A stretch of 46,480 nt of DNA, taken from contig JAJPHU010000085.1 in the NCBI GenBank assembly GCA_021325115.1, positions 1 to 46,480 on the forward strand, read 5' to 3'. The notes beneath the pieces are model-generated. The model saw only the letters and a program-made list of their open reading frames with translations. It searched no databases and was not told where the DNA came from. This document shows, one piece after another, positions 1 to 46,480 of the stretch. The DNA is from Planctomycetota bacterium (GTDB lineage Bacteria; Planctomycetota; Planctomycetia; Gemmatales; Gemmataceae). The stretch's first letter is position 1. Every line of letters begins with the position of its first letter. A program made the translations under genes and the position numbers.

Positions 1-504
1 GGCAAGCCGCTGCTAAGCTGGCGCGTCCACTTGCTGCCGTTTGTGGGCGAAAATGCACTCTACCACGAGTTTCACCTCGATGAGCCGTGGGACAGTCCAC
101 ACAACATAAAACTGCTAGCGCGAATGCCGGCCGTCTATCACGGACCGAACCGTAAGCTAAATGCAGAGGGTAAAACTGTTTTTCTTCTGCCGGTAGGCAA
201 AGGCGCCGCCTTCAAGGACGGACCAGAGGGCCCGCTTTTTCCCAAGGATTTCCCCGATGGCACATCGAACACCATCTTCATCGTCGAGGCCGACGATGCC
301 CATGCTGTACCCTGGACGAAACCGGAAGATCTGAAATACGACTTCGAACATCCGCAACAGGGTCTCGGCGGCCACTTCCACCAGGGGTTCTTTGCGGCCA
401 TCGCAGATGGCTCCGTGCGCCTGGTCGGCAAAGCGATCCGCAAGACGACCCTTCAGCGAGCCTTCAATCCTGCTGATGGCCTGCCGATGGGGTCGGATTG
501 GTAG
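1..504 (+). CDS. DUF1559 pseudopilin-like protein, C-terminal part
   Basis: This is the 3' end of a gene that begins before the window; the frame is open from base 1 and gives 167 residues. The first residues (GKPLLSWRVHLLPF) match the start of the DUF1559 domain, and the C-terminal part carries the typical 'SNTIFIVEA...GGHFHQGFFAAIADGSVRLV' layout, that is the H-x9-DG motif of the family. DUF1559 proteins are prepilin-like proteins with an N-terminal methylation-type helix, greatly expanded in planctomycetes; their cellular role is not settled. The N-terminal helix is outside the window. The gene converges on purC, with a gap of only 17 bases. Confidence 0.85.
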   Translation, partial: GKPLLSWRVHLLPFVGENALYHEFHLDEPWDSPHNIKLLARMPAVYHGPNRKLNAEGKTVFLLPVGKGAAFKDGPEGPLFPKDFPDGTSNTIFIVEADDAHAVPWTKPEDLKYDFEHPQQGLGGHFHQGFFAAIADGSVRLVGKAIRKTTLQRAFNPADGLPMGSDW

Positions 505-521
505 AACGTCCAGCGGATGCA

Positions 522-1421
522 CTACCTGGCTGCGAGGGATGAACCGAGTGATTGGCCCGTCAGCCGTTCGTAAGCCTCCCGGTACTTGGCAGCGGTACGC
601 TCGACTACCTCAGGTGGCAGCGGCGGCGGCGGACTATTTTTGTCCCAACCCGTTGTTTCCAGCCAATCACGTACGAATTGTTTATCAAACGAGGGTGGAC
701 TGGCGCCTTCGTGGTACTGATCCGCTGGCCAGAAACGCGAGCTATCCGGTGTCAGCACTTCATCGATAAGCAGGACTTCGCCATCGGGCAACATTCCCCA
801 CTCGAACTTGGTATCAGCGAGGATCAGTCCGCACGAGTGGGCATGTTCGGAAGCACGCTGATAGATATCGAGACTGCGCTGGCGCAGACTGAGCGCCAGG
901 TCACGACCTATAAGATCGCTCATCTCTTCAAAAGAGATGTTTTGATCGTGCCCACTTTCTTCTTTGGTGGCAGGCGTGAAGATAGCTTCGGGCAAGCGGG
1001 CGCTCTGGGTCAGTCCTGGCGGCAGGGCAATGCCGCAAACAGTGCCATAGCGCTGATATTCCTTCCAGCCGGAGCCGGCCAGGTAGCCGCGGACGACGCA
1101 TTCGATCGGCACTACCGACGCCTTGCGTACCAGGCAAGCACGGCCAGCCAGGTCGGCGGCGCGTTCGGCGAAAGCCGGTCCCATGTCAGCCAGATCGGTG
1201 CTCAGCAGATGATTAGGCACGTCCAGGTAATTGAGCCAGAACAGCGTCAGTGCGGTCAAGATGCGGCCTTTGTCGGGAATGGCCGTCGGCAGCACCCAAT
1301 CGAAAGCGCTGATGCGATCCGTGGCGATGATGACCAGACGATCGCCGAGATCATAGACATCGCGGACCTTGCCGCGGCGGCAGGAATAGCCGGGTACATC
1401 GCTGTGCAGAAGGACCGTCAT
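522..1421 (-). CDS. purC: Phosphoribosylaminoimidazole-succinocarboxamide synthase
   Basis: SAICAR synthetase, which joins aspartate to CAIR in purine biosynthesis (cytosolic, ATP-dependent). The 299-residue protein has the N-terminal [10 protein letters not shown] nucleotide-binding strand (residues 17-26), the ATDRISAFD block (33-41) and KGRIL (51-55). Further on lie the [11 protein letters not shown] and LADTKFEWG motifs of the family and a C-terminal tail typical of the longer, yeast-like bacterial form. I start at the ATG at 1421 because GGAG precedes it; a further in-frame start at 1484 adds 21 residues that do not resemble the family. The gene stands alone. Function is certain at family level. 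Confidence 0.96.
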
Positions 1422-1752
1422 GTCTCCATTATAAAGAGTACAAGCCGGAAGCGTAAGCGCTCGATGCCTTGCTACTGCCTGCACTTCCGGTGCGCAGGCG
1501 TGCGCTCGCTACACGCCGCAAAATCGCTCCAGGCGGGGCAGGTAAAACTCAGGCCGACCGTTGTTTCTGCAGCGGAAACAGCGTAAAATATATTGGAGAG
1601 ATAGAAAAGAGAGGCATCGGCACCGAAGCCCTTCTGCCTGTTTCGCATGGTCCATTCACGCATCTGGCCCCTGCCTCTTCATCCCTCCATCTGATGCTAC
1701 ACCGAGTGTTAGGCGGCGCATCGCTGGTGAGTGCGCTGCAAGGAGAGTCACT
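1422..1752. other. Divergent intergenic region, purC / acyl-CoA ligase
   Basis: 331 bases with no convincing gene. It holds the purC ribosome-binding site at the left, one half of the GGAAGCGTAAGC repeat (about 1447-1460) followed by a degraded CACTTCCGG partner, a possible promoter at 1561-1589 and the AAGGAGAG ribosome-binding site (1739-1746) of the ligase gene. The frame is open upstream of the ligase start but the extra residues are unlike the family. Confidence 0.6.
1561..1589 (+). promoter_or_regulatory. Possible sigma70-type promoter for the acyl-CoA ligase
   Basis: TTGTTT (1561-1566) and TAAAAT (1584-1589) are separated by exactly 17 bases, a good fit to -35 and -10 boxes, and would give a leader of about 155 bases before the GTG at 1753. 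This is pattern-based only; planctomycete promoter consensus is poorly known. Confidence 0.3.
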
Positions 1753-3480
1753 GTGTCGTCCCTATCTGTGTCCCAAACTACCTCTAAACCCGTCGCAGAC
1801 TGGCAGCAATCCTGGTTGCAGGAATATCCCTGTGACATGCCGTCATGCGTGCCATATCCGCGTGTAGCGTTGAGTGAATTGCTGGAGCGTGCGGCGCGGC
1901 GGACGCCAGACTTGCCGGCCTGCACGCTGTATGGCCGCTCCACGACGTTCGCGCAGCTGGCCGAGCAGGCACGGCGGCTGGCCCGCGCCCTGGCCGACAA
2001 AGGGGCCAAGCCAGGCCGGCATGTCGGCGTCTTGCTGCCGAATATCCCGGAATATCTTGTCGCCCTGCAAGCGATCTGGCTGACTGGAGCGACGGCATTG
2101 CAGCTGAGTCCGCTCATGGTCGCCGAGGAAGTCGGCCATTGGCTGGAGGCGACCGGCTGTCACATCGTTGTCACTCTAGATCTGTTGGCCCCGGCTGTGA
2201 TGGGGGCCCTTCAGCGCGGTCCCTTGGAGCACGTCATCCTGACATCACTGGCGCGGCGCATGGCCATGTGGCGCGGCATGCTCTATCGCATCGAGCGCCT
2301 GCGCCGCAACGGTTACCTGCGCGTGCCGCACGACATGCACCGCCACCGTTTCGCCGAGTTGCTGCAAACGCCGCCGCTGGAAAAGCCAGCTTCTGTGGCC
2401 CCGGAGGAAGATGTGGCCATACTCGCCCCGACTGGCGGCACCACCTCCTCGCCCAAAGCCGTCATGCTGACGCATCGCAACCTGGTTGCCAACGCCCTGC
2501 AGCTGCGTAACTGGTGCGGCGGCACGGACGGCAGTGAGAGCCTGCTCGGTGTGTTGCCATTTTTCCATGCCTATGGGTTGACTGTGTCGCTGTTGACCAG
2601 TTGGGCCAAATGCGACACACTGCATCTGTATCCGCGCTTCGAGACGCGGGCCGTGCTCAACTTGATTGAAACGCAGCGGCCGCAGATTGTGCCGGCAGTG
2701 CCGGCCATGTTGGCGGCACTCAACAACCTGATGCGTGGCAAACCATACGACCTGTCGTTCGTCCGTTTCGTCATCTCTGGCGCCTCGGCCCTGGAAGCGA
2801 GTGTGCGCCGCGAGTTCGAGAAGACTGGCGTCGGCGCCATCGTCGAGGGCTACGGACTGACCGAGGCCAGTCCAGTAACGCACGCCAATCCACCGGGCGA
2901 CGCCAATCGCCCTGGCACCATCGGTAAACCACTGCCGGATACCGAAGCACGCCTGATCGATCCGGAGACCGGCCTTGAAGTGGGCGATGGCCAGGTCGGC
3001 GAGCTGGTGGTGCGTGGACCGCAGATCATGAAAGGCTACTTCAACAATCCGCTGGCCACCGAAGAGGTGCTTCAAGACGGCTGGCTGTTCACCGGCGACA
3101 TGGCGTGGCGCGATGCCGAGGGATATTATACCATTGTGGATCGCAAAAGAGATATTATCAAAACCTCTGGTTACCTGGTGTTTCCGGCGGAAGTGGAAGA
3201 GGTATTGCGCAGTTATCCGGACGTGGCCGAGGCGGCAGTGATTGGCGTGCCCGACCATGATCGCGGCGAGGTGGTCAAGGCGCTGCTGGTGCCACGCAGC
3301 GGCAGCAAGCTCGATCTCGCTGCGCTGGAGGAACATTGTAAGTTGCACCTCGGCAAACAGAAACGACCAAGACAGATGGAAATAGTGACCGAACTGCCCA
3401 AAAATTTCCTCGGCAAAGTGCTACGCCGCAAACTGCGTGAAGCGCCGCCGTCGATCAACGGCAATGGAACGACGAGTTAA
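1753..3480 (+). CDS. AMP-binding long-chain acyl-CoA synthetase
   Basis: ANL-superfamily enzyme that activates a carboxylic acid, probably a fatty acid, with ATP and loads it onto CoA. The 575-residue protein has the P-loop TGGTTSSPKAVMLTHRN (about 227-243), GYGLTEASP (366-374), TGD (447-449), DRKRDIIKTSG (463-473) and the C-terminal catalytic lysine in NFLGKVLRRKL (K555). I chose the GTG at 1753 because AAGGAGAG lies 6 bases upstream. The next gene in the same direction encodes a thiolase, which suggests a shared role in fatty-acid activation and beta-oxidation. The stop codon TAA is part of the left arm of a long palindrome. The exact substrate cannot be read from sequence. Confidence 0.92.
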   Translation: MSSLSVSQTTSKPVADWQQSWLQEYPCDMPSCVPYPRVALSELLERAARRTPDLPACTLYGRSTTFAQLAEQARRLARALADKGAKPGRHVGVLLPNIPEYLVALQAIWLTGATALQLSPLMVAEEVGHWLEATGCHIVVTLDLLAPAVMGALQRGPLEHVILTSLARRMAMWRGMLYRIERLRRNGYLRVPHDMHRHRFAELLQTPPLEKPASVAPEEDVAILAPTGGTTSSPKAVMLTHRNLVANALQLRNWCGGTDGSESLLGVLPFFHAYGLTVSLLTSWAKCDTLHLYPRFETRAVLNLIETQRPQIVPAVPAMLAALNNLMRGKPYDLSFVRFVISGASALEASVRREFEKTGVGAIVEGYGLTEASPVTHANPPGDANRPGTIGKPLPDTEARLIDPETGLEVGDGQVGELVVRGPQIMKGYFNNPLATEEVLQDGWLFTGDMAWRDAEGYYTIVDRKRDIIKTSGYLVFPAEVEEVLRSYPDVAEAAVIGVPDHDRGEVVKALLVPRSGSKLDLAALEEHCKLHLGKQKRPRQMEIVTELPKNFLGKVLRRKLREAPPSINGNGTTS

Positions 3481-3617
3481 CCACAGAGTCCCAGAGAACA
3501 CAAAGAAGAAAGAAAGGAATAAATTTGGAAATTTAATACGTCGGCGTGCTGCTTGTTTTTCTTTCTCTTTTCCGTGCTCTCTTTTCTGTGTTCTCTGGGA
3601 ATCTGTGGTTAACTCGT
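3472..3617. repeat. Long imperfect palindrome, CACAGAG family, copy 1
   Basis: The two arms (ACGAGTTAACCACAGAG... and its complement ...TCTGTGGTTAACTCGT) match at about 30 of 31 positions. The left arm runs through the last codons and the TAA stop of the acyl-CoA ligase gene. The inside is purine-rich on one side and pyrimidine-rich on the other, so the transcript could fold into one long hairpin. It separates the ligase from the thiolase gene. Related copies lie at 24789-24922 and 37709-37890. Confidence 0.9.
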
Positions 3618-3639
3618 TGCATTACAAGGAGACGTTCTC

Positions 3640-4902
3640 ATGCTCGATATCGCCATTCTCGAAGGAATCCGCACACCTTTCGCCAAAGCCTACGGCCCGT
3701 TGGCTTCTGTGTCTGCCCAAGAGCTTGGCCGCATCGCTACGACGGCCGTACTTGAACGCGCCGGCCTGCGTCCGGATCAGGTCGATCAAGTTGTCTTCGG
3801 CAACGTGGCCATGCCGCCTGATGCCGCCAACATCGCGCGCGTCATCGCTCTGTTGTCCGGCATCCCCCGCGATCGCATCGCTCATAGCGTGCAACGCAAC
3901 TGTGCTTCCGGCATGGAAGCGTTGACGACGGCGGCTCAGCTCATCCAACTCGGTGAGGCGCGTACCATCGTCGCTGGCGGCGTCGAATCGATGAGCCGCA
4001 TCCCACTACTGTACAACCGCGAGGCAACGGAATTGTATTTGCGACTTGGCAAAGCGAAGAATTGGCGGCAGCGGCTCGGCACGTTGTTGCGTTTCCGGCC
4101 GCGGCATTTTAAACCAGTCCTTGGCGTGCAGCTGGGGCTGACCGATCCAGTGTGCGGCCTTATCATGGGGGATACGGCGGAGAACTTGGCTCGCGATTTC
4201 AACCTCAGCCGGCAGGAGCAAGATGTCTTCGCCCTGGAGAGCCACCATCGCGCCGTGGAGGCGCAGAAACGCGGCGTGCTGGCCGAGGAGATCGTGCCGA
4301 TCCACACCATTCACGAGGACTTCGGTCCGCGCAAAGATCAGACGATGGAAGCGTTGGCCCGGCTGAAGCCATTCTTCCAGAAAAACGGGACGGTGACAGT
4401 CGGCAATTCCTGTTCAATCACTGACGGCGCTGCGGCGTTGGTTGTTATGCCGGGTCAGGCCGTTCGCGCCAAGGGTCGCCGGCCATTGGGTTATCTCCGC
4501 GCCTACGCCTATGCCGGCTGCGATCCCTCGCGCATGGGGCTAGGACCAGTGTTTGCCACGAGCAAATTGCTGCACAAGACCGGCCTGAGCCTACGCGACA
4601 TCGATCGGATCGAGTTGAATGAGGCTTTTGCCGCCGTCGTGTTGGCCAATGAAAAAGCCTTCGCCTCCCAGCACTTTGCGCGCGAGCAATTGGGCCGCAA
4701 TTCGGCTCTGGGTGAAATCGATCGCCATCGCTTGAACGTCAACGGCGGTGCCATCGCATTGGGGCATCCCGTCGGAGCGACAGGCACGCGTTTGGTGCTT
4801 ACGCTGCTTAAGGAACTGCGGCGCCACAATTTGCATCGCGGTCTGGCAACGTTGTGCGTCGGCGGCGGCCAAGGCGCGGCGCTGCTGGTGGAGACGGAAT
4901 AA
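3640..4902 (+). CDS. Thiolase (acetyl-CoA acyltransferase)
   Basis: A 420-residue thiolase that cleaves 3-ketoacyl-CoA or condenses acyl-CoAs. The nucleophilic cysteine is C88 in QRNCASGMEA, the C-terminal histidine is H376 in NVNGGAIALGHPVGATG, and the second cysteine is C406 in CVGGGQG. The start ATG has AAGGAGA upstream. The length and an insert after 'GVESMSRIPL' resemble FadI/FadA-like trifunctional-complex thiolases more than biosynthetic acetoacetyl-CoA thiolases (about 390 residues). Its place directly after an acyl-CoA ligase supports a beta-oxidation role; no FadB-like partner is in the window. Confidence 0.93.
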   Translation: MLDIAILEGIRTPFAKAYGPLASVSAQELGRIATTAVLERAGLRPDQVDQVVFGNVAMPPDAANIARVIALLSGIPRDRIAHSVQRNCASGMEALTTAAQLIQLGEARTIVAGGVESMSRIPLLYNREATELYLRLGKAKNWRQRLGTLLRFRPRHFKPVLGVQLGLTDPVCGLIMGDTAENLARDFNLSRQEQDVFALESHHRAVEAQKRGVLAEEIVPIHTIHEDFGPRKDQTMEALARLKPFFQKNGTVTVGNSCSITDGAAALVVMPGQAVRAKGRRPLGYLRAYAYAGCDPSRMGLGPVFATSKLLHKTGLSLRDIDRIELNEAFAAVVLANEKAFASQHFAREQLGRNSALGEIDRHRLNVNGGAIALGHPVGATGTRLVLTLLKELRRHNLHRGLATLCVGGGQGAALLVETE

Positions 4903-5114
4903 ATAGGGTAATGACTTGTCTGACGCTCCGATAGCTACAATGCGTGTGAATTATAGGATTCCCACACTTGCAAACACAATCTAAGAAAGATAAAATGAGT
5001 AGCAAAGAGGGAATGGCCAAACAGAGACGGCTGTTGTGACGGGGTGGTCTGCTGCGCCAATTGAATGCTAAACTAGGAGATTGCACCATCTTTTTCTTTA
5101 AAAGGAGCGGGACA

Positions 5115-6716
5115 ATGTTGTTCTTTTCTCTCACTAGCAAACGCCATGAAGCCAAAAAATCCACTGGCGAAAAGCGGACATTTGTCCCACGCCTGGAAAT
5201 CCTCGAAAGTAGAGACCTCCCATCCACTTTCACGGTAACTAACACTTCATCGGACGTGAATACTTCGAATTCACTGCCGTGGGCGATCCAGCAATCGAAC
5301 TCAACTCCTGGGCTGAATACCATCGACTTCAATATCTCTGGTTCAGGAACCCACGTCATCAACTTAACTGAGATCCAATGGATAAGTAATCCTGTGATAA
5401 TCGATGGCACATCGCAGCCTGGATACAATGGAAAGCCTCTCATTTCCATCCAGGGTAACAGCAGTCTAACCGGCTTATTCGTTCTCACCACTGGCAGCTC
5501 CGGCTCAACTATTGAAGGTCTGGACATGTACAACTCTACGGTCAGCCAGATAAGCATGGTTGCCGGTTCCAATGGAAACTTGATTCAAGACAACTGGATA
5601 GGCTTTTACATCGATCCGAACGGCCAGGTCCATTTGAACAGCGCGTTAGGGTATAGCGGCTCAGACGCCATCGGTATTCAGTCGAGCAACAACACGATTC
5701 GCAACAATGTTCTCAGCGGCGTTTACAATGCCATCGGCATCGGCGAGGACGCCTCCGTCTCTTGGTCCGGCACAGTCTACCAGGGCAATTCCATTACATC
5801 CAATTTCATCGGCACTGATCCTGATGGCACCACGGCGCAAGGTTATGGCAACCAATCTAGTGCTGTCTACCTCGGTGCAGGTAGTCAAGGAAACCTCATC
5901 GGTCCTTACAATGTCCTGTCGGGCAACCTCCACGGGGTTGAAATGAATACCCCCTCTACCACCGGCAACATTGTATTTGAGAACCGCATCGGCACAGATG
6001 TGACCGGAACATACGCAATCTCCAATGGTGACGGCGTGGACCTGTCCGGCGGCGCCAATGGCAATACCATCGGCGGGTCATTCGGCGGCAACCTTATCTC
6101 CGGGAACACCGGAGTAGGCGTCAACTTGGGCGTACAAGGTTACGGAAGCGGCAATAATAATTGGGTCCAGGGCAATATCATTGGACTCAATGGCAGTCAG
6201 ACAGTAGTGCTCGGCACCGGCAACGGAGTCTCCATCAATAGCGGCTCCGTTGGCAACCATGTTCAAGGCAACGTTCTCTGCGGAGCAACTTTCAACGGTG
6301 TCTACTTACAAAACGCATCGTCTAATGACATCAGCGGCAATTGGATCGGCGAATCTTCCAGCGGTACGGGTTTCGCCAACAGGCAGTACGGCGTCGCAGT
6401 GACGCAGGGATCGAATTACAATTCCATCCTGGGGAATTATTTCGGAGTGAACAATCTCGGAAATCTTTATATTGATGCCACTTCCATTGGCAATGTCACA
6501 GATGTGTCGTCAGCAAGTCCAACCGGTCCAACCAATCCACCCGGTTCGACCAGCATTTCAGACCAAATCCAGCAAATTTTCCAGGCTTACGGAGTGATGC
6601 TACAAGCCTTGGGGAATAGGAACATCCCTCTCTTTTTCCAGGAAGTGCAAAATATTGTATCGCTTTACGTGACTGTTGAGTTGGAGATCCTCCGCTCTTT
6701 CCTTCATCTTCAGTAA
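5115..6716 (+). CDS. Secreted or surface parallel beta-helix protein
   Basis: A 533-residue protein of unknown function. The N-terminus is not a classic signal peptide; it has a basic stretch followed by RLEILESRDLPSTFTV (about residues 30-45), the 'LExRxLPS' type motif that opens many large planctomycete extracellular proteins. The rest is rich in Asn/Gly/Ser/Thr and repeats units such as 'GNxIxGNxIG' and 'NxIGxxxGGNLISGN', typical of right-handed parallel beta-helices of the pectate-lyase or choice-of-anchor type. After a PTGPTNPPG linker (about 490) comes a helical tail. The ATG at 5115 has AGGAG 7 bases upstream. Catalytic residues cannot be assigned, so a structural or adhesive role is as likely as an enzymatic one. 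Confidence 0.8.
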   Translation: MLFFSLTSKRHEAKKSTGEKRTFVPRLEILESRDLPSTFTVTNTSSDVNTSNSLPWAIQQSNSTPGLNTIDFNISGSGTHVINLTEIQWISNPVIIDGTSQPGYNGKPLISIQGNSSLTGLFVLTTGSSGSTIEGLDMYNSTVSQISMVAGSNGNLIQDNWIGFYIDPNGQVHLNSALGYSGSDAIGIQSSNNTIRNNVLSGVYNAIGIGEDASVSWSGTVYQGNSITSNFIGTDPDGTTAQGYGNQSSAVYLGAGSQGNLIGPYNVLSGNLHGVEMNTPSTTGNIVFENRIGTDVTGTYAISNGDGVDLSGGANGNTIGGSFGGNLISGNTGVGVNLGVQGYGSGNNNWVQGNIIGLNGSQTVVLGTGNGVSINSGSVGNHVQGNVLCGATFNGVYLQNASSNDISGNWIGESSSGTGFANRQYGVAVTQGSNYNSILGNYFGVNNLGNLYIDATSIGNVTDVSSASPTGPTNPPGSTSISDQIQQIFQAYGVMLQALGNRNIPLFFQEVQNIVSLYVTVELEILRSFLHLQ

Positions 6717-6742
6717 AGTCTCATATGACCAATGTCTCTGGT

Positions 6743-6766
6743 GAGCGGGAGACCCGTCTCCCGCTC
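6743..6766. terminator. Perfect hairpin between convergent genes
   Basis: GAGCGGGAGAC, a 2-base loop CC, then GTCTCCCGCTC: an 11-bp perfect stem between the beta-helix gene (+) and the DUF1501 gene (-). The position suits a bidirectional terminator, but there is no strong T-tract on either side. It could also be another member of the palindromic repeats that crowd this genome. Confidence 0.55.
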
Positions 6767-6773
6767 TGCGTTC

Positions 6774-8138
6774 TTACACTACTTCGTGCAGCACCGGGCT
6801 ATCGATGATGTGCTGCGGCCGCCCCGTCGGGTCAGTGATGGTTGTCATCTCCGGATGGATGCCGAGATTGTGATAGAGAGTGGCGAAAATTTCGCCGAAA
6901 GTCACGGGGCGATTGCTGGCGTATTCACCCAGGCGATTGGTAGCGCCGATGACCTGCCCTGTCTTCATGCCGCCACCGGCCAGCAAAGCGCAGCTCACCT
7001 GCGGCCAATGATCGCGGCCAGCCTGCTTGTTGATGCGCGGTGTCCGCCCGAATTCACCCCAAGCGATGACCGTCACGTCACGGAGCATTCCGCGTGCGTC
7101 CAGATCGTCGATCAGGGCGCTAAAGCCTTGATCGAACTTGCTGCCATGATCGCGTACCAGCTTGAAGTTCTCGCTGTGACTGTCCCAGCGGCCATAGGAC
7201 AGCGTCACCACGCGCACACCGGCCTCGATCAAGCGGCGAGCCAGGAGCAAGTGATCGTTCGCCGTCGGCGCTCCGTCATACTGAAACTGATACGGCTTGC
7301 CGTCGCCGTAACGCGCCCGCACCTTATCGCTTTCCTTGCGGAGATCCAGCGCTTCGACAAGCTTGCTAGAAGTCAGCACGCCGAGGGCGCGTTCCGTCAT
7401 CGCATCCATGGTCTTGTAAACGCCGCTGCTGTCGAGATCGGCGCGAAGGCTATCGAAGCTGGCCAGCAGCCGGCGGCGATCGGCCAGCGTCTCGACGGAG
7501 ATGCCGTGCAACGTCATGTTAGCCATGCCAGGACCATCCGGCTTGAAAGCGGCATAGGAAGGGCCGAGGAAGCCGGGACCGCCGGCATCGGACCACGGTA
7601 CATGCTGTGTCCGCGCCGCCAAGCCGGCGAACGGCGGTACCGATGGATCGACGGGACCCAGTACCTTGGCGGCGACGGCGCCGATGCTTGGCCGGCCGCC
7701 TAGCGATCGCAAGCTCGAATGTGGCCAACCCGAAGTGCATTGATAAGCATCGTGTCCGCCGGTGGCGCCGACCACCGAGCGAATGATAATGCATTTATTC
7801 ATGCGTGCGGCGATCTGCGGGAAGACTTCACCAATCTGAATGCCGGGCACTTTTGTGGCAATCGGCTTGAACTCGCCGCGGATCTCGGCAGGCGCTTCAG
7901 TCTTGATGTCCCACAAGTCCTGATGCGGTGGACCGCCGCCCAGGAAGATATTGATGACTGCTTTATGGCGATTGCTGCCGGCGCCCACCGGCGAGACACC
8001 GATCCCGCCGGCCTCGGCCCGCAAAATGTCGGCGAGCGTGAGTGAGGCGGTCCCGAAAGAGAAGGCGCCAATTTGAAGAAAACTGCGTCGCGAAATGCCA
8101 TCGCAGAACTGCTGTTTTTGGCCGAAGATGGTCAACAT
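6774..8138 (-). CDS. DUF1501 family protein with Tat signal
   Basis: A 454-residue member of DUF1501, a sulfatase/alkaline-phosphatase-superfamily fold that is highly expanded in planctomycetes and often paired with DUF1549/DUF1553 cytochrome-type proteins. The N-terminus has a twin-arginine motif (SRRSFLQIGAFSFG, about residues 16-29), so export as a folded protein is likely. 'INIFLGGGPPHQDLWD' and 'VIAWGEFGRTPRINKQAGRDHWP' are family hallmarks, the latter holding likely metal-binding Asp and His. I start at the ATG at 8138, which has AAGGAGAGG upstream, rather than 28 codons earlier. No DUF1549/1553 partner is nearby. The substrate is unknown. Confidence 0.92.
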   Translation of the reverse strand: MLTIFGQKQQFCDGISRRSFLQIGAFSFGTASLTLADILRAEAGGIGVSPVGAGSNRHKAVINIFLGGGPPHQDLWDIKTEAPAEIRGEFKPIATKVPGIQIGEVFPQIAARMNKCIIIRSVVGATGGHDAYQCTSGWPHSSLRSLGGRPSIGAVAAKVLGPVDPSVPPFAGLAARTQHVPWSDAGGPGFLGPSYAAFKPDGPGMANMTLHGISVETLADRRRLLASFDSLRADLDSSGVYKTMDAMTERALGVLTSSKLVEALDLRKESDKVRARYGDGKPYQFQYDGAPTANDHLLLARRLIEAGVRVVTLSYGRWDSHSENFKLVRDHGSKFDQGFSALIDDLDARGMLRDVTVIAWGEFGRTPRINKQAGRDHWPQVSCALLAGGGMKTGQVIGATNRLGEYASNRPVTFGEIFATLYHNLGIHPEMTTITDPTGRPQHIIDSPVLHEVV

Positions 8139-8451
8139 TGACCTCTCCTTTCGAGCAAGGCGGGAAGCGAATCCGTGGTAGGAACTGAGGATGCTTCGCA
8201 CACACGAGCAGCTGTACCTCATCCGTAGTATAAACTAAACGGCTGAGCCAGGTGTGTCAAGCGCGAAGAGCTGTGCCGCTGTTGCATCCATGCATCCGGC
8301 CGGTAGGGATAGCGGATACTCAGCTTGTCGAACGTTTGATCTGCGGTCTCGACAACGAGGATTCTCAAATACAGATAAAAGCGACCGAAAAATAGGAAAA
8401 ATCGTCGGAGTGCCGGGCCGGTGCTGCGCAAAAAATCAGCACAGAAGCCGC

Positions 8452-8550
8452 TTAGAGCGCATGGCAAGCGGGTGTAGCGTTTTTCTCCCTCCCCCACAAG
8501 GGGGAGGAGGAAGACATCTAGCCGCTACACCCGCTTGCCATGCGCTCTAA
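8452..8550. repeat. Nested palindrome with 28-bp perfect arms
   Basis: Arms 8452-8479 and 8523-8550 are perfect 28-bp inverted repeats (start TTAGAGCGCATGGCAAGCGG). Between them lies a second, independent hairpin, CCTCCCCC-ACAA-GGGGGAGG (8488-8507). The same inner hairpin, without these arms, occurs at about 27640-27780, 43105-43190 and 45248-45264, so the element looks modular. MITE-like in form, no coding capacity. Confidence 0.92.
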
Positions 8551-8556
8551 ACCTCG

Positions 8557-8610
8557 CGAGCCGGAAGCGTAAGTGACAGAGCAAGAGCCGTCGCTTACGC
8601 TTCCGGCTCG
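8557..8610. repeat. GGAAGCGTAAGC palindrome, copy 1
   Basis: CGAGCCGGAAGCGTAAGTGAC and GTCGCTTACGCTTCCGGCTCG are inverted repeats differing at one or two positions, with a loop of about a dozen bases. A second copy lies at 43214-43264 and a half copy near 1447-1460. The form resembles REP elements of other bacteria. Confidence 0.88.
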
Positions 8611-8639
8611 TTTCGTGCGCTGTTGGATTTATTTGTTCG

Positions 8640-9665
8640 CTAGTTCTTCGGTTTCGTCGCCAGGATCAGCGGTGAGGGGCCAGGGCTTTCCATCTTCCTC
8701 ACGTTGCGGAAGCCAGTTTCTTCCAGCCAGCAGCGGATTTCCTCGAAGGAGAAAACATCGCCTTCGTCGGTGTTCACCAGCATGTTGACGCCAAAGATGA
8801 GGGCTTGCGGCGGACCGGTGCGGTCGTCGTGGACCAGGAATTCTGCGACGACAACCGTGCCCTCCGGCGCCAGGGCGGCGAAGGTCTTTTGCAACAGCCG
8901 GCGGCTGCGTGCCGCGCCTTCGCTGTGCAGGATGTGGCCGAGAATCGCAATGTCATGGCCGCTGCCGAAGTCGGCCTGGTGCAGATCGCCGCGGACAAAC
9001 TGAAAGCGGTCGGCCACGCCTTCACGCTGGGCCACACGCCGCGTCACTTCCAGGACACTCGGCCAATCTACCGCCGTCACGCGGACATGCGGCGATTTCT
9101 GAGCCAGGATAATACCCCACACCCCGGAGCCAGCCGCCAGGTCGAGCACACGCACAGATTTCGTCGCCTTCGCGATACCGAGCGCGCCGGCCAGCGCCTG
9201 GGCCGCTGCATGGTTGAATGGAAACAGGTCCTCGACGAATTGCTGAAAGAAAGTTGCTCCCTCGTCCTCGCGGTTGACACTCATGGCTGGCTTGCCAGTG
9301 CGTACAATCTCGTTGAGCTGCATCCACTTCGGCAACAGCTGCGCGGTGATGTGCAGCAACATGCCGCCCCGATAGTCGGGCTTGCCACGCACCAAATACG
9401 TCGCACTCTCCGGCGTCAGCGTGTAGCGCCCTTGCTCATCACGGCAGAGCAACTCCAGCCCTACCAGCGTGTTCAACACCGCACGCAGCCCACGCAGCGA
9501 AGCACCAGTCTCGGCGTGGAGTTGCTCGATCGTCCGCGGTCCTGTGTCCAACACGTCGAAGACACGATGACGGACAGCTGCCTCCAGGACTAGTGGCGGC
9601 GCATAGCCCCACATGAATTGCATGATCCGCTCCGGCGTGACCGACTTGCTGGCGTGAGACTTCAT
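8640..9665 (-). CDS. SAM-dependent O-methyltransferase with dimerisation domain
   Basis: A 341-residue class I methyltransferase. Residues about 10-95 form a winged-helix dimerisation domain (APPLVLEAAVRHRVFDVLD...), and the SAM-binding loop is VRVLDLAAGSGVWG (171-184), with the acidic residue at the end of strand 2 at D200 (VTAVD). This is the layout of hydroxyneurosporene/acetylserotonin/polyketide O-methyltransferases. The C-terminal part has the 'VVVAEFLVHDDRTGP' block usual in the family. The ATG at 9665 has GGAGAA upstream. It is monocistronic as far as can be seen. The methyl acceptor cannot be inferred; a small aromatic or polyketide-like compound would be typical. Confidence 0.85.
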   Translation of the reverse strand: MKSHASKSVTPERIMQFMWGYAPPLVLEAAVRHRVFDVLDTGPRTIEQLHAETGASLRGLRAVLNTLVGLELLCRDEQGRYTLTPESATYLVRGKPDYRGGMLLHITAQLLPKWMQLNEIVRTGKPAMSVNREDEGATFFQQFVEDLFPFNHAAAQALAGALGIAKATKSVRVLDLAAGSGVWGIILAQKSPHVRVTAVDWPSVLEVTRRVAQREGVADRFQFVRGDLHQADFGSGHDIAILGHILHSEGAARSRRLLQKTFAALAPEGTVVVAEFLVHDDRTGPPQALIFGVNMLVNTDEGDVFSFEEIRCWLEETGFRNVRKMESPGPSPLILATKPKN

Positions 9666-9889
9666 GCTTTGCGTTCTCCGTTAGTAGTAACGGGGTAATG
9701 TATCCTGGAGCATTATAGGAATGTCTGCGATTATGTCGTGGTGATCTCGGCTATCAATGCCAACATGCCTGTTGCAAACGCGAGATGAATCGACAGGATG
9801 AATCTCCACGGCTTCCGACACACGACAAAAGATCTCCCGATTACTGGACGCACCCTTACAGATCAGCTCCAACCAAGCACTTGCTTCCT

Positions 9890-11644
9890 TTATTGATCTG
9901 CCGCATCTGCAAGGGCAGCTTTCGGCAGCACGGCGGGCTGGCGGGTCATCTCTTGCATCGTTTCAGTCAGGCGCGGCACAGCAGCCTGCACTGCCTGCAT
10001 GAGAGGCGCGGGCCGCACGCCGATGCCCAAGGTCAGCACGGCGCACAGCCACACCGCTGCCAATATCGGCCAGGAGCGCTCACGTTTGGCGGCAGCAGGG
10101 AGAGCAGATGGCGGCGGTTCGCGCAGATACATCACGGCGGCGATGCGCAGATAATACCAACCGCCGATGGCCGCGTTAATGACGGCCAGCACCGCCAAGG
10201 CGATGAACAGCTTGCGCTGCTCCAGCGACGCCGCCACCTCTACGTTTGCTGGCACATCCAGTGCCCCCGCGAAGAGCAGGAATTTGCCCATGAAGCCGGC
10301 CGTCGCCGGAATGCCGATGAGACTAAACAGGAACAACACCATCAGCAGGGCCATCCCCGGTCGGGTACGGCTGAGACCAGCGAGGTCATCTATCGTCTCC
10401 GCCGGCTGGCCGCTTGTGCTCAGATACTCCAATACGGCAAAGGCACCAAGCGTCATGGCGCCGTAGGCTGCCAGGTAGAAGAAGACGGCATCGACGCCAT
10501 CTACCATCGCATCGGGTGCAGTTAAGAGCCGTGGCGCCACCGCCAAGCCGATGAGCATATAGCCGGCATGGGCGACGCTAGAATAGGCCAAGAGCCGCCG
10601 CAGGTTATCTTGTAACAAACCGAGAACATTACCCACCGTCATCGTCACGGCGGCCATGATCCACAAGAGCACTGGCAATTGATCGCTCAGAATCGGTAAG
10701 GCCAGCGAGGCCGTGAACGTCTGACGCGACAGCGTCGGCAAGATGAAGCCGAGTACGCGCACCAGAGCGGCGAAGCCAGCCACCTTGGGCACGAACGCCA
10801 GGACACCGGCATTGGCCGTGGTCGTACCCTGGTAGACATCGGGCGCGTAGAAATGAAAGGGGAATGCCGTTATGCGGAAACCCAATCCGGCCACTACCAT
10901 GACCAAGGCGATCATGCCCATGCTCAAAAGCGGTGATGGGGCCAATTCCTCCATCGCTCCGGTCTGGCTGGCGCGACGAAACGCCTCGGCCAATCCTGGC
11001 AAATTGGTCGTGCCGGCCAGACCGTAGAAGTAGCTGAACCCGAATAGCATCAGGGCTGACGAGAACACGCTCAGGAAGAAATACTTCAGCGCCGCTTCTT
11101 GGGCGGGTGCATCGAGTCCGCCGCCTCCCTCTTCCTTCCCCATTTCCGGGGGGAGGAGAGAGAGACGACTCTTACCAAAATAGAGGACTAAGTAGGTCGG
11201 TATACTTGTCAATTCCAGGGCCAGGAACAGTGTAATCAATTCGTTGGCCGCTCCGCTCAATCCCATACCAGCAACCATGAGCAACAGACAAGCATGATAG
11301 TCGGCAGCGCGTTTTTCCGGCGCGGCGTTCCAGCAGAATAACACGAGAATGATGCCGCCGAGAATCGACAAGGCGCGGACAAAGAGCGCCAGTCGATCGA
11401 GCACCACTGGGCCAGCGTAGCGCACGGCCTCGGCGGTGGAGAGCGACTCATAATGCGGCAACGGATTTAATAGGAGCACCAGACCAGCCGCGAGCAACGC
11501 CGCCAAGGCCACACCACCCCACAGATGGCGATGCGCACGCAGCGTTCCACCAATGAACAGTACGCAGGCAGCCGCCCCCAGAATCATCTCCGGGACGAGA
11601 TAAGGGACAAAGCCAGTCAATGCCGTGATGAGGGTGGGATTCAC
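9890..11644 (-). CDS. nuoN: NADH-quinone oxidoreductase subunit N
   Basis: Membrane-arm antiporter-like subunit of complex I, 584 residues, last gene of the operon. It has about 14 hydrophobic helices; the conserved glutamate lies in LFLALELTSIPTYLVLYFGK, and the proton-channel helices include FRITAFPFHFYAPDVYQG and LLAYSSVAHAGYMLIGL. It is longer than E. coli NuoN (485), partly because of a hydrophilic loop (residues about 155-185, rich in Glu/Gly) between helices. The start is GTG (11644-11642) preceded by a purine-rich AGGAAGAGAAG. Palindromic sequence fills the gap to nuoM. Confidence 0.95.
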   Translation of the reverse strand: MNPTLITALTGFVPYLVPEMILGAAACVLFIGGTLRAHRHLWGGVALAALLAAGLVLLLNPLPHYESLSTAEAVRYAGPVVLDRLALFVRALSILGGIILVLFCWNAAPEKRAADYHACLLLMVAGMGLSGAANELITLFLALELTSIPTYLVLYFGKSRLSLLPPEMGKEEGGGGLDAPAQEAALKYFFLSVFSSALMLFGFSYFYGLAGTTNLPGLAEAFRRASQTGAMEELAPSPLLSMGMIALVMVVAGLGFRITAFPFHFYAPDVYQGTTTANAGVLAFVPKVAGFAALVRVLGFILPTLSRQTFTASLALPILSDQLPVLLWIMAAVTMTVGNVLGLLQDNLRRLLAYSSVAHAGYMLIGLAVAPRLLTAPDAMVDGVDAVFFYLAAYGAMTLGAFAVLEYLSTSGQPAETIDDLAGLSRTRPGMALLMVLFLFSLIGIPATAGFMGKFLLFAGALDVPANVEVAASLEQRKLFIALAVLAVINAAIGGWYYLRIAAVMYLREPPPSALPAAAKRERSWPILAAVWLCAVLTLGIGVRPAPLMQAVQAAVPRLTETMQEMTRQPAVLPKAALADAADQ

Positions 11645-11685
11645 GTTAGTTCTTCTCTTCCTGGTTAGTCATGCCTCGAAGGAGA

Positions 11686-11743
11686 GCGCGGGCCTCGTTC
11701 GTCTGGTTCCCAAACTCAGTTCAGGAACGAGGGGAAGTCCGCG
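11686..11743. repeat. Palindrome directly abutting the nuoM stop codon
   Basis: GCGCGGGCCTCGTTC pairs with GAACGAGG...CCGCG (CCTCGTTC 11693-11700, GAACGAGG 11725-11732). The middle contains GTTCCCAAACTCAGTT, a motif that recurs as a palindrome in many bacterial genomes. The right arm ends at 11743 and the nuoM TAA stop is 11746-11744. Occupies most of the nuoM-nuoN gap. Confidence 0.75.
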
Positions 11744-13555
11744 TTATTTTTTCTCCGCAACCGACGCGGTCTGCTGAACGTCTACACGGTGGGCGACGGC
11801 CTGCTCGGTATCGGCCCGTTGGCGCGCCGCCTCGGCGATGCCGGCCACTACTTGAATTTCTGGACGCACCGTATCGAAGAACGGTTTTGGGAAAACGCCT
11901 AGGGCCAGACACAAGCCGGCAATCGGCAATAGGGCTGCCAACTCGCGGCCGTTGAGATCGCTGATCTGTCCGTGTCCTTCGTACTGCGGTTCCTTGACCG
12001 GACCGAAGAACACCTGACGCACCATCGTCAGCATGTACCAGGCGCCCAGCACCACGCCGGTCGCCCCCAGGCTGGCCAACAACGTGCCTTGCACCTGGCT
12101 TCCCCGAAAATCATACATGCCGCCCAGCGCCAGCAATTCGCCAAGGAAACCATTCAGCCCCGGAAGACCAATGCTCGACAAGGTGATGAACACCATAAAC
12201 ACTGCCAACAGATGCAGGCGAGCGCCCATACCGCTATAATCGGCCATCTTCCGTGTGTGATAGCGTTCATATAACATGCCCACCAACAAGAACAACGCGC
12301 CGGTGGACAGGCCGTGATTTATCATCTGAAGCAAACTGCCGGTCAGACCGACTTCGTTGAGGGCAAACAAACCCAACATACACAGGCCGAGATGGCTAAC
12401 ACTGGAATAAGCAACCAATTTTTTGATGTCATCTTGACCCAAGGAACAAAAAGCGCCGTAGATGATGCCGACAACGGCAAGGCTGCCGAGGACCGGCACA
12501 CCGAAACGCAGACTGGCATCTGGGGCCAGCGGTACACTGAGGCGCAGAAAACCGTAGGTGCCGAGCTTGAGAAGAATGCCAGCCAAGAGCACACTGCCGG
12601 CTGTCGGTGCTTCGACGTGAGCCAACGGCAGCCAGGTGTGCAGCGGTACCATCGGCACCTTAACGGCAAAGCCGCACATCATGGCCACAAATACCCACAA
12701 TTGCACACGTCGCCAATAATCGAGTCGATCGCGCGCTTGTTGGAGATTCGCCTCCATGTCTTTTGGCGCACGTTCGAGCTGCTGGACATCTTTGGGCAGC
12801 TCTCGATTCAGTGCATCAACGCGGGCAATCAATTCCGGGATGGCGAAGGTCAGTAGGTGACTTTGGCCGGGATCATGGTCAGCTTCGACCTGCGGCAATA
12901 CCAAGGCTACACCGATGACGCCCAGTAGGGTAAGAAGGCTGCCGGCCAAGGTATAGATAAAGAACTTACGCGCCGCATACTGCCGTTGTGGGCCACCCCA
13001 AATGCCGATCACGAAAAATAACGGCACCAGCGTTAGCTCAAAAAACACATAAAACAAAATGACATCAAACGACGCAAACACGCCGGTCATACCCAGCTGT
13101 AATACGAACAACCAGGCGTAAAATTCATGAACACGTTCCGTGATGGCCGTCCACGAAACCAGCACGCATGTCAGCATCAGCAGCGCCGTCAATAGAATGA
13201 GCCACACATTCAATCCATCGATGCCAACATAAAATTGGATGGCGCTATCGACCGTGCCATCGGCCGCAGTGTGTAGTGGCAGTAGATTTTCCTGTGTCTT
13301 ATATTGGATCCAATCCGAACGGAAAGTCAGAGGACCTTCTGTGACATCGACAGAAAGCGTCTCCCTGGTGCGTTCGACGGTGAATTGAATACTGAGGATC
13401 GTGGCCACAAGCAAACTGACGAGTACGCTAACGAGGCTAACCCAGCGCACGGCCGCCGTGCGGCCAGGACCGAGCAAAGCGACCACAATGGCCGTCGTCA
13501 ACGGCAGCACCAGCAAAAGAAGCAACAATTCCCGCATAATGTTTTCAATCCCCAT
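11744..13555 (-). CDS. nuoM: NADH-quinone oxidoreductase subunit M
   Basis: Antiporter-like membrane subunit, 603 residues against about 510 in E. coli. The conserved glutamate helix is ILFYVFFELTLVPLFFVIGIWGG, and LPLAHVEAPTAGSVLLAGILLKLGTYGFLR with VAYSSVSHLGLCMLGLF are the typical proton-pathway blocks. The extra length is mainly a hydrophilic, partly coiled segment (residues about 225-270) and a charged C-terminal tail. Two in-frame ATGs are possible (13555 and 13537); neither has a strong ribosome-binding site, and translational coupling is prevented by the palindrome upstream. Confidence 0.95.
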   Translation of the reverse strand: MGIENIMRELLLLLLVLPLTTAIVVALLGPGRTAAVRWVSLVSVLVSLLVATILSIQFTVERTRETLSVDVTEGPLTFRSDWIQYKTQENLLPLHTAADGTVDSAIQFYVGIDGLNVWLILLTALLMLTCVLVSWTAITERVHEFYAWLFVLQLGMTGVFASFDVILFYVFFELTLVPLFFVIGIWGGPQRQYAARKFFIYTLAGSLLTLLGVIGVALVLPQVEADHDPGQSHLLTFAIPELIARVDALNRELPKDVQQLERAPKDMEANLQQARDRLDYWRRVQLWVFVAMMCGFAVKVPMVPLHTWLPLAHVEAPTAGSVLLAGILLKLGTYGFLRLSVPLAPDASLRFGVPVLGSLAVVGIIYGAFCSLGQDDIKKLVAYSSVSHLGLCMLGLFALNEVGLTGSLLQMINHGLSTGALFLLVGMLYERYHTRKMADYSGMGARLHLLAVFMVFITLSSIGLPGLNGFLGELLALGGMYDFRGSQVQGTLLASLGATGVVLGAWYMLTMVRQVFFGPVKEPQYEGHGQISDLNGRELAALLPIAGLCLALGVFPKPFFDTVRPEIQVVAGIAEAARQRADTEQAVAHRVDVQQTASVAEKK

Positions 13556-13563
13556 ATTTTTTA

Positions 13564-13619
13564 GTTAGTCACGACGCGGGACAAAGTGCGTTTGCGCTCT
13601 GCTCCGTGTCGTGGCTAAC
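13564..13619. repeat. Palindrome in the nuoL-nuoM gap
   Basis: GTTAGTCACGACGCGG and CCGTGTCGTGGCTAAC form inverted arms with two mismatches, loop of about 24 bases. It fills the 69-base space between nuoL and nuoM and its right end is 5 bases from the nuoL stop. Confidence 0.85.
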
Positions 13620-13624
13620 CATTA

Positions 13625-15655
13625 TTACAATTTCGATACCAGGGCGATCAAAAACACTGTCAGGCCCAGCACCATTGCCAGAGCATAAAATTGCACCAGG
13701 CCATTCTGCACCGGGCGGAAGCGAAAACCCAACCAGCGAAATAATTGTCCCGTCAGATCCACCAAACTATCCAATACATATAAGTCAAATATGCGTATGA
13801 ATGTGGTGAATCCTGCCAAGGGCGTGAGGATGAACGCCTCATACAATTCATCGATGTAGAATTTATTCAGCGATAGCTGATACAATCCTTGCGCCGCCTT
13901 CACCAAGCGAGCCGGCACGTCGGGCTGGCGAACATACATCCAATAAGCCATACCGATACCGCCCAGCGCAATAACGGAACTGAGAATCATCGTGAAAAAA
14001 TTCAGCGATTCTTCTGCAGAACGCGACGGTAGACCAGGTGTATGAGCGACAAAATCTCCGAACAGATGCGAAGGTCCTAAAACGGCGCCGACGCCCACAG
14101 CAAAAACAGCGAGGATCATCAGAGGGATCGTCATCACCGGCGGTGATTCCAGGTGCGAAGTTTCGCCGTGCGCGGCCTGGCTGTGATGGTGCTCAAACGC
14201 CTCCGGAGGAATGCGTTCTTCACCCCAAAATGTCATAAAATAGGCCCGGAAGGTATAAAAAGCTGTCAGGCCAGCCGTGATGAGACCGATAATCCAGAGA
14301 ATCAGATACCAGCTGCGATATGGGTTCGCATGTAGGCCAGCAGTCCAGGCCACATCGAGAACTTCATCCTTGCTCCAAAAACCCGACAACAACGGGAAAC
14401 CAGCCAAGGCCAGTGCCCCACACAAAAAGGTCCAGTGCGTCTGCGGCAATACCTTACGCAGGCCGCCGAAGCGTCGCATGTCAATGATATTGCCCATCGC
14501 GTGCATGACACTGCCGGCGCTGAGGAACAACAATGCCTTAAAGAACGCATGGGTGAACAGATGGAACGTTGCCGCCAGCACGGCGAAAGTCACAAGTCCC
14601 TCGCCCGCCGACGGGACGCCGCTGCCCAGCGCCAGAAACATATAACCGAGCTGGCTGATGGTCGAATAGGCCAGCACGCGTTTGAGATCGTTCTGCGTCA
14701 GGGCAATAAGTGCCGTTAAGAGAGCGCTAATGGCGCCGAGTGTGGCCACGACAACCTGGGCGAACGGCGTGAGTATGAATAGCGGCGTGCAGCGGGCCAC
14801 GAGATAGACGCCGGCCGTCACCATCGTGGCGGCATGGATAAGAGCACTAACCGGTGTCGGACCTTCCATCGCATCCGGCAGCCACACGTGCAGCGGAAAC
14901 TGCGCCGATTTGCCAACCGCGCCGCACAACAGCAAGAGACAGGCCGTTGTCAGTAATCCTTGATCGAGTGTGCCCGCCTCATTGGCTTTTTGGACATGAT
15001 CGAAAATATGCTGATAATCCAGATAATGGCCGAAGCGTGACCATAGCAGCAGAATGCCTAATAAGAACCCCATGTCGCCGATGCGCGTAACGAGGAATGC
15101 TTTTCGCGCCGCAGCGGCCGCTGCTGGTCTTGTGAACCAGAAACCAATGAGCAGATAACTGCACAGGCCGACGCCTTCCCATCCCAGATATAGAAGAGCG
15201 AAATTGTCCGCCAAGACCAGAGTAGTCATCATAAATACGAACAGCGACACTTCGGCGAAGAAGCGCGCATAACCTTCATCGCCATGCATGTAGCCGACCG
15301 AGTAGATGGCGATGACCGTGCTGACGAATGTCACCATGAGAGCCATCATAGTGCTGAGAGCATCGGCATTGAGACCGAAACCAACCTCGATACCGCGTCC
15401 TATGCCTGGTTCGCCGACTTTGATCCACTCATAATAGACTTGGATTTGATGCGCCTGGTCCTCTTCCGACGCCGCAATGCCTTGATGCACGGCGAGGAAG
15501 GCCATGACAGCAACGATGAAGGCGCCGACGCCAGCAAGAATGCACGGCCAATGACTATAGCGGCGCAGCAGGCGTGGACCGAACAGCCCCGTGATGACGG
15601 CGGCAGTCAGCGGCAACACCGGAATCAGCCACAAATAAGGTCGCACGTCAGACAT
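13625..15655 (-). CDS. nuoL: NADH-quinone oxidoreductase subunit L
   Basis: The distal antiporter-like subunit with the long lateral helix, 676 residues. The conserved glutamate lies in LLYLGWEGVGLCSYLLIGFWF; PLHVWLPDAMEGPTPVSALIHAATMVTAGVYL and VLAYSTISQLGYMFLALG are diagnostic. The last ~150 residues contain the amphipathic lateral helix and terminal membrane helix. It overlaps the end of nuoK by 8 bases, consistent with translational coupling. A histidine-rich loop (FEHHHSQAAHGETSHLE, about residues 490-506) is a lineage feature with no known role. Confidence 0.97.
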   Translation of the reverse strand: MSDVRPYLWLIPVLPLTAAVITGLFGPRLLRRYSHWPCILAGVGAFIVAVMAFLAVHQGIAASEEDQAHQIQVYYEWIKVGEPGIGRGIEVGFGLNADALSTMMALMVTFVSTVIAIYSVGYMHGDEGYARFFAEVSLFVFMMTTLVLADNFALLYLGWEGVGLCSYLLIGFWFTRPAAAAAARKAFLVTRIGDMGFLLGILLLWSRFGHYLDYQHIFDHVQKANEAGTLDQGLLTTACLLLLCGAVGKSAQFPLHVWLPDAMEGPTPVSALIHAATMVTAGVYLVARCTPLFILTPFAQVVVATLGAISALLTALIALTQNDLKRVLAYSTISQLGYMFLALGSGVPSAGEGLVTFAVLAATFHLFTHAFFKALLFLSAGSVMHAMGNIIDMRRFGGLRKVLPQTHWTFLCGALALAGFPLLSGFWSKDEVLDVAWTAGLHANPYRSWYLILWIIGLITAGLTAFYTFRAYFMTFWGEERIPPEAFEHHHSQAAHGETSHLESPPVMTIPLMILAVFAVGVGAVLGPSHLFGDFVAHTPGLPSRSAEESLNFFTMILSSVIALGGIGMAYWMYVRQPDVPARLVKAAQGLYQLSLNKFYIDELYEAFILTPLAGFTTFIRIFDLYVLDSLVDLTGQLFRWLGFRFRPVQNGLVQFYALAMVLGLTVFLIALVSKL

Positions 15656-16076
15656 GACTCTCCTCTGGTTGATGTTCGGGTTCGACGCCGGCCGGCGTCA
15701 GGTGTGGCAAGGGCGGCTCACGCGGCGCCGGCGGTAGCGGCTCGGTGTCTTCGGTCGCCTCCTCGCCCGGCTCGCGCAACTCCTGCCATTTGCTCACGTC
15801 CAGCGAATGTTGCCGACGATACAACATCAGGATCAGAGCCAGGGCAATGGCCGCCTCGCACGCCGCCACCGTGACGATGAACAGGATGAATGCCTGTCCC
15901 TGCAAATTGCCGCGATAGCGTGCGAAGGCTGCCAGGTTGATCGATACGCCTTGTAACATCATCTCCACACATAAAAACATAATGATAAGATTGCGGCGCG
16001 CCAAAAAGCCGATCAGTCCCAGGGCGAACAGGATGGCGCCGACAATCAGGTAGTGATGCAATGGCAATGCGACCAT
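15648..16076 (-). CDS. nuoK: NADH-quinone oxidoreductase subunit K
   Basis: Small membrane subunit of the proton path, 142 residues. The first 100 residues are a normal NuoK with three helices and both conserved glutamates (MFLCVEMMLQGVSIN and VAACEAAIALALILMLYR). The remaining 40 residues are an acidic, proline-rich tail (ELREPGEEATEDTEPLPP...) absent from the typical ~100-residue NuoK. It overlaps nuoL by 8 bases and follows nuoJ after 13 bases. Confidence 0.95.
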   Translation of the reverse strand: MVALPLHHYLIVGAILFALGLIGFLARRNLIIMFLCVEMMLQGVSINLAAFARYRGNLQGQAFILFIVTVAACEAAIALALILMLYRRQHSLDVSKWQELREPGEEATEDTEPLPPAPREPPLPHLTPAGVEPEHQPEESHV

Positions 16077-16089
16077 GAATTCCTCACCT

Positions 16090-17172
16090 TCACGAACGGC
16101 GGAGTGCGATGGCGATGGCCCCGACGGTAGCCACCAACAACAACAGGCCGCCTAATTCGACCGGCAGCAAAAAATCGCTGAAGAGGGACCGCCCGAGATA
16201 TGCGGCGTTGTCGGCCGGCATGCGCGGCAGTCCTTGCTCGTCGCGGCGAATGTTTTCAGACGCTACGGTCGGCGGCGGGCCACTCATATGAGAAAACGGC
16301 ACATCCGCCGCTGCCGGCAGCCAGCCAAGGCGATACCGCGCGCTCTCGCCAAGGGCAACCAGATCCCTCAGCACTTCCCGCGATTTTTCCACAGCGCGAG
16401 GGTCGTTGTGATCGATGTTAGACCAGGAAATGGACGCCTGTTCCGATCTTTGATGTAGATCTTTCCAGGTGTGAAAAAGTTTGTTGAATTGGTTGAACAA
16501 CTCCTCATCATCTCCAGGTTTACCAATTTTTTCCTCCATGTCGGCCCGGCTGTTCAATGCCGCTGCTTCGTGCGCCCGGGAAAGGAGTCGGTCGATTTCT
16601 TGTGTGCTCTCCTGGATGCGCTGATCGTAGCGCTGCAACACAAATAGCAGGGTGCCAAGCAGGAGAAAACCTGCCAGCGTCGTCAGCAACGGCTCGCGTG
16701 AACGGTCGTCGGCATCGGACAGACCGCTATGCGCAGCCAGCATGAGGACAAACAAAAAGGTAACGATGATGGCGCCCGCGTAAACGATGATGGTCGTCGC
16801 CATGAGAAACGGTGCGGCCAGCAGCAGAAACAGTCCACACGTACTCAACACAACTAGCGCAAAGGCCAAGGCGGCACGGGCAGGATTGTGCTGCGTCACC
16901 AGCAAAGCGCCCGCGATGATCGCCAGGAATGAAAACGACCAAAACAAGATCGTTTCCGGAGAAAAAACGCTGCTGCGCGTCAGCAGCACCCCGGCCAACA
17001 TCAGCGCCACAAGGCCGAGTGCGGCTCCCCACAGCACCGGATATGCCCGTGGCCGCGGCAGCAGTAAATAGATGGCAGCAGCGCCAGCCAACAGCGGCAA
17101 CACAATCGGCCACCACTGGGCAGCAGGAGATATTTCGGCACTTAACAGACAAAAAAACATATTGATCCTCAT
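16090..17172 (-). CDS. nuoJ: NADH-quinone oxidoreductase subunit J, enlarged
   Basis: Membrane subunit of complex I, 360 residues, about twice the usual size (E. coli 184). Two extra hydrophobic helices precede the core (WPIVLPLLAGAAAIYLLL; LWGAALGLVALMLAGVLL). The core helices follow (FWSFSFLAIIAGALLV; TTIIVYAGAIIVTFLFVLML). A hydrophilic stretch of roughly 120 residues (about 200-320) is then inserted before the last helix, which keeps the family signature LGRSLFSDFLLPVELGGLLLL. The ATG (17172-17170) overlaps the nuoI stop as TGATG. The inserted segment is charged and partly helical; its role is unknown. Confidence 0.92.
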   Translation of the reverse strand: MRINMFFCLLSAEISPAAQWWPIVLPLLAGAAAIYLLLPRPRAYPVLWGAALGLVALMLAGVLLTRSSVFSPETILFWSFSFLAIIAGALLVTQHNPARAALAFALVVLSTCGLFLLLAAPFLMATTIIVYAGAIIVTFLFVLMLAAHSGLSDADDRSREPLLTTLAGFLLLGTLLFVLQRYDQRIQESTQEIDRLLSRAHEAAALNSRADMEEKIGKPGDDEELFNQFNKLFHTWKDLHQRSEQASISWSNIDHNDPRAVEKSREVLRDLVALGESARYRLGWLPAAADVPFSHMSGPPPTVASENIRRDEQGLPRMPADNAAYLGRSLFSDFLLPVELGGLLLLVATVGAIAIALRRS

Positions 17173-17774
17173 CAACTCTGCGCGGACGAGGAGGAGGTTA
17201 ACCCGGTGTCCGCAGGCAATTCTGAGGCGACGCTGAGCCGTCCCGAGCGTGTGCGGATTGGGTCTGTGCCTGCTTTCACCGTTTCATCGAACACGCTGAG
17301 CAGCTTCTCTTTATCGAACATCAACGCTTCACGGCTGAAACCAGACAGATCGTACAGCGTCGTCAGTTCGATGGCATCGACGGGGCACGCCTGTTCACAC
17401 ATGCCACAGTAGATACAGCGCAATTCATCAATGACAAACGTCTCTGGATATTTTTCACGATCCGGCCAGGGCGACGGCGCCGCGACAATATCAATGCAGT
17501 GGGCGGGACAGGCTGTCGAACACATATAACAAGCGACACACTTGACGCGGCCTTGTTCATCGCGGTTGAGGCGATGCACGCCGCGATAATTGGGCGGCAG
17601 TTTCGGCTCGACTTCCGGAAATTGTTGGGTAACGGCACCGCCACCGAACAGTGTTTTCGTGGCATGACGCACGGTCGTCTGCAAACCCTGGAAGATGGCC
17701 GGCAAGTACAATTGTTCAAGCAGGCCGGCCTTCGGTACCGTTACCCATTTCACCTCGTTTTCAGCAATGGGCAT
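17172..17774 (-). CDS. nuoI: NADH-quinone oxidoreductase subunit I
   Basis: Ferredoxin-like subunit of the peripheral arm, 200 residues, carrying clusters N6a and N6b. The two 4Fe-4S motifs are complete: C79/C82/C85/C89 and C120/C123/C126/C130, each in the CxxCxxCxxxCP form. The N-terminal 60 residues hold the amphipathic membrane-contact helix; the C-terminal ~35 residues are a variable Ser/Thr-rich tail. It is 18 bases from nuoH and coupled to nuoJ by a 1-base stop/start overlap. Confidence 0.97.
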   Translation of the reverse strand: MPIAENEVKWVTVPKAGLLEQLYLPAIFQGLQTTVRHATKTLFGGGAVTQQFPEVEPKLPPNYRGVHRLNRDEQGRVKCVACYMCSTACPAHCIDIVAAPSPWPDREKYPETFVIDELRCIYCGMCEQACPVDAIELTTLYDLSGFSREALMFDKEKLLSVFDETVKAGTDPIRTRSGRLSVASELPADTGLTSSSSAQS

Positions 17775-17792
17775 GATATTTCTCCTCTCTGT

Positions 17793-19121
17793 TTAGTCGA
17801 TGACTGCTTCATCATGCAGGACGGCCGGAAGGCCTGAAGCTACGTGGCCGGCAACGCGCACCGGGGCGCGCGGACGCTGCTGCGGCATGTATAATGCGAA
17901 TCCTGCGACGATGAAGAGTGTGGCGATCGATAACGGCAATAACAGCCAGTCGCTTAGATGCAATTGTTTGATGACGATGACGCAGACAACATTGACCAAG
18001 GCCAGAGGCAGCAGCACTTTCCAGCTCAGACCCATCAGTTGATCGAAGCGGAAGCGCGGCAGCGTCCAGCGGATGAGCATGAAAAAGATGATGAACAACG
18101 CCATCTTGATAGCAAATACGATCAATTTCAAAATGGCGCCGCCAACACCGTCTGGCATGGCTATTCCCGGTAATAATTGCCAACCACCGAAAAACATAAT
18201 TGCAACGAGAAAACTCGTTGTAATCATATGTGTGTACTCACCGAGGAAAAACAGGGCGAATTTCATAGCGCTGTACTCCGTGTGATAGCCGCCAACCAAC
18301 TCTTGCTCCGCTTCGGGCAAATCGAAAGGCAGACGATTGCATTCGGCGAACACGCTTGTAATGAACAACAGCGCCGCCAACGGTTGGTAGAGGACGTTCC
18401 AGCCATGCTTGACCTGATAATCAATAATCGTCTCCAGGTTGAGCGATCCTGTCACGGCCAGGACGCCAAGGACCGACAGGCCCATCGGGATCTCATAACT
18501 GATCAATTGAGCGCTGGAGCGCAGTCCGCCGAGCATACTGTATTTATCGTTTGACGACCAGCCGCCCAGCAAGACTCCATAAACTGCCAGGCTACCAATG
18601 GCGAAATTGAAGACGATACCGATATCTACGTGCGGGGCGATGACAAATTGGATGGTATCATTGTATTCCTTTAGTTTTTCTTCATAAGTCTTATCGTTTG
18701 TCTGTTCGGCATGCTTATGGTCAGCATCGAGGATGGCCTTCTCTTCCTCGATAGTCTGTGGCCAGGCGGTTTGTGGCGGATTCTGCCGATAATCCACTAA
18801 CACCGGCGGCGGCGTGGTAGGTCCGAAAGGCACGACAGCGAAAGCCAATAGCGCGGTGCCAACAGTGATACAGGGCGCCAGTAGATAGAACAGCTTATCC
18901 ACGTGGTTGGGAATAATATCTTCTTTCAGCAAGAATTTGATGCCGTCAGCGATCGGCTGCAATAGACCCCAGGGACCGACGCGATTGGGACCAAGGCGGT
19001 CCTGCGCCCATGCCGAGATTTTGCGTTCGGCAAGGATCAAATAGGCACACGTTCCCTGCAATACGCCCATCATAATGGCGATGAAAAGGAGTGTGATCCA
19101 AAAACTAAAGCCCAATTCCAT
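17793..19121 (-). CDS. nuoH: NADH-quinone oxidoreductase subunit H with loop insertion
   Basis: The membrane subunit that forms the quinone channel, 442 residues against about 325 in E. coli. The signature ERKISAWAQDRLGPNRVGPWG and the AECNRLPFDLPEAEQELVGGYHTEYS block are intact. A charged insert of about 50 residues (VDYRQNPPQTAWPQ...EEKLKEYNDT, about residues 108-160) sits between the second and third core helices. Additional length lies in the C-terminal tail. It follows nuoG after a 61-base gap that is filled by a palindrome. Confidence 0.95.
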   Translation of the reverse strand: MELGFSFWITLLFIAIMMGVLQGTCAYLILAERKISAWAQDRLGPNRVGPWGLLQPIADGIKFLLKEDIIPNHVDKLFYLLAPCITVGTALLAFAVVPFGPTTPPPVLVDYRQNPPQTAWPQTIEEEKAILDADHKHAEQTNDKTYEEKLKEYNDTIQFVIAPHVDIGIVFNFAIGSLAVYGVLLGGWSSNDKYSMLGGLRSSAQLISYEIPMGLSVLGVLAVTGSLNLETIIDYQVKHGWNVLYQPLAALLFITSVFAECNRLPFDLPEAEQELVGGYHTEYSAMKFALFFLGEYTHMITTSFLVAIMFFGGWQLLPGIAMPDGVGGAILKLIVFAIKMALFIIFFMLIRWTLPRFRFDQLMGLSWKVLLPLALVNVVCVIVIKQLHLSDWLLLPLSIATLFIVAGFALYMPQQRPRAPVRVAGHVASGLPAVLHDEAVID

Positions 19122-19136
19122 GTACCTACTCCCAGG

Positions 19137-19201
19137 CGAACGGCCGGTGTAAGCCAGCTAGTGGTAGAATCGACCAGCCAGCTTACGCTGACCGTTCATC
19201 G
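19137..19201. repeat. Palindrome overlapping the nuoG stop codon
   Basis: CGAACGGCCGGTGTAAGCCA and its partner around CTTACGCTGACCGTTCATCG form inverted arms with several mismatches; core GTAAGC/GCTTAC and GAACGG/CCGTTC. The right arm contains the last codons of nuoG (Asp-Glu-Arg-Ser-Ala) and the TAA stop (19185-19183). It fills the nuoG-nuoH gap. Confidence 0.75.
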
Positions 19202-20844
19202 TTCAGTGGAATGCCATATTCGCCAAGGTCGCCCCTGGCCAGTGCTGCGAAATACGGTACTTCGGCAGCCAGTTCTTTCCGCAACGTCGGGGCATGAAGC
19301 AGGCCGCGCCGCTCCAAAAGATCGAGAAAAACTTGGCCGTCGGTACGGATCTGACCCGTCGGCACGACCCCCCAGTGAATCGCCTGGGCCAGTCCAGCGT
19401 GATTGACGAAGGTGCCTTCCTTCTCGGCCCAACTCGCGCCCGGTAGCACGTAATGGGCAAAATTGCTGACCGGCGACGGCAACAAATCGTGGCAGACAAT
19501 CAGCGGTATATGCTGGAGCATCTGCGCCTGCGTCTCGCTGATCCAGCCACCCGGCCGGGGCGGATAGCCAGCCGCCAAATACATCGCCTGCACGCGGCCT
19601 TCGGCCGCGTCATGCACCACTTGCTCAAAAGAGATAATTTCTCCCTGAAAATACCGTAAAATTTCCTCGACACCGCGGCGATTGGGACATTTCTCGGCGC
19701 GGATGGTGAATTTCACTGGTTGAATCGGTCGACCGCGGCGATCCTTTGGATAAGTGTCATCCGCGCCGAGGATCGGCACTGGACCCAGCGCCAGCCGTAC
19801 CTGGCCAGACAACTTCTTGAGGAACTTGGCGATCAGGTACGCTTCTTCGCATGTCAAAAATGGCGACAACACACCGACAACGCCGGCCGCGTCTTTCTGG
19901 GCCACGCTCTGGAATGCCTGACGAATCGTGGGCAAGATCTCCGTCCACGGCAACGGTGTCAACTTGCCGTCGCGCCGTACCATCGGCTGTAGAAAACGCT
20001 CAATGGAATTGACATAATGATAACCGAGTCGGCCATCATCACACATGAAATGGCCCTGCGCTTGGGGATTGTAGCGCGGTCGCAAACGATAGACGATGCT
20101 CTTGTTGCCGTCGAGCCAAATACTGCATCCTGTCGAACAATCGGCACAAACACTTTCCCGGGTTTTCAGGTTCCACACACGCTGTTTATAAAGGAAATCC
20201 TTGCTGCACAGCGCGCCAACGGGACAAAGATCAACAACATTGGTGGCGAGCTTGTTGTTGAGCGGCTCACCAGGGAAAATATCAATCTCGGAATGATGGC
20301 CGCGATTGATGATTTGCAGCTCTGCCGTTCCCGATATTTCTCGTGTGAAACGCACACAGCGCGAACACATAATACAGCGATCTGTGAACAGTGTTACGTT
20401 GTTGCCAATGTAAGGTTTGTTCGGCGGTGTGTTTTTTTCATCGATCATCCGGCTCTGTGCTCGACCAAAATTGAAGGTGTAATCTTGCAGCAAGCACTCG
20501 CCCGCCTTATCGCAGACGGGACAATCGAGCGGATGATTGAGCAATAGATCTTCAAGGGTCTGTTCTTGGGCGAATTTGGCCTTGTTGCTGTTGGTGACAA
20601 TGACAGTACCATCCTTGGCCGGTGTCTGGCAAGCAGGCACAACCTTGGGCTGCATGGTAATGCTGCCATCCGGTTTGCGTTCGCCAACTTCCACCAAACA
20701 CATACGACAGCTGGCCACGACTGTCAGTGCCGGGTGCCAACAATAATGGGGAATCAGCACACCGGCTTTCTGGGCAGCCTGGATGAGATTTAGTTTTTCG
20801 TTGCCGATATCGACTGGCTTGCCGTTGACGTAGACCGTAGCCAT
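19183..20844 (-). CDS. nuoG: NADH-quinone oxidoreductase subunit G, compact form
   Basis: Peripheral-arm subunit, 553 residues, shorter than E. coli (908) or Thermus (about 780). Cluster ligands seen: 2Fe-2S C35/C46/C49/C72; 4Fe-4S H104 with C108/C111/C117; 4Fe-4S C157/C160/C163/C207; and an extra 4Fe-4S set C233/C236/C240/C268 with CxxCxxxCx27C spacing, the pattern of cluster N7. The molybdopterin-oxidoreductase-like domain that follows is short and keeps only segments such as YVLPGASWAEKEGTFVNHAG. The start ATG at 20844 is preceded by TTAGG within an AT-rich hairpin. Its stop lies inside a palindrome arm. Confidence 0.95.
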   Translation of the reverse strand: MATVYVNGKPVDIGNEKLNLIQAAQKAGVLIPHYCWHPALTVVASCRMCLVEVGERKPDGSITMQPKVVPACQTPAKDGTVIVTNSNKAKFAQEQTLEDLLLNHPLDCPVCDKAGECLLQDYTFNFGRAQSRMIDEKNTPPNKPYIGNNVTLFTDRCIMCSRCVRFTREISGTAELQIINRGHHSEIDIFPGEPLNNKLATNVVDLCPVGALCSKDFLYKQRVWNLKTRESVCADCSTGCSIWLDGNKSIVYRLRPRYNPQAQGHFMCDDGRLGYHYVNSIERFLQPMVRRDGKLTPLPWTEILPTIRQAFQSVAQKDAAGVVGVLSPFLTCEEAYLIAKFLKKLSGQVRLALGPVPILGADDTYPKDRRGRPIQPVKFTIRAEKCPNRRGVEEILRYFQGEIISFEQVVHDAAEGRVQAMYLAAGYPPRPGGWISETQAQMLQHIPLIVCHDLLPSPVSNFAHYVLPGASWAEKEGTFVNHAGLAQAIHWGVVPTGQIRTDGQVFLDLLERRGLLHAPTLRKELAAEVPYFAALARGDLGEYGIPLNDERSA

Positions 20845-20869
20845 GAAAATTTCCTAACTAAAATTTTCA
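20844..20869 (-). promoter_or_regulatory. AT-rich hairpin over the nuoG ribosome-binding site
   Basis: In the transcript TGAAAATTT and AAATTTTCA form a 9-bp stem whose 8-base loop contains the TTAGG ribosome-binding site; the final A of the stem is the first base of the nuoG ATG. Such a weak AU stem at a start site could tune translation, but this is only structural inference. Confidence 0.4.
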
Positions 20870-20929
20870 AGTTTTGTTACGCGTTGCGGGCGAGCGCGGT
20901 CGCGTTTGCCTGCAACGCATAACAAAACT
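20870..20929. repeat. Palindrome between nuoG and the lipoprotein gene
   Basis: AGTTTTGTTACGCGTTGCGG and CTGCAACGCATAACAAAACT are inverted arms (about 20 of 22 matching). The right end is 2 bases from the TGA stop of the lipoprotein gene (20934-20932). Confidence 0.88.
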
Positions 20930-20931
20930 CC

Positions 20932-21447
20932 TCACTTACTTTTCATCGCCGCATCAAATTCCTGTTGGCTTATTCGCCGCGCTTTCCCATCGCCAGTAGC
21001 AACGATACGTGTCCCCGAACTGTCGGTATAACTCACGTAAGCCACGATCGTCTCGGACGACAGATTGCGGAGACCCCAGATGCCGACACAAGTCCCATCT
21101 TTGAATGCTTCAATTGTTTTGGCATCGAGCGAATCTTTGATATCCTCGATGCGAGACGGACCTTGGCCGTTGAGAGTCTGATACTGGTAGTAGGCCAGGG
21201 CAAAGTTCGCCATTTGGTTCAGATCCACCGTGCGCCGTGCGGCTTCGCGCACACTTTGGATGGCGCCACCGCTCTGAAGCTGCTGTCCGGGCCGCGGCAA
21301 AACGGGGTTGCCTGAGGATGAGCCTGCGATTTCTTTTGGGGCAACCATATCCTCTCTTTTGATGACAGCTGTTTTCTTCTTGCAACTCGGCAGCAGTGCG
21401 GCTCCCAGGACCAGCACACAGACCGCTCGAACAAGTGACGGTCTCAT
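20932..21447 (-). CDS. Putative lipoprotein inside the nuo operon
   Basis: Unrecognised 171-residue protein encoded between nuoF and nuoG. The N-terminus RAVCVLVLGAALLPSCKKK is a lipoprotein signal (lipobox LPSC, Cys at about 22), so it should be anchored to a membrane. A Lys-rich and then Ser/Gly/Pro-rich linker follows, and the helix VDLNQMANFALAYYQYQTLNGQGP (split: VDLNQMANFALAYY, QYQTLNGQGP) resembles the pseudopilin segment after the N-terminal helix in planctomycete DUF1559-type proteins. The gap to nuoF is 34 bases, so it is co-transcribed. No complex I subunit of this kind is known to me; whether it is an accessory subunit or a passenger cannot be told. Confidence 0.75.
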   Translation of the reverse strand: MRPSLVRAVCVLVLGAALLPSCKKKTAVIKREDMVAPKEIAGSSSGNPVLPRPGQQLQSGGAIQSVREAARRTVDLNQMANFALAYYQYQTLNGQGPSRIEDIKDSLDAKTIEAFKDGTCVGIWGLRNLSSETIVAYVSYTDSSGTRIVATGDGKARRISQQEFDAAMKSK

Positions 21448-21481
21448 CGTATGACTCCTCGTGCGCGGTAAGATACATTAC

Positions 21482-22813
21482 TCAATGTGTCTTCACCAAT
21501 TCCAGCAAACGACTCTTCTTCGCTCCGCGGATGTATTGTTCGAACTCACCCCGGAACTTGCGGATGGCATTCTTGACCGGCCAACCGGCGCCGTCGGCCA
21601 GGCCGCAAATCGTCGTGCCGGGTATGATGCCCATTTGGTCGCCGGCCACTTCCAGGATGTTCAAATCCTCCAATCGTCCCTGACCGCGGCGTATGCGTTC
21701 CATGATTTTCAACATCCAACCCGTGCCTTCCCGACAGGGCGTGCATTGGCCGCACGATTCATGCGCAAAGAACCGACAAATATTATATAAGACATCGACG
21801 ATGCTGGTTTCCTCATCAAAAACTGTGACGGCGGCTGTGCCTAATCCCAAACAGCCGACTTTGGCTGGCCCAGCGAAATCTAGTGGCGTATCGAACTCTG
21901 CTTCCGTCATAATACCCATACTAATGCCGCCGGGAATCGCTCCCTTGGCTTTGCGTCCCTTCCACACACCGCCGCCATATTTATCTATCAATTCGCGCAA
22001 AGTGATGCCGAGCGGCAATTCTACACAGCCCGGTTTGTTGACGTGACCGCTGATGCAATAAAGTTTCGGGCCATAGCTGCCGGTATCGCGCGGGTTCTTC
22101 GGGTCGGGCGGTACACCCATCGATTTGAACCAGTCAGCACCGCGATCGACGATATGGGTGACGCACGCCACCGTCTCGATATTGTTCACGACTGTCGGTT
22201 TGCGGAAGGCACCTTCGACAGCGGGAAAGGGCGGCTTGATGCGTGGCCAACCACGTTTGCCTTCCAGGCTTTCCAGAAGAGCCGTTTCCTCACCGCAAAT
22301 GTAAGCGGCGGCGCCTCGGTGTAAATAAATATCGAGATGAAAATCTCTACCGAGAATGTTGCGACCAAGCAAATTATTGTTGTACAATTCGTCGATAGCT
22401 TGCTGCATCACTCGATAACTGCGACCATATTCATAGCGCAAATATACATATGCCGTGCTGGCCCGCGTCGCATAGCAGGATAAAATTATACCTTCGAGAA
22501 CTTGATGGGGATCTTCTTCCATCAAAATGCGATTGTTGAAGGTACACGGCTCGCTCTCATCGGCATTGATACACATGTAAATGGGACCGGGATGATCCTT
22601 GGGCAGAAAGGTCCATTTCAACCCCGTGGGAAAGCCGGCGCCCCCACGGCCGCGCAGCCCAGATGTTTTTACGGTGTCCACGACCTGGGCTGGCGTCATC
22701 TCGTGGACGGCCTTCTGCAAAGCGCGATATCCTCCATCGGCACGATAAGCGTCGAGCCACGGACTGGCTTTCTTCAAGATGCGGCGGAGGAGAACAGGTT
22801 CAAAATCAGCCAT
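21482..22813 (-). CDS. nuoF: NADH-quinone oxidoreductase subunit F
   Basis: NADH- and FMN-binding subunit, 443 residues. The NADH/FMN glycine loop is GRGGAGFPTG (55-64), the FMN region NADESEPCTFNNR (83-95), and the N3 4Fe-4S ligands are C354/C357/C360 in CGQCTPCREG plus C403. All catalytic elements are present, so this complex should oxidise NADH. It is separated from nuoE by an unusual 250-base gap, while every other early gene pair in the operon overlaps or nearly so. Confidence 0.97.
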   Translation of the reverse strand: MADFEPVLLRRILKKASPWLDAYRADGGYRALQKAVHEMTPAQVVDTVKTSGLRGRGGAGFPTGLKWTFLPKDHPGPIYMCINADESEPCTFNNRILMEEDPHQVLEGIILSCYATRASTAYVYLRYEYGRSYRVMQQAIDELYNNNLLGRNILGRDFHLDIYLHRGAAAYICGEETALLESLEGKRGWPRIKPPFPAVEGAFRKPTVVNNIETVACVTHIVDRGADWFKSMGVPPDPKNPRDTGSYGPKLYCISGHVNKPGCVELPLGITLRELIDKYGGGVWKGRKAKGAIPGGISMGIMTEAEFDTPLDFAGPAKVGCLGLGTAAVTVFDEETSIVDVLYNICRFFAHESCGQCTPCREGTGWMLKIMERIRRGQGRLEDLNILEVAGDQMGIIPGTTICGLADGAGWPVKNAIRKFRGEFEQYIRGAKKSRLLELVKTH

Positions 22814-23063
22814 CGGTCATCGCCCAATGTTCAAAGATAGTGTTCATCTCATAACGGAAGATAGATCATGCGATCTATTCACTTATTCGGTTTTGTTTTT
22901 CACCAAAATGTCGCGCCCAAATCACTGCTAGCTCCAGCCCCTGCTGGAACTGCTCGATCATGTTCTCAATCGAGATTCGGTGCCCTTGATGCGGATACGC
23001 TCTACAGATCCGGACTTGGTGCGTCTTCTAACTACATGGTCTCATCCTCCTCTCTAGCCACCG
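22814..23063 (-). other. Gap between nuoE and nuoF, possible small ORF
   Basis: A 250-base gap. On the minus strand a 28-codon ORF runs from ATG (22961-22959) to TAG (22877-22875), translating to MIEQFQQGLELAVIWARHFG and eight more residues; the frame stays open about 20 codons further upstream without a start. The ribosome-binding site is weak. It may be a small protein or a gene remnant. A short perfect inverted repeat ATAGATC/GATCTAT lies at 22861-22878. Nothing else was seen. Confidence 0.25.
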
Positions 23064-23543
23064 TTATTGTCGTAATTCATCTAGCAATGCATCCACTTTG
23101 TCAGGCGTAACATTCATTCGCGCTTCATCGTCGATCAGCACGGCAGGAGCGCCTTCGCAGGCGCCGATACACTCAGCGAACTCGACAGTGATTTTGCCAT
23201 CCGCACTGGTGCCGCCAGGTTGGACATTTAATTTCTTACATACGGTGTCGAGCAATTCCTCAGCCCCGCGCAAGCCACACGCCAGACTGCGGCATACCCA
23301 CAGGCGTGTCTTGCCCAGCGGCTGTTTTTCATCACGGAAAAAACCATAAAAACTCATGGTGTCGTGGACCTCGGCAGGGCTGAGATCCAGCAAGTCGGCA
23401 ATCTCGCGGATCGCCTCCAACGGCACACAACGCAATGCATCTTGAACAATATGCAAGGCTGGCAGCGTCACTGCCTGCTTGTTCGGATAACGAGGCACGT
23501 AGGCAAGAATCTTCTGCCGCAACTCTTCGCTCAATACACTCAT
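23064..23543 (-). CDS. nuoE: NADH-quinone oxidoreductase subunit E
   Basis: Thioredoxin-fold subunit with the N1a 2Fe-2S cluster, 159 residues. The ligands are C84/C89 (VCRSLACG) and C125/C129 (ECIGACEGAP). The N-terminal helical bundle and SPAEVHDTMSFYGFF segment are typical. Its ATG overlaps the nuoD stop by 4 bases (ATGA), so translation is probably coupled. Together with NuoF it forms the NADH-input module. Confidence 0.96.
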   Translation of the reverse strand: MSVLSEELRQKILAYVPRYPNKQAVTLPALHIVQDALRCVPLEAIREIADLLDLSPAEVHDTMSFYGFFRDEKQPLGKTRLWVCRSLACGLRGAEELLDTVCKKLNVQPGGTSADGKITVEFAECIGACEGAPAVLIDDEARMNVTPDKVDALLDELRQ

Positions 23544-24763
23544 CGATCTAGCTCCGCCGCGATGATATTTAGACTGCCCAACACTGCCACCACGTCGCTG
23601 ACCTGATGGCCGACAATCAAATACGGAAAAATAGCGAAATGGATGAAAGATGGCGGTCGGGTCCGCGTCCGATAGGCCACACCGCTGCCGTCGGCGATCA
23701 CGTAATAACCCAATTCGCCATTGGGCGATTCGATAGCCGCATACACTTCATCCACTGGCGTGTGCCATTGCCGATTGCTCATAATCAGCTCGAAATGATG
23801 GATCAAACCTTCGATGCTGCGATAAACGGAAAGCTGATTGGGCATTGTTACTTTGCTATTGGCGTCCACATTAACGGGACCGGACGGCAAATTCTCGATA
23901 GCCTGGTGGATGATCTTACAGCTTTCGAGCATTTCCTCCATACGAACAAGATAGCGTGCGTAACAATCCCCCTCCCGCGCACACACTACTTTGAAATCGA
24001 AATCTCGGTAAGCCAGATACGGCTCATCTTTGCGCAGGTCGCGAACAACGCCGCTGGCACGGGCGATGGGTCCGGTGCAGCTCAAATTGATGGCGTCTTC
24101 CTTCGACAAGACACCAATATCTTTGGTGCGCTCGATAAAGATGCGATTGCGATTGAGCAGACGAACAATATCGTTCCATGCTTTGGGGAAATCGCGGATG
24201 AAAGCTCGCACCATGTTGATCCAGGTGTCATCGACATCGGCTAGCAGACCGCCGACACGCAGATAGCTCGGATGAAAACGTTGGCCGGCGGCGCGTTCAC
24301 AAATGTCGTAAATTTTTTCCTTCTGATTGAAGGCGTAGAGAAAAGCGGTGAAGCCACCCAGGTCGAGCGCTGCCGCACCGCAGCAGAGCAAGTGATCGTG
24401 AATGCGCATCAACTCATTGAAGATGACGCGCAGATACTTGCAGCGCGGCGTCAGTTCAATGCCCATCAGTTTTTCGACCGCCGCAAACCAGGCGATCTCA
24501 TTGGCAACCGGTGAAATATAATTTTTGCGATCGACGATAGTAACATATTGGTTGTAATCGAGATGTTCGCCGAGTTTCTCGAAACCACTGTGCAAATAGC
24601 CAATGTCCGGTACAGCCTTGACAACCGTTTCACCCTCGAGCGTCAGAATAAGGCGCAGCGTCGTGTGTGTGGCGGGGTGCTGCGGACCGAAATTGAGGGT
24701 CCATAGATATTCTCGTTCTGGCCCTTCCGGCAGGGCGATAGCATCAGCTAATTCCAGAGGCAT
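23540..24763 (-). CDS. nuoD: NADH-quinone oxidoreductase subunit D
   Basis: The quinone-site subunit related to the [NiFe] hydrogenase large subunit, 407 residues. Typical blocks are NFGPQHPATHTTLRLILTLEG, GYLHSGFEKLGEHLDYNQ, RIHDHLLCCGAAALDLGG and the C-terminal VVAVLGSLNIIAAELDR. The glutamate of the last motif is shifted from the usual 'DxVxGEVDR' to 'NIIAAELDR', a small divergence also compared with the second NuoD at the right end of the window. The gap to nuoC is filled by a long palindrome; it overlaps nuoE by 4 bases. Confidence 0.96.
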   Translation of the reverse strand: MPLELADAIALPEGPEREYLWTLNFGPQHPATHTTLRLILTLEGETVVKAVPDIGYLHSGFEKLGEHLDYNQYVTIVDRKNYISPVANEIAWFAAVEKLMGIELTPRCKYLRVIFNELMRIHDHLLCCGAAALDLGGFTAFLYAFNQKEKIYDICERAAGQRFHPSYLRVGGLLADVDDTWINMVRAFIRDFPKAWNDIVRLLNRNRIFIERTKDIGVLSKEDAINLSCTGPIARASGVVRDLRKDEPYLAYRDFDFKVVCAREGDCYARYLVRMEEMLESCKIIHQAIENLPSGPVNVDANSKVTMPNQLSVYRSIEGLIHHFELIMSNRQWHTPVDEVYAAIESPNGELGYYVIADGSGVAYRTRTRPPSFIHFAIFPYLIVGHQVSDVVAVLGSLNIIAAELDR

Positions 24764-24788
24764 AACGTTTCCCTCAACTCAAAAGTCA

Positions 24789-24922
24789 ATCTAACTACAG
24801 AATCACAGAGAGCATAGAGAAAAACAAAAAACAGAGATAATTAGGCGATCAACGCGCTTGCATTCTCTTTATTTTTTCATTTCTGTGCTTTTTCTGAGTT
24901 CCTTGTGACTCTGTAGTTAGAT
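24789..24922. repeat. Long imperfect palindrome, CACAGAG family, copy 2
   Basis: ATCTAACTACAGAATCACAG and the complement of CTTGTGACTCTGTAGTTAGAT make the arms, with A-rich left and T-rich right inner parts. The right end lies 3 bases from the nuoC stop (24928-24926). It is inserted between nuoC and nuoD, two genes that are adjacent, and sometimes fused, in other bacteria. Confidence 0.88.
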
Positions 24923-24925
24923 ATC

Positions 24926-25426
24926 TTAGCTTTCGGGGCGCGTAATCACTGGGAAATTATGACGTTCGCCGCGGCCACGCATCGGATAATCTTTGCGTAG
25001 CGGAAACGCCGTGAATTCATCGGGCATCAAGATACGCCGCAAATCTGGATGGCCGTCGAAGATCACACCATACATGTCATAGACTTCGCGCTCCATCCAA
25101 TCGGCGCCCTTCCATAACGGAAAGACCGATGGCAAGGTTGGCTCCGGATCGTTGGCGAACGTCTTGACGATCAGCCGAATGCCTGTGGTCGTGTTGACCA
25201 GCACATACCAGACACCATAGCGGTCCTGGGCATTGGGGTATTGCAAATAATCGGCACCTCCCAACTCAGCGAGCATGTCGAAGCCGCACTGTTCTTTCAA
25301 AAACTCCAGCACGGCATAAATATGCTCGGCCGGTACGATAATACGGCGATTGTCGCGGAACTCGGAAGTCGTGAATACTTCGCCGAACTTCTGGCGCAGC
25401 TTAACGAGAATCTCTTCGTGGGTCAT
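24926..25426 (-). CDS. nuoC: NADH-quinone oxidoreductase subunit C
   Basis: 30-kDa-type peripheral subunit, 166 residues. The family signature is [29 protein letters not shown] (seen as [12 protein letters not shown], then [13 protein letters not shown]) followed by FPLRKDYP. I start at the ATG at 25426, which overlaps the nuoB stop as ATGA; a further upstream start would lie wholly within nuoB. It is short at the N-terminus compared with E. coli NuoC because it is not fused to NuoD. Confidence 0.95.
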
Positions 25427-26028
25427 GGTCGTCCATCCGGTTGCAAACGTGTGGCCGAAGCGAAATCGCCAGGGGCGACGATTTTCTCCGCAGGCGGTAG
25501 CTCGACAGCCAGCGGCTTCGGCGGGTGCGGCCACAAACGCTGCTGTTGAAATTCCTTGCCGGTAATGGTACCGGTCCGCTGAATCTTGGCTTGCAAATCA
25601 ATAACCGCTTGCAACAATTGTTCCGGGCGCGGCGGACAGCCGGGTACATACACATCCACCGGAATGAAGCGATCGATCCCCTGCACCACGGCATAGGTAT
25701 CGAAGACACCGCCTGACGATGCGCAGGCCCCCATAGAAATGCACCATTTCGGCTCCGGCATTTGTAGCCAGATACGCTGCAACACCGGCAGCATCTTCAT
25801 GGCCACCCGGCCAGCGACAATCATCAGATCGCACTGCCGCGGCGAAAAGCGCATGGCTTCGGCACCGAAACGAGCGATGTCATGGCGTGACGCACCAGTG
25901 GCCATCAGTTCAATGCCGCAGCAGGCCGTGGCGAACGGCATTGGCCATAAACTATTCTTGCGCACCCAGTTGGCCAGCTTATCCAACTGCGTCACCAGGA
26001 CGCTCTCGGACAATCCTCCTAGCGCCAT
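25423..26028 (-). CDS. nuoB: NADH-quinone oxidoreductase subunit B
   Basis: Peripheral subunit that holds the terminal cluster N2, 201 residues. The ligands are the tandem C36/C37 ([10 protein letters not shown]), C102 (GACASSGG) and C131 (VPGCPPRPE). The start at 26028 has AGAGGAG upstream and lies 10 bases inside the end of nuoA. The C-terminal 45 residues are a basic, proline-rich extension. Overlaps nuoC by 4 bases. Confidence 0.97.
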
Positions 26029-26429
26029 CGGAACACTCCTCTCCGCCAAGCATAAACGTAGGCAACTACTACCGTCAGCAGAAACACCAACACTTCCCAA
26101 AAAACCAACGTGTGCAATGGAGCGGGCAGGAACGAAGCCGGCCCTTCGGCTGTGCTGCTCCACGGAGACAAAGCCGCCCACGGATACAAAAACAGCAATT
26201 CCACATCGAAGACGAGAAAGAGAATGGCGATCAGATAAAACTTCACGTCGAAACGCTGCCGGGCGTCGCCGATCGGGTCCATGCCCGATTCGTAGGGCAT
26301 CTGCTTGATCGGCGTCCGCCGCTTCGGTCCCACCAGGTGCGTAAGGAGCAAGACGGGTACCACAAAGCCGAAAATAATTACCAGCAAATACAGGAAGAGG
26401 GGATAATAAGTAGCGAGTGTGAAATCCAT
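26019..26429 (-). CDS. nuoA: NADH-quinone oxidoreductase subunit A
   Basis: Small membrane subunit, 136 residues, first gene of the operon. Three hydrophobic helices and the signature [20 protein letters not shown] followed by [13 protein letters not shown] identify it. The ATG at 26429 gives the expected NuoA N-terminus ([18 protein letters not shown]), although no strong ribosome-binding site precedes it. It overlaps nuoB by 10 bases. Confidence 0.96.
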
Positions 26430-26467
26430 TTGACGACCAACTTCGTGATTTTTTTCACAATGTAGAC

Positions 26468-26496
26468 CAAAAAGAAACCTCGACAACGTGTCGAGG
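26468..26496 (-). terminator. Intrinsic terminator-like hairpin upstream of nuoA
   Basis: On the minus strand CCTCGACA-CGT-TGTCGAGG (26496-26478) is a perfect 8-bp stem followed by TTTCTTTTT, the form of a rho-independent terminator. It reads toward nuoA and ends about 39 bases before its start codon. It could end transcripts from the arginine dihydrolase genes or act as an attenuator in the nuo leader. Confidence 0.65.
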
Positions 26497-26683
26497 ATGG
26501 GCGGTAGGTTCCTTCCTCTGTCTACTGTAGGAACGGGGCGGCCGGAGGACAAGAGGGAAGCACACAGTCCGTGTCCGTTGGCGTCCGCCAGCGGGACGTC
26601 AGCCCGGCTTCGGGTTTGCGTTGACGCTTCTCAAAGAGCTTGGGGGGCTATCATGGAATCGGTGGAGACCATTCGGATACCTC

Positions 26684-26709
26684 ACGACGCCCTTGCAAAA
26701 CGGCGTCGT
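26684..26709. terminator. Hairpin just after the arginine dihydrolase-like gene
   Basis: ACGACGCC and GGCGTCGT form a perfect 8-bp stem with a 10-base loop, 4 bases after the tandem TAATAA stop of the upstream minus-strand gene. There is no T-tract on the minus strand, so termination is plausible but not proven. Confidence 0.45.
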
Positions 26710-26713
26710 ATTA

Positions 26714-27535
26714 TTACTCCCATACCGCCGCTTCTTCACCGTCCAGACGCAGCGTCAAGCACTTGGCGCTGCCGCCGGACTTGATGAACTCGTCCAATTC
26801 CACCGATACCGGCGTGTAGCCACGCGCTTGCAGATCCGCAGCCAGTTTCGTACAGCCGCTGTTGAGCACGACGGTTTTGCCGATCACAACGGCGTTGCAG
26901 CCGAAACAGCGCGCCTCCGCCTCGTTGGCTGAGATCAGGTACGGGATGTGGTTCTCGATCACCCGCCGGCCATAGTCGTCGAAAGCGTTGGGATACCAGA
27001 TGGCCTCGCCGGGAGCCAACGGACAAAAGCATGTATCCAGATGATAAAAGTAGGGGTTGATCAATTCCAGTGGCAACACCTGCTTTTGCAGCACGCGGCC
27101 AAGATATTGATGGCCCTGCACGTCACTGCGAATGCGATAGCCAGCAAACAGTGTTGGGCCGCAGAAAAGAGCATCGCCGGCGCCCTCGAAATACATTCCT
27201 TCCGGCAGATGTTCGACAATGTATCCGTGGGCCGCAAACCAGGCATCGAAGTGCGGCGTCTCGCGGGCGCGCTCCTCATGACGGAAGCGCGAACTGAAAA
27301 AACGATTGCCGAACATCAGGCCGGCATTAGCGGTGAACACCAGATCGGGCAGCCCCGGTTGCGGCTCCATCAATTCGACGACTGCGCCGAGTCCTATCAG
27401 CGTATCATGCAATTTCTGCCACTGTCGCCGCGCCCGTTCGCGCGAGCTGCCGCGTGCTCGATTCATCCACGGGTTAATCTCGTATTCAATGCCGTAGTAA
27501 TCCGGCGGACACATCAGAATGCGTGGCTGTCGCAT
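26714..27535 (-). CDS. Arginine dihydrolase-like guanidino-group hydrolase
   Basis: A 273-residue enzyme of the arginine deiminase/DDAH/amidinotransferase fold. Seen: PDLVFTANAG with N70, the histidine H164 in FYHLDTCFCPL, acidic residues in YFEGAGDAL (E116, D120) and the nucleophile C258 in SGGSAKCLTL. In cyanobacterial ArgZ/AgrE an asparagine at the position of N70, with His and Cys in the same order, marks an arginine dihydrolase (arginine to ornithine, CO2 and 2 NH3); I recall this residue as Asn71 there. The next gene upstream in the same direction encodes the domain that is fused to this one in ArgZ/AgrE. Plain dimethylarginine hydrolase or arginine deiminase activity remains possible. 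Confidence 0.8.
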   Translation of the reverse strand: MRQPRILMCPPDYYGIEYEINPWMNRARGSSRERARRQWQKLHDTLIGLGAVVELMEPQPGLPDLVFTANAGLMFGNRFFSSRFRHEERARETPHFDAWFAAHGYIVEHLPEGMYFEGAGDALFCGPTLFAGYRIRSDVQGHQYLGRVLQKQVLPLELINPYFYHLDTCFCPLAPGEAIWYPNAFDDYGRRVIENHIPYLISANEAEARCFGCNAVVIGKTVVLNSGCTKLAADLQARGYTPVSVELDEFIKSGGSAKCLTLRLDGEEAAVWE

Positions 27536-27864
27536 GTTCGGCCTCCAAAAAGAACCGCCACAACGCCAGGGACACCAAGAAAAGAAAGAAGAAGCAGAAT
27601 CATAAGAGCTAGCGGACCAAACCTCCTCTCTCCTCGTGGGGGAGGGCTGAGGCAGGAGGTGTCAAGGCAAGGGAGCCAGGGAGGGGTGTCCCCCCACCCC
27701 AACCCTCCCCCACAAAGAGGGAGGGAAAAGACCTCGACCCTCCCCCACAAGGGGGGAGGGAAAAGGCCGCTCGCCCTAAGGACTGACAACACTCAGATAG
27801 TTTTTGCCTTTTCTGAACTTCTTTATTTCTCGTCTTTTCCTGGCATCCCTGGCGTCGTGGCGGT
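27536..27864. other. 329-base gap between the two arginine genes, filled by repeats
   Basis: Apart from the start region of the arginine dihydrolase-like gene, the whole gap is one composite palindrome (27552-27867). No open reading frame in it is supported. See the two repeat entries that follow. Confidence 0.7.
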
Positions 27865-27867
27865 TTA
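27552..27867. repeat. Outer palindrome, CGCCAAG family, copy 1
   Basis: The left arm AACCGCCACAACGCCAGGGA and the right arm TCCCTGGCGTCGTGGCGGTT (complement) match almost perfectly and continue into purine-rich/pyrimidine-rich tails. The right arm includes the TAA stop (27867-27865) of the LOR/SDH-domain gene. A separate repeat (27606-27783) sits inside the arms. Confidence 0.88.
27606..27783. repeat. Inner GGGGGAGG hairpin cluster, copy 1
   Basis: Begins AGCTAGCGGACCAAACCTCC and contains three or four CCCTCCCCC-ACAA-GGGGGAGG type hairpins, ending near GCCCTAAGGAC. The reverse complement of 43085-43212 matches both ends closely (AGCTAGCGGACAAAACCTCC ... TTTTCCCTCCCCCCTTGT), so these are two copies of one element in opposite orientation. 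Confidence 0.85.
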
Positions 27868-29112
27868 TCCTTCTTTCCCTAGCTCCGCGACCAGCGCCCG
27901 CAGGAATGGTTCTACGTCGGTGACGACGCCGACGGTTTGGATGCTGCCGCGGTCGGTCAGCTTGGTCACGGTGGCCGGGTTGATGTCTACGCACGCTACC
28001 TTGACCCAGGCCGGCAACAGATTGCCGGTGGCGATCGAATGTAGCATGGTGGCCATCATTAGGCAAAAACCGACACCGTGGATCATCTCGCGCATACGTC
28101 GCTGCGCCTCCAGCACATCCGTGACGACTTCCGGCAACGGCCCATCATCGCGGATACTGCCGGCCAGCAGAAAGGGAATGTCATGGCGGATGCACTCGTA
28201 CATGACACCGCTCTTGAGCACACCGCGCTCGACAGCCCGACGGATCCCCCCTAGCCGCCGGATTGTGTTGATGGCCCGCAGATGATGCTCGTGTCCTTCC
28301 TCCATCGGCAAACCGCGCTCCAGCGAGATGCCCAAACTGGTGCCAAAGAGCGCCTGCTCAATGTCGTGCGTGGCCAGAGCATTGCCGGCGAACAGAATGT
28401 TCAGGTAGCCGTTACGGATGAGCCAGCAGACATGTTCGACACTGCCGGTGTGAACAATGGCGGGACCAAGGACAGCCAGAATCTTCTCGCCAGCCTCTTT
28501 GGTGCGTTTCATGGCGGCAGCGATCTCGCGCACCGTTACGCCTTTAGGTTTCTCGCTGGAAACAGGACTGGCCATGAACTCAAACAGGTTCGAGCGGGCC
28601 ATCGTCTCGGCAGGGAAGACACGCAATCCCTGTCGGCCCACGACGATGCGGTCACCGACCCGCACTTCCGCCATAGGAATGCAGCGGGCGGCGGTCCCTT
28701 CCGGATCGACGAGGATGCCGCAGTCCATCTCCTGATCTTCCACATCGATCCATTCACCTTTGAGGCGTACCTGCGTGCGGAAGCTAGTGGTGCTGTAAAA
28801 TCCTTCGGGGAAAGCGCCGTCCATATCAGCGGCAATGGTTTGACAATCGCGGACGGCGATCGGTGCAGCTCCATGATCGTGGATAGCATCGAGGATTTCA
28901 CGCAGCTTGTCGCTGCTATCGGCGCGGACCTCAATGCAGGCGTAGCTGGGATCGGTCTGCCGCTGACCGATGCGAATGTCCTTGATGACATAGGAGCCGC
29001 CGTGTGTAAGGATTTCATCCAGTACTTTGGGCAAAATCAGCGAATCGATGATGTGCCCCTGAATTTCAACATCCTCGACGAACCCTTGCTTGCCGACTGT
29101 AGCCGAAACCAT
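27865..29112 (-). CDS. LOR/SDH-domain protein, putative ornithine cyclodeaminase (TIGR00300 type)
   Basis: A 415-residue protein with the LOR/SDH conserved region, the C-terminal module of cyanobacterial ArgZ/AgrE and of archaeal-type ornithine cyclodeaminases. Recognisable segments are VEIQGHIIDSLILPKVLDEI at the N-terminus, GPAIVHTGSVEHVCWLI and LFAGNALATHDIEQALFGTSLG (seen as GNALATHDIEQALFGTSLG) in the nucleotide-binding domain, and ACVDINPATVTKLTDRGS near the end. I prefer the ATG at 29112 because GGAGG lies 6 bases before it; the ATG 4 codons upstream has no such site. It would convert ornithine to proline and ammonia with bound NAD. It lies upstream of the dihydrolase gene in the same direction. 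The stop lies in a palindrome arm. Confidence 0.8.
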   Translation of the reverse strand: MVSATVGKQGFVEDVEIQGHIIDSLILPKVLDEILTHGGSYVIKDIRIGQRQTDPSYACIEVRADSSDKLREILDAIHDHGAAPIAVRDCQTIAADMDGAFPEGFYSTTSFRTQVRLKGEWIDVEDQEMDCGILVDPEGTAARCIPMAEVRVGDRIVVGRQGLRVFPAETMARSNLFEFMASPVSSEKPKGVTVREIAAAMKRTKEAGEKILAVLGPAIVHTGSVEHVCWLIRNGYLNILFAGNALATHDIEQALFGTSLGISLERGLPMEEGHEHHLRAINTIRRLGGIRRAVERGVLKSGVMYECIRHDIPFLLAGSIRDDGPLPEVVTDVLEAQRRMREMIHGVGFCLMMATMLHSIATGNLLPAWVKVACVDINPATVTKLTDRGSIQTVGVVTDVEPFLRALVAELGKEG

Positions 29113-29292
29113 GAACGCCTCCATGACTTGGGAATAACCTGCGGCATAACCAACTGCGGTGTTATTCTATCATATGGCAGCGGCTCGACCGTGATGCATA
29201 AATAGAAATACCTCTTGGATACCGGCGGGTCTGCCATAAGATGAAGGACAACGAAGTCCCTGGCACACACGACCACGAGGAAGTTACCGCAT
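29113..29292. other. Divergent promoter region, LOR/SDH gene / carB
   Basis: 180 bases between divergent genes. The ribosome-binding sites GGAGG (minus) and GAGGAAG (plus, before 29293) are visible. No confident promoter boxes, operator or riboswitch was recognised. The arrangement allows shared regulation of arginine breakdown and carbamoyl-phosphate synthesis. Confidence 0.4.
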
Positions 29293-32200
29293 ATGCCGCG
29301 ACGCAACGACCTGCACAAAATTCTACTCATCGGCTCTGGCCCCATCGTCATCGGTCAAGCGTGCGAGTTCGACTACAGCGGCACTCAAGCGTGTAAAGCG
29401 CTGCGGGAAGAAGGCTACACGGTCGTCCTGGTCAACTCCAATCCGGCCACTATCATGACCGATCCGGAGACAGCTGACCGCACCTACATCGAGCCGATCA
29501 CCCCTGACATGGTGGAGCGCATCATTGAGCGCGAGCGCCCCGATGCTCTGCTGCCGACGCTCGGCGGCCAGACCGCGCTCAACACAGCGATGGAGTTACA
29601 TCGCCGCGGCGTTCTCGATAAGTACAAGGTCGAGATGATCGGAGCAACGCCGGCCGTCATCGCCAAAGCCGAGGACCGCGAACTGTTCAAAAAAGCCATG
29701 CAAAACATCGGCATCGCCGTGCCCAAAAGCGGTGTGGCTCGCTCCCTTGCCGAAGCGCTGGAAGTGCTCGATCAGGTCGGTTTGCCCTGTGTGCTGCGGC
29801 CCAGTTTCACGCTCGGCGGCACCGGCGGCGGCATCGCCTACAACCGCGAAGAATTCAACCAACTCATCGCTCGCGGACTCGATCTCAGCCCCGTCAATGA
29901 GGTGCTGGTCGAGGAATCGGTCATCGGCTGGAAAGAGTTCGAGCTGGAGGTCATGCGCGATTGTGCTGATAACGTCGTCATCGTCTGTTCCATCGAGAAT
30001 CTCGATCCGATGGGTGTGCATACCGGCGATTCGATCACGGTGGCTCCGATTCAGACGCTGACGGACAAGGAATATCAGCGCATGCGCGATGCTGCCATCG
30101 CCATCATCCGTGAGATCGGCGTCGAGACCGGCGGCAGCAACATCCAGTTCGCCGTCAATCCGGACAACGGCCACATGGTTGCCATCGAGATGAATCCGCG
30201 TGTCAGCCGCTCCAGCGCCCTGGCCTCCAAGGCAACTGGCTTTCCCATCGCCAAGATCGCCGCCAAGCTGGCGGTTGGCTACCGTCTCGATGAGCTGCGC
30301 AATGACATCACACGCGAGACGCCGGCCTGCTTTGAGCCGACCATCGATTACGTCGTCACCAAGGTGCCGCGCTGGGCCTTCGAGAAATTCCCCGACGCTG
30401 ATACGACCCTGACGACACAGATGAAATCGGTCGGCGAAACGATGGCCATTGGCCGGACCTTCAAGGAATCGCTGCAAAAAGCGCTACGGGGTCTGGAGAC
30501 GGGCAGCTTCGGCCTGGGTTGTTATCGCGGCGATTTGTGGGGCACACCGCGGCAGCCAGCCCTCGAGGAGATTTACGCGCGCCTGGCCACGCCGACCGCC
30601 GAACGCATCTGGTACATTCGCTACGCTTTCAAAGCCGGCCTGTCGCTGGAGGAGATCTATCAACAGACGAAGATCGATCGCTGGTTTCTGCACAACATCC
30701 AGGAAATCGTGGCGATGGAAGATCGACTGCGGGCAGCAGTGGATCGGGTATGGACACACTCCCATAATGAGGATATTCGCGATCTCTTATTTGAAGCAAA
30801 GCAGTATGGCTTCTCCGATAAGCAGCTGGCATTCTTATGGCGCTCGACGGAGATGGAAATTCGGCGCTTGCGCAAGGAGCTGGGCGTGGTGCCGGTGTAC
30901 AAGCTCGTCGATACCTGCGCCGCCGAGTTCGAGGCCTATACACCGTACTATTACTCCACCTACGAAGCGCCGATTTTCGTATCGAGGACAGAGGAGAGAG
31001 GTTTGGAACCGGCGGCCCTACCATCGCCGATCCTCGATCCTCGATCCTCGATCCTCGATGACGAAACCAGGCCCCGGACCGAAGGCAAGGAGCGCATCAT
31101 GATCCTGGGCGGCGGGCCAAACCGCATCGGTCAGGGCATCGAATTTGATTACTGTTGCTGTCAAGCGGCGTTTGCGCTGCGGCGCGAGGGTTACGAGACT
31201 ATCATGGTCAACTCGAACCCGGAGACGGTTTCAACCGATTATGACACCAGCGATCATCTTTTCTTCGAGCCGTTGACCACCGAAGATGTGTTGAACATCT
31301 GCGATGTGATGCAGCCCAAAGGGCTGATTGTGCAGTTCGGCGGCCAGACACCACTCAATCTGGCGCGCGGTCTGGAAGCGGCGGGGGCACCAATCATCGG
31401 CACCAGCGTAGACAGCATCGACCGTGCCGAGGACCGCGAACAGTTTCAGGAGATGGTTGAACGGCTTGGTTTGAAGCAGCCGGCCAACGGCATCGCTCTG
31501 GATTTGCAGCAGGCCATCCACGTCGCCCGCCGCATCGGCTATCCGGTATTGGTGCGGCCCAGCTATGTGCTGGGTGGTCGAGCGATGGAGATTGTCTACG
31601 ATGAAGCTACCCTGAGTCGCTATGTCGCTGAAGCAATGGAGGCGTCGCCGGGCAAGCCGATCCTGATCGACAAATTTCTGGAGGCGGCCGGCGAGGTGGA
31701 TGTCGATTGCCTCAGCGATGGCACGCGAACTCTCATCGGCGGCGTCATGCAGCACATTGAGGAGGCCGGCATCCACTCTGGTGATTCTGCCTGTGTCATT
31801 CCGCCCTACAGTCTGCCGCCCGCCGTCGTCGAAGAGATCAAACGACAAACGCGCGCCTTGGCCTGTGAATTGAACGTTCGCGGCCTGATGAATGTACAGT
31901 TCGCTGTGCAAGGCTCGACGGTTTATGTCCTCGAAGTGAATCCGCGCGCCAGCCGGACAGTCCCGTTTGTCTCCAAGGCTGTGGGCATTCCCCTGGCTCG
32001 TTACGCGGCCCTGGTGATGGTCGGCAAAACGCTCGATGAATTGGGGCTGTTCGTGGAAGTGACGCCGAAGCATTACTCGGTCAAAGAGAGCGTGTTTCCG
32101 TTCAACAAATTCATCGGCGTGGACATTATTTTGGGTCCGGAGATGCGTTCGACCGGCGAAGTCATGGGCATCGATGACAGTTTTCCACTAGCCTTCGCCA

Positions 32201-32658
32201 AGAGCCAGATGGCGGCCAACAGCGCTCTGCCGCAGCCGGGCGACGGCAAAATCTTCATCTCTGTGGCCGAGCATGACAAGCAGGAAGTGGTGCCCATTGC
32301 GCGTGCCTTGGCCGAGATGGGGTACAAGTTGATGGCGACACGCGGCACGGCCAAGGTATTGCGCGCGGCGGGCATCGCTGTTGACGAAGTGAACAAGCTC
32401 CAACAGGGCCGACCCAATCTCATCGATTATATGAAAAACAAGGAGATTTCTCTGATTCTCAATACCCCGAGCGGCAAAGGAGCACGCACCGACGAAGGCA
32501 AGATCCGCTCGGCGGCAGTGATCAACGGGGTGACTTGCATTACCACGTTGTCGGCAGCGCACGCCGCTGTCGAGGCCTGCCGGGCCATCCGGCATCGTCC
32601 TTGGACCGTGTGTGCCTTGCAAGACCGTTTTCGGCCAACGGCAACAGTAGCACGGTGA
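29293..32658 (+). CDS. carB: Carbamoyl-phosphate synthase large subunit
   Basis: Makes carbamoyl phosphate from bicarbonate, ATP and glutamine-derived ammonia for arginine and pyrimidine synthesis. The 1121-residue protein has two homologous halves, opening with [22 protein letters not shown] (seen as [17 protein letters not shown]) and [20 protein letters not shown] (about 603-622), and an MGS-like regulatory domain at the C-terminus ([22 protein letters not shown]). The usual length is about 1075; the excess is a low-complexity linker just before the second half, encoded in part by four tandem GATCCTC units (31029-31056). The small subunit gene carA is not in the window. Confidence 0.97.
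31029..31056 (+). repeat. Four tandem GATCCTC units inside carB
   Basis: Four exact 7-bp copies, followed by a partial one (GATGAC). They encode [10 protein letters not shown] in the linker between the two CarB halves. The reading frame is kept because the flanks compensate for the 28-base length. Confidence 0.9.
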
Positions 32659-32679
32659 AGGGAAGGATAGTTATGGGGT

Positions 32680-34428
32680 ATGTGGCACAGGTTGAATCTT
32701 AGCAGAACGAAGGGCTTGTTTGCTCACCTTGTCACCTTGTCACCTTGTCATCTTGTCATCTTTTGTTCGGCAGGGTTGACGGGGTTGAACGCCATTAAGC
32801 CGTTGCACGTCGATGACGCCACCTTCTCTTTCAACGCCGCACAAATTGCGGCTCATCCGCTCGATCCCTACGGCTACGTCATGCTGCGTTGGAGCGAAGC
32901 TGTGCCGGCGCTGCACGCTCTGGCACCGCCACTGCTGCCCTACTGGTGGGCGGTGGCGATCCGGATGTTCGGTGAACGGCCGGTGCTGTGGAAGTTATGG
33001 CTTTTTCCCTTTGCTCTGATTTTCGTTGCTTCCTTGGCGGCGCTCTTGCATCGCTTTGCTCCTTCTGTGGCAATGCCCTTGCTTATCCTGCTGGTATTCT
33101 CGCCGGTCTTCTTGCCGAGCTTGAATTTGATGATGGACATTCCGGCCCTGGCTTTGAGCTTGCTGGCGCTGGGGCTGTTTTTCCGGACTTGCGAGAGAGG
33201 CTCCTTGGCCCTGGCTGTTCTCGCCGGCTTGATAGCGGGATTGGCCATGCAGACGAAATATACAGCCTTTCTCGCCCCTGGTATTATTCTCATTTATGCT
33301 CTTTTACGGAGAAAATTGCTCCTGGGGTTGGCCGCCGCCGGGGTTGCCGGGGCGCTCTTCGCTGCCTGGGAAACGATGCTCTTTTTCCGCTACGGCGAAT
33401 CGCATTTTATATACCAGCTTTTCCAGGGCGACAATGGCGATCAGCCAAAATCGGTTCTTCTGAACAGTCTTTTTCCTCTTCTGGGCGGTGCTGCACCTAC
33501 TTTGGCCTTATTGGCGCTGACAGCGTTATCTATGCCGCGTTGGCTGCTGCTTCTTGCGTCCTTGCTTGCGATCCTTCCATTCTTACTTCTTCTATGTCCC
33601 GATGCCCTCTGCTTCGGCGGGAGCGTGTATGAACTGGCCAATATCCTCTTTGCTTGCAACGGGGTAGTGGTGTTGCTGAGCGTGGGATGGGCAGCGCGGC
33701 GTCTCGTCCAATACAAAACTTATCCACCTGCCGCGCCAGCAAAAGGTGAAAGCCGCCCTTGCTGGCGTGGCGAGCTGGCGAAGCCATTTCTGTTCCTCGT
33801 GCTCTGGTTTGCCTTCGAGCTGGCCGGTTACATCGTCATCAGCCCATTCCCTGCCGTCCGTCGGATCATGGGGACCAGCATCACGGCGACCTTATTGGTT
33901 GGCTGCTTGGCCGATCTGTCGCTGCGGGAATCATGGCGGAGAAACGTGCTGCATGCCTTGGCCGCTGGGACGGTCCTGTTCGGCCTTGGCTTTTTCGCCG
34001 TCGATTTCTTGGAGGCGCGGGCCGAACAACAGGCCGCCTGCGACGCAGCCCAGCACATTCGCCGGGAACATCCACAAGCTACTATCTGGTACGCGGGCTA
34101 CTGGGGTTTTCAGTACTATGCCGAGAAATGGGGGATGAAACAGATCGTTCCTGTCCAACATACAGAGAAGGGGGGGCCAGCTTTATGGCCCCCCTCGTAC
34201 CTCCACCGCGGTGATTGGCTCGTCATTCCTGATGCGAGCATCCCTCAGCAGGAAGTAGACTTGAATCAGCCGGAACTGGAGCCGAAGGGCCACATTGCCA
34301 TTGACGATGCAGTTCCACTATCCACGCTCATGAATTACTACGCCGGCGCCGTGCCGTTGCGCCATCGCTGTGGCCCTCGAATTGTCCTTCGCCTATTTTA
34401 CGTCAAAGACGATTTTATTTGTCGCTAA
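32680..34428 (+). CDS. Membrane glycosyltransferase-like protein (GT39/ArnT type)
   Basis: A 582-residue integral membrane protein with about ten hydrophobic helices. Near the N-terminus 'KPLHVDDATFSFNAAQI' has the paired acidic residues of the first periplasmic loop in the PMT/ArnT (GT-C fold) families, and a soluble C-terminal domain follows residue ~430. Polyprenyl-linked sugar transfer is likely but the acceptor is unknown. The first ~30 residues (AHLVTLSPCHLVIF) are encoded by tandem TTGTCACC-type repeats, so the first helix is poorly formed and the true start is uncertain. It follows carB by 21 bases. Its end overlaps the convergent thioredoxin-NHL gene by 14 bases. Confidence 0.7.
   Translation: MWHRLNLSRTKGLFAHLVTLSPCHLVIFCSAGLTGLNAIKPLHVDDATFSFNAAQIAAHPLDPYGYVMLRWSEAVPALHALAPPLLPYWWAVAIRMFGERPVLWKLWLFPFALIFVASLAALLHRFAPSVAMPLLILLVFSPVFLPSLNLMMDIPALALSLLALGLFFRTCERGSLALAVLAGLIAGLAMQTKYTAFLAPGIILIYALLRRKLLLGLAAAGVAGALFAAWETMLFFRYGESHFIYQLFQGDNGDQPKSVLLNSLFPLLGGAAPTLALLALTALSMPRWLLLLASLLAILPFLLLLCPDALCFGGSVYELANILFACNGVVVLLSVGWAARRLVQYKTYPPAAPAKGESRPCWRGELAKPFLFLVLWFAFELAGYIVISPFPAVRRIMGTSITATLLVGCLADLSLRESWRRNVLHALAAGTVLFGLGFFAVDFLEARAEQQAACDAAQHIRREHPQATIWYAGYWGFQYYAEKWGMKQIVPVQHTEKGGPALWPPSYLHRGDWLVIPDASIPQQEVDLNQPELEPKGHIAIDDAVPLSTLMNYYAGAVPLRHRCGPRIVLRLFYVKDDFICR
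32724..32760 (+). repeat. Tandem TTGTCACC-type repeat at a gene start
   Basis: About four and a half 8-base units (CACCTTGT, later CATCTTGT) lie within the first codons of the membrane glycosyltransferase gene. They are translated as HLVTLSPCHLVIF if the upstream ATG is used. Confidence 0.85.
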
Positions 34429-35992
34429 TACCGTGAAGGACGGATGTAGGCGGCTCAACACCTTGCAGGTTTAGTGTGCTGACTTCCTTGGATTCCAGAT
34501 CAATCACCTGAATGCGGTGAGCGTTGGTGTCGGCGACGTAGAGTTTGCCGTCGGCGTAGCTGATGCCGCCCGGTTCATTAAACAATTTGGCCTTCTTATC
34601 GTCGCCGACAAACGTTTTACAAGAGCGTGTGAGTGGGTCGAGGATTTTGATTTTGCTGTTGTAAGTGTCGGCTACATACAGCTTGCCATCGACATAGACG
34701 ATGCCTAAAGCGTGCTGCAAACGCGCCGCCGGTCCAATGCCGTCTGTGTCGCCGAAATCGAACAGGCCGGTACCCACCAGTGTTGAGACATCACCTCTGC
34801 CGTCCAGTGGAATCGCACGGACGGCGCTAACCTCGCTGTCAGCGACGAACAGTTTGGTTCCATCGCTGGCCAGGCCGCTTGGCTGGGCAAAGCAGCTGGC
34901 CTGACGCGGGCCATCTACAAGATTCTCGAAGGCCGTGCCCGCAAACGGGACGACAGTGTGCCTGGTCAGGTCCATTACCCAAATTTGATGGCAGCCGGCC
35001 ATGGCAATGTACAGCTCGTTGCCGTGTACCAGCAAGTCCCACGGACTGTTGAGTCCCGTGTGCCGGGCATCGCCGCCGCGGCGGAAGTCCATGCCTTGTT
35101 GGCCAGTACCGGCGATGGTGCGAACTGTCCGCTTTTTCAGATCAAGCGCGCGGATCATGTGATTTTTGCGATCCGCTACATAGAGAATATCTCCCTTCAG
35201 CGCCAAACCCTGCGGGTCGTTGAAGGACGATTTCTCAAAAGTGCCGTCGGCATGTCCGGGCTTGCCGGTGCCGACAAGAGCAATTTTCTTGCCGTCGAGA
35301 TCGGTGATGACAATGCGATGGTGTGTGCTATCGGAGATGAACAGGCGCTTGCTCGGTCCATCAGCCAGCACTTTGCCGGGGAACCACAAGGGACTTTGGG
35401 CCGCCTTCTCTGCCTGTGCCTTGGTGAAGTATATCGGTTTTTCGTTGAGGGTCTTGTTGGCACGGTGGATGCGAATCAATTGTGAAATAACCAGGTCGGC
35501 GTCGCGAAAAATGTGCTCCTGACCTGGAAATGCCTTGACGAAGTAGCCTTCCGGATCGATGATGCCGACCGACGGCCACGCCTGGACGCCGTAGGCCTGC
35601 CAGATCTTGCGGTCGGCATCGTTGATCACCGGATGGTTCAGCTCATAGCGCTGCATCGCCTTTTCGATACTTTTGGGATCTTTTTCGTTGTCGAACTTGG
35701 CGGTGTGGACGCCAATAACGACCACCTCATTGGGATACTTCTTCTCCAGCCTGACCAGGTCGGGGAAGAGATGCAGGCAATTAATTCAGCACAACGTCCA
35801 GAATTCGAGGATGACGATTTTGCCGCGCAGATCCTTGAGTTTGATGGGTTTATCGGAGCCGAGCGTGGGACCAACGGCACCGTCGAACTCTGGGGCTTTG
35901 AGACGTGGCGTTTGAGCGTATAGTGCCGGCTGCGCGGCAAGGAGCAAGCTCACACACAGGGGCAACACCGTGGCGCGGAGAAAGCGGGACAT
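34415..35992 (-). CDS. Thioredoxin-NHL repeat protein with in-frame TGA, candidate selenoprotein
   Basis: 525 codons in one frame, interrupted only by TGA at 35788-35786 (codon 69). Residues 1-26 are a signal peptide (FLRATVLPLCVSLLLAAQ); residues about 30-175 are a thioredoxin-like domain; from about 195 on come six or so NHL propeller repeats (for example DPQGLAL, NSPWDLLV, AQPSGLAS, NEPGGISYADGKLYVADT). The layout matches NHLRC2. The active-site region reads FWTLC-TGA-INCLHLFPDL, and the family motif there is CCINC, so TGA replaces the first Cys of the CxxC pair. The frame and family similarity continue unbroken after it. The start ATG has AAAGGAGAG upstream. The alternative is a nonsense mutation or sequencing error, but the exact position argues for selenocysteine. 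A predicted SECIS hairpin follows. Confidence 0.85.
35740..35769 (-). promoter_or_regulatory. Candidate bacterial SECIS element
   Basis: In the transcript, 16 bases after the TGA, UCUUC pairs with GAAGA; after one mismatch CCG pairs with UGG (one G-U); after another mismatch CCU pairs with AGG. The apical loop is GGUC (35756-35753), 30 bases after the TGA. A GGUC loop is also found in the E. coli fdhF SECIS, and bacterial SECIS loops usually lie about 16-37 bases after the UGA with a G at the loop's start. The pairing was done by eye. Confidence 0.6.
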
Positions 35993-36244
35993 AAACGCTC
36001 TCCTTTGAGGATGAACGAAAATTGTTGGGCTTCATGGTAACTGTAGTCAGAATGCGCTGCGACTGCCGATGCCATCGGGGAGCCACGCTGGCATCCGAAC
36101 CAGTTCCCTTTTCTCATCATAACAACTCGCTGCCGCAGGTGGAAAGCCGAGGTCGTTAACTACCTAACTATCCACCGACGGCCGCAGCGACAACGATCCG
36201 CGTTGCCCTCTGTTTTTCTGGCGTTTCTCGGTTATGCTGATGGT
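35993..36244. other. Divergent region, thioredoxin-NHL gene / HD-domain gene
   Basis: 252 bases between divergent starts. The left end holds the AAAGGAGAG site of the thioredoxin-NHL gene. No clear -35/-10 pair, operator or repeat was recognised, and no gene is supported. Confidence 0.4.
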
Positions 36245-37267
36245 ATGAGCAAAACCAAGCCAACGCCGATTCCGTTATGCGAGCTGGCTCCCGGCCAGCA
36301 CGCGGACTTTTTCGCGCTGTTGGCCGAGAAAACGCGCGGCACGACCAGCCAGGGCAAGCCCTACTTCGCTTGCCGTTTCCGCGATGCCCGCCGCAGCGTC
36401 GCTTTCATGGTCTGGCAGGATAGCCCGTGGTATGAGCCGTGCGAACGTGACTGGCAAGTCGGCCAATTCTATAAGCTCCGCGCCGTCTACGGCGAGCACG
36501 AGCGCTATGGCCCGCAATTGATGGAATTGCACGCTATCCGCTCCGTCACCGATGACGATCGCGCTGATGGTTTCGATCCGCTTTTGTTCATCGAGCATTC
36601 GCGCTATGATGCTGCGGTGATGTTTACGGAGCTGAAAACCATAGCGACGACACATATCGCCGATGAGCCGCTACGCCGCCTGGTGTTGACGCTGTTCGAT
36701 CGCCATGCCGAAGCCTGGCAGCGCCTGCCGGCGACACGCGATCGCTTCTATCCGTTTGCCGGCGGTCTCCTGGAACACACACTATCGGTAACGCGCTCGT
36801 GCCTGCAGTTGGTGGAACGCTACACGGCCCACTACACGGAGCTGCGTCCACCGCTAAACCGTGATCTGATCGTGGCCGCGGCGATGCTGCACGATATTGG
36901 TCGGGTGTTGGAGTTCGGGGCAGCGCTGCCTGGTGTCAGCCCAGCGTACACGGTGCCGGGGCGCCTGGTGGGTCACTTGATCCTCGGCCGCGACCTGGTG
37001 CGCGACACGGCCCGCGAACTGGGCGATGTCAACCCGGAGTTGGTGCAGATGCTTGAACACATGATCCTGAGTCATCTGGCCTTGCCGGAGTGGGGGTCGC
37101 CGCGCCTGCCGTTGGTGCCGGAATGTCTCATCCTCCACCATGCTGATGACCTCGACGCCAAGTTGGAGATGTACGTGCGCTGCCTCAGCCGCGATCGTTC
37201 CGAGGGGCCGTTCACCGAGCGCGATCCTGTGCTGAATCGACATTTGTTCAAGGGACGGAGCGTGTGA
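36245..37267 (+). CDS. OB-fold/HD-domain protein, YhaM-like 3'-5' exoribonuclease
   Basis: A 340-residue protein with an N-terminal OB-fold-like nucleic-acid binding part (KPTPIPLCELAPG...QGKPYFACRFRDARRSVAFMVWQD) and a C-terminal HD phosphohydrolase domain. HD ligands visible: H178 in LLEHTLSV, H216-D217 in MLHDIGRV, then HLILG, MLEHMILSH and ILHHADDLDAK. This order is that of YhaM/CBF1-type 3'-5' exoribonucleases. I start at the ATG at 36245, since it begins the family-like part; the frame is open 14 codons further up and no ribosome-binding site is obvious at either. Nuclease activity on RNA or single-stranded DNA is inferred from family only. Confidence 0.82.
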   Translation: MSKTKPTPIPLCELAPGQHADFFALLAEKTRGTTSQGKPYFACRFRDARRSVAFMVWQDSPWYEPCERDWQVGQFYKLRAVYGEHERYGPQLMELHAIRSVTDDDRADGFDPLLFIEHSRYDAAVMFTELKTIATTHIADEPLRRLVLTLFDRHAEAWQRLPATRDRFYPFAGGLLEHTLSVTRSCLQLVERYTAHYTELRPPLNRDLIVAAAMLHDIGRVLEFGAALPGVSPAYTVPGRLVGHLILGRDLVRDTARELGDVNPELVQMLEHMILSHLALPEWGSPRLPLVPECLILHHADDLDAKLEMYVRCLSRDRSEGPFTERDPVLNRHLFKGRSV

Positions 37268-37325
37268 AAGGCTGGAACATGAGCAATAAGCGAGCACCCG
37301 TGTTTAGCAACAAAGGAGGTCCATT

Positions 37326-37706
37326 ATGCCTGTTGAATTACGTGAAGAAGCGGGCGGCAAATGCCTGCTGGTGCAATTGAGTGGCGAGCTGACCAAGGAG
37401 GATTATCAGCATTTTGTGCCGGAAGTCGAGCGGCTCATCCAGCGTGAGGGCAAAATCCGCATGTTGGTGCGGATGCATGATTTTCACGGCTGGACGATGG
37501 GAGCCTTGTGGGAGGACATCAAGTTTGATCTGAAACACTTCGCCGACATCGAACGGCTGGCCCTGGTAGGTGAGCGCCAATGGGAAGCCGGCATGGCCGT
37601 GTTCTGCAAACCGTTTACACGCGCCACTATTCGCTACTTCGACAAATCCCAATACGACGAGGCTCAACGCTGGCTCAAAGAAGGGATGTCACAGCCCGCT
37701 GTCTAA
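37326..37706 (+). CDS. SpoIIAA-like (STAS-fold) protein
   Basis: A 126-residue protein of the SpoIIAA-like family: an N-terminal beta hairpin (VELREEAGGKCLLVQLSGELTKEDY; read as CLLVQLSGELTKEDY), the 'RMLVRMHDFHGWTMGALWED' block and the end 'TRATIRYFDKSQYDEAQRWL'. Members are small cytosolic proteins with a STAS/CRAL-TRIO-like fold and no proven biochemical activity. A strong AAAGGAGG site precedes the ATG. It lies 58 bases after the HD-domain gene and may be co-transcribed. A long palindrome starts 2 bases after its stop. Confidence 0.85.
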   Translation: MPVELREEAGGKCLLVQLSGELTKEDYQHFVPEVERLIQREGKIRMLVRMHDFHGWTMGALWEDIKFDLKHFADIERLALVGERQWEAGMAVFCKPFTRATIRYFDKSQYDEAQRWLKEGMSQPAV

Positions 37707-37708
37707 AG

Positions 37709-37890
37709 GAGTTAATCACAGAGTCTCCGAGAACACAGAGACAAAAGAAAAAAAACTGCGAATCGCGCGAATAAATATATAAAGATATAGAAGACAGCAA
37801 AAACCTTCATTGTCTGTCTTTTTTGGAGGGGCTATTCGTATGATTCGCGGCGGCTCTTCTCTGTGTTCTCGGTGACTCTGTGGTTGGCTC
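37709..37890. repeat. Long nested palindrome, CACAGAG family, copy 3
   Basis: Outer arms GAGTTAATCACAGAGTCTCC and the complement of GGTGACTCTGTGGTTGGCTC match at most positions. Inside them further pairs occur in order: GCGAATC/GATTCGC, GAATA/TATTC and AGACAG/CTGTCT, so almost the whole 182 bases can fold into one hairpin. It lies between the SpoIIAA-like gene and leuS. Confidence 0.9.
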
Positions 37891-37975
37891 TTTTTTATAT
37901 AGAATGAGGCATGTGCCGGCCCGTAGGACCGGGTTGGTTTCCCTGGGTTCCTGGAAACAATATGGACAAGTGCGC

Positions 37976-40738
37976 ATGCCGACGTACAACCCCAAGATCA
38001 TCGAACGACGCTGGCAAGAGTACTGGCTGAAGAACAAAACCTTCCGCACGCCGGATCGCTCCGACAAGCCGAAATTCTACATTCTTGACATGTTCCCCTA
38101 TCCCAGCGGGGCAGGGCTGCACGTCGGCCATCCCGAAGGCTACACTGCCACAGATATCCTGGCGCGCTACAAGCGCATGCGCGGCTACAATGTGCTGCAT
38201 CCGATGGGCTGGGATGCTTTAGGTCTGCCGGCCGAACAATATGCTATCAACACCGGCACCCATCCACGCATCACTACCGAGAAGAACATCGCCACCTTCC
38301 GCCGCCAGATCCAGATGCTCGGCTTCAGCTACGATTGGGACCGCGAGATCGATACTACCGATCCAAACTATTTCCGCTGGACACAGTGGATTTTCCTGCA
38401 ACTGTACGACACTTGGTACGATGCCGAACAGAAGCGTGGCCGGCCCATCAGCGAGCTGCCCATCCCACCGGAAGTACGCCAGCAAGGCGACGCCGCCGTG
38501 CGCGCCTATCAGGATACCAAACGCTTGGCCTATCAGGCCGAGGTGCCGGTCAACTGGTGCGAGGCGCTAGGTACAGTGCTGGCCAACGAGGAGGTCATCG
38601 ACGGCAGATCGGAGCGTGGCGGCCATCCGGTAGTGCGCATGCCGCTGCGGCAATGGCTGCTGCGTATCACCGCGTATGCCGAACGCCTGCTCGAAGATTT
38701 AGAAGATCTGGATTGGCCGGAATCGATCAAAAAGATGCAGCGCGACTGGATCGGCAAAAGCGAGGGCGCGGAGGTCGATTTTGCCCTGGAATCGGGAGTG
38801 CGGATTCGCGTCTTCACCACACGGCCGGACACACTGTTTGGAGCGACATACATGGTGCTGGCGCCGGAGCATCCCCTGGTTGAGACAATCACCACGTCGG
38901 AGCAGCGGCCCACTGTGGAGGCTTATCGTGCCGAAGCTGCCCGCAAAAGCGATTTGGAACGCACCGAGCTGAGCAAGAAAAAAACCGGCGTGTTCACCGG
39001 CGCCTATGCCGTCAATCCGGTTAACGACAAACAAATTCCCATCTGGATCGCTGATTACGTCTTGGCCAGTTACGGTACCGGAGCGATCATGGCCGTGCCG
39101 GCACACGATCTGCGCGATTGGGAGTTCGCCCGTGCCTTTCGGCTGCCAATCCGCCAAGTAGTGCAGCCGCCGGAAGATTATGAACCAAGTAAAGAAGAGG
39201 CAGCCTTGGCCTACACCGAAGGGGGACAGACGCATTATCCCTTTGTCGGTGAAGGGACGGCAATCAATTCTGGCCCCTTCACCGGGCTATCCACGCCCGA
39301 ATTCAAACAGCGCATCACTGCCTGGTTGGAAGAACGCGGACTGGGGTGTCGTCGCGTCAATTACAAGCTGCGTGATTGGCTGTTCAGCCGGCAACGCTAT
39401 TGGGGCGAGCCGTTTCCGATCCTGCACGAGATCGATGACAAAGGCAATCCCACCGGCGTTGTGGAGCCGTTGTCACCGGACGAATTGCCGTTACGTCTGC
39501 CGGACTTGGAGGATTACAAACCCACCGGCAAGGCCGAGCCGCCTTTGAGCAAAGCCAAGGATTGGCTGTACGTGACGCGCCACGGTAAGCGCTATAAGCG
39601 CGAGACCAACACCATGCCGCAATGGGCCGGCTCATGCTGGTACTATCTCCGCTACCTCGATCCGCACAATGAGAAAGCCTTTTGCGATCCGCAAAAGGAA
39701 CGATACTGGATGCCAGTCGATCTGTACGTCGGTGGGGCGGAACATGCCGTGCTACACTTGTTGTACGCGCGTTTCTGGCACAAGGTGCTGTACGATCGCG
39801 GCTATGTTCACACACCGGAGCCGTTTCAGCGCCTGGTCAATCAAGGCATGATTCTGGGAGAAGCAAAGCCTGGCGTATACTACAACCCCGATAACCCCGA
39901 TGAACTGATTTCCGAGGAAGACATTGATAAGTGGAATCACACGGGACATCGCGACATCTCAGAAGACGAAGTGGAGCAAAGAGGAGGAAAAGAGTATCTG
40001 AAAGGCACAAACATTGTTATCACCCGCCGCGCAGAGAAAATGTCCAAAGCCCGCGGCAACGTTATCAATCCCGATGACGTGGTGGAAGATTACGGCGCCG
40101 ACAGTCTGCGGTTGTACGAAATGTTCATGGGGCCGTTGGAAGCAGTCAAGCCGTGGAGCATGCGCGGTGTCGAGGGAGTGTATCGTTTCCTGGGCCGTGT
40201 CTGGCGTCTGTTCATCGACGAAAAGGCTGAGAATGTGCGCCTGTCCGAGACAGTGCACGACGTGCCGCCAGATAAAGAGACCTTGCGAATATTGCATCGC
40301 ACTATTCAGCGCGTTACCGAAGACCTGGAAGGCATGCGTTTCAACACGGCCATTGCGGCCATGATGGAATTTACCAATCACCTGACTCCGCTACCAGTGC
40401 GGCCGCGCTCGGTGCTGGAACCGTTCGTGTTGGTGCTCAGTCCGTTCGCACCCCATCTGGCTGAGGAGTTGTGGCATGTACTCGGACACCGCAACACGCT
40501 GGCTTACGAGCCGTGGCCGACGTTCGATCCTGGGTTGACCAAAGCTGAGGAAATTGAGGTGCCCGTGCAGATCAACGGCAAGGTCCGTCTGCGCTTGATG
40601 GTGCCAGCCGAGATCCGTAAAGAGGAGTTGGAGAAAACCACCCTGGCCGATCCGCGCGTCCGCCAGTTGATTGAGGGCAAGCAAGTACGCAAGGTCATCG
40701 TCGTTCCAGGGAAATTGGTGAATATTGTCGTGGGATAA
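37976..40738 (+). CDS. leuS: Leucyl-tRNA synthetase
   Basis: Class I aminoacyl-tRNA synthetase that charges tRNA-Leu, 920 residues. The HIGH motif appears as HVGH (49-52) in [20 protein letters not shown] and the KMSKS motif as KMSKA (688-692) in EKMSKARGN. The CP1 editing domain ([33 protein letters not shown]) is complete; the editing-site Asp is present in AHDLRD. I start at the ATG at 37976 because [14 protein letters not shown] is the normal N-terminus; upstream codons belong to the flank of the palindrome. Confidence 0.97.
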
Positions 40739-40788
40739 AGGTCCCCAGAGAGCGAAGCGGTTCCCAGAACTGTCATAAGGCGAATCCC

Positions 40789-41952
40789 TCACTTCCGCGC
40801 AGGCCGGGACGAAGCATCGCGGCGCGGACAATTGAGGTAATACTGGGCCAGCTGCCGTACGGTGGGGGCGCTGTCTTCGCGGGCAATTTGCTCGATACGG
40901 TCGCTGAGATCGACAAAACTCTGCTGCGTCATGGCACGCATGGCAGCGACGCGAACGGAAGGCGAGGGATCATGGCTGAGACGGCGCAGCCATAATCCCG
41001 GGTCCAGCTCGGTCGATTCGCGCAGACGGTCGAGGACTTGCAAGCGCTGGGTCGGCCGCGGATCGAAGAGGAGCCGGCCCAATTCGAGATACTCGCGGCG
41101 GAGGCCGCGAGCGATAAGGGCCTGTTCGCATAGCCGACGCACTTCCGGGTCGGGATCGTGCAAACAGGGAAGAAGTTGATCGTCGTGGATCGCGTCCCGA
41201 TCACGGCTGATGGCGATCAGAGCGGCGCGGCGGATTTCCGTGGACTCATCGCTCAGCAGTGTGGCCACCTGCTCCCGCAGATCGGCCATACCTGGATACA
41301 AACTCAGGCGTACGGCACGCAAGCGATTGTCAGCCGTGGCGGAATGTAGAGCGGCGGCGGCCAGTTTCAGGGCTGAATCTAAGGGCTTGCCGGCATGTTC
41401 GCCGCCCGCTCGGCTGAGTAACAGGTCGCACAATTGGAGGGCACTGGCCCGCACGTTTTCCTCGTTAACCGTGGCAGCCCCGGCGAGAAGGCTTCCACAG
41501 GCGGAAATCAGGGTAACCTGGGACGAATCTGTGAAATGGCAACGGCCCGCGCTAAACCAATCGGCGGCCAAATCCAAAGCTTGCTTTTGACCTGCCGGGC
41601 TGAAGCGATCGAACTCCCGCGCGAAGCGAAGAGCGAGGTCGGCGGTACAGGCGCCGTCCCTGTCCCCCTGGCGCGACATAAGTTCTAAGGCTCGGCCGGC
41701 ATTGGCACAGATGCCTGCGTCGGTCTGTCTCAGACAATCGAACAGACCCGGCAGCGCCGTTTCGCCCAGTTTCGCTACTCGTCCCGCCCAGCGTTCCCGA
41801 CTGCTTTCGGAGGAGGCATGAGCCAGGTTGTAGATGTAGATCCAGGACAAGAGCGTGGCCCGTTCGCGCCAGGCCACGATGCCGCAGCCCAACAGAAAAA
41901 GAAGCAGCAATGCCGCAAGGAACTTCCGCGACCAAACCGCGCATCCTGCCAT
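40789..41952 (-). CDS. HEAT-repeat protein with N-terminal membrane anchor
   Basis: A 387-residue protein of unknown function. One hydrophobic helix (RKFLAALLLLFLLGCGIVAW, about residues 9-28) anchors it, with a cysteine that might also suit a lipobox-like signal. The rest is alpha-helical with HEAT-like units in the C-terminal half, for example STEIRRAALIAI, DPEVRRLCEQALIARG and SPSVRVAAMRAM. Such domains act as protein scaffolds. I chose the ATG at 41952 because TAGGAGAGG precedes it; the reading frame extends further up but only through a palindrome. It is convergent with leuS, with a 50-base gap. Confidence 0.75.
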   Translation of the reverse strand: MAGCAVWSRKFLAALLLLFLLGCGIVAWRERATLLSWIYIYNLAHASSESSRERWAGRVAKLGETALPGLFDCLRQTDAGICANAGRALELMSRQGDRDGACTADLALRFAREFDRFSPAGQKQALDLAADWFSAGRCHFTDSSQVTLISACGSLLAGAATVNEENVRASALQLCDLLLSRAGGEHAGKPLDSALKLAAAALHSATADNRLRAVRLSLYPGMADLREQVATLLSDESTEIRRAALIAISRDRDAIHDDQLLPCLHDPDPEVRRLCEQALIARGLRREYLELGRLLFDPRPTQRLQVLDRLRESTELDPGLWLRRLSHDPSPSVRVAAMRAMTQQSFVDLSDRIEQIAREDSAPTVRQLAQYYLNCPRRDASSRPARK

Positions 41953-42309
41953 AGCGCCTCTCCTAAGTACCGCGAACTCCGTGAACCACCAAGACGCCAA
42001 GAAAGAGTGAAAAAGGAAAAGCCAAGAGCAGTCCAATCCCAATCGCCTGGTACCTCTTCTTTTTCTTAACTTTTTTTCTCTTGTTCTTTCCTTGGCGTCT
42101 TGGCAGTTCCTTTGGATAGGGTCTCTCAATCCCCCTGGACAATTCCAGGGTAGAGGATTATAGCCCTGGGTCATGCGCGAGAACAAGGGCGTTCCTGCGG
42201 CGGAAATCGCGGCAAAATCCTTCATGCTGGCGCTATCGGCATTCGATGATTAAAACGTGCGTGCGCGCTGACTGATGTTCGAAGATCTGCGTCAACCGCG
42301 AGGTGCCTG
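41953..42309. other. 357-base divergent region with a palindrome
   Basis: Between the HEAT-repeat gene (-) and the secreted-protein gene (+). About 131 bases of it are the CGCCAAG-family palindrome at 41983-42113. The rest holds the ribosome-binding sites of both genes. No further gene or confident promoter was seen. Confidence 0.6.
41983..42113. repeat. Outer palindrome, CGCCAAG family, copy 2
   Basis: GAACCACCAAGACGCCAAGA and the complement of TTGGCGTCTTGGCAGTTCC form the arms, followed inside by A/G-rich and T/C-rich tracts. Related to 27552-27867 but without the inner GGGGGAGG hairpins. It lies upstream of a gene start rather than at a stop. Confidence 0.85.
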
Positions 42310-43047
42310 ATGGAATGCCGTCGCAAAGCGTTGGGGTTGCTGATGATGGCATGGGTGGCGGCGGCCAATGCCGTGTCCGCCCAAACGATGCCGGAGGGCC
42401 AGCATCCGCCGGTCGTTCAGCAAGGTTTCCTTCCCACACCTGTGCCGCTGGATGAGTTGCCTCCCTCTCTGCGCGAGCGTGTCCGTACCGTGTTTGAGCA
42501 TCCCACCCTGTCGGCACGGGGACCGTTGGAAGCCTTCCGCTGTCGGCCAAACCTCTATTATTGGCTGCTCGATCATCCGGATTTGGCCGTGTATCTGTGG
42601 CGCGGTCTGGGCGCGAAATGTACCGAGATCTACCCCCGTGGTGACGGTACTTTCACCTGGAAGGATGCCCAAAATGGCGAAGTGCATTGGCAGACGATTG
42701 TGCGTAGCCCCAAACAGCGTGTTTGGTACGCCGAAGGACGCGTCAAGGCCGGACCGATGCTGCCTGCCGTGTCCATCCGTGCCGTAGTGGTACTCACGTA
42801 TCAAGAAGGCAGCGACGGCAAGGGCAAACCGGCGGTGCGCCACCAGATGGACCTGATTTTGCATACCGATAGCCGGGCCGTCAACTTGGCAGCCCGACTG
42901 TTCGGCGCCTCCGCGCCGCGTCTGGCCGAAGAATATGTCTCGCAATTGCAGATGTTTTTCGGCGCCCTGGCCTGGTATCTGACTGAGCATCCCGATAAGG
43001 CAGCGGCGCTGTTCCAGGAATTGAAGCTGTCGCCTGGCAACAGCTGA
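42310..43047 (+). CDS. Secreted protein of unknown function
   Basis: A 245-residue protein with a signal peptide (RKALGLLMMAWVAAANAVSA, cleavage near residue 24). The mature part has a proline-rich start, a helical block 'LPPSLRERVRTVFEHPTLSARGPLEAF', a compact middle (PNLYYWLLDHPDLAVYLWRG) and a C-terminal helical region ending in SPGNS. I do not recognise a named family; it looks like a planctomycete-specific exported protein. GAGG lies before the ATG. It stands alone between repeat-rich gaps. Confidence 0.65.
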   Translation: MECRRKALGLLMMAWVAAANAVSAQTMPEGQHPPVVQQGFLPTPVPLDELPPSLRERVRTVFEHPTLSARGPLEAFRCRPNLYYWLLDHPDLAVYLWRGLGAKCTEIYPRGDGTFTWKDAQNGEVHWQTIVRSPKQRVWYAEGRVKAGPMLPAVSIRAVVVLTYQEGSDGKGKPAVRHQMDLILHTDSRAVNLAARLFGASAPRLAEEYVSQLQMFFGALAWYLTEHPDKAAALFQELKLSPGNS

Positions 43048-43084
43048 TTGGCGTTCCTGCATGGGACGTTCCCATTCGCGCTCT

Positions 43085-43212
43085 CCCCTTAGGACTAGCG
43101 AACTTTTCCCTCCCCCCTTGTAGGGGAAGGTTCGGGTGGGGGTGAGAGCGTCCTACCTCCACCCCAGCCCTCCCCCACGAAGGGAGAGGAGGTTTTGTCC
43201 GCTAGCTTTTAA
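43085..43212. repeat. GGGGGAGG hairpin cluster, copy 2
   Basis: Starts CCTTAGGACTAGCGAACTTT, carries hairpins of the CCCTCCCCCC-TTGT-AGGGGAAGG type and ends with AGGTTTTGTCCGCTAGCT. It matches the reverse complement of 27606-27783 at both ends, with a shorter middle. Confidence 0.85.
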
Positions 43213-43213
43213 C

Positions 43214-43264
43214 GGATCCGGAAGCGTCAGCGACGGCAGAGCCTCTGTCGTTTACGCTTCCGCA
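43214..43264. repeat. GGAAGCGTAAGC palindrome, copy 2
   Basis: CCGGAAGCGTCAGCGACGG and CTGTCGTTTACGCTTCCG form the arms with about three mismatches; same family as 8557-8610. It follows directly on the GGGGGAGG cluster, as the first copy does after its nested palindrome. Confidence 0.85.
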
Positions 43265-43281
43265 TTGTCCTCATTAGAGGG

Positions 43282-43343
43282 GGTAGTGCCAAAAAGGGGG
43301 GAGTGCCAAGGCGGGTATAGCACTCCCCCCTTTTGGCACTACC
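43282..43343. repeat. GTAGTGCC palindrome
   Basis: GGTAGTGCCAAAAAGGGGGG (continuing AGTGC) at 43282-43306 pairs with 43320-43343; the arms differ by one A. Loop of 13 bases. A third unrelated palindrome family in the same gap. Confidence 0.88.
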
Positions 43344-43453
43344 TTACTCTGGTGTGGGAGAGACGACAGACACGATCGACTGTTCCGCATCTTTCGCAGA
43401 CGATAAAATAGAAATAACAGAGTATCTCCTCTTGGTGAGAGGGGCCAAGACAC

Positions 43454-44692
43454 ATGGCGAAGAGTAGGATAACATCGCCTCGACCACATGCGGATCCTAT
43501 TCCCCGCATAGGTGGGAATGAAGTGTATCTGGATAACAATGCCACAACACGAACCGACCCGCGTGTGGTCGAGGCGATGTTGCCCTACTTCACTGAGCGT
43601 TACGGCAACGCCGCCAGCCTGACCCATCGTTTCGGTCAGGAAGCCGATGAGGCCGTCGAGCAAGCCCGGCAACAAGTAGCCAACCTGATCGGTGCTCATC
43701 CGCGCGAAATCATCTTCACCAGCGGCGCCACCGAAAGCAATAATCTGGCCCTCAAAGGCGTCGCCGCCATGTATCGGCCCCAGGGAGATCATATCATCAC
43801 GGCCGCTACCGAACATAAAGCGGTGCTCGATCCCCTACGTCGGCTTGGCCGCGAGGGGTTTCATATCACCATTCTGCCCGTGGACGCTTATGGCCAGGTG
43901 ACAGTCGAGCAAGTTGCGCAAGCCCTAACGCCGCGGACGATCCTGGTCAGCATCATGGCTGCCAATAATGAGGTCGGCACACTTCAGCCGGTACGAGCTA
44001 TTGGCCGATTGTGCAAGGAGCGCCGCGTACTGTTTCACACCGATGCGGCCCAGGCCGCTGGCAAGATACCGCTCGATGTCGAGGATATGGGCATCGATCT
44101 CTTAAGCCTCAGTGCGCATAAAATGTATGGTCCCAAGGGCATCGGTGCTCTTTATGTCCGCCGCCGTGATCCGCGCGTCCGCCTGGAGCCACAGATGGAC
44201 GGCGGTGGCCAAGAGCGCGGCCTGCGCAGCGGCACGGCGAACGTGCCCGGCATCGTCGGTTTCGGCGTCGCCTGCGAGCTGTGCCAACAAGAGATGGCGA
44301 ACGAAGCCATCCGCTTGACCCAGCTGCGCGAACGGCTGCGCTGCGGCATTCAAGAAGAGTTGGATGGCGTGACGCTGAATGGGCATCCCACGGAGCGTCT
44401 GCCAGGCAATCTGAACTTGAGTTTCGCTCATGTCAAGGGGGAGGCGCTGTTGATGGCTTTGCGCGGCGTGGCGGTATCATCCGGCTCGGCCTGCACGACA
44501 GCCAGTCTGGAACCGAGTTACGTCCTCAAGGCGCTGGGATTGGACGATGAATTGGCCCACGGTAGCATCCGCTTCGGTCTAGGCCGGTTCAACACAGCAG
44601 AGGAAGTGGAGACGGTCGTGCAGGAGGTGGTGCGCGTGGTGCGTTATCTGCGTGCCCTGAATCCCTTGCATGAAATGGCTTCGCTACAATAA
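43454..44692 (+). CDS. Cysteine desulfurase (NifS/IscS type)
   Basis: PLP enzyme that takes sulfur from cysteine for Fe-S clusters and other sulfur compounds, 412 residues. PLP contacts: [18 protein letters not shown], the Schiff-base lysine K223 in [14 protein letters not shown]; the catalytic cysteine is C347 in [10 protein letters not shown], on the extended mobile loop of group I (IscS/NifS). The C-terminal tail ([10 protein letters not shown]) differs from E. coli IscS. The first 23 residues before [11 protein letters not shown] are unusual and a later start is possible, but no other ATG is close. It is followed by an A-type Fe-S carrier gene, so assembly of Fe-S clusters is its likely main role. 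Confidence 0.93.
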
Positions 44693-44707
44693 TAAATAGT
44701 TACCGTC

Positions 44708-44765
44708 TACCCATCCGCAACAACGCCTGCAAGGGCCACCCTTGGGGGTGTTGCGGATGGGTAGG
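44708..44765. repeat. Perfect-armed hairpin between desulfurase and Fe-S carrier
   Basis: CTACCCATCCGCAACA (44708-44723) and TGTTGCGGATGGGTAG (44750-44765) are perfect 16-bp arms, with a small inner AAGGG/CCCTT pair. It starts 15 bases after the desulfurase stop and could lower read-through or protect the upstream mRNA end. Confidence 0.85.
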
Positions 44766-44794
44766 AGAACACGTTAACAACGAAAGGGACAAAC

Positions 44795-45139
44795 ATGCCA
44801 ATTAACGTAACGGAAAAGGCGGCTTCGGAAGTCAAACGCATCATCCAGGAGCAACAGGCCGCCGGCTCGATGCCGGAGAAGATTTATCTGCGTCTGCGCG
44901 TGGTCGGCGGCGGATGTAGCGGCTATCAGCACAAGCTGGATCTGGATCCGACCATGAATGAGAAGCTGGATGAGCTGTTCGAGTTCCACGGTGTGCCTGT
45001 AGTTGTCGATAAGCGCAGTCTGATTTACCTGGACAATGCCACGGTGGATTTCCACGACGATTTGAATCGCCGCGGTTTCAGCGTGAGCAACCCCAACGCC
45101 CGCAGCACCTGTGGCTGCGGCAGCTCGTTCTCGATGTAA
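44795..45139 (+). CDS. A-type iron-sulfur carrier (IscA/ErpA/HesB family)
   Basis: A 114-residue Fe-S carrier. The three cysteines are at C41 (GGGCSGY) and C106/C108 (STCGCGSSF), the pattern of the family. The GAAAGGGAC sequence precedes the ATG. It lies 102 bases after the cysteine desulfurase gene in the same direction. It would pass clusters to apoproteins such as the nine or so Fe-S centres of the complex I encoded in this window. IscA, ErpA and SufA cannot be told apart from the sequence alone. Confidence 0.93.
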   Translation: MPINVTEKAASEVKRIIQEQQAAGSMPEKIYLRLRVVGGGCSGYQHKLDLDPTMNEKLDELFEFHGVPVVVDKRSLIYLDNATVDFHDDLNRRGFSVSNPNARSTCGCGSSFSM

Positions 45140-45162
45140 TCGGATCTTGGTCTCTAATCGGC

Positions 45163-45210
45163 GCTGCGACCGCAAGAGAGTGGGAGGTACTGCGCTCTTA
45201 CGGCCGCAGC
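45163..45210. terminator. Palindrome downstream of the Fe-S carrier gene
   Basis: GCTGCGACCGCAAGAG and CTCTTACGGCCGCAGC form imperfect arms (two mismatches), 24 bases after the carrier stop. It may work as a terminator, although no T-tract follows; alternatively it is another repeat. A second small hairpin CCTCCC/GGGAGG lies at 45248-45264. Confidence 0.45.
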
Positions 45211-45317
45211 TCGGCTTATACAAGCCCGATATTGCTGCCTCTTGCTCCCTCCCCCAAAGGGAGGAAGAAGGAAGGCAGTGATGGGACAGGGGCAGTGGAA
45301 ACCTGTATGAGGGCTAT

Positions 45318-45389
45318 GGGCGCTTAGCTCAGGGGTAGAGCGGCATGTTTACACCGTGCGGGTCGGGGGTTCGATTCCCTCAGCGCCCA
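45318..45389 (+). tRNA. tRNA-Val (anticodon UAC)
   Basis: Full cloverleaf: acceptor GGGCGCT/AGCGCCC, D-stem GCTC/GAGC, anticodon stem GCATG/CGTGC with loop TTTACAC giving anticodon UAC (valine), variable loop GGGTC and T-arm GGGGG-TTCGATT-CCCTC. The 3' CCA is not encoded. Confidence 0.95.
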
Positions 45390-45462
45390 CTAAACACTTG
45401 TGCACTATCGTGCAAGGAAAGGCACCCAAGCGCATAGAACCGCAATGCACTGAATGATCTAA

Positions 45463-45958
45463 ATGCCGATCCGTCGGGCCATCCAGCGGGACGAAGCCGC
45501 CATCGAGCGTTGGCGGGCAGAGGTCTGGCCGGAGTTGCTGCGGCGAGCTTGGCGTGAACGCCGGGTGCTGGTTTTTGAGGATGAATCGGGATTCTACCTG
45601 CTGCCAGGTCTGGTCCGGATCTATCCCCCGGAGGCACAGACCTCCCGTCCTCCGCGAGGGGTAAACGCGCGATCCGCTGGCGGTCATGGGCGAGATGACG
45701 TCCGAAGGTAAGGTCTACACACTGGCGCGGCAGGAGTCGCTCAAGGGGCGGCACAGTGTTGAGTTCCTGCTCCACCTCCAGCGTGTGGCAGGGGAGAGGT
45801 TGTTGGTGATCTGGGATGGCCGGCCCCCACACCGACAGACGGCGGTCAAGGAGTTCGTGGCGGGCAGGCATGGCAAAGTCTGGCGGAAGGCTCTGCCGGC
45901 TCCCATCCGTCACGTTGCCGTCCTCGTCGATCTGGATAAAAACCCTTTCCCTGTGCCG
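45463..45958 (+). pseudogene. IS630-family transposase remnant, frameshifted and truncated
   Basis: Two neighbouring frames together resemble the catalytic half of an IS630/Tc1-type transposase: VFEDESGFYLLPGLVRIY (frame 1, first Asp) and, after a frame change near 45660-45672, LAVMGEMTSEGKVYTLARQE, then LLVIWDGRPPHRQ (second Asp). The N-terminal DNA-binding domain is missing and the end, where the third acidic residue should be, no longer matches (DLDKNPFPVP). No terminal inverted repeats were found. It lies between tRNA-Val and the partial nuoD copy. Confidence 0.8.
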
Positions 45959-46000
45959 CGCTGCAGGTCATTGACTTTCAAGAAGTTGTGGAAAACAACC

Positions 46001-46480
46001 TCACCGATCAATCTCGCCCATGACGATATCGATGCTGCCAACGATGGCCGGCACATCGGCGATAAGGCAGCCACGGCAAATTTCATTGGTGACACTGAGA
46101 TTGCAGAAGCTCGATGACCGTGCCCGCACCCGCAGCGGCACCGCGCCTTTGCCCGGCGCACCGACCACGTAGAAACCCATCTGGCCGCGTGGACATTCTG
46201 TTTCCCGATACGCCTCACCGGCCGGCAAATGCCGCGGTGGTTCAATGCGGTGCGCTCCCTGTGCGCTGGGATAGCGATCCAAGGCTTGCTCGCAGATGCG
46301 AATACTCTCCACTATTTCCAACATGCGTACCATGAAACGGTGCCAGGCGTCGCCAAGGACCGTGCCCTCCGGTGCGTGCCATCCCCAGCGATCGTCGAAC
46401 GGCGGCACCACGGCGTTGAAATCGTAAGTTTCGTAGCCGCAATACGGCTCGATCTTGCGCAGGTCCCAATCGGGATCGCC
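46001..46480 (-). CDS. nuoD: Second NADH-quinone oxidoreductase subunit D, C-terminal part
   Basis: The gene enters from the right edge; 159 codons up to the TGA stop at 46003-46001 are visible. The frame opens with DPDWDLRKIEPYCGYETYDF and ends with CRGCLIADVPAIVGSIDIVMGEIDR (last 15: AIVGSIDIVMGEIDR), the classic NuoD C-terminus. It is clearly different from the nuoD at 23540-24763, which ends in NIIAAELDR. It probably belongs to a second complex I gene set to the right. The gene is oriented so that its downstream side now faces the transposase remnant. Confidence 0.88.
   Translation of the reverse strand, partial: GDPDWDLRKIEPYCGYETYDFNAVVPPFDDRWGWHAPEGTVLGDAWHRFMVRMLEIVESIRICEQALDRYPSAQGAHRIEPPRHLPAGEAYRETECPRGQMGFYVVGAPGKGAVPLRVRARSSSFCNLSVTNEICRGCLIADVPAIVGSIDIVMGEIDR

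Follow-up and report, generated by a model that had tools for sequence, protein, structure and literature searches.

A planctomycete gene with an in-frame UGA codon is predicted to encode a selenocysteine form of the SOQ1/NHLRC2 family

A thioredoxin and NHL-repeat gene containing a single in-frame TGA codon

The window, the whole stretch of 46,480 nt analysed here, is contig C372 of a planctomycete draft genome (5.6 Mb, 383 contigs, 93.7% complete). An initial reading of the sequence alone (the sequence-only reading) had described a 525-codon frame, open except for a TGA at 35788-35786 within the codons Cys-TGA-Ile-Asn-Cys, and this was confirmed by translation of the minus strand, in which the TGA lies in the context LEFWTLC-TGA-INCLHLFPDL and is not followed or preceded by a second in-frame TGA. 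The features of the locus are as follows:

34415..35992, minus strand: candidate selenoprotein gene, 525 codons plus TAA, with a thioredoxin-like domain followed by an NHL-repeat beta-propeller, SOQ1/NHLRC2-like
35912..35992, minus strand: signal-peptide-like N-terminus, residues 1-27, MSRFLRATVLPLCVSLLLAAQPALYAQ, read from the sequence by eye
35498..35899, minus strand: thioredoxin-like domain (AhpC-TSA/Thioredoxin_8), residues 32-165, from Pfam and the structural model
35777..35791, minus strand: redox motif C68-U69-I70-N71-C72 (Cys homologues have CCINC), with UxxC formed by Sec69 to Cys72; in the model, it lies at the N-terminus of an alpha helix
35786..35788, minus strand: in-frame TGA, codon 69, predicted to be read as selenocysteine (Sec); also at this codon in three genomes of the genus (G001, G002 and G003), in G006 and G081, and in a further ~75 genomes
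35740..35769, minus strand: predicted SECIS hairpin with its core (CCGACCU-GGUC-AGGCUGG) at 35763-35746; the GGUC loop (35756-35753) follows the UGA at a distance of 29 nt
34442..35395, minus strand: NHL-repeat beta-propeller, residues 200-517, from Pfam, the model and a fold match; six-bladed by homology

The 455 codons downstream of the TGA contain no stop codon (chance p ~5e-8 at the composition of the window), the remaining reading frames have 5-26 stops each over the same span, and the third-position GC content is 0.71 before and 0.68 after the TGA. Thioredoxin and NHL similarity had been noted on both sides of the TGA, and indeed the Pfam match to AhpC-TSA/Thioredoxin_8 (residues 32-150) spans the TGA, with the NHL repeats located downstream. 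The hydrophobic, signal-peptide-like N-terminus supports the proposed secreted or periplasmic location. Mechanical ORF calling retrieved only a 436 aa ORF with a GTG start (34415-35725), thus losing the first 89 codons and the active site; the sequence-only reading had expected ordinary annotation to split the frame into two genes or to call it a pseudogene. Two products, a secreted peptide of 68 residues and a propeller protein started internally, would fit this ORF, but are extremely unlikely, since the thioredoxin domain would be divided at its active site, and both homology and selection run unbroken across the TGA.

The gene is flanked by a PMT-like gene and an HD-domain gene, and in stretches from three congeners only the HD gene recurs, in one of them, in agreement with the reported lack of conserved neighbours of bacterial homologues (PMC6107167). 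The nearest public records are Planctomycetota metagenome-assembled genomes (86 and 76% identity). There were also 222 matching plasmid records, two of which, at 40% and 30% identity, match over most of the length.

Conservation of the TGA codon and purifying selection

The TGA gene was found in all four genomes of the genus, with the TGA at the same codon and the congeneric products 86, 77 and 77% identical to that of the window, and each of these genomes also has a separate CCINC paralogue (~65% identity). Within 87 scored homologue loci (a few representing the same genome twice, with 13 further loci lacking a motif match and left unscored), codon 69 was part of CCINC in 76 and of C-TGA-INC in 11, without any other residue, as the sequence-only reading had anticipated in proposing that close homologues would have either Cys or TGA. 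The columns C68-C72 were invariant in the homologue alignment. A search for the pattern W-T-x-C-TGA-[ILV]-N-C identified it in 6/102 genomes of the order, 6/392 genomes drawn across Planctomycetota (5 of these new), 53/400 Chloroflexota and 14/95 Methylomirabilota genomes, while the reversed pattern gave no matches in any of the genome sets scanned. The Sec form is thus represented in about 80 genomes from three phyla; neither this spread nor the coexisting Cys paralogue could be shown from the window alone. The pattern-matched loci were read in part (20 of the 53 in Chloroflexota) and gave 45 distinct Sec sequences, of which 44 run for ~440-470 codons beyond the TGA. The exception (L168, from genome G916) has its frame broken again 100 codons past the TGA, and SelB was not found in that genome.

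Purifying selection acts on both sides of the TGA. Between the gene of the window's genome (G000) and that of G002, pN and pS were 0.065 and 0.574 after the TGA, and 0.078 and 0.654 before it, with other pairs showing the same direction. A Cys codon (TGC or TGT) is one base removed from TGA, the genome is a draft in 383 contigs, and a Cys paralogue could make a TGA copy redundant, all of which would suit a sequencing error or a pseudogene with a relic downstream ORF. This explanation is ruled out by the TGA in all four genomes of the genus, together with the selection analysis, and its negligible probability is also reflected in the TGA at the same codon in many other genomes and in the presence of a SECIS hairpin.

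A predicted SECIS hairpin downstream of the UGA

Bacterial SECIS elements were searched for using published rules, namely a loop of 3-9 nt with a G in the first two loop positions, a distance of 16-37 nt from the UGA, and a minimum free energy of ≤ -7.5 (PMC13188914). Hairpins within these limits were found in 45/45 Sec genes, including that of the window (GGUC loop, 29 nt, -11.9 kcal/mol), compared with 18/79 of the Cys homologues (P ~1e-17, with related sequences treated as independent). The upper stem in the window has one A.C mismatch relative to the congeners, and the hairpin is not unusually stable when compared with shuffled sequences (z -0.85), versus a z of -3.5 for the sister gene in G002. 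Folding of a 66-nt piece alone did not show excess stability (z 0.46), the hairpin having emerged from the rule-based scan with its Cys control, and Rfam gave no SECIS match in the window, which was not counted as evidence.

The hairpins of the window genus and of G006 share the form CCGAYCU-GGUC-AGGYUGG, with the loop 29 nt past the UGA. In the window's genome, the same GGUC loop is present in three further selenoprotein genes, two encoding TlpA-like proteins (CACGAGC-GGUC-GCUCGUG) and one encoding SelD (GCGCA-GGUCC-UGCGC, where the predicted fold has GGUC partly paired). A loop shared by unrelated proteins is to be expected if a single SelB serves them. The loop of Escherichia coli fdhF likewise contains GGUC. 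A second class of hairpin, with a 7-bp stem and an AGUU loop (26/30 in the class) located 25 nt after the UGA, was found in most Chloroflexota genes and in several Methylomirabilota and planctomycete genes. Individual positions of this stem show compensatory changes on both sides of the pair (GC and CG at the same position; or TA, CG and GC), and the full set of seven stem pairs was absent from all 78 Cys homologues searched, in either register.

Synonymous differences over the hairpin codons (+5 to +16) were 0-0.375 within the genus versus ~0.6 otherwise, with 0.13 versus 0.21 for the closest pair (G001 and G003), and 0.26-0.5 in comparisons with G006. Sliding windows, calculated for one pair, placed the lowest synonymous change elsewhere, ~65-70 codons after the UGA.

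Selenocysteine machinery in the window's genome

The sequence-only reading had named selA, selB, selD and tRNA-Sec as the genes to look for in the same genome, and all four were present. The tRNA-Sec has a tca anticodon, SelB and SelA are encoded adjacently on contig C180, and SelD has the active site AGUAGK with an in-frame UGA, which means that Sec is needed for SelD itself. The two TlpA-like thioredoxins also have a UGA, in the motifs WASWUGPC and WGNWUGPC. SelB was detected in 49/53 of the tested genomes with the TGA gene (10/11 in one set, 39/42 in a second), and was not found in G118, G251 (82% complete), G916 and G982. It was also present in 28/38 genomes of the second set without the WTxC-TGA-[ILV]NC pattern, and since SelB is common in these phyla, its co-occurrence lends modest support to a Sec reading and would by itself be weak evidence.

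Readthrough of the UGA by another route, either a suppressor tRNA or a lineage-specific reassignment to Trp or Cys, would likewise keep the frame open and under selection. Such a route is most improbable, since the redox Cys is the sole place where TGA occurs, and translation table 11 leaves conserved neighbours, carB and leuS among them, intact. Further arguments against it are the dedicated tRNA-Sec (tca), SelA, SelB and SelD of the genome, and the SECIS hairpins, which accompany the Sec genes and occur less often in Cys homologues. The codon-69 homologues, the machinery, the hairpin and the shared GGUC loop together support the original proposal that the TGA at the UxxC position, formed by Sec69 and Cys72, is selenocysteine. 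On this sequence evidence, the gene very probably encodes a full-length selenoprotein, predicted to be secreted and representing a Sec form of the SOQ1/NHLRC2 family.

Predicted fold and relationship to known systems

An AlphaFold2 model based on 30 homologues (mean pLDDT 87.5, with low confidence for residues 1-25) placed residue 69 where the active-site helix begins. The closest PDB entries, both by sequence and by fold, were SOQ1 and human NHLRC2, at 40% identity, and the arrangement of the SOQ1/NHLRC2 family, a thioredoxin-like domain followed by a six-bladed NHL propeller, is present in the window gene. The overall TM-score was low (0.6), versus a match of 1.8 Å over the propeller alone, which suggests that the domain placement in the model differs from that in the crystals. 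In the CC[IV]NC motif of the family, the window gene has C-U-I-N-C, with the predicted Sec in place of the second Cys.

The Arabidopsis SOQ1 lumenal domains (PDB 7djj-7djm) are the best match by sequence and fold (E 5e-119), and are also extracytoplasmic and contain CCINC. SOQ1 differs in being a Cys form, in its fused HAD phosphatase domain and transmembrane helix, and in its role in chloroplast photoprotection. Human NHLRC2 (PDB 6gc1; phmmer E 6e-107) shares the thioredoxin-like domain and six-bladed NHL propeller, with CCINC at the corresponding place (residues 89-93; PMC6107167), but has an additional C-terminal domain, and has Cys90, the second Cys of its CCINC, at the position of Sec69. 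The NHLRC2 motif sits in the interdomain cleft, with Cys89 and Cys90 exposed (PMC6107167). Within the genus, the CCINC paralogue (on contig C148 of G001, C64 of G003 and C281 of G002; ~65% identity) has the same architecture, but has a Cys codon at the site and falls into a different group of the tree than the Sec copy; in the window's genome it is represented by two contig-end pieces (C318 and C179).

Catalogued UxxC selenoproteins resemble the window gene in having UxxC in a thioredoxin fold and overlapping Pfam domains (PMC13188914, Table 1). These include the Prx-like thiol:disulfide oxidoreductases (PF00578), thiol-disulfide isomerase-like proteins (cd02966) and redoxins (PF08534), which were compared by description only, and whose descriptions do not mention an NHL propeller or C-U-I-N-C. 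The nearest CxxC thioredoxin domain by sequence outside the family is the C-terminal domain of Mycobacterium tuberculosis DipZ (PDB 2hyx, 5cyy), which has the motif SCINC (PMC6107167), a Cys-only protein without NHL propeller.

Evolution of the Sec form

The tree of Sec and Cys proteins requires at least three Sec/Cys changes. The Sec clade of the window genus is placed among the Cys proteins of its own family, and the Sec gene of G006 clusters with the Cys paralogue of the same genome. Common descent of the window-genus and G006 Sec genes was rejected by the AU test with the whole protein (p 0.0015) and with the thioredoxin part (p 0.0002), and narrowly with the propeller (p 0.042); the group tested was picked after the first tree had been seen, and L132 is on a long branch. 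The SECIS core of G006 is nevertheless identical over 20 nt to those of G001 and G002. Convergence of the window-genus and G006 hairpins is plausible, because the 5′ arm CCC-GAC-CTG encodes the conserved Pro-Asp-Leu, and a 3′ arm under selection to pair with it would by itself bring the two sequences to identity. Alternatively, the matching hairpins may have originated from local gene conversion, or the tree may be in error. The Sec loci were mostly collected by pattern and the Cys loci by similarity, which prevents a reading of the direction of change between Cys and Sec across phyla.

Proposed mechanism

We propose that SelB with Sec-tRNA-Sec recognises the GGUC-loop hairpin 3′ of the UGA, resulting in decoding of this UGA as Sec, a step for which the comparative evidence gives strong support. 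By homology to the solved structures, the propeller and the thioredoxin domain would form a cleft housing the active site. There, Sec69 would attack as the nucleophile and Cys72 would resolve, making UxxC a selenol/thiol-disulfide exchange centre, with C68 as a putative extra conserved Cys. The protein would most likely reduce or reshuffle disulfides, or reduce sulfur oxidation products, on a cleft-bound protein outside the cytoplasm, and would work alongside the separate CCINC paralogue of its own genome. The disulfide-exchange step is the least certain part of this mechanism, and we favour it with some reserve. Human NHLRC2 reduced no insulin in the classical assay (PMC6107167), and for this reason thiol-disulfide exchange may not be the reaction of the family; the redox activity of the SOQ1 domain has been described as open, with later structural work cited there pointing to redox transfer (PMC10173003).

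A selenoprotein with another chemistry, for instance on peroxide or persulfide or in metal or cofactor binding, and with the propeller as the catalytic or binding unit, is a tentative alternative. The inactivity of human NHLRC2 on insulin speaks for it (PMC6107167), as does the SOQ1-dependent change in plastid lipocalin, which is not reversed by DTT (PMC6107167, PMC10173003). Thiol oxidoreductase selenoproteins, however, typically have UxxC at the thioredoxin active-site position (PMC13188914, PMC2398784). The recoding to Sec across about 80 genomes suggests that the SOQ1/NHLRC2 family has a catalytic selenium/sulfur site.

Significance for the SOQ1/NHLRC2 family

Human NHLRC2 is essential and its mutations lead to FINCA disease, while plant SOQ1 controls one form of photoprotection. 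No NHL, SOQ1 or NHLRC2-like entry is present among the 119 families of prokaryotic selenoproteins in a catalogue from 2026 (PMC13188914, Table 1), although a broad heading there, for example 'redoxin family protein, UxxC', may include this family. No NCBIfam selenoprotein model scored above its cut-off (WAxxUGC_long, 19.8 bits with a cut-off of 300), and a partial literature search did not find 'selenoprotein' paired with 'NHL repeat-containing', so that prior notice is possible. The Sec form of SOQ1/NHLRC2 apparently adds to the prokaryotic selenoproteome a family missing from the catalogue, of which about 80 genes would be cut short at the active site by ordinary ORF calling.

We regard as evenly balanced the joint reading in which the Sec form of SOQ1/NHLRC2 is an uncatalogued and widespread family of at least three phyla that arose from Cys to Sec more than once, including at least twice within one planctomycete family, with hairpins converging on the GGUC loop that the window's genome has in its other selenoprotein genes, and in which the second Cys of CCINC (human Cys90) is the nucleophile throughout the family. 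A natural Sec bears on the question of whether the thioredoxin domain of NHLRC2 and SOQ1 is a redox enzyme, since its placement at a single, specific residue of CCINC argues for a working nucleophile, and for which residue this is. The bacterial Sec and Cys paralogues within a single genome would provide a ready pair for testing the catalytic residue.

Variation in the SECIS hairpin

The window gene carries AGGCUGG at 35752-35746, where its congeners have AGGUUGG, and this replacement puts an A opposite a C in the upper part of the SECIS stem, a mismatch that may lower Sec insertion. The 20-nt SECIS core of L132, the Sec gene of genome G006 (contig C1), is identical to that of the congener genes L029 and L031, yet the protein tree places L132 and L029/L031 in different clades, a pattern that may reflect convergence or local gene conversion. 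Chloroflexota homologues L153-L156 display a shifted-stem variant with the core CUGCCCGC-GUU-GCGGGCGG, its loop beginning 26 nt past the UGA. The Methylomirabilota Sec homologue L168 (G916, contig C144) has a second frame break 100 codons downstream of the UGA, and SelB was not found in G916; the gene may be decaying after Sec decoding was lost, or the break may be an error of the draft assembly.

Further Sec-related loci in the genome of the window

Four loci were identified on other contigs of this genome (G000):

C12, 3927-4021, plus strand: tRNA-like element L010, score over the tRNA-Sec cut-off (51.3 bits)
C222, 3984-4913, minus strand: SelD (L026), with in-frame Sec in its own sequence (CAGUAGK)
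C357, 1345-1914, plus strand: TlpA/ResA-like selenoprotein candidate L004, in-frame UGA in a WUGPC motif
C21, 1420-3093, minus strand: TlpA/ResA-like selenoprotein candidate L006, in-frame UGA in a WUGPC motif

Despite passing this cut-off, L010 was called by ARAGORN as tRNA-Phe with the unusual anticodon aaa. The selD gene, a Sec gene too, contains a GGUC-bearing hairpin. The motifs of L004 and L006 read WASWUGPC and WGNWUGPC, and both genes have the hairpin CACGAGC-GGUC-GCUCGUG 31 nt past the UGA; they are candidates for two further selenoproteins of this genome.
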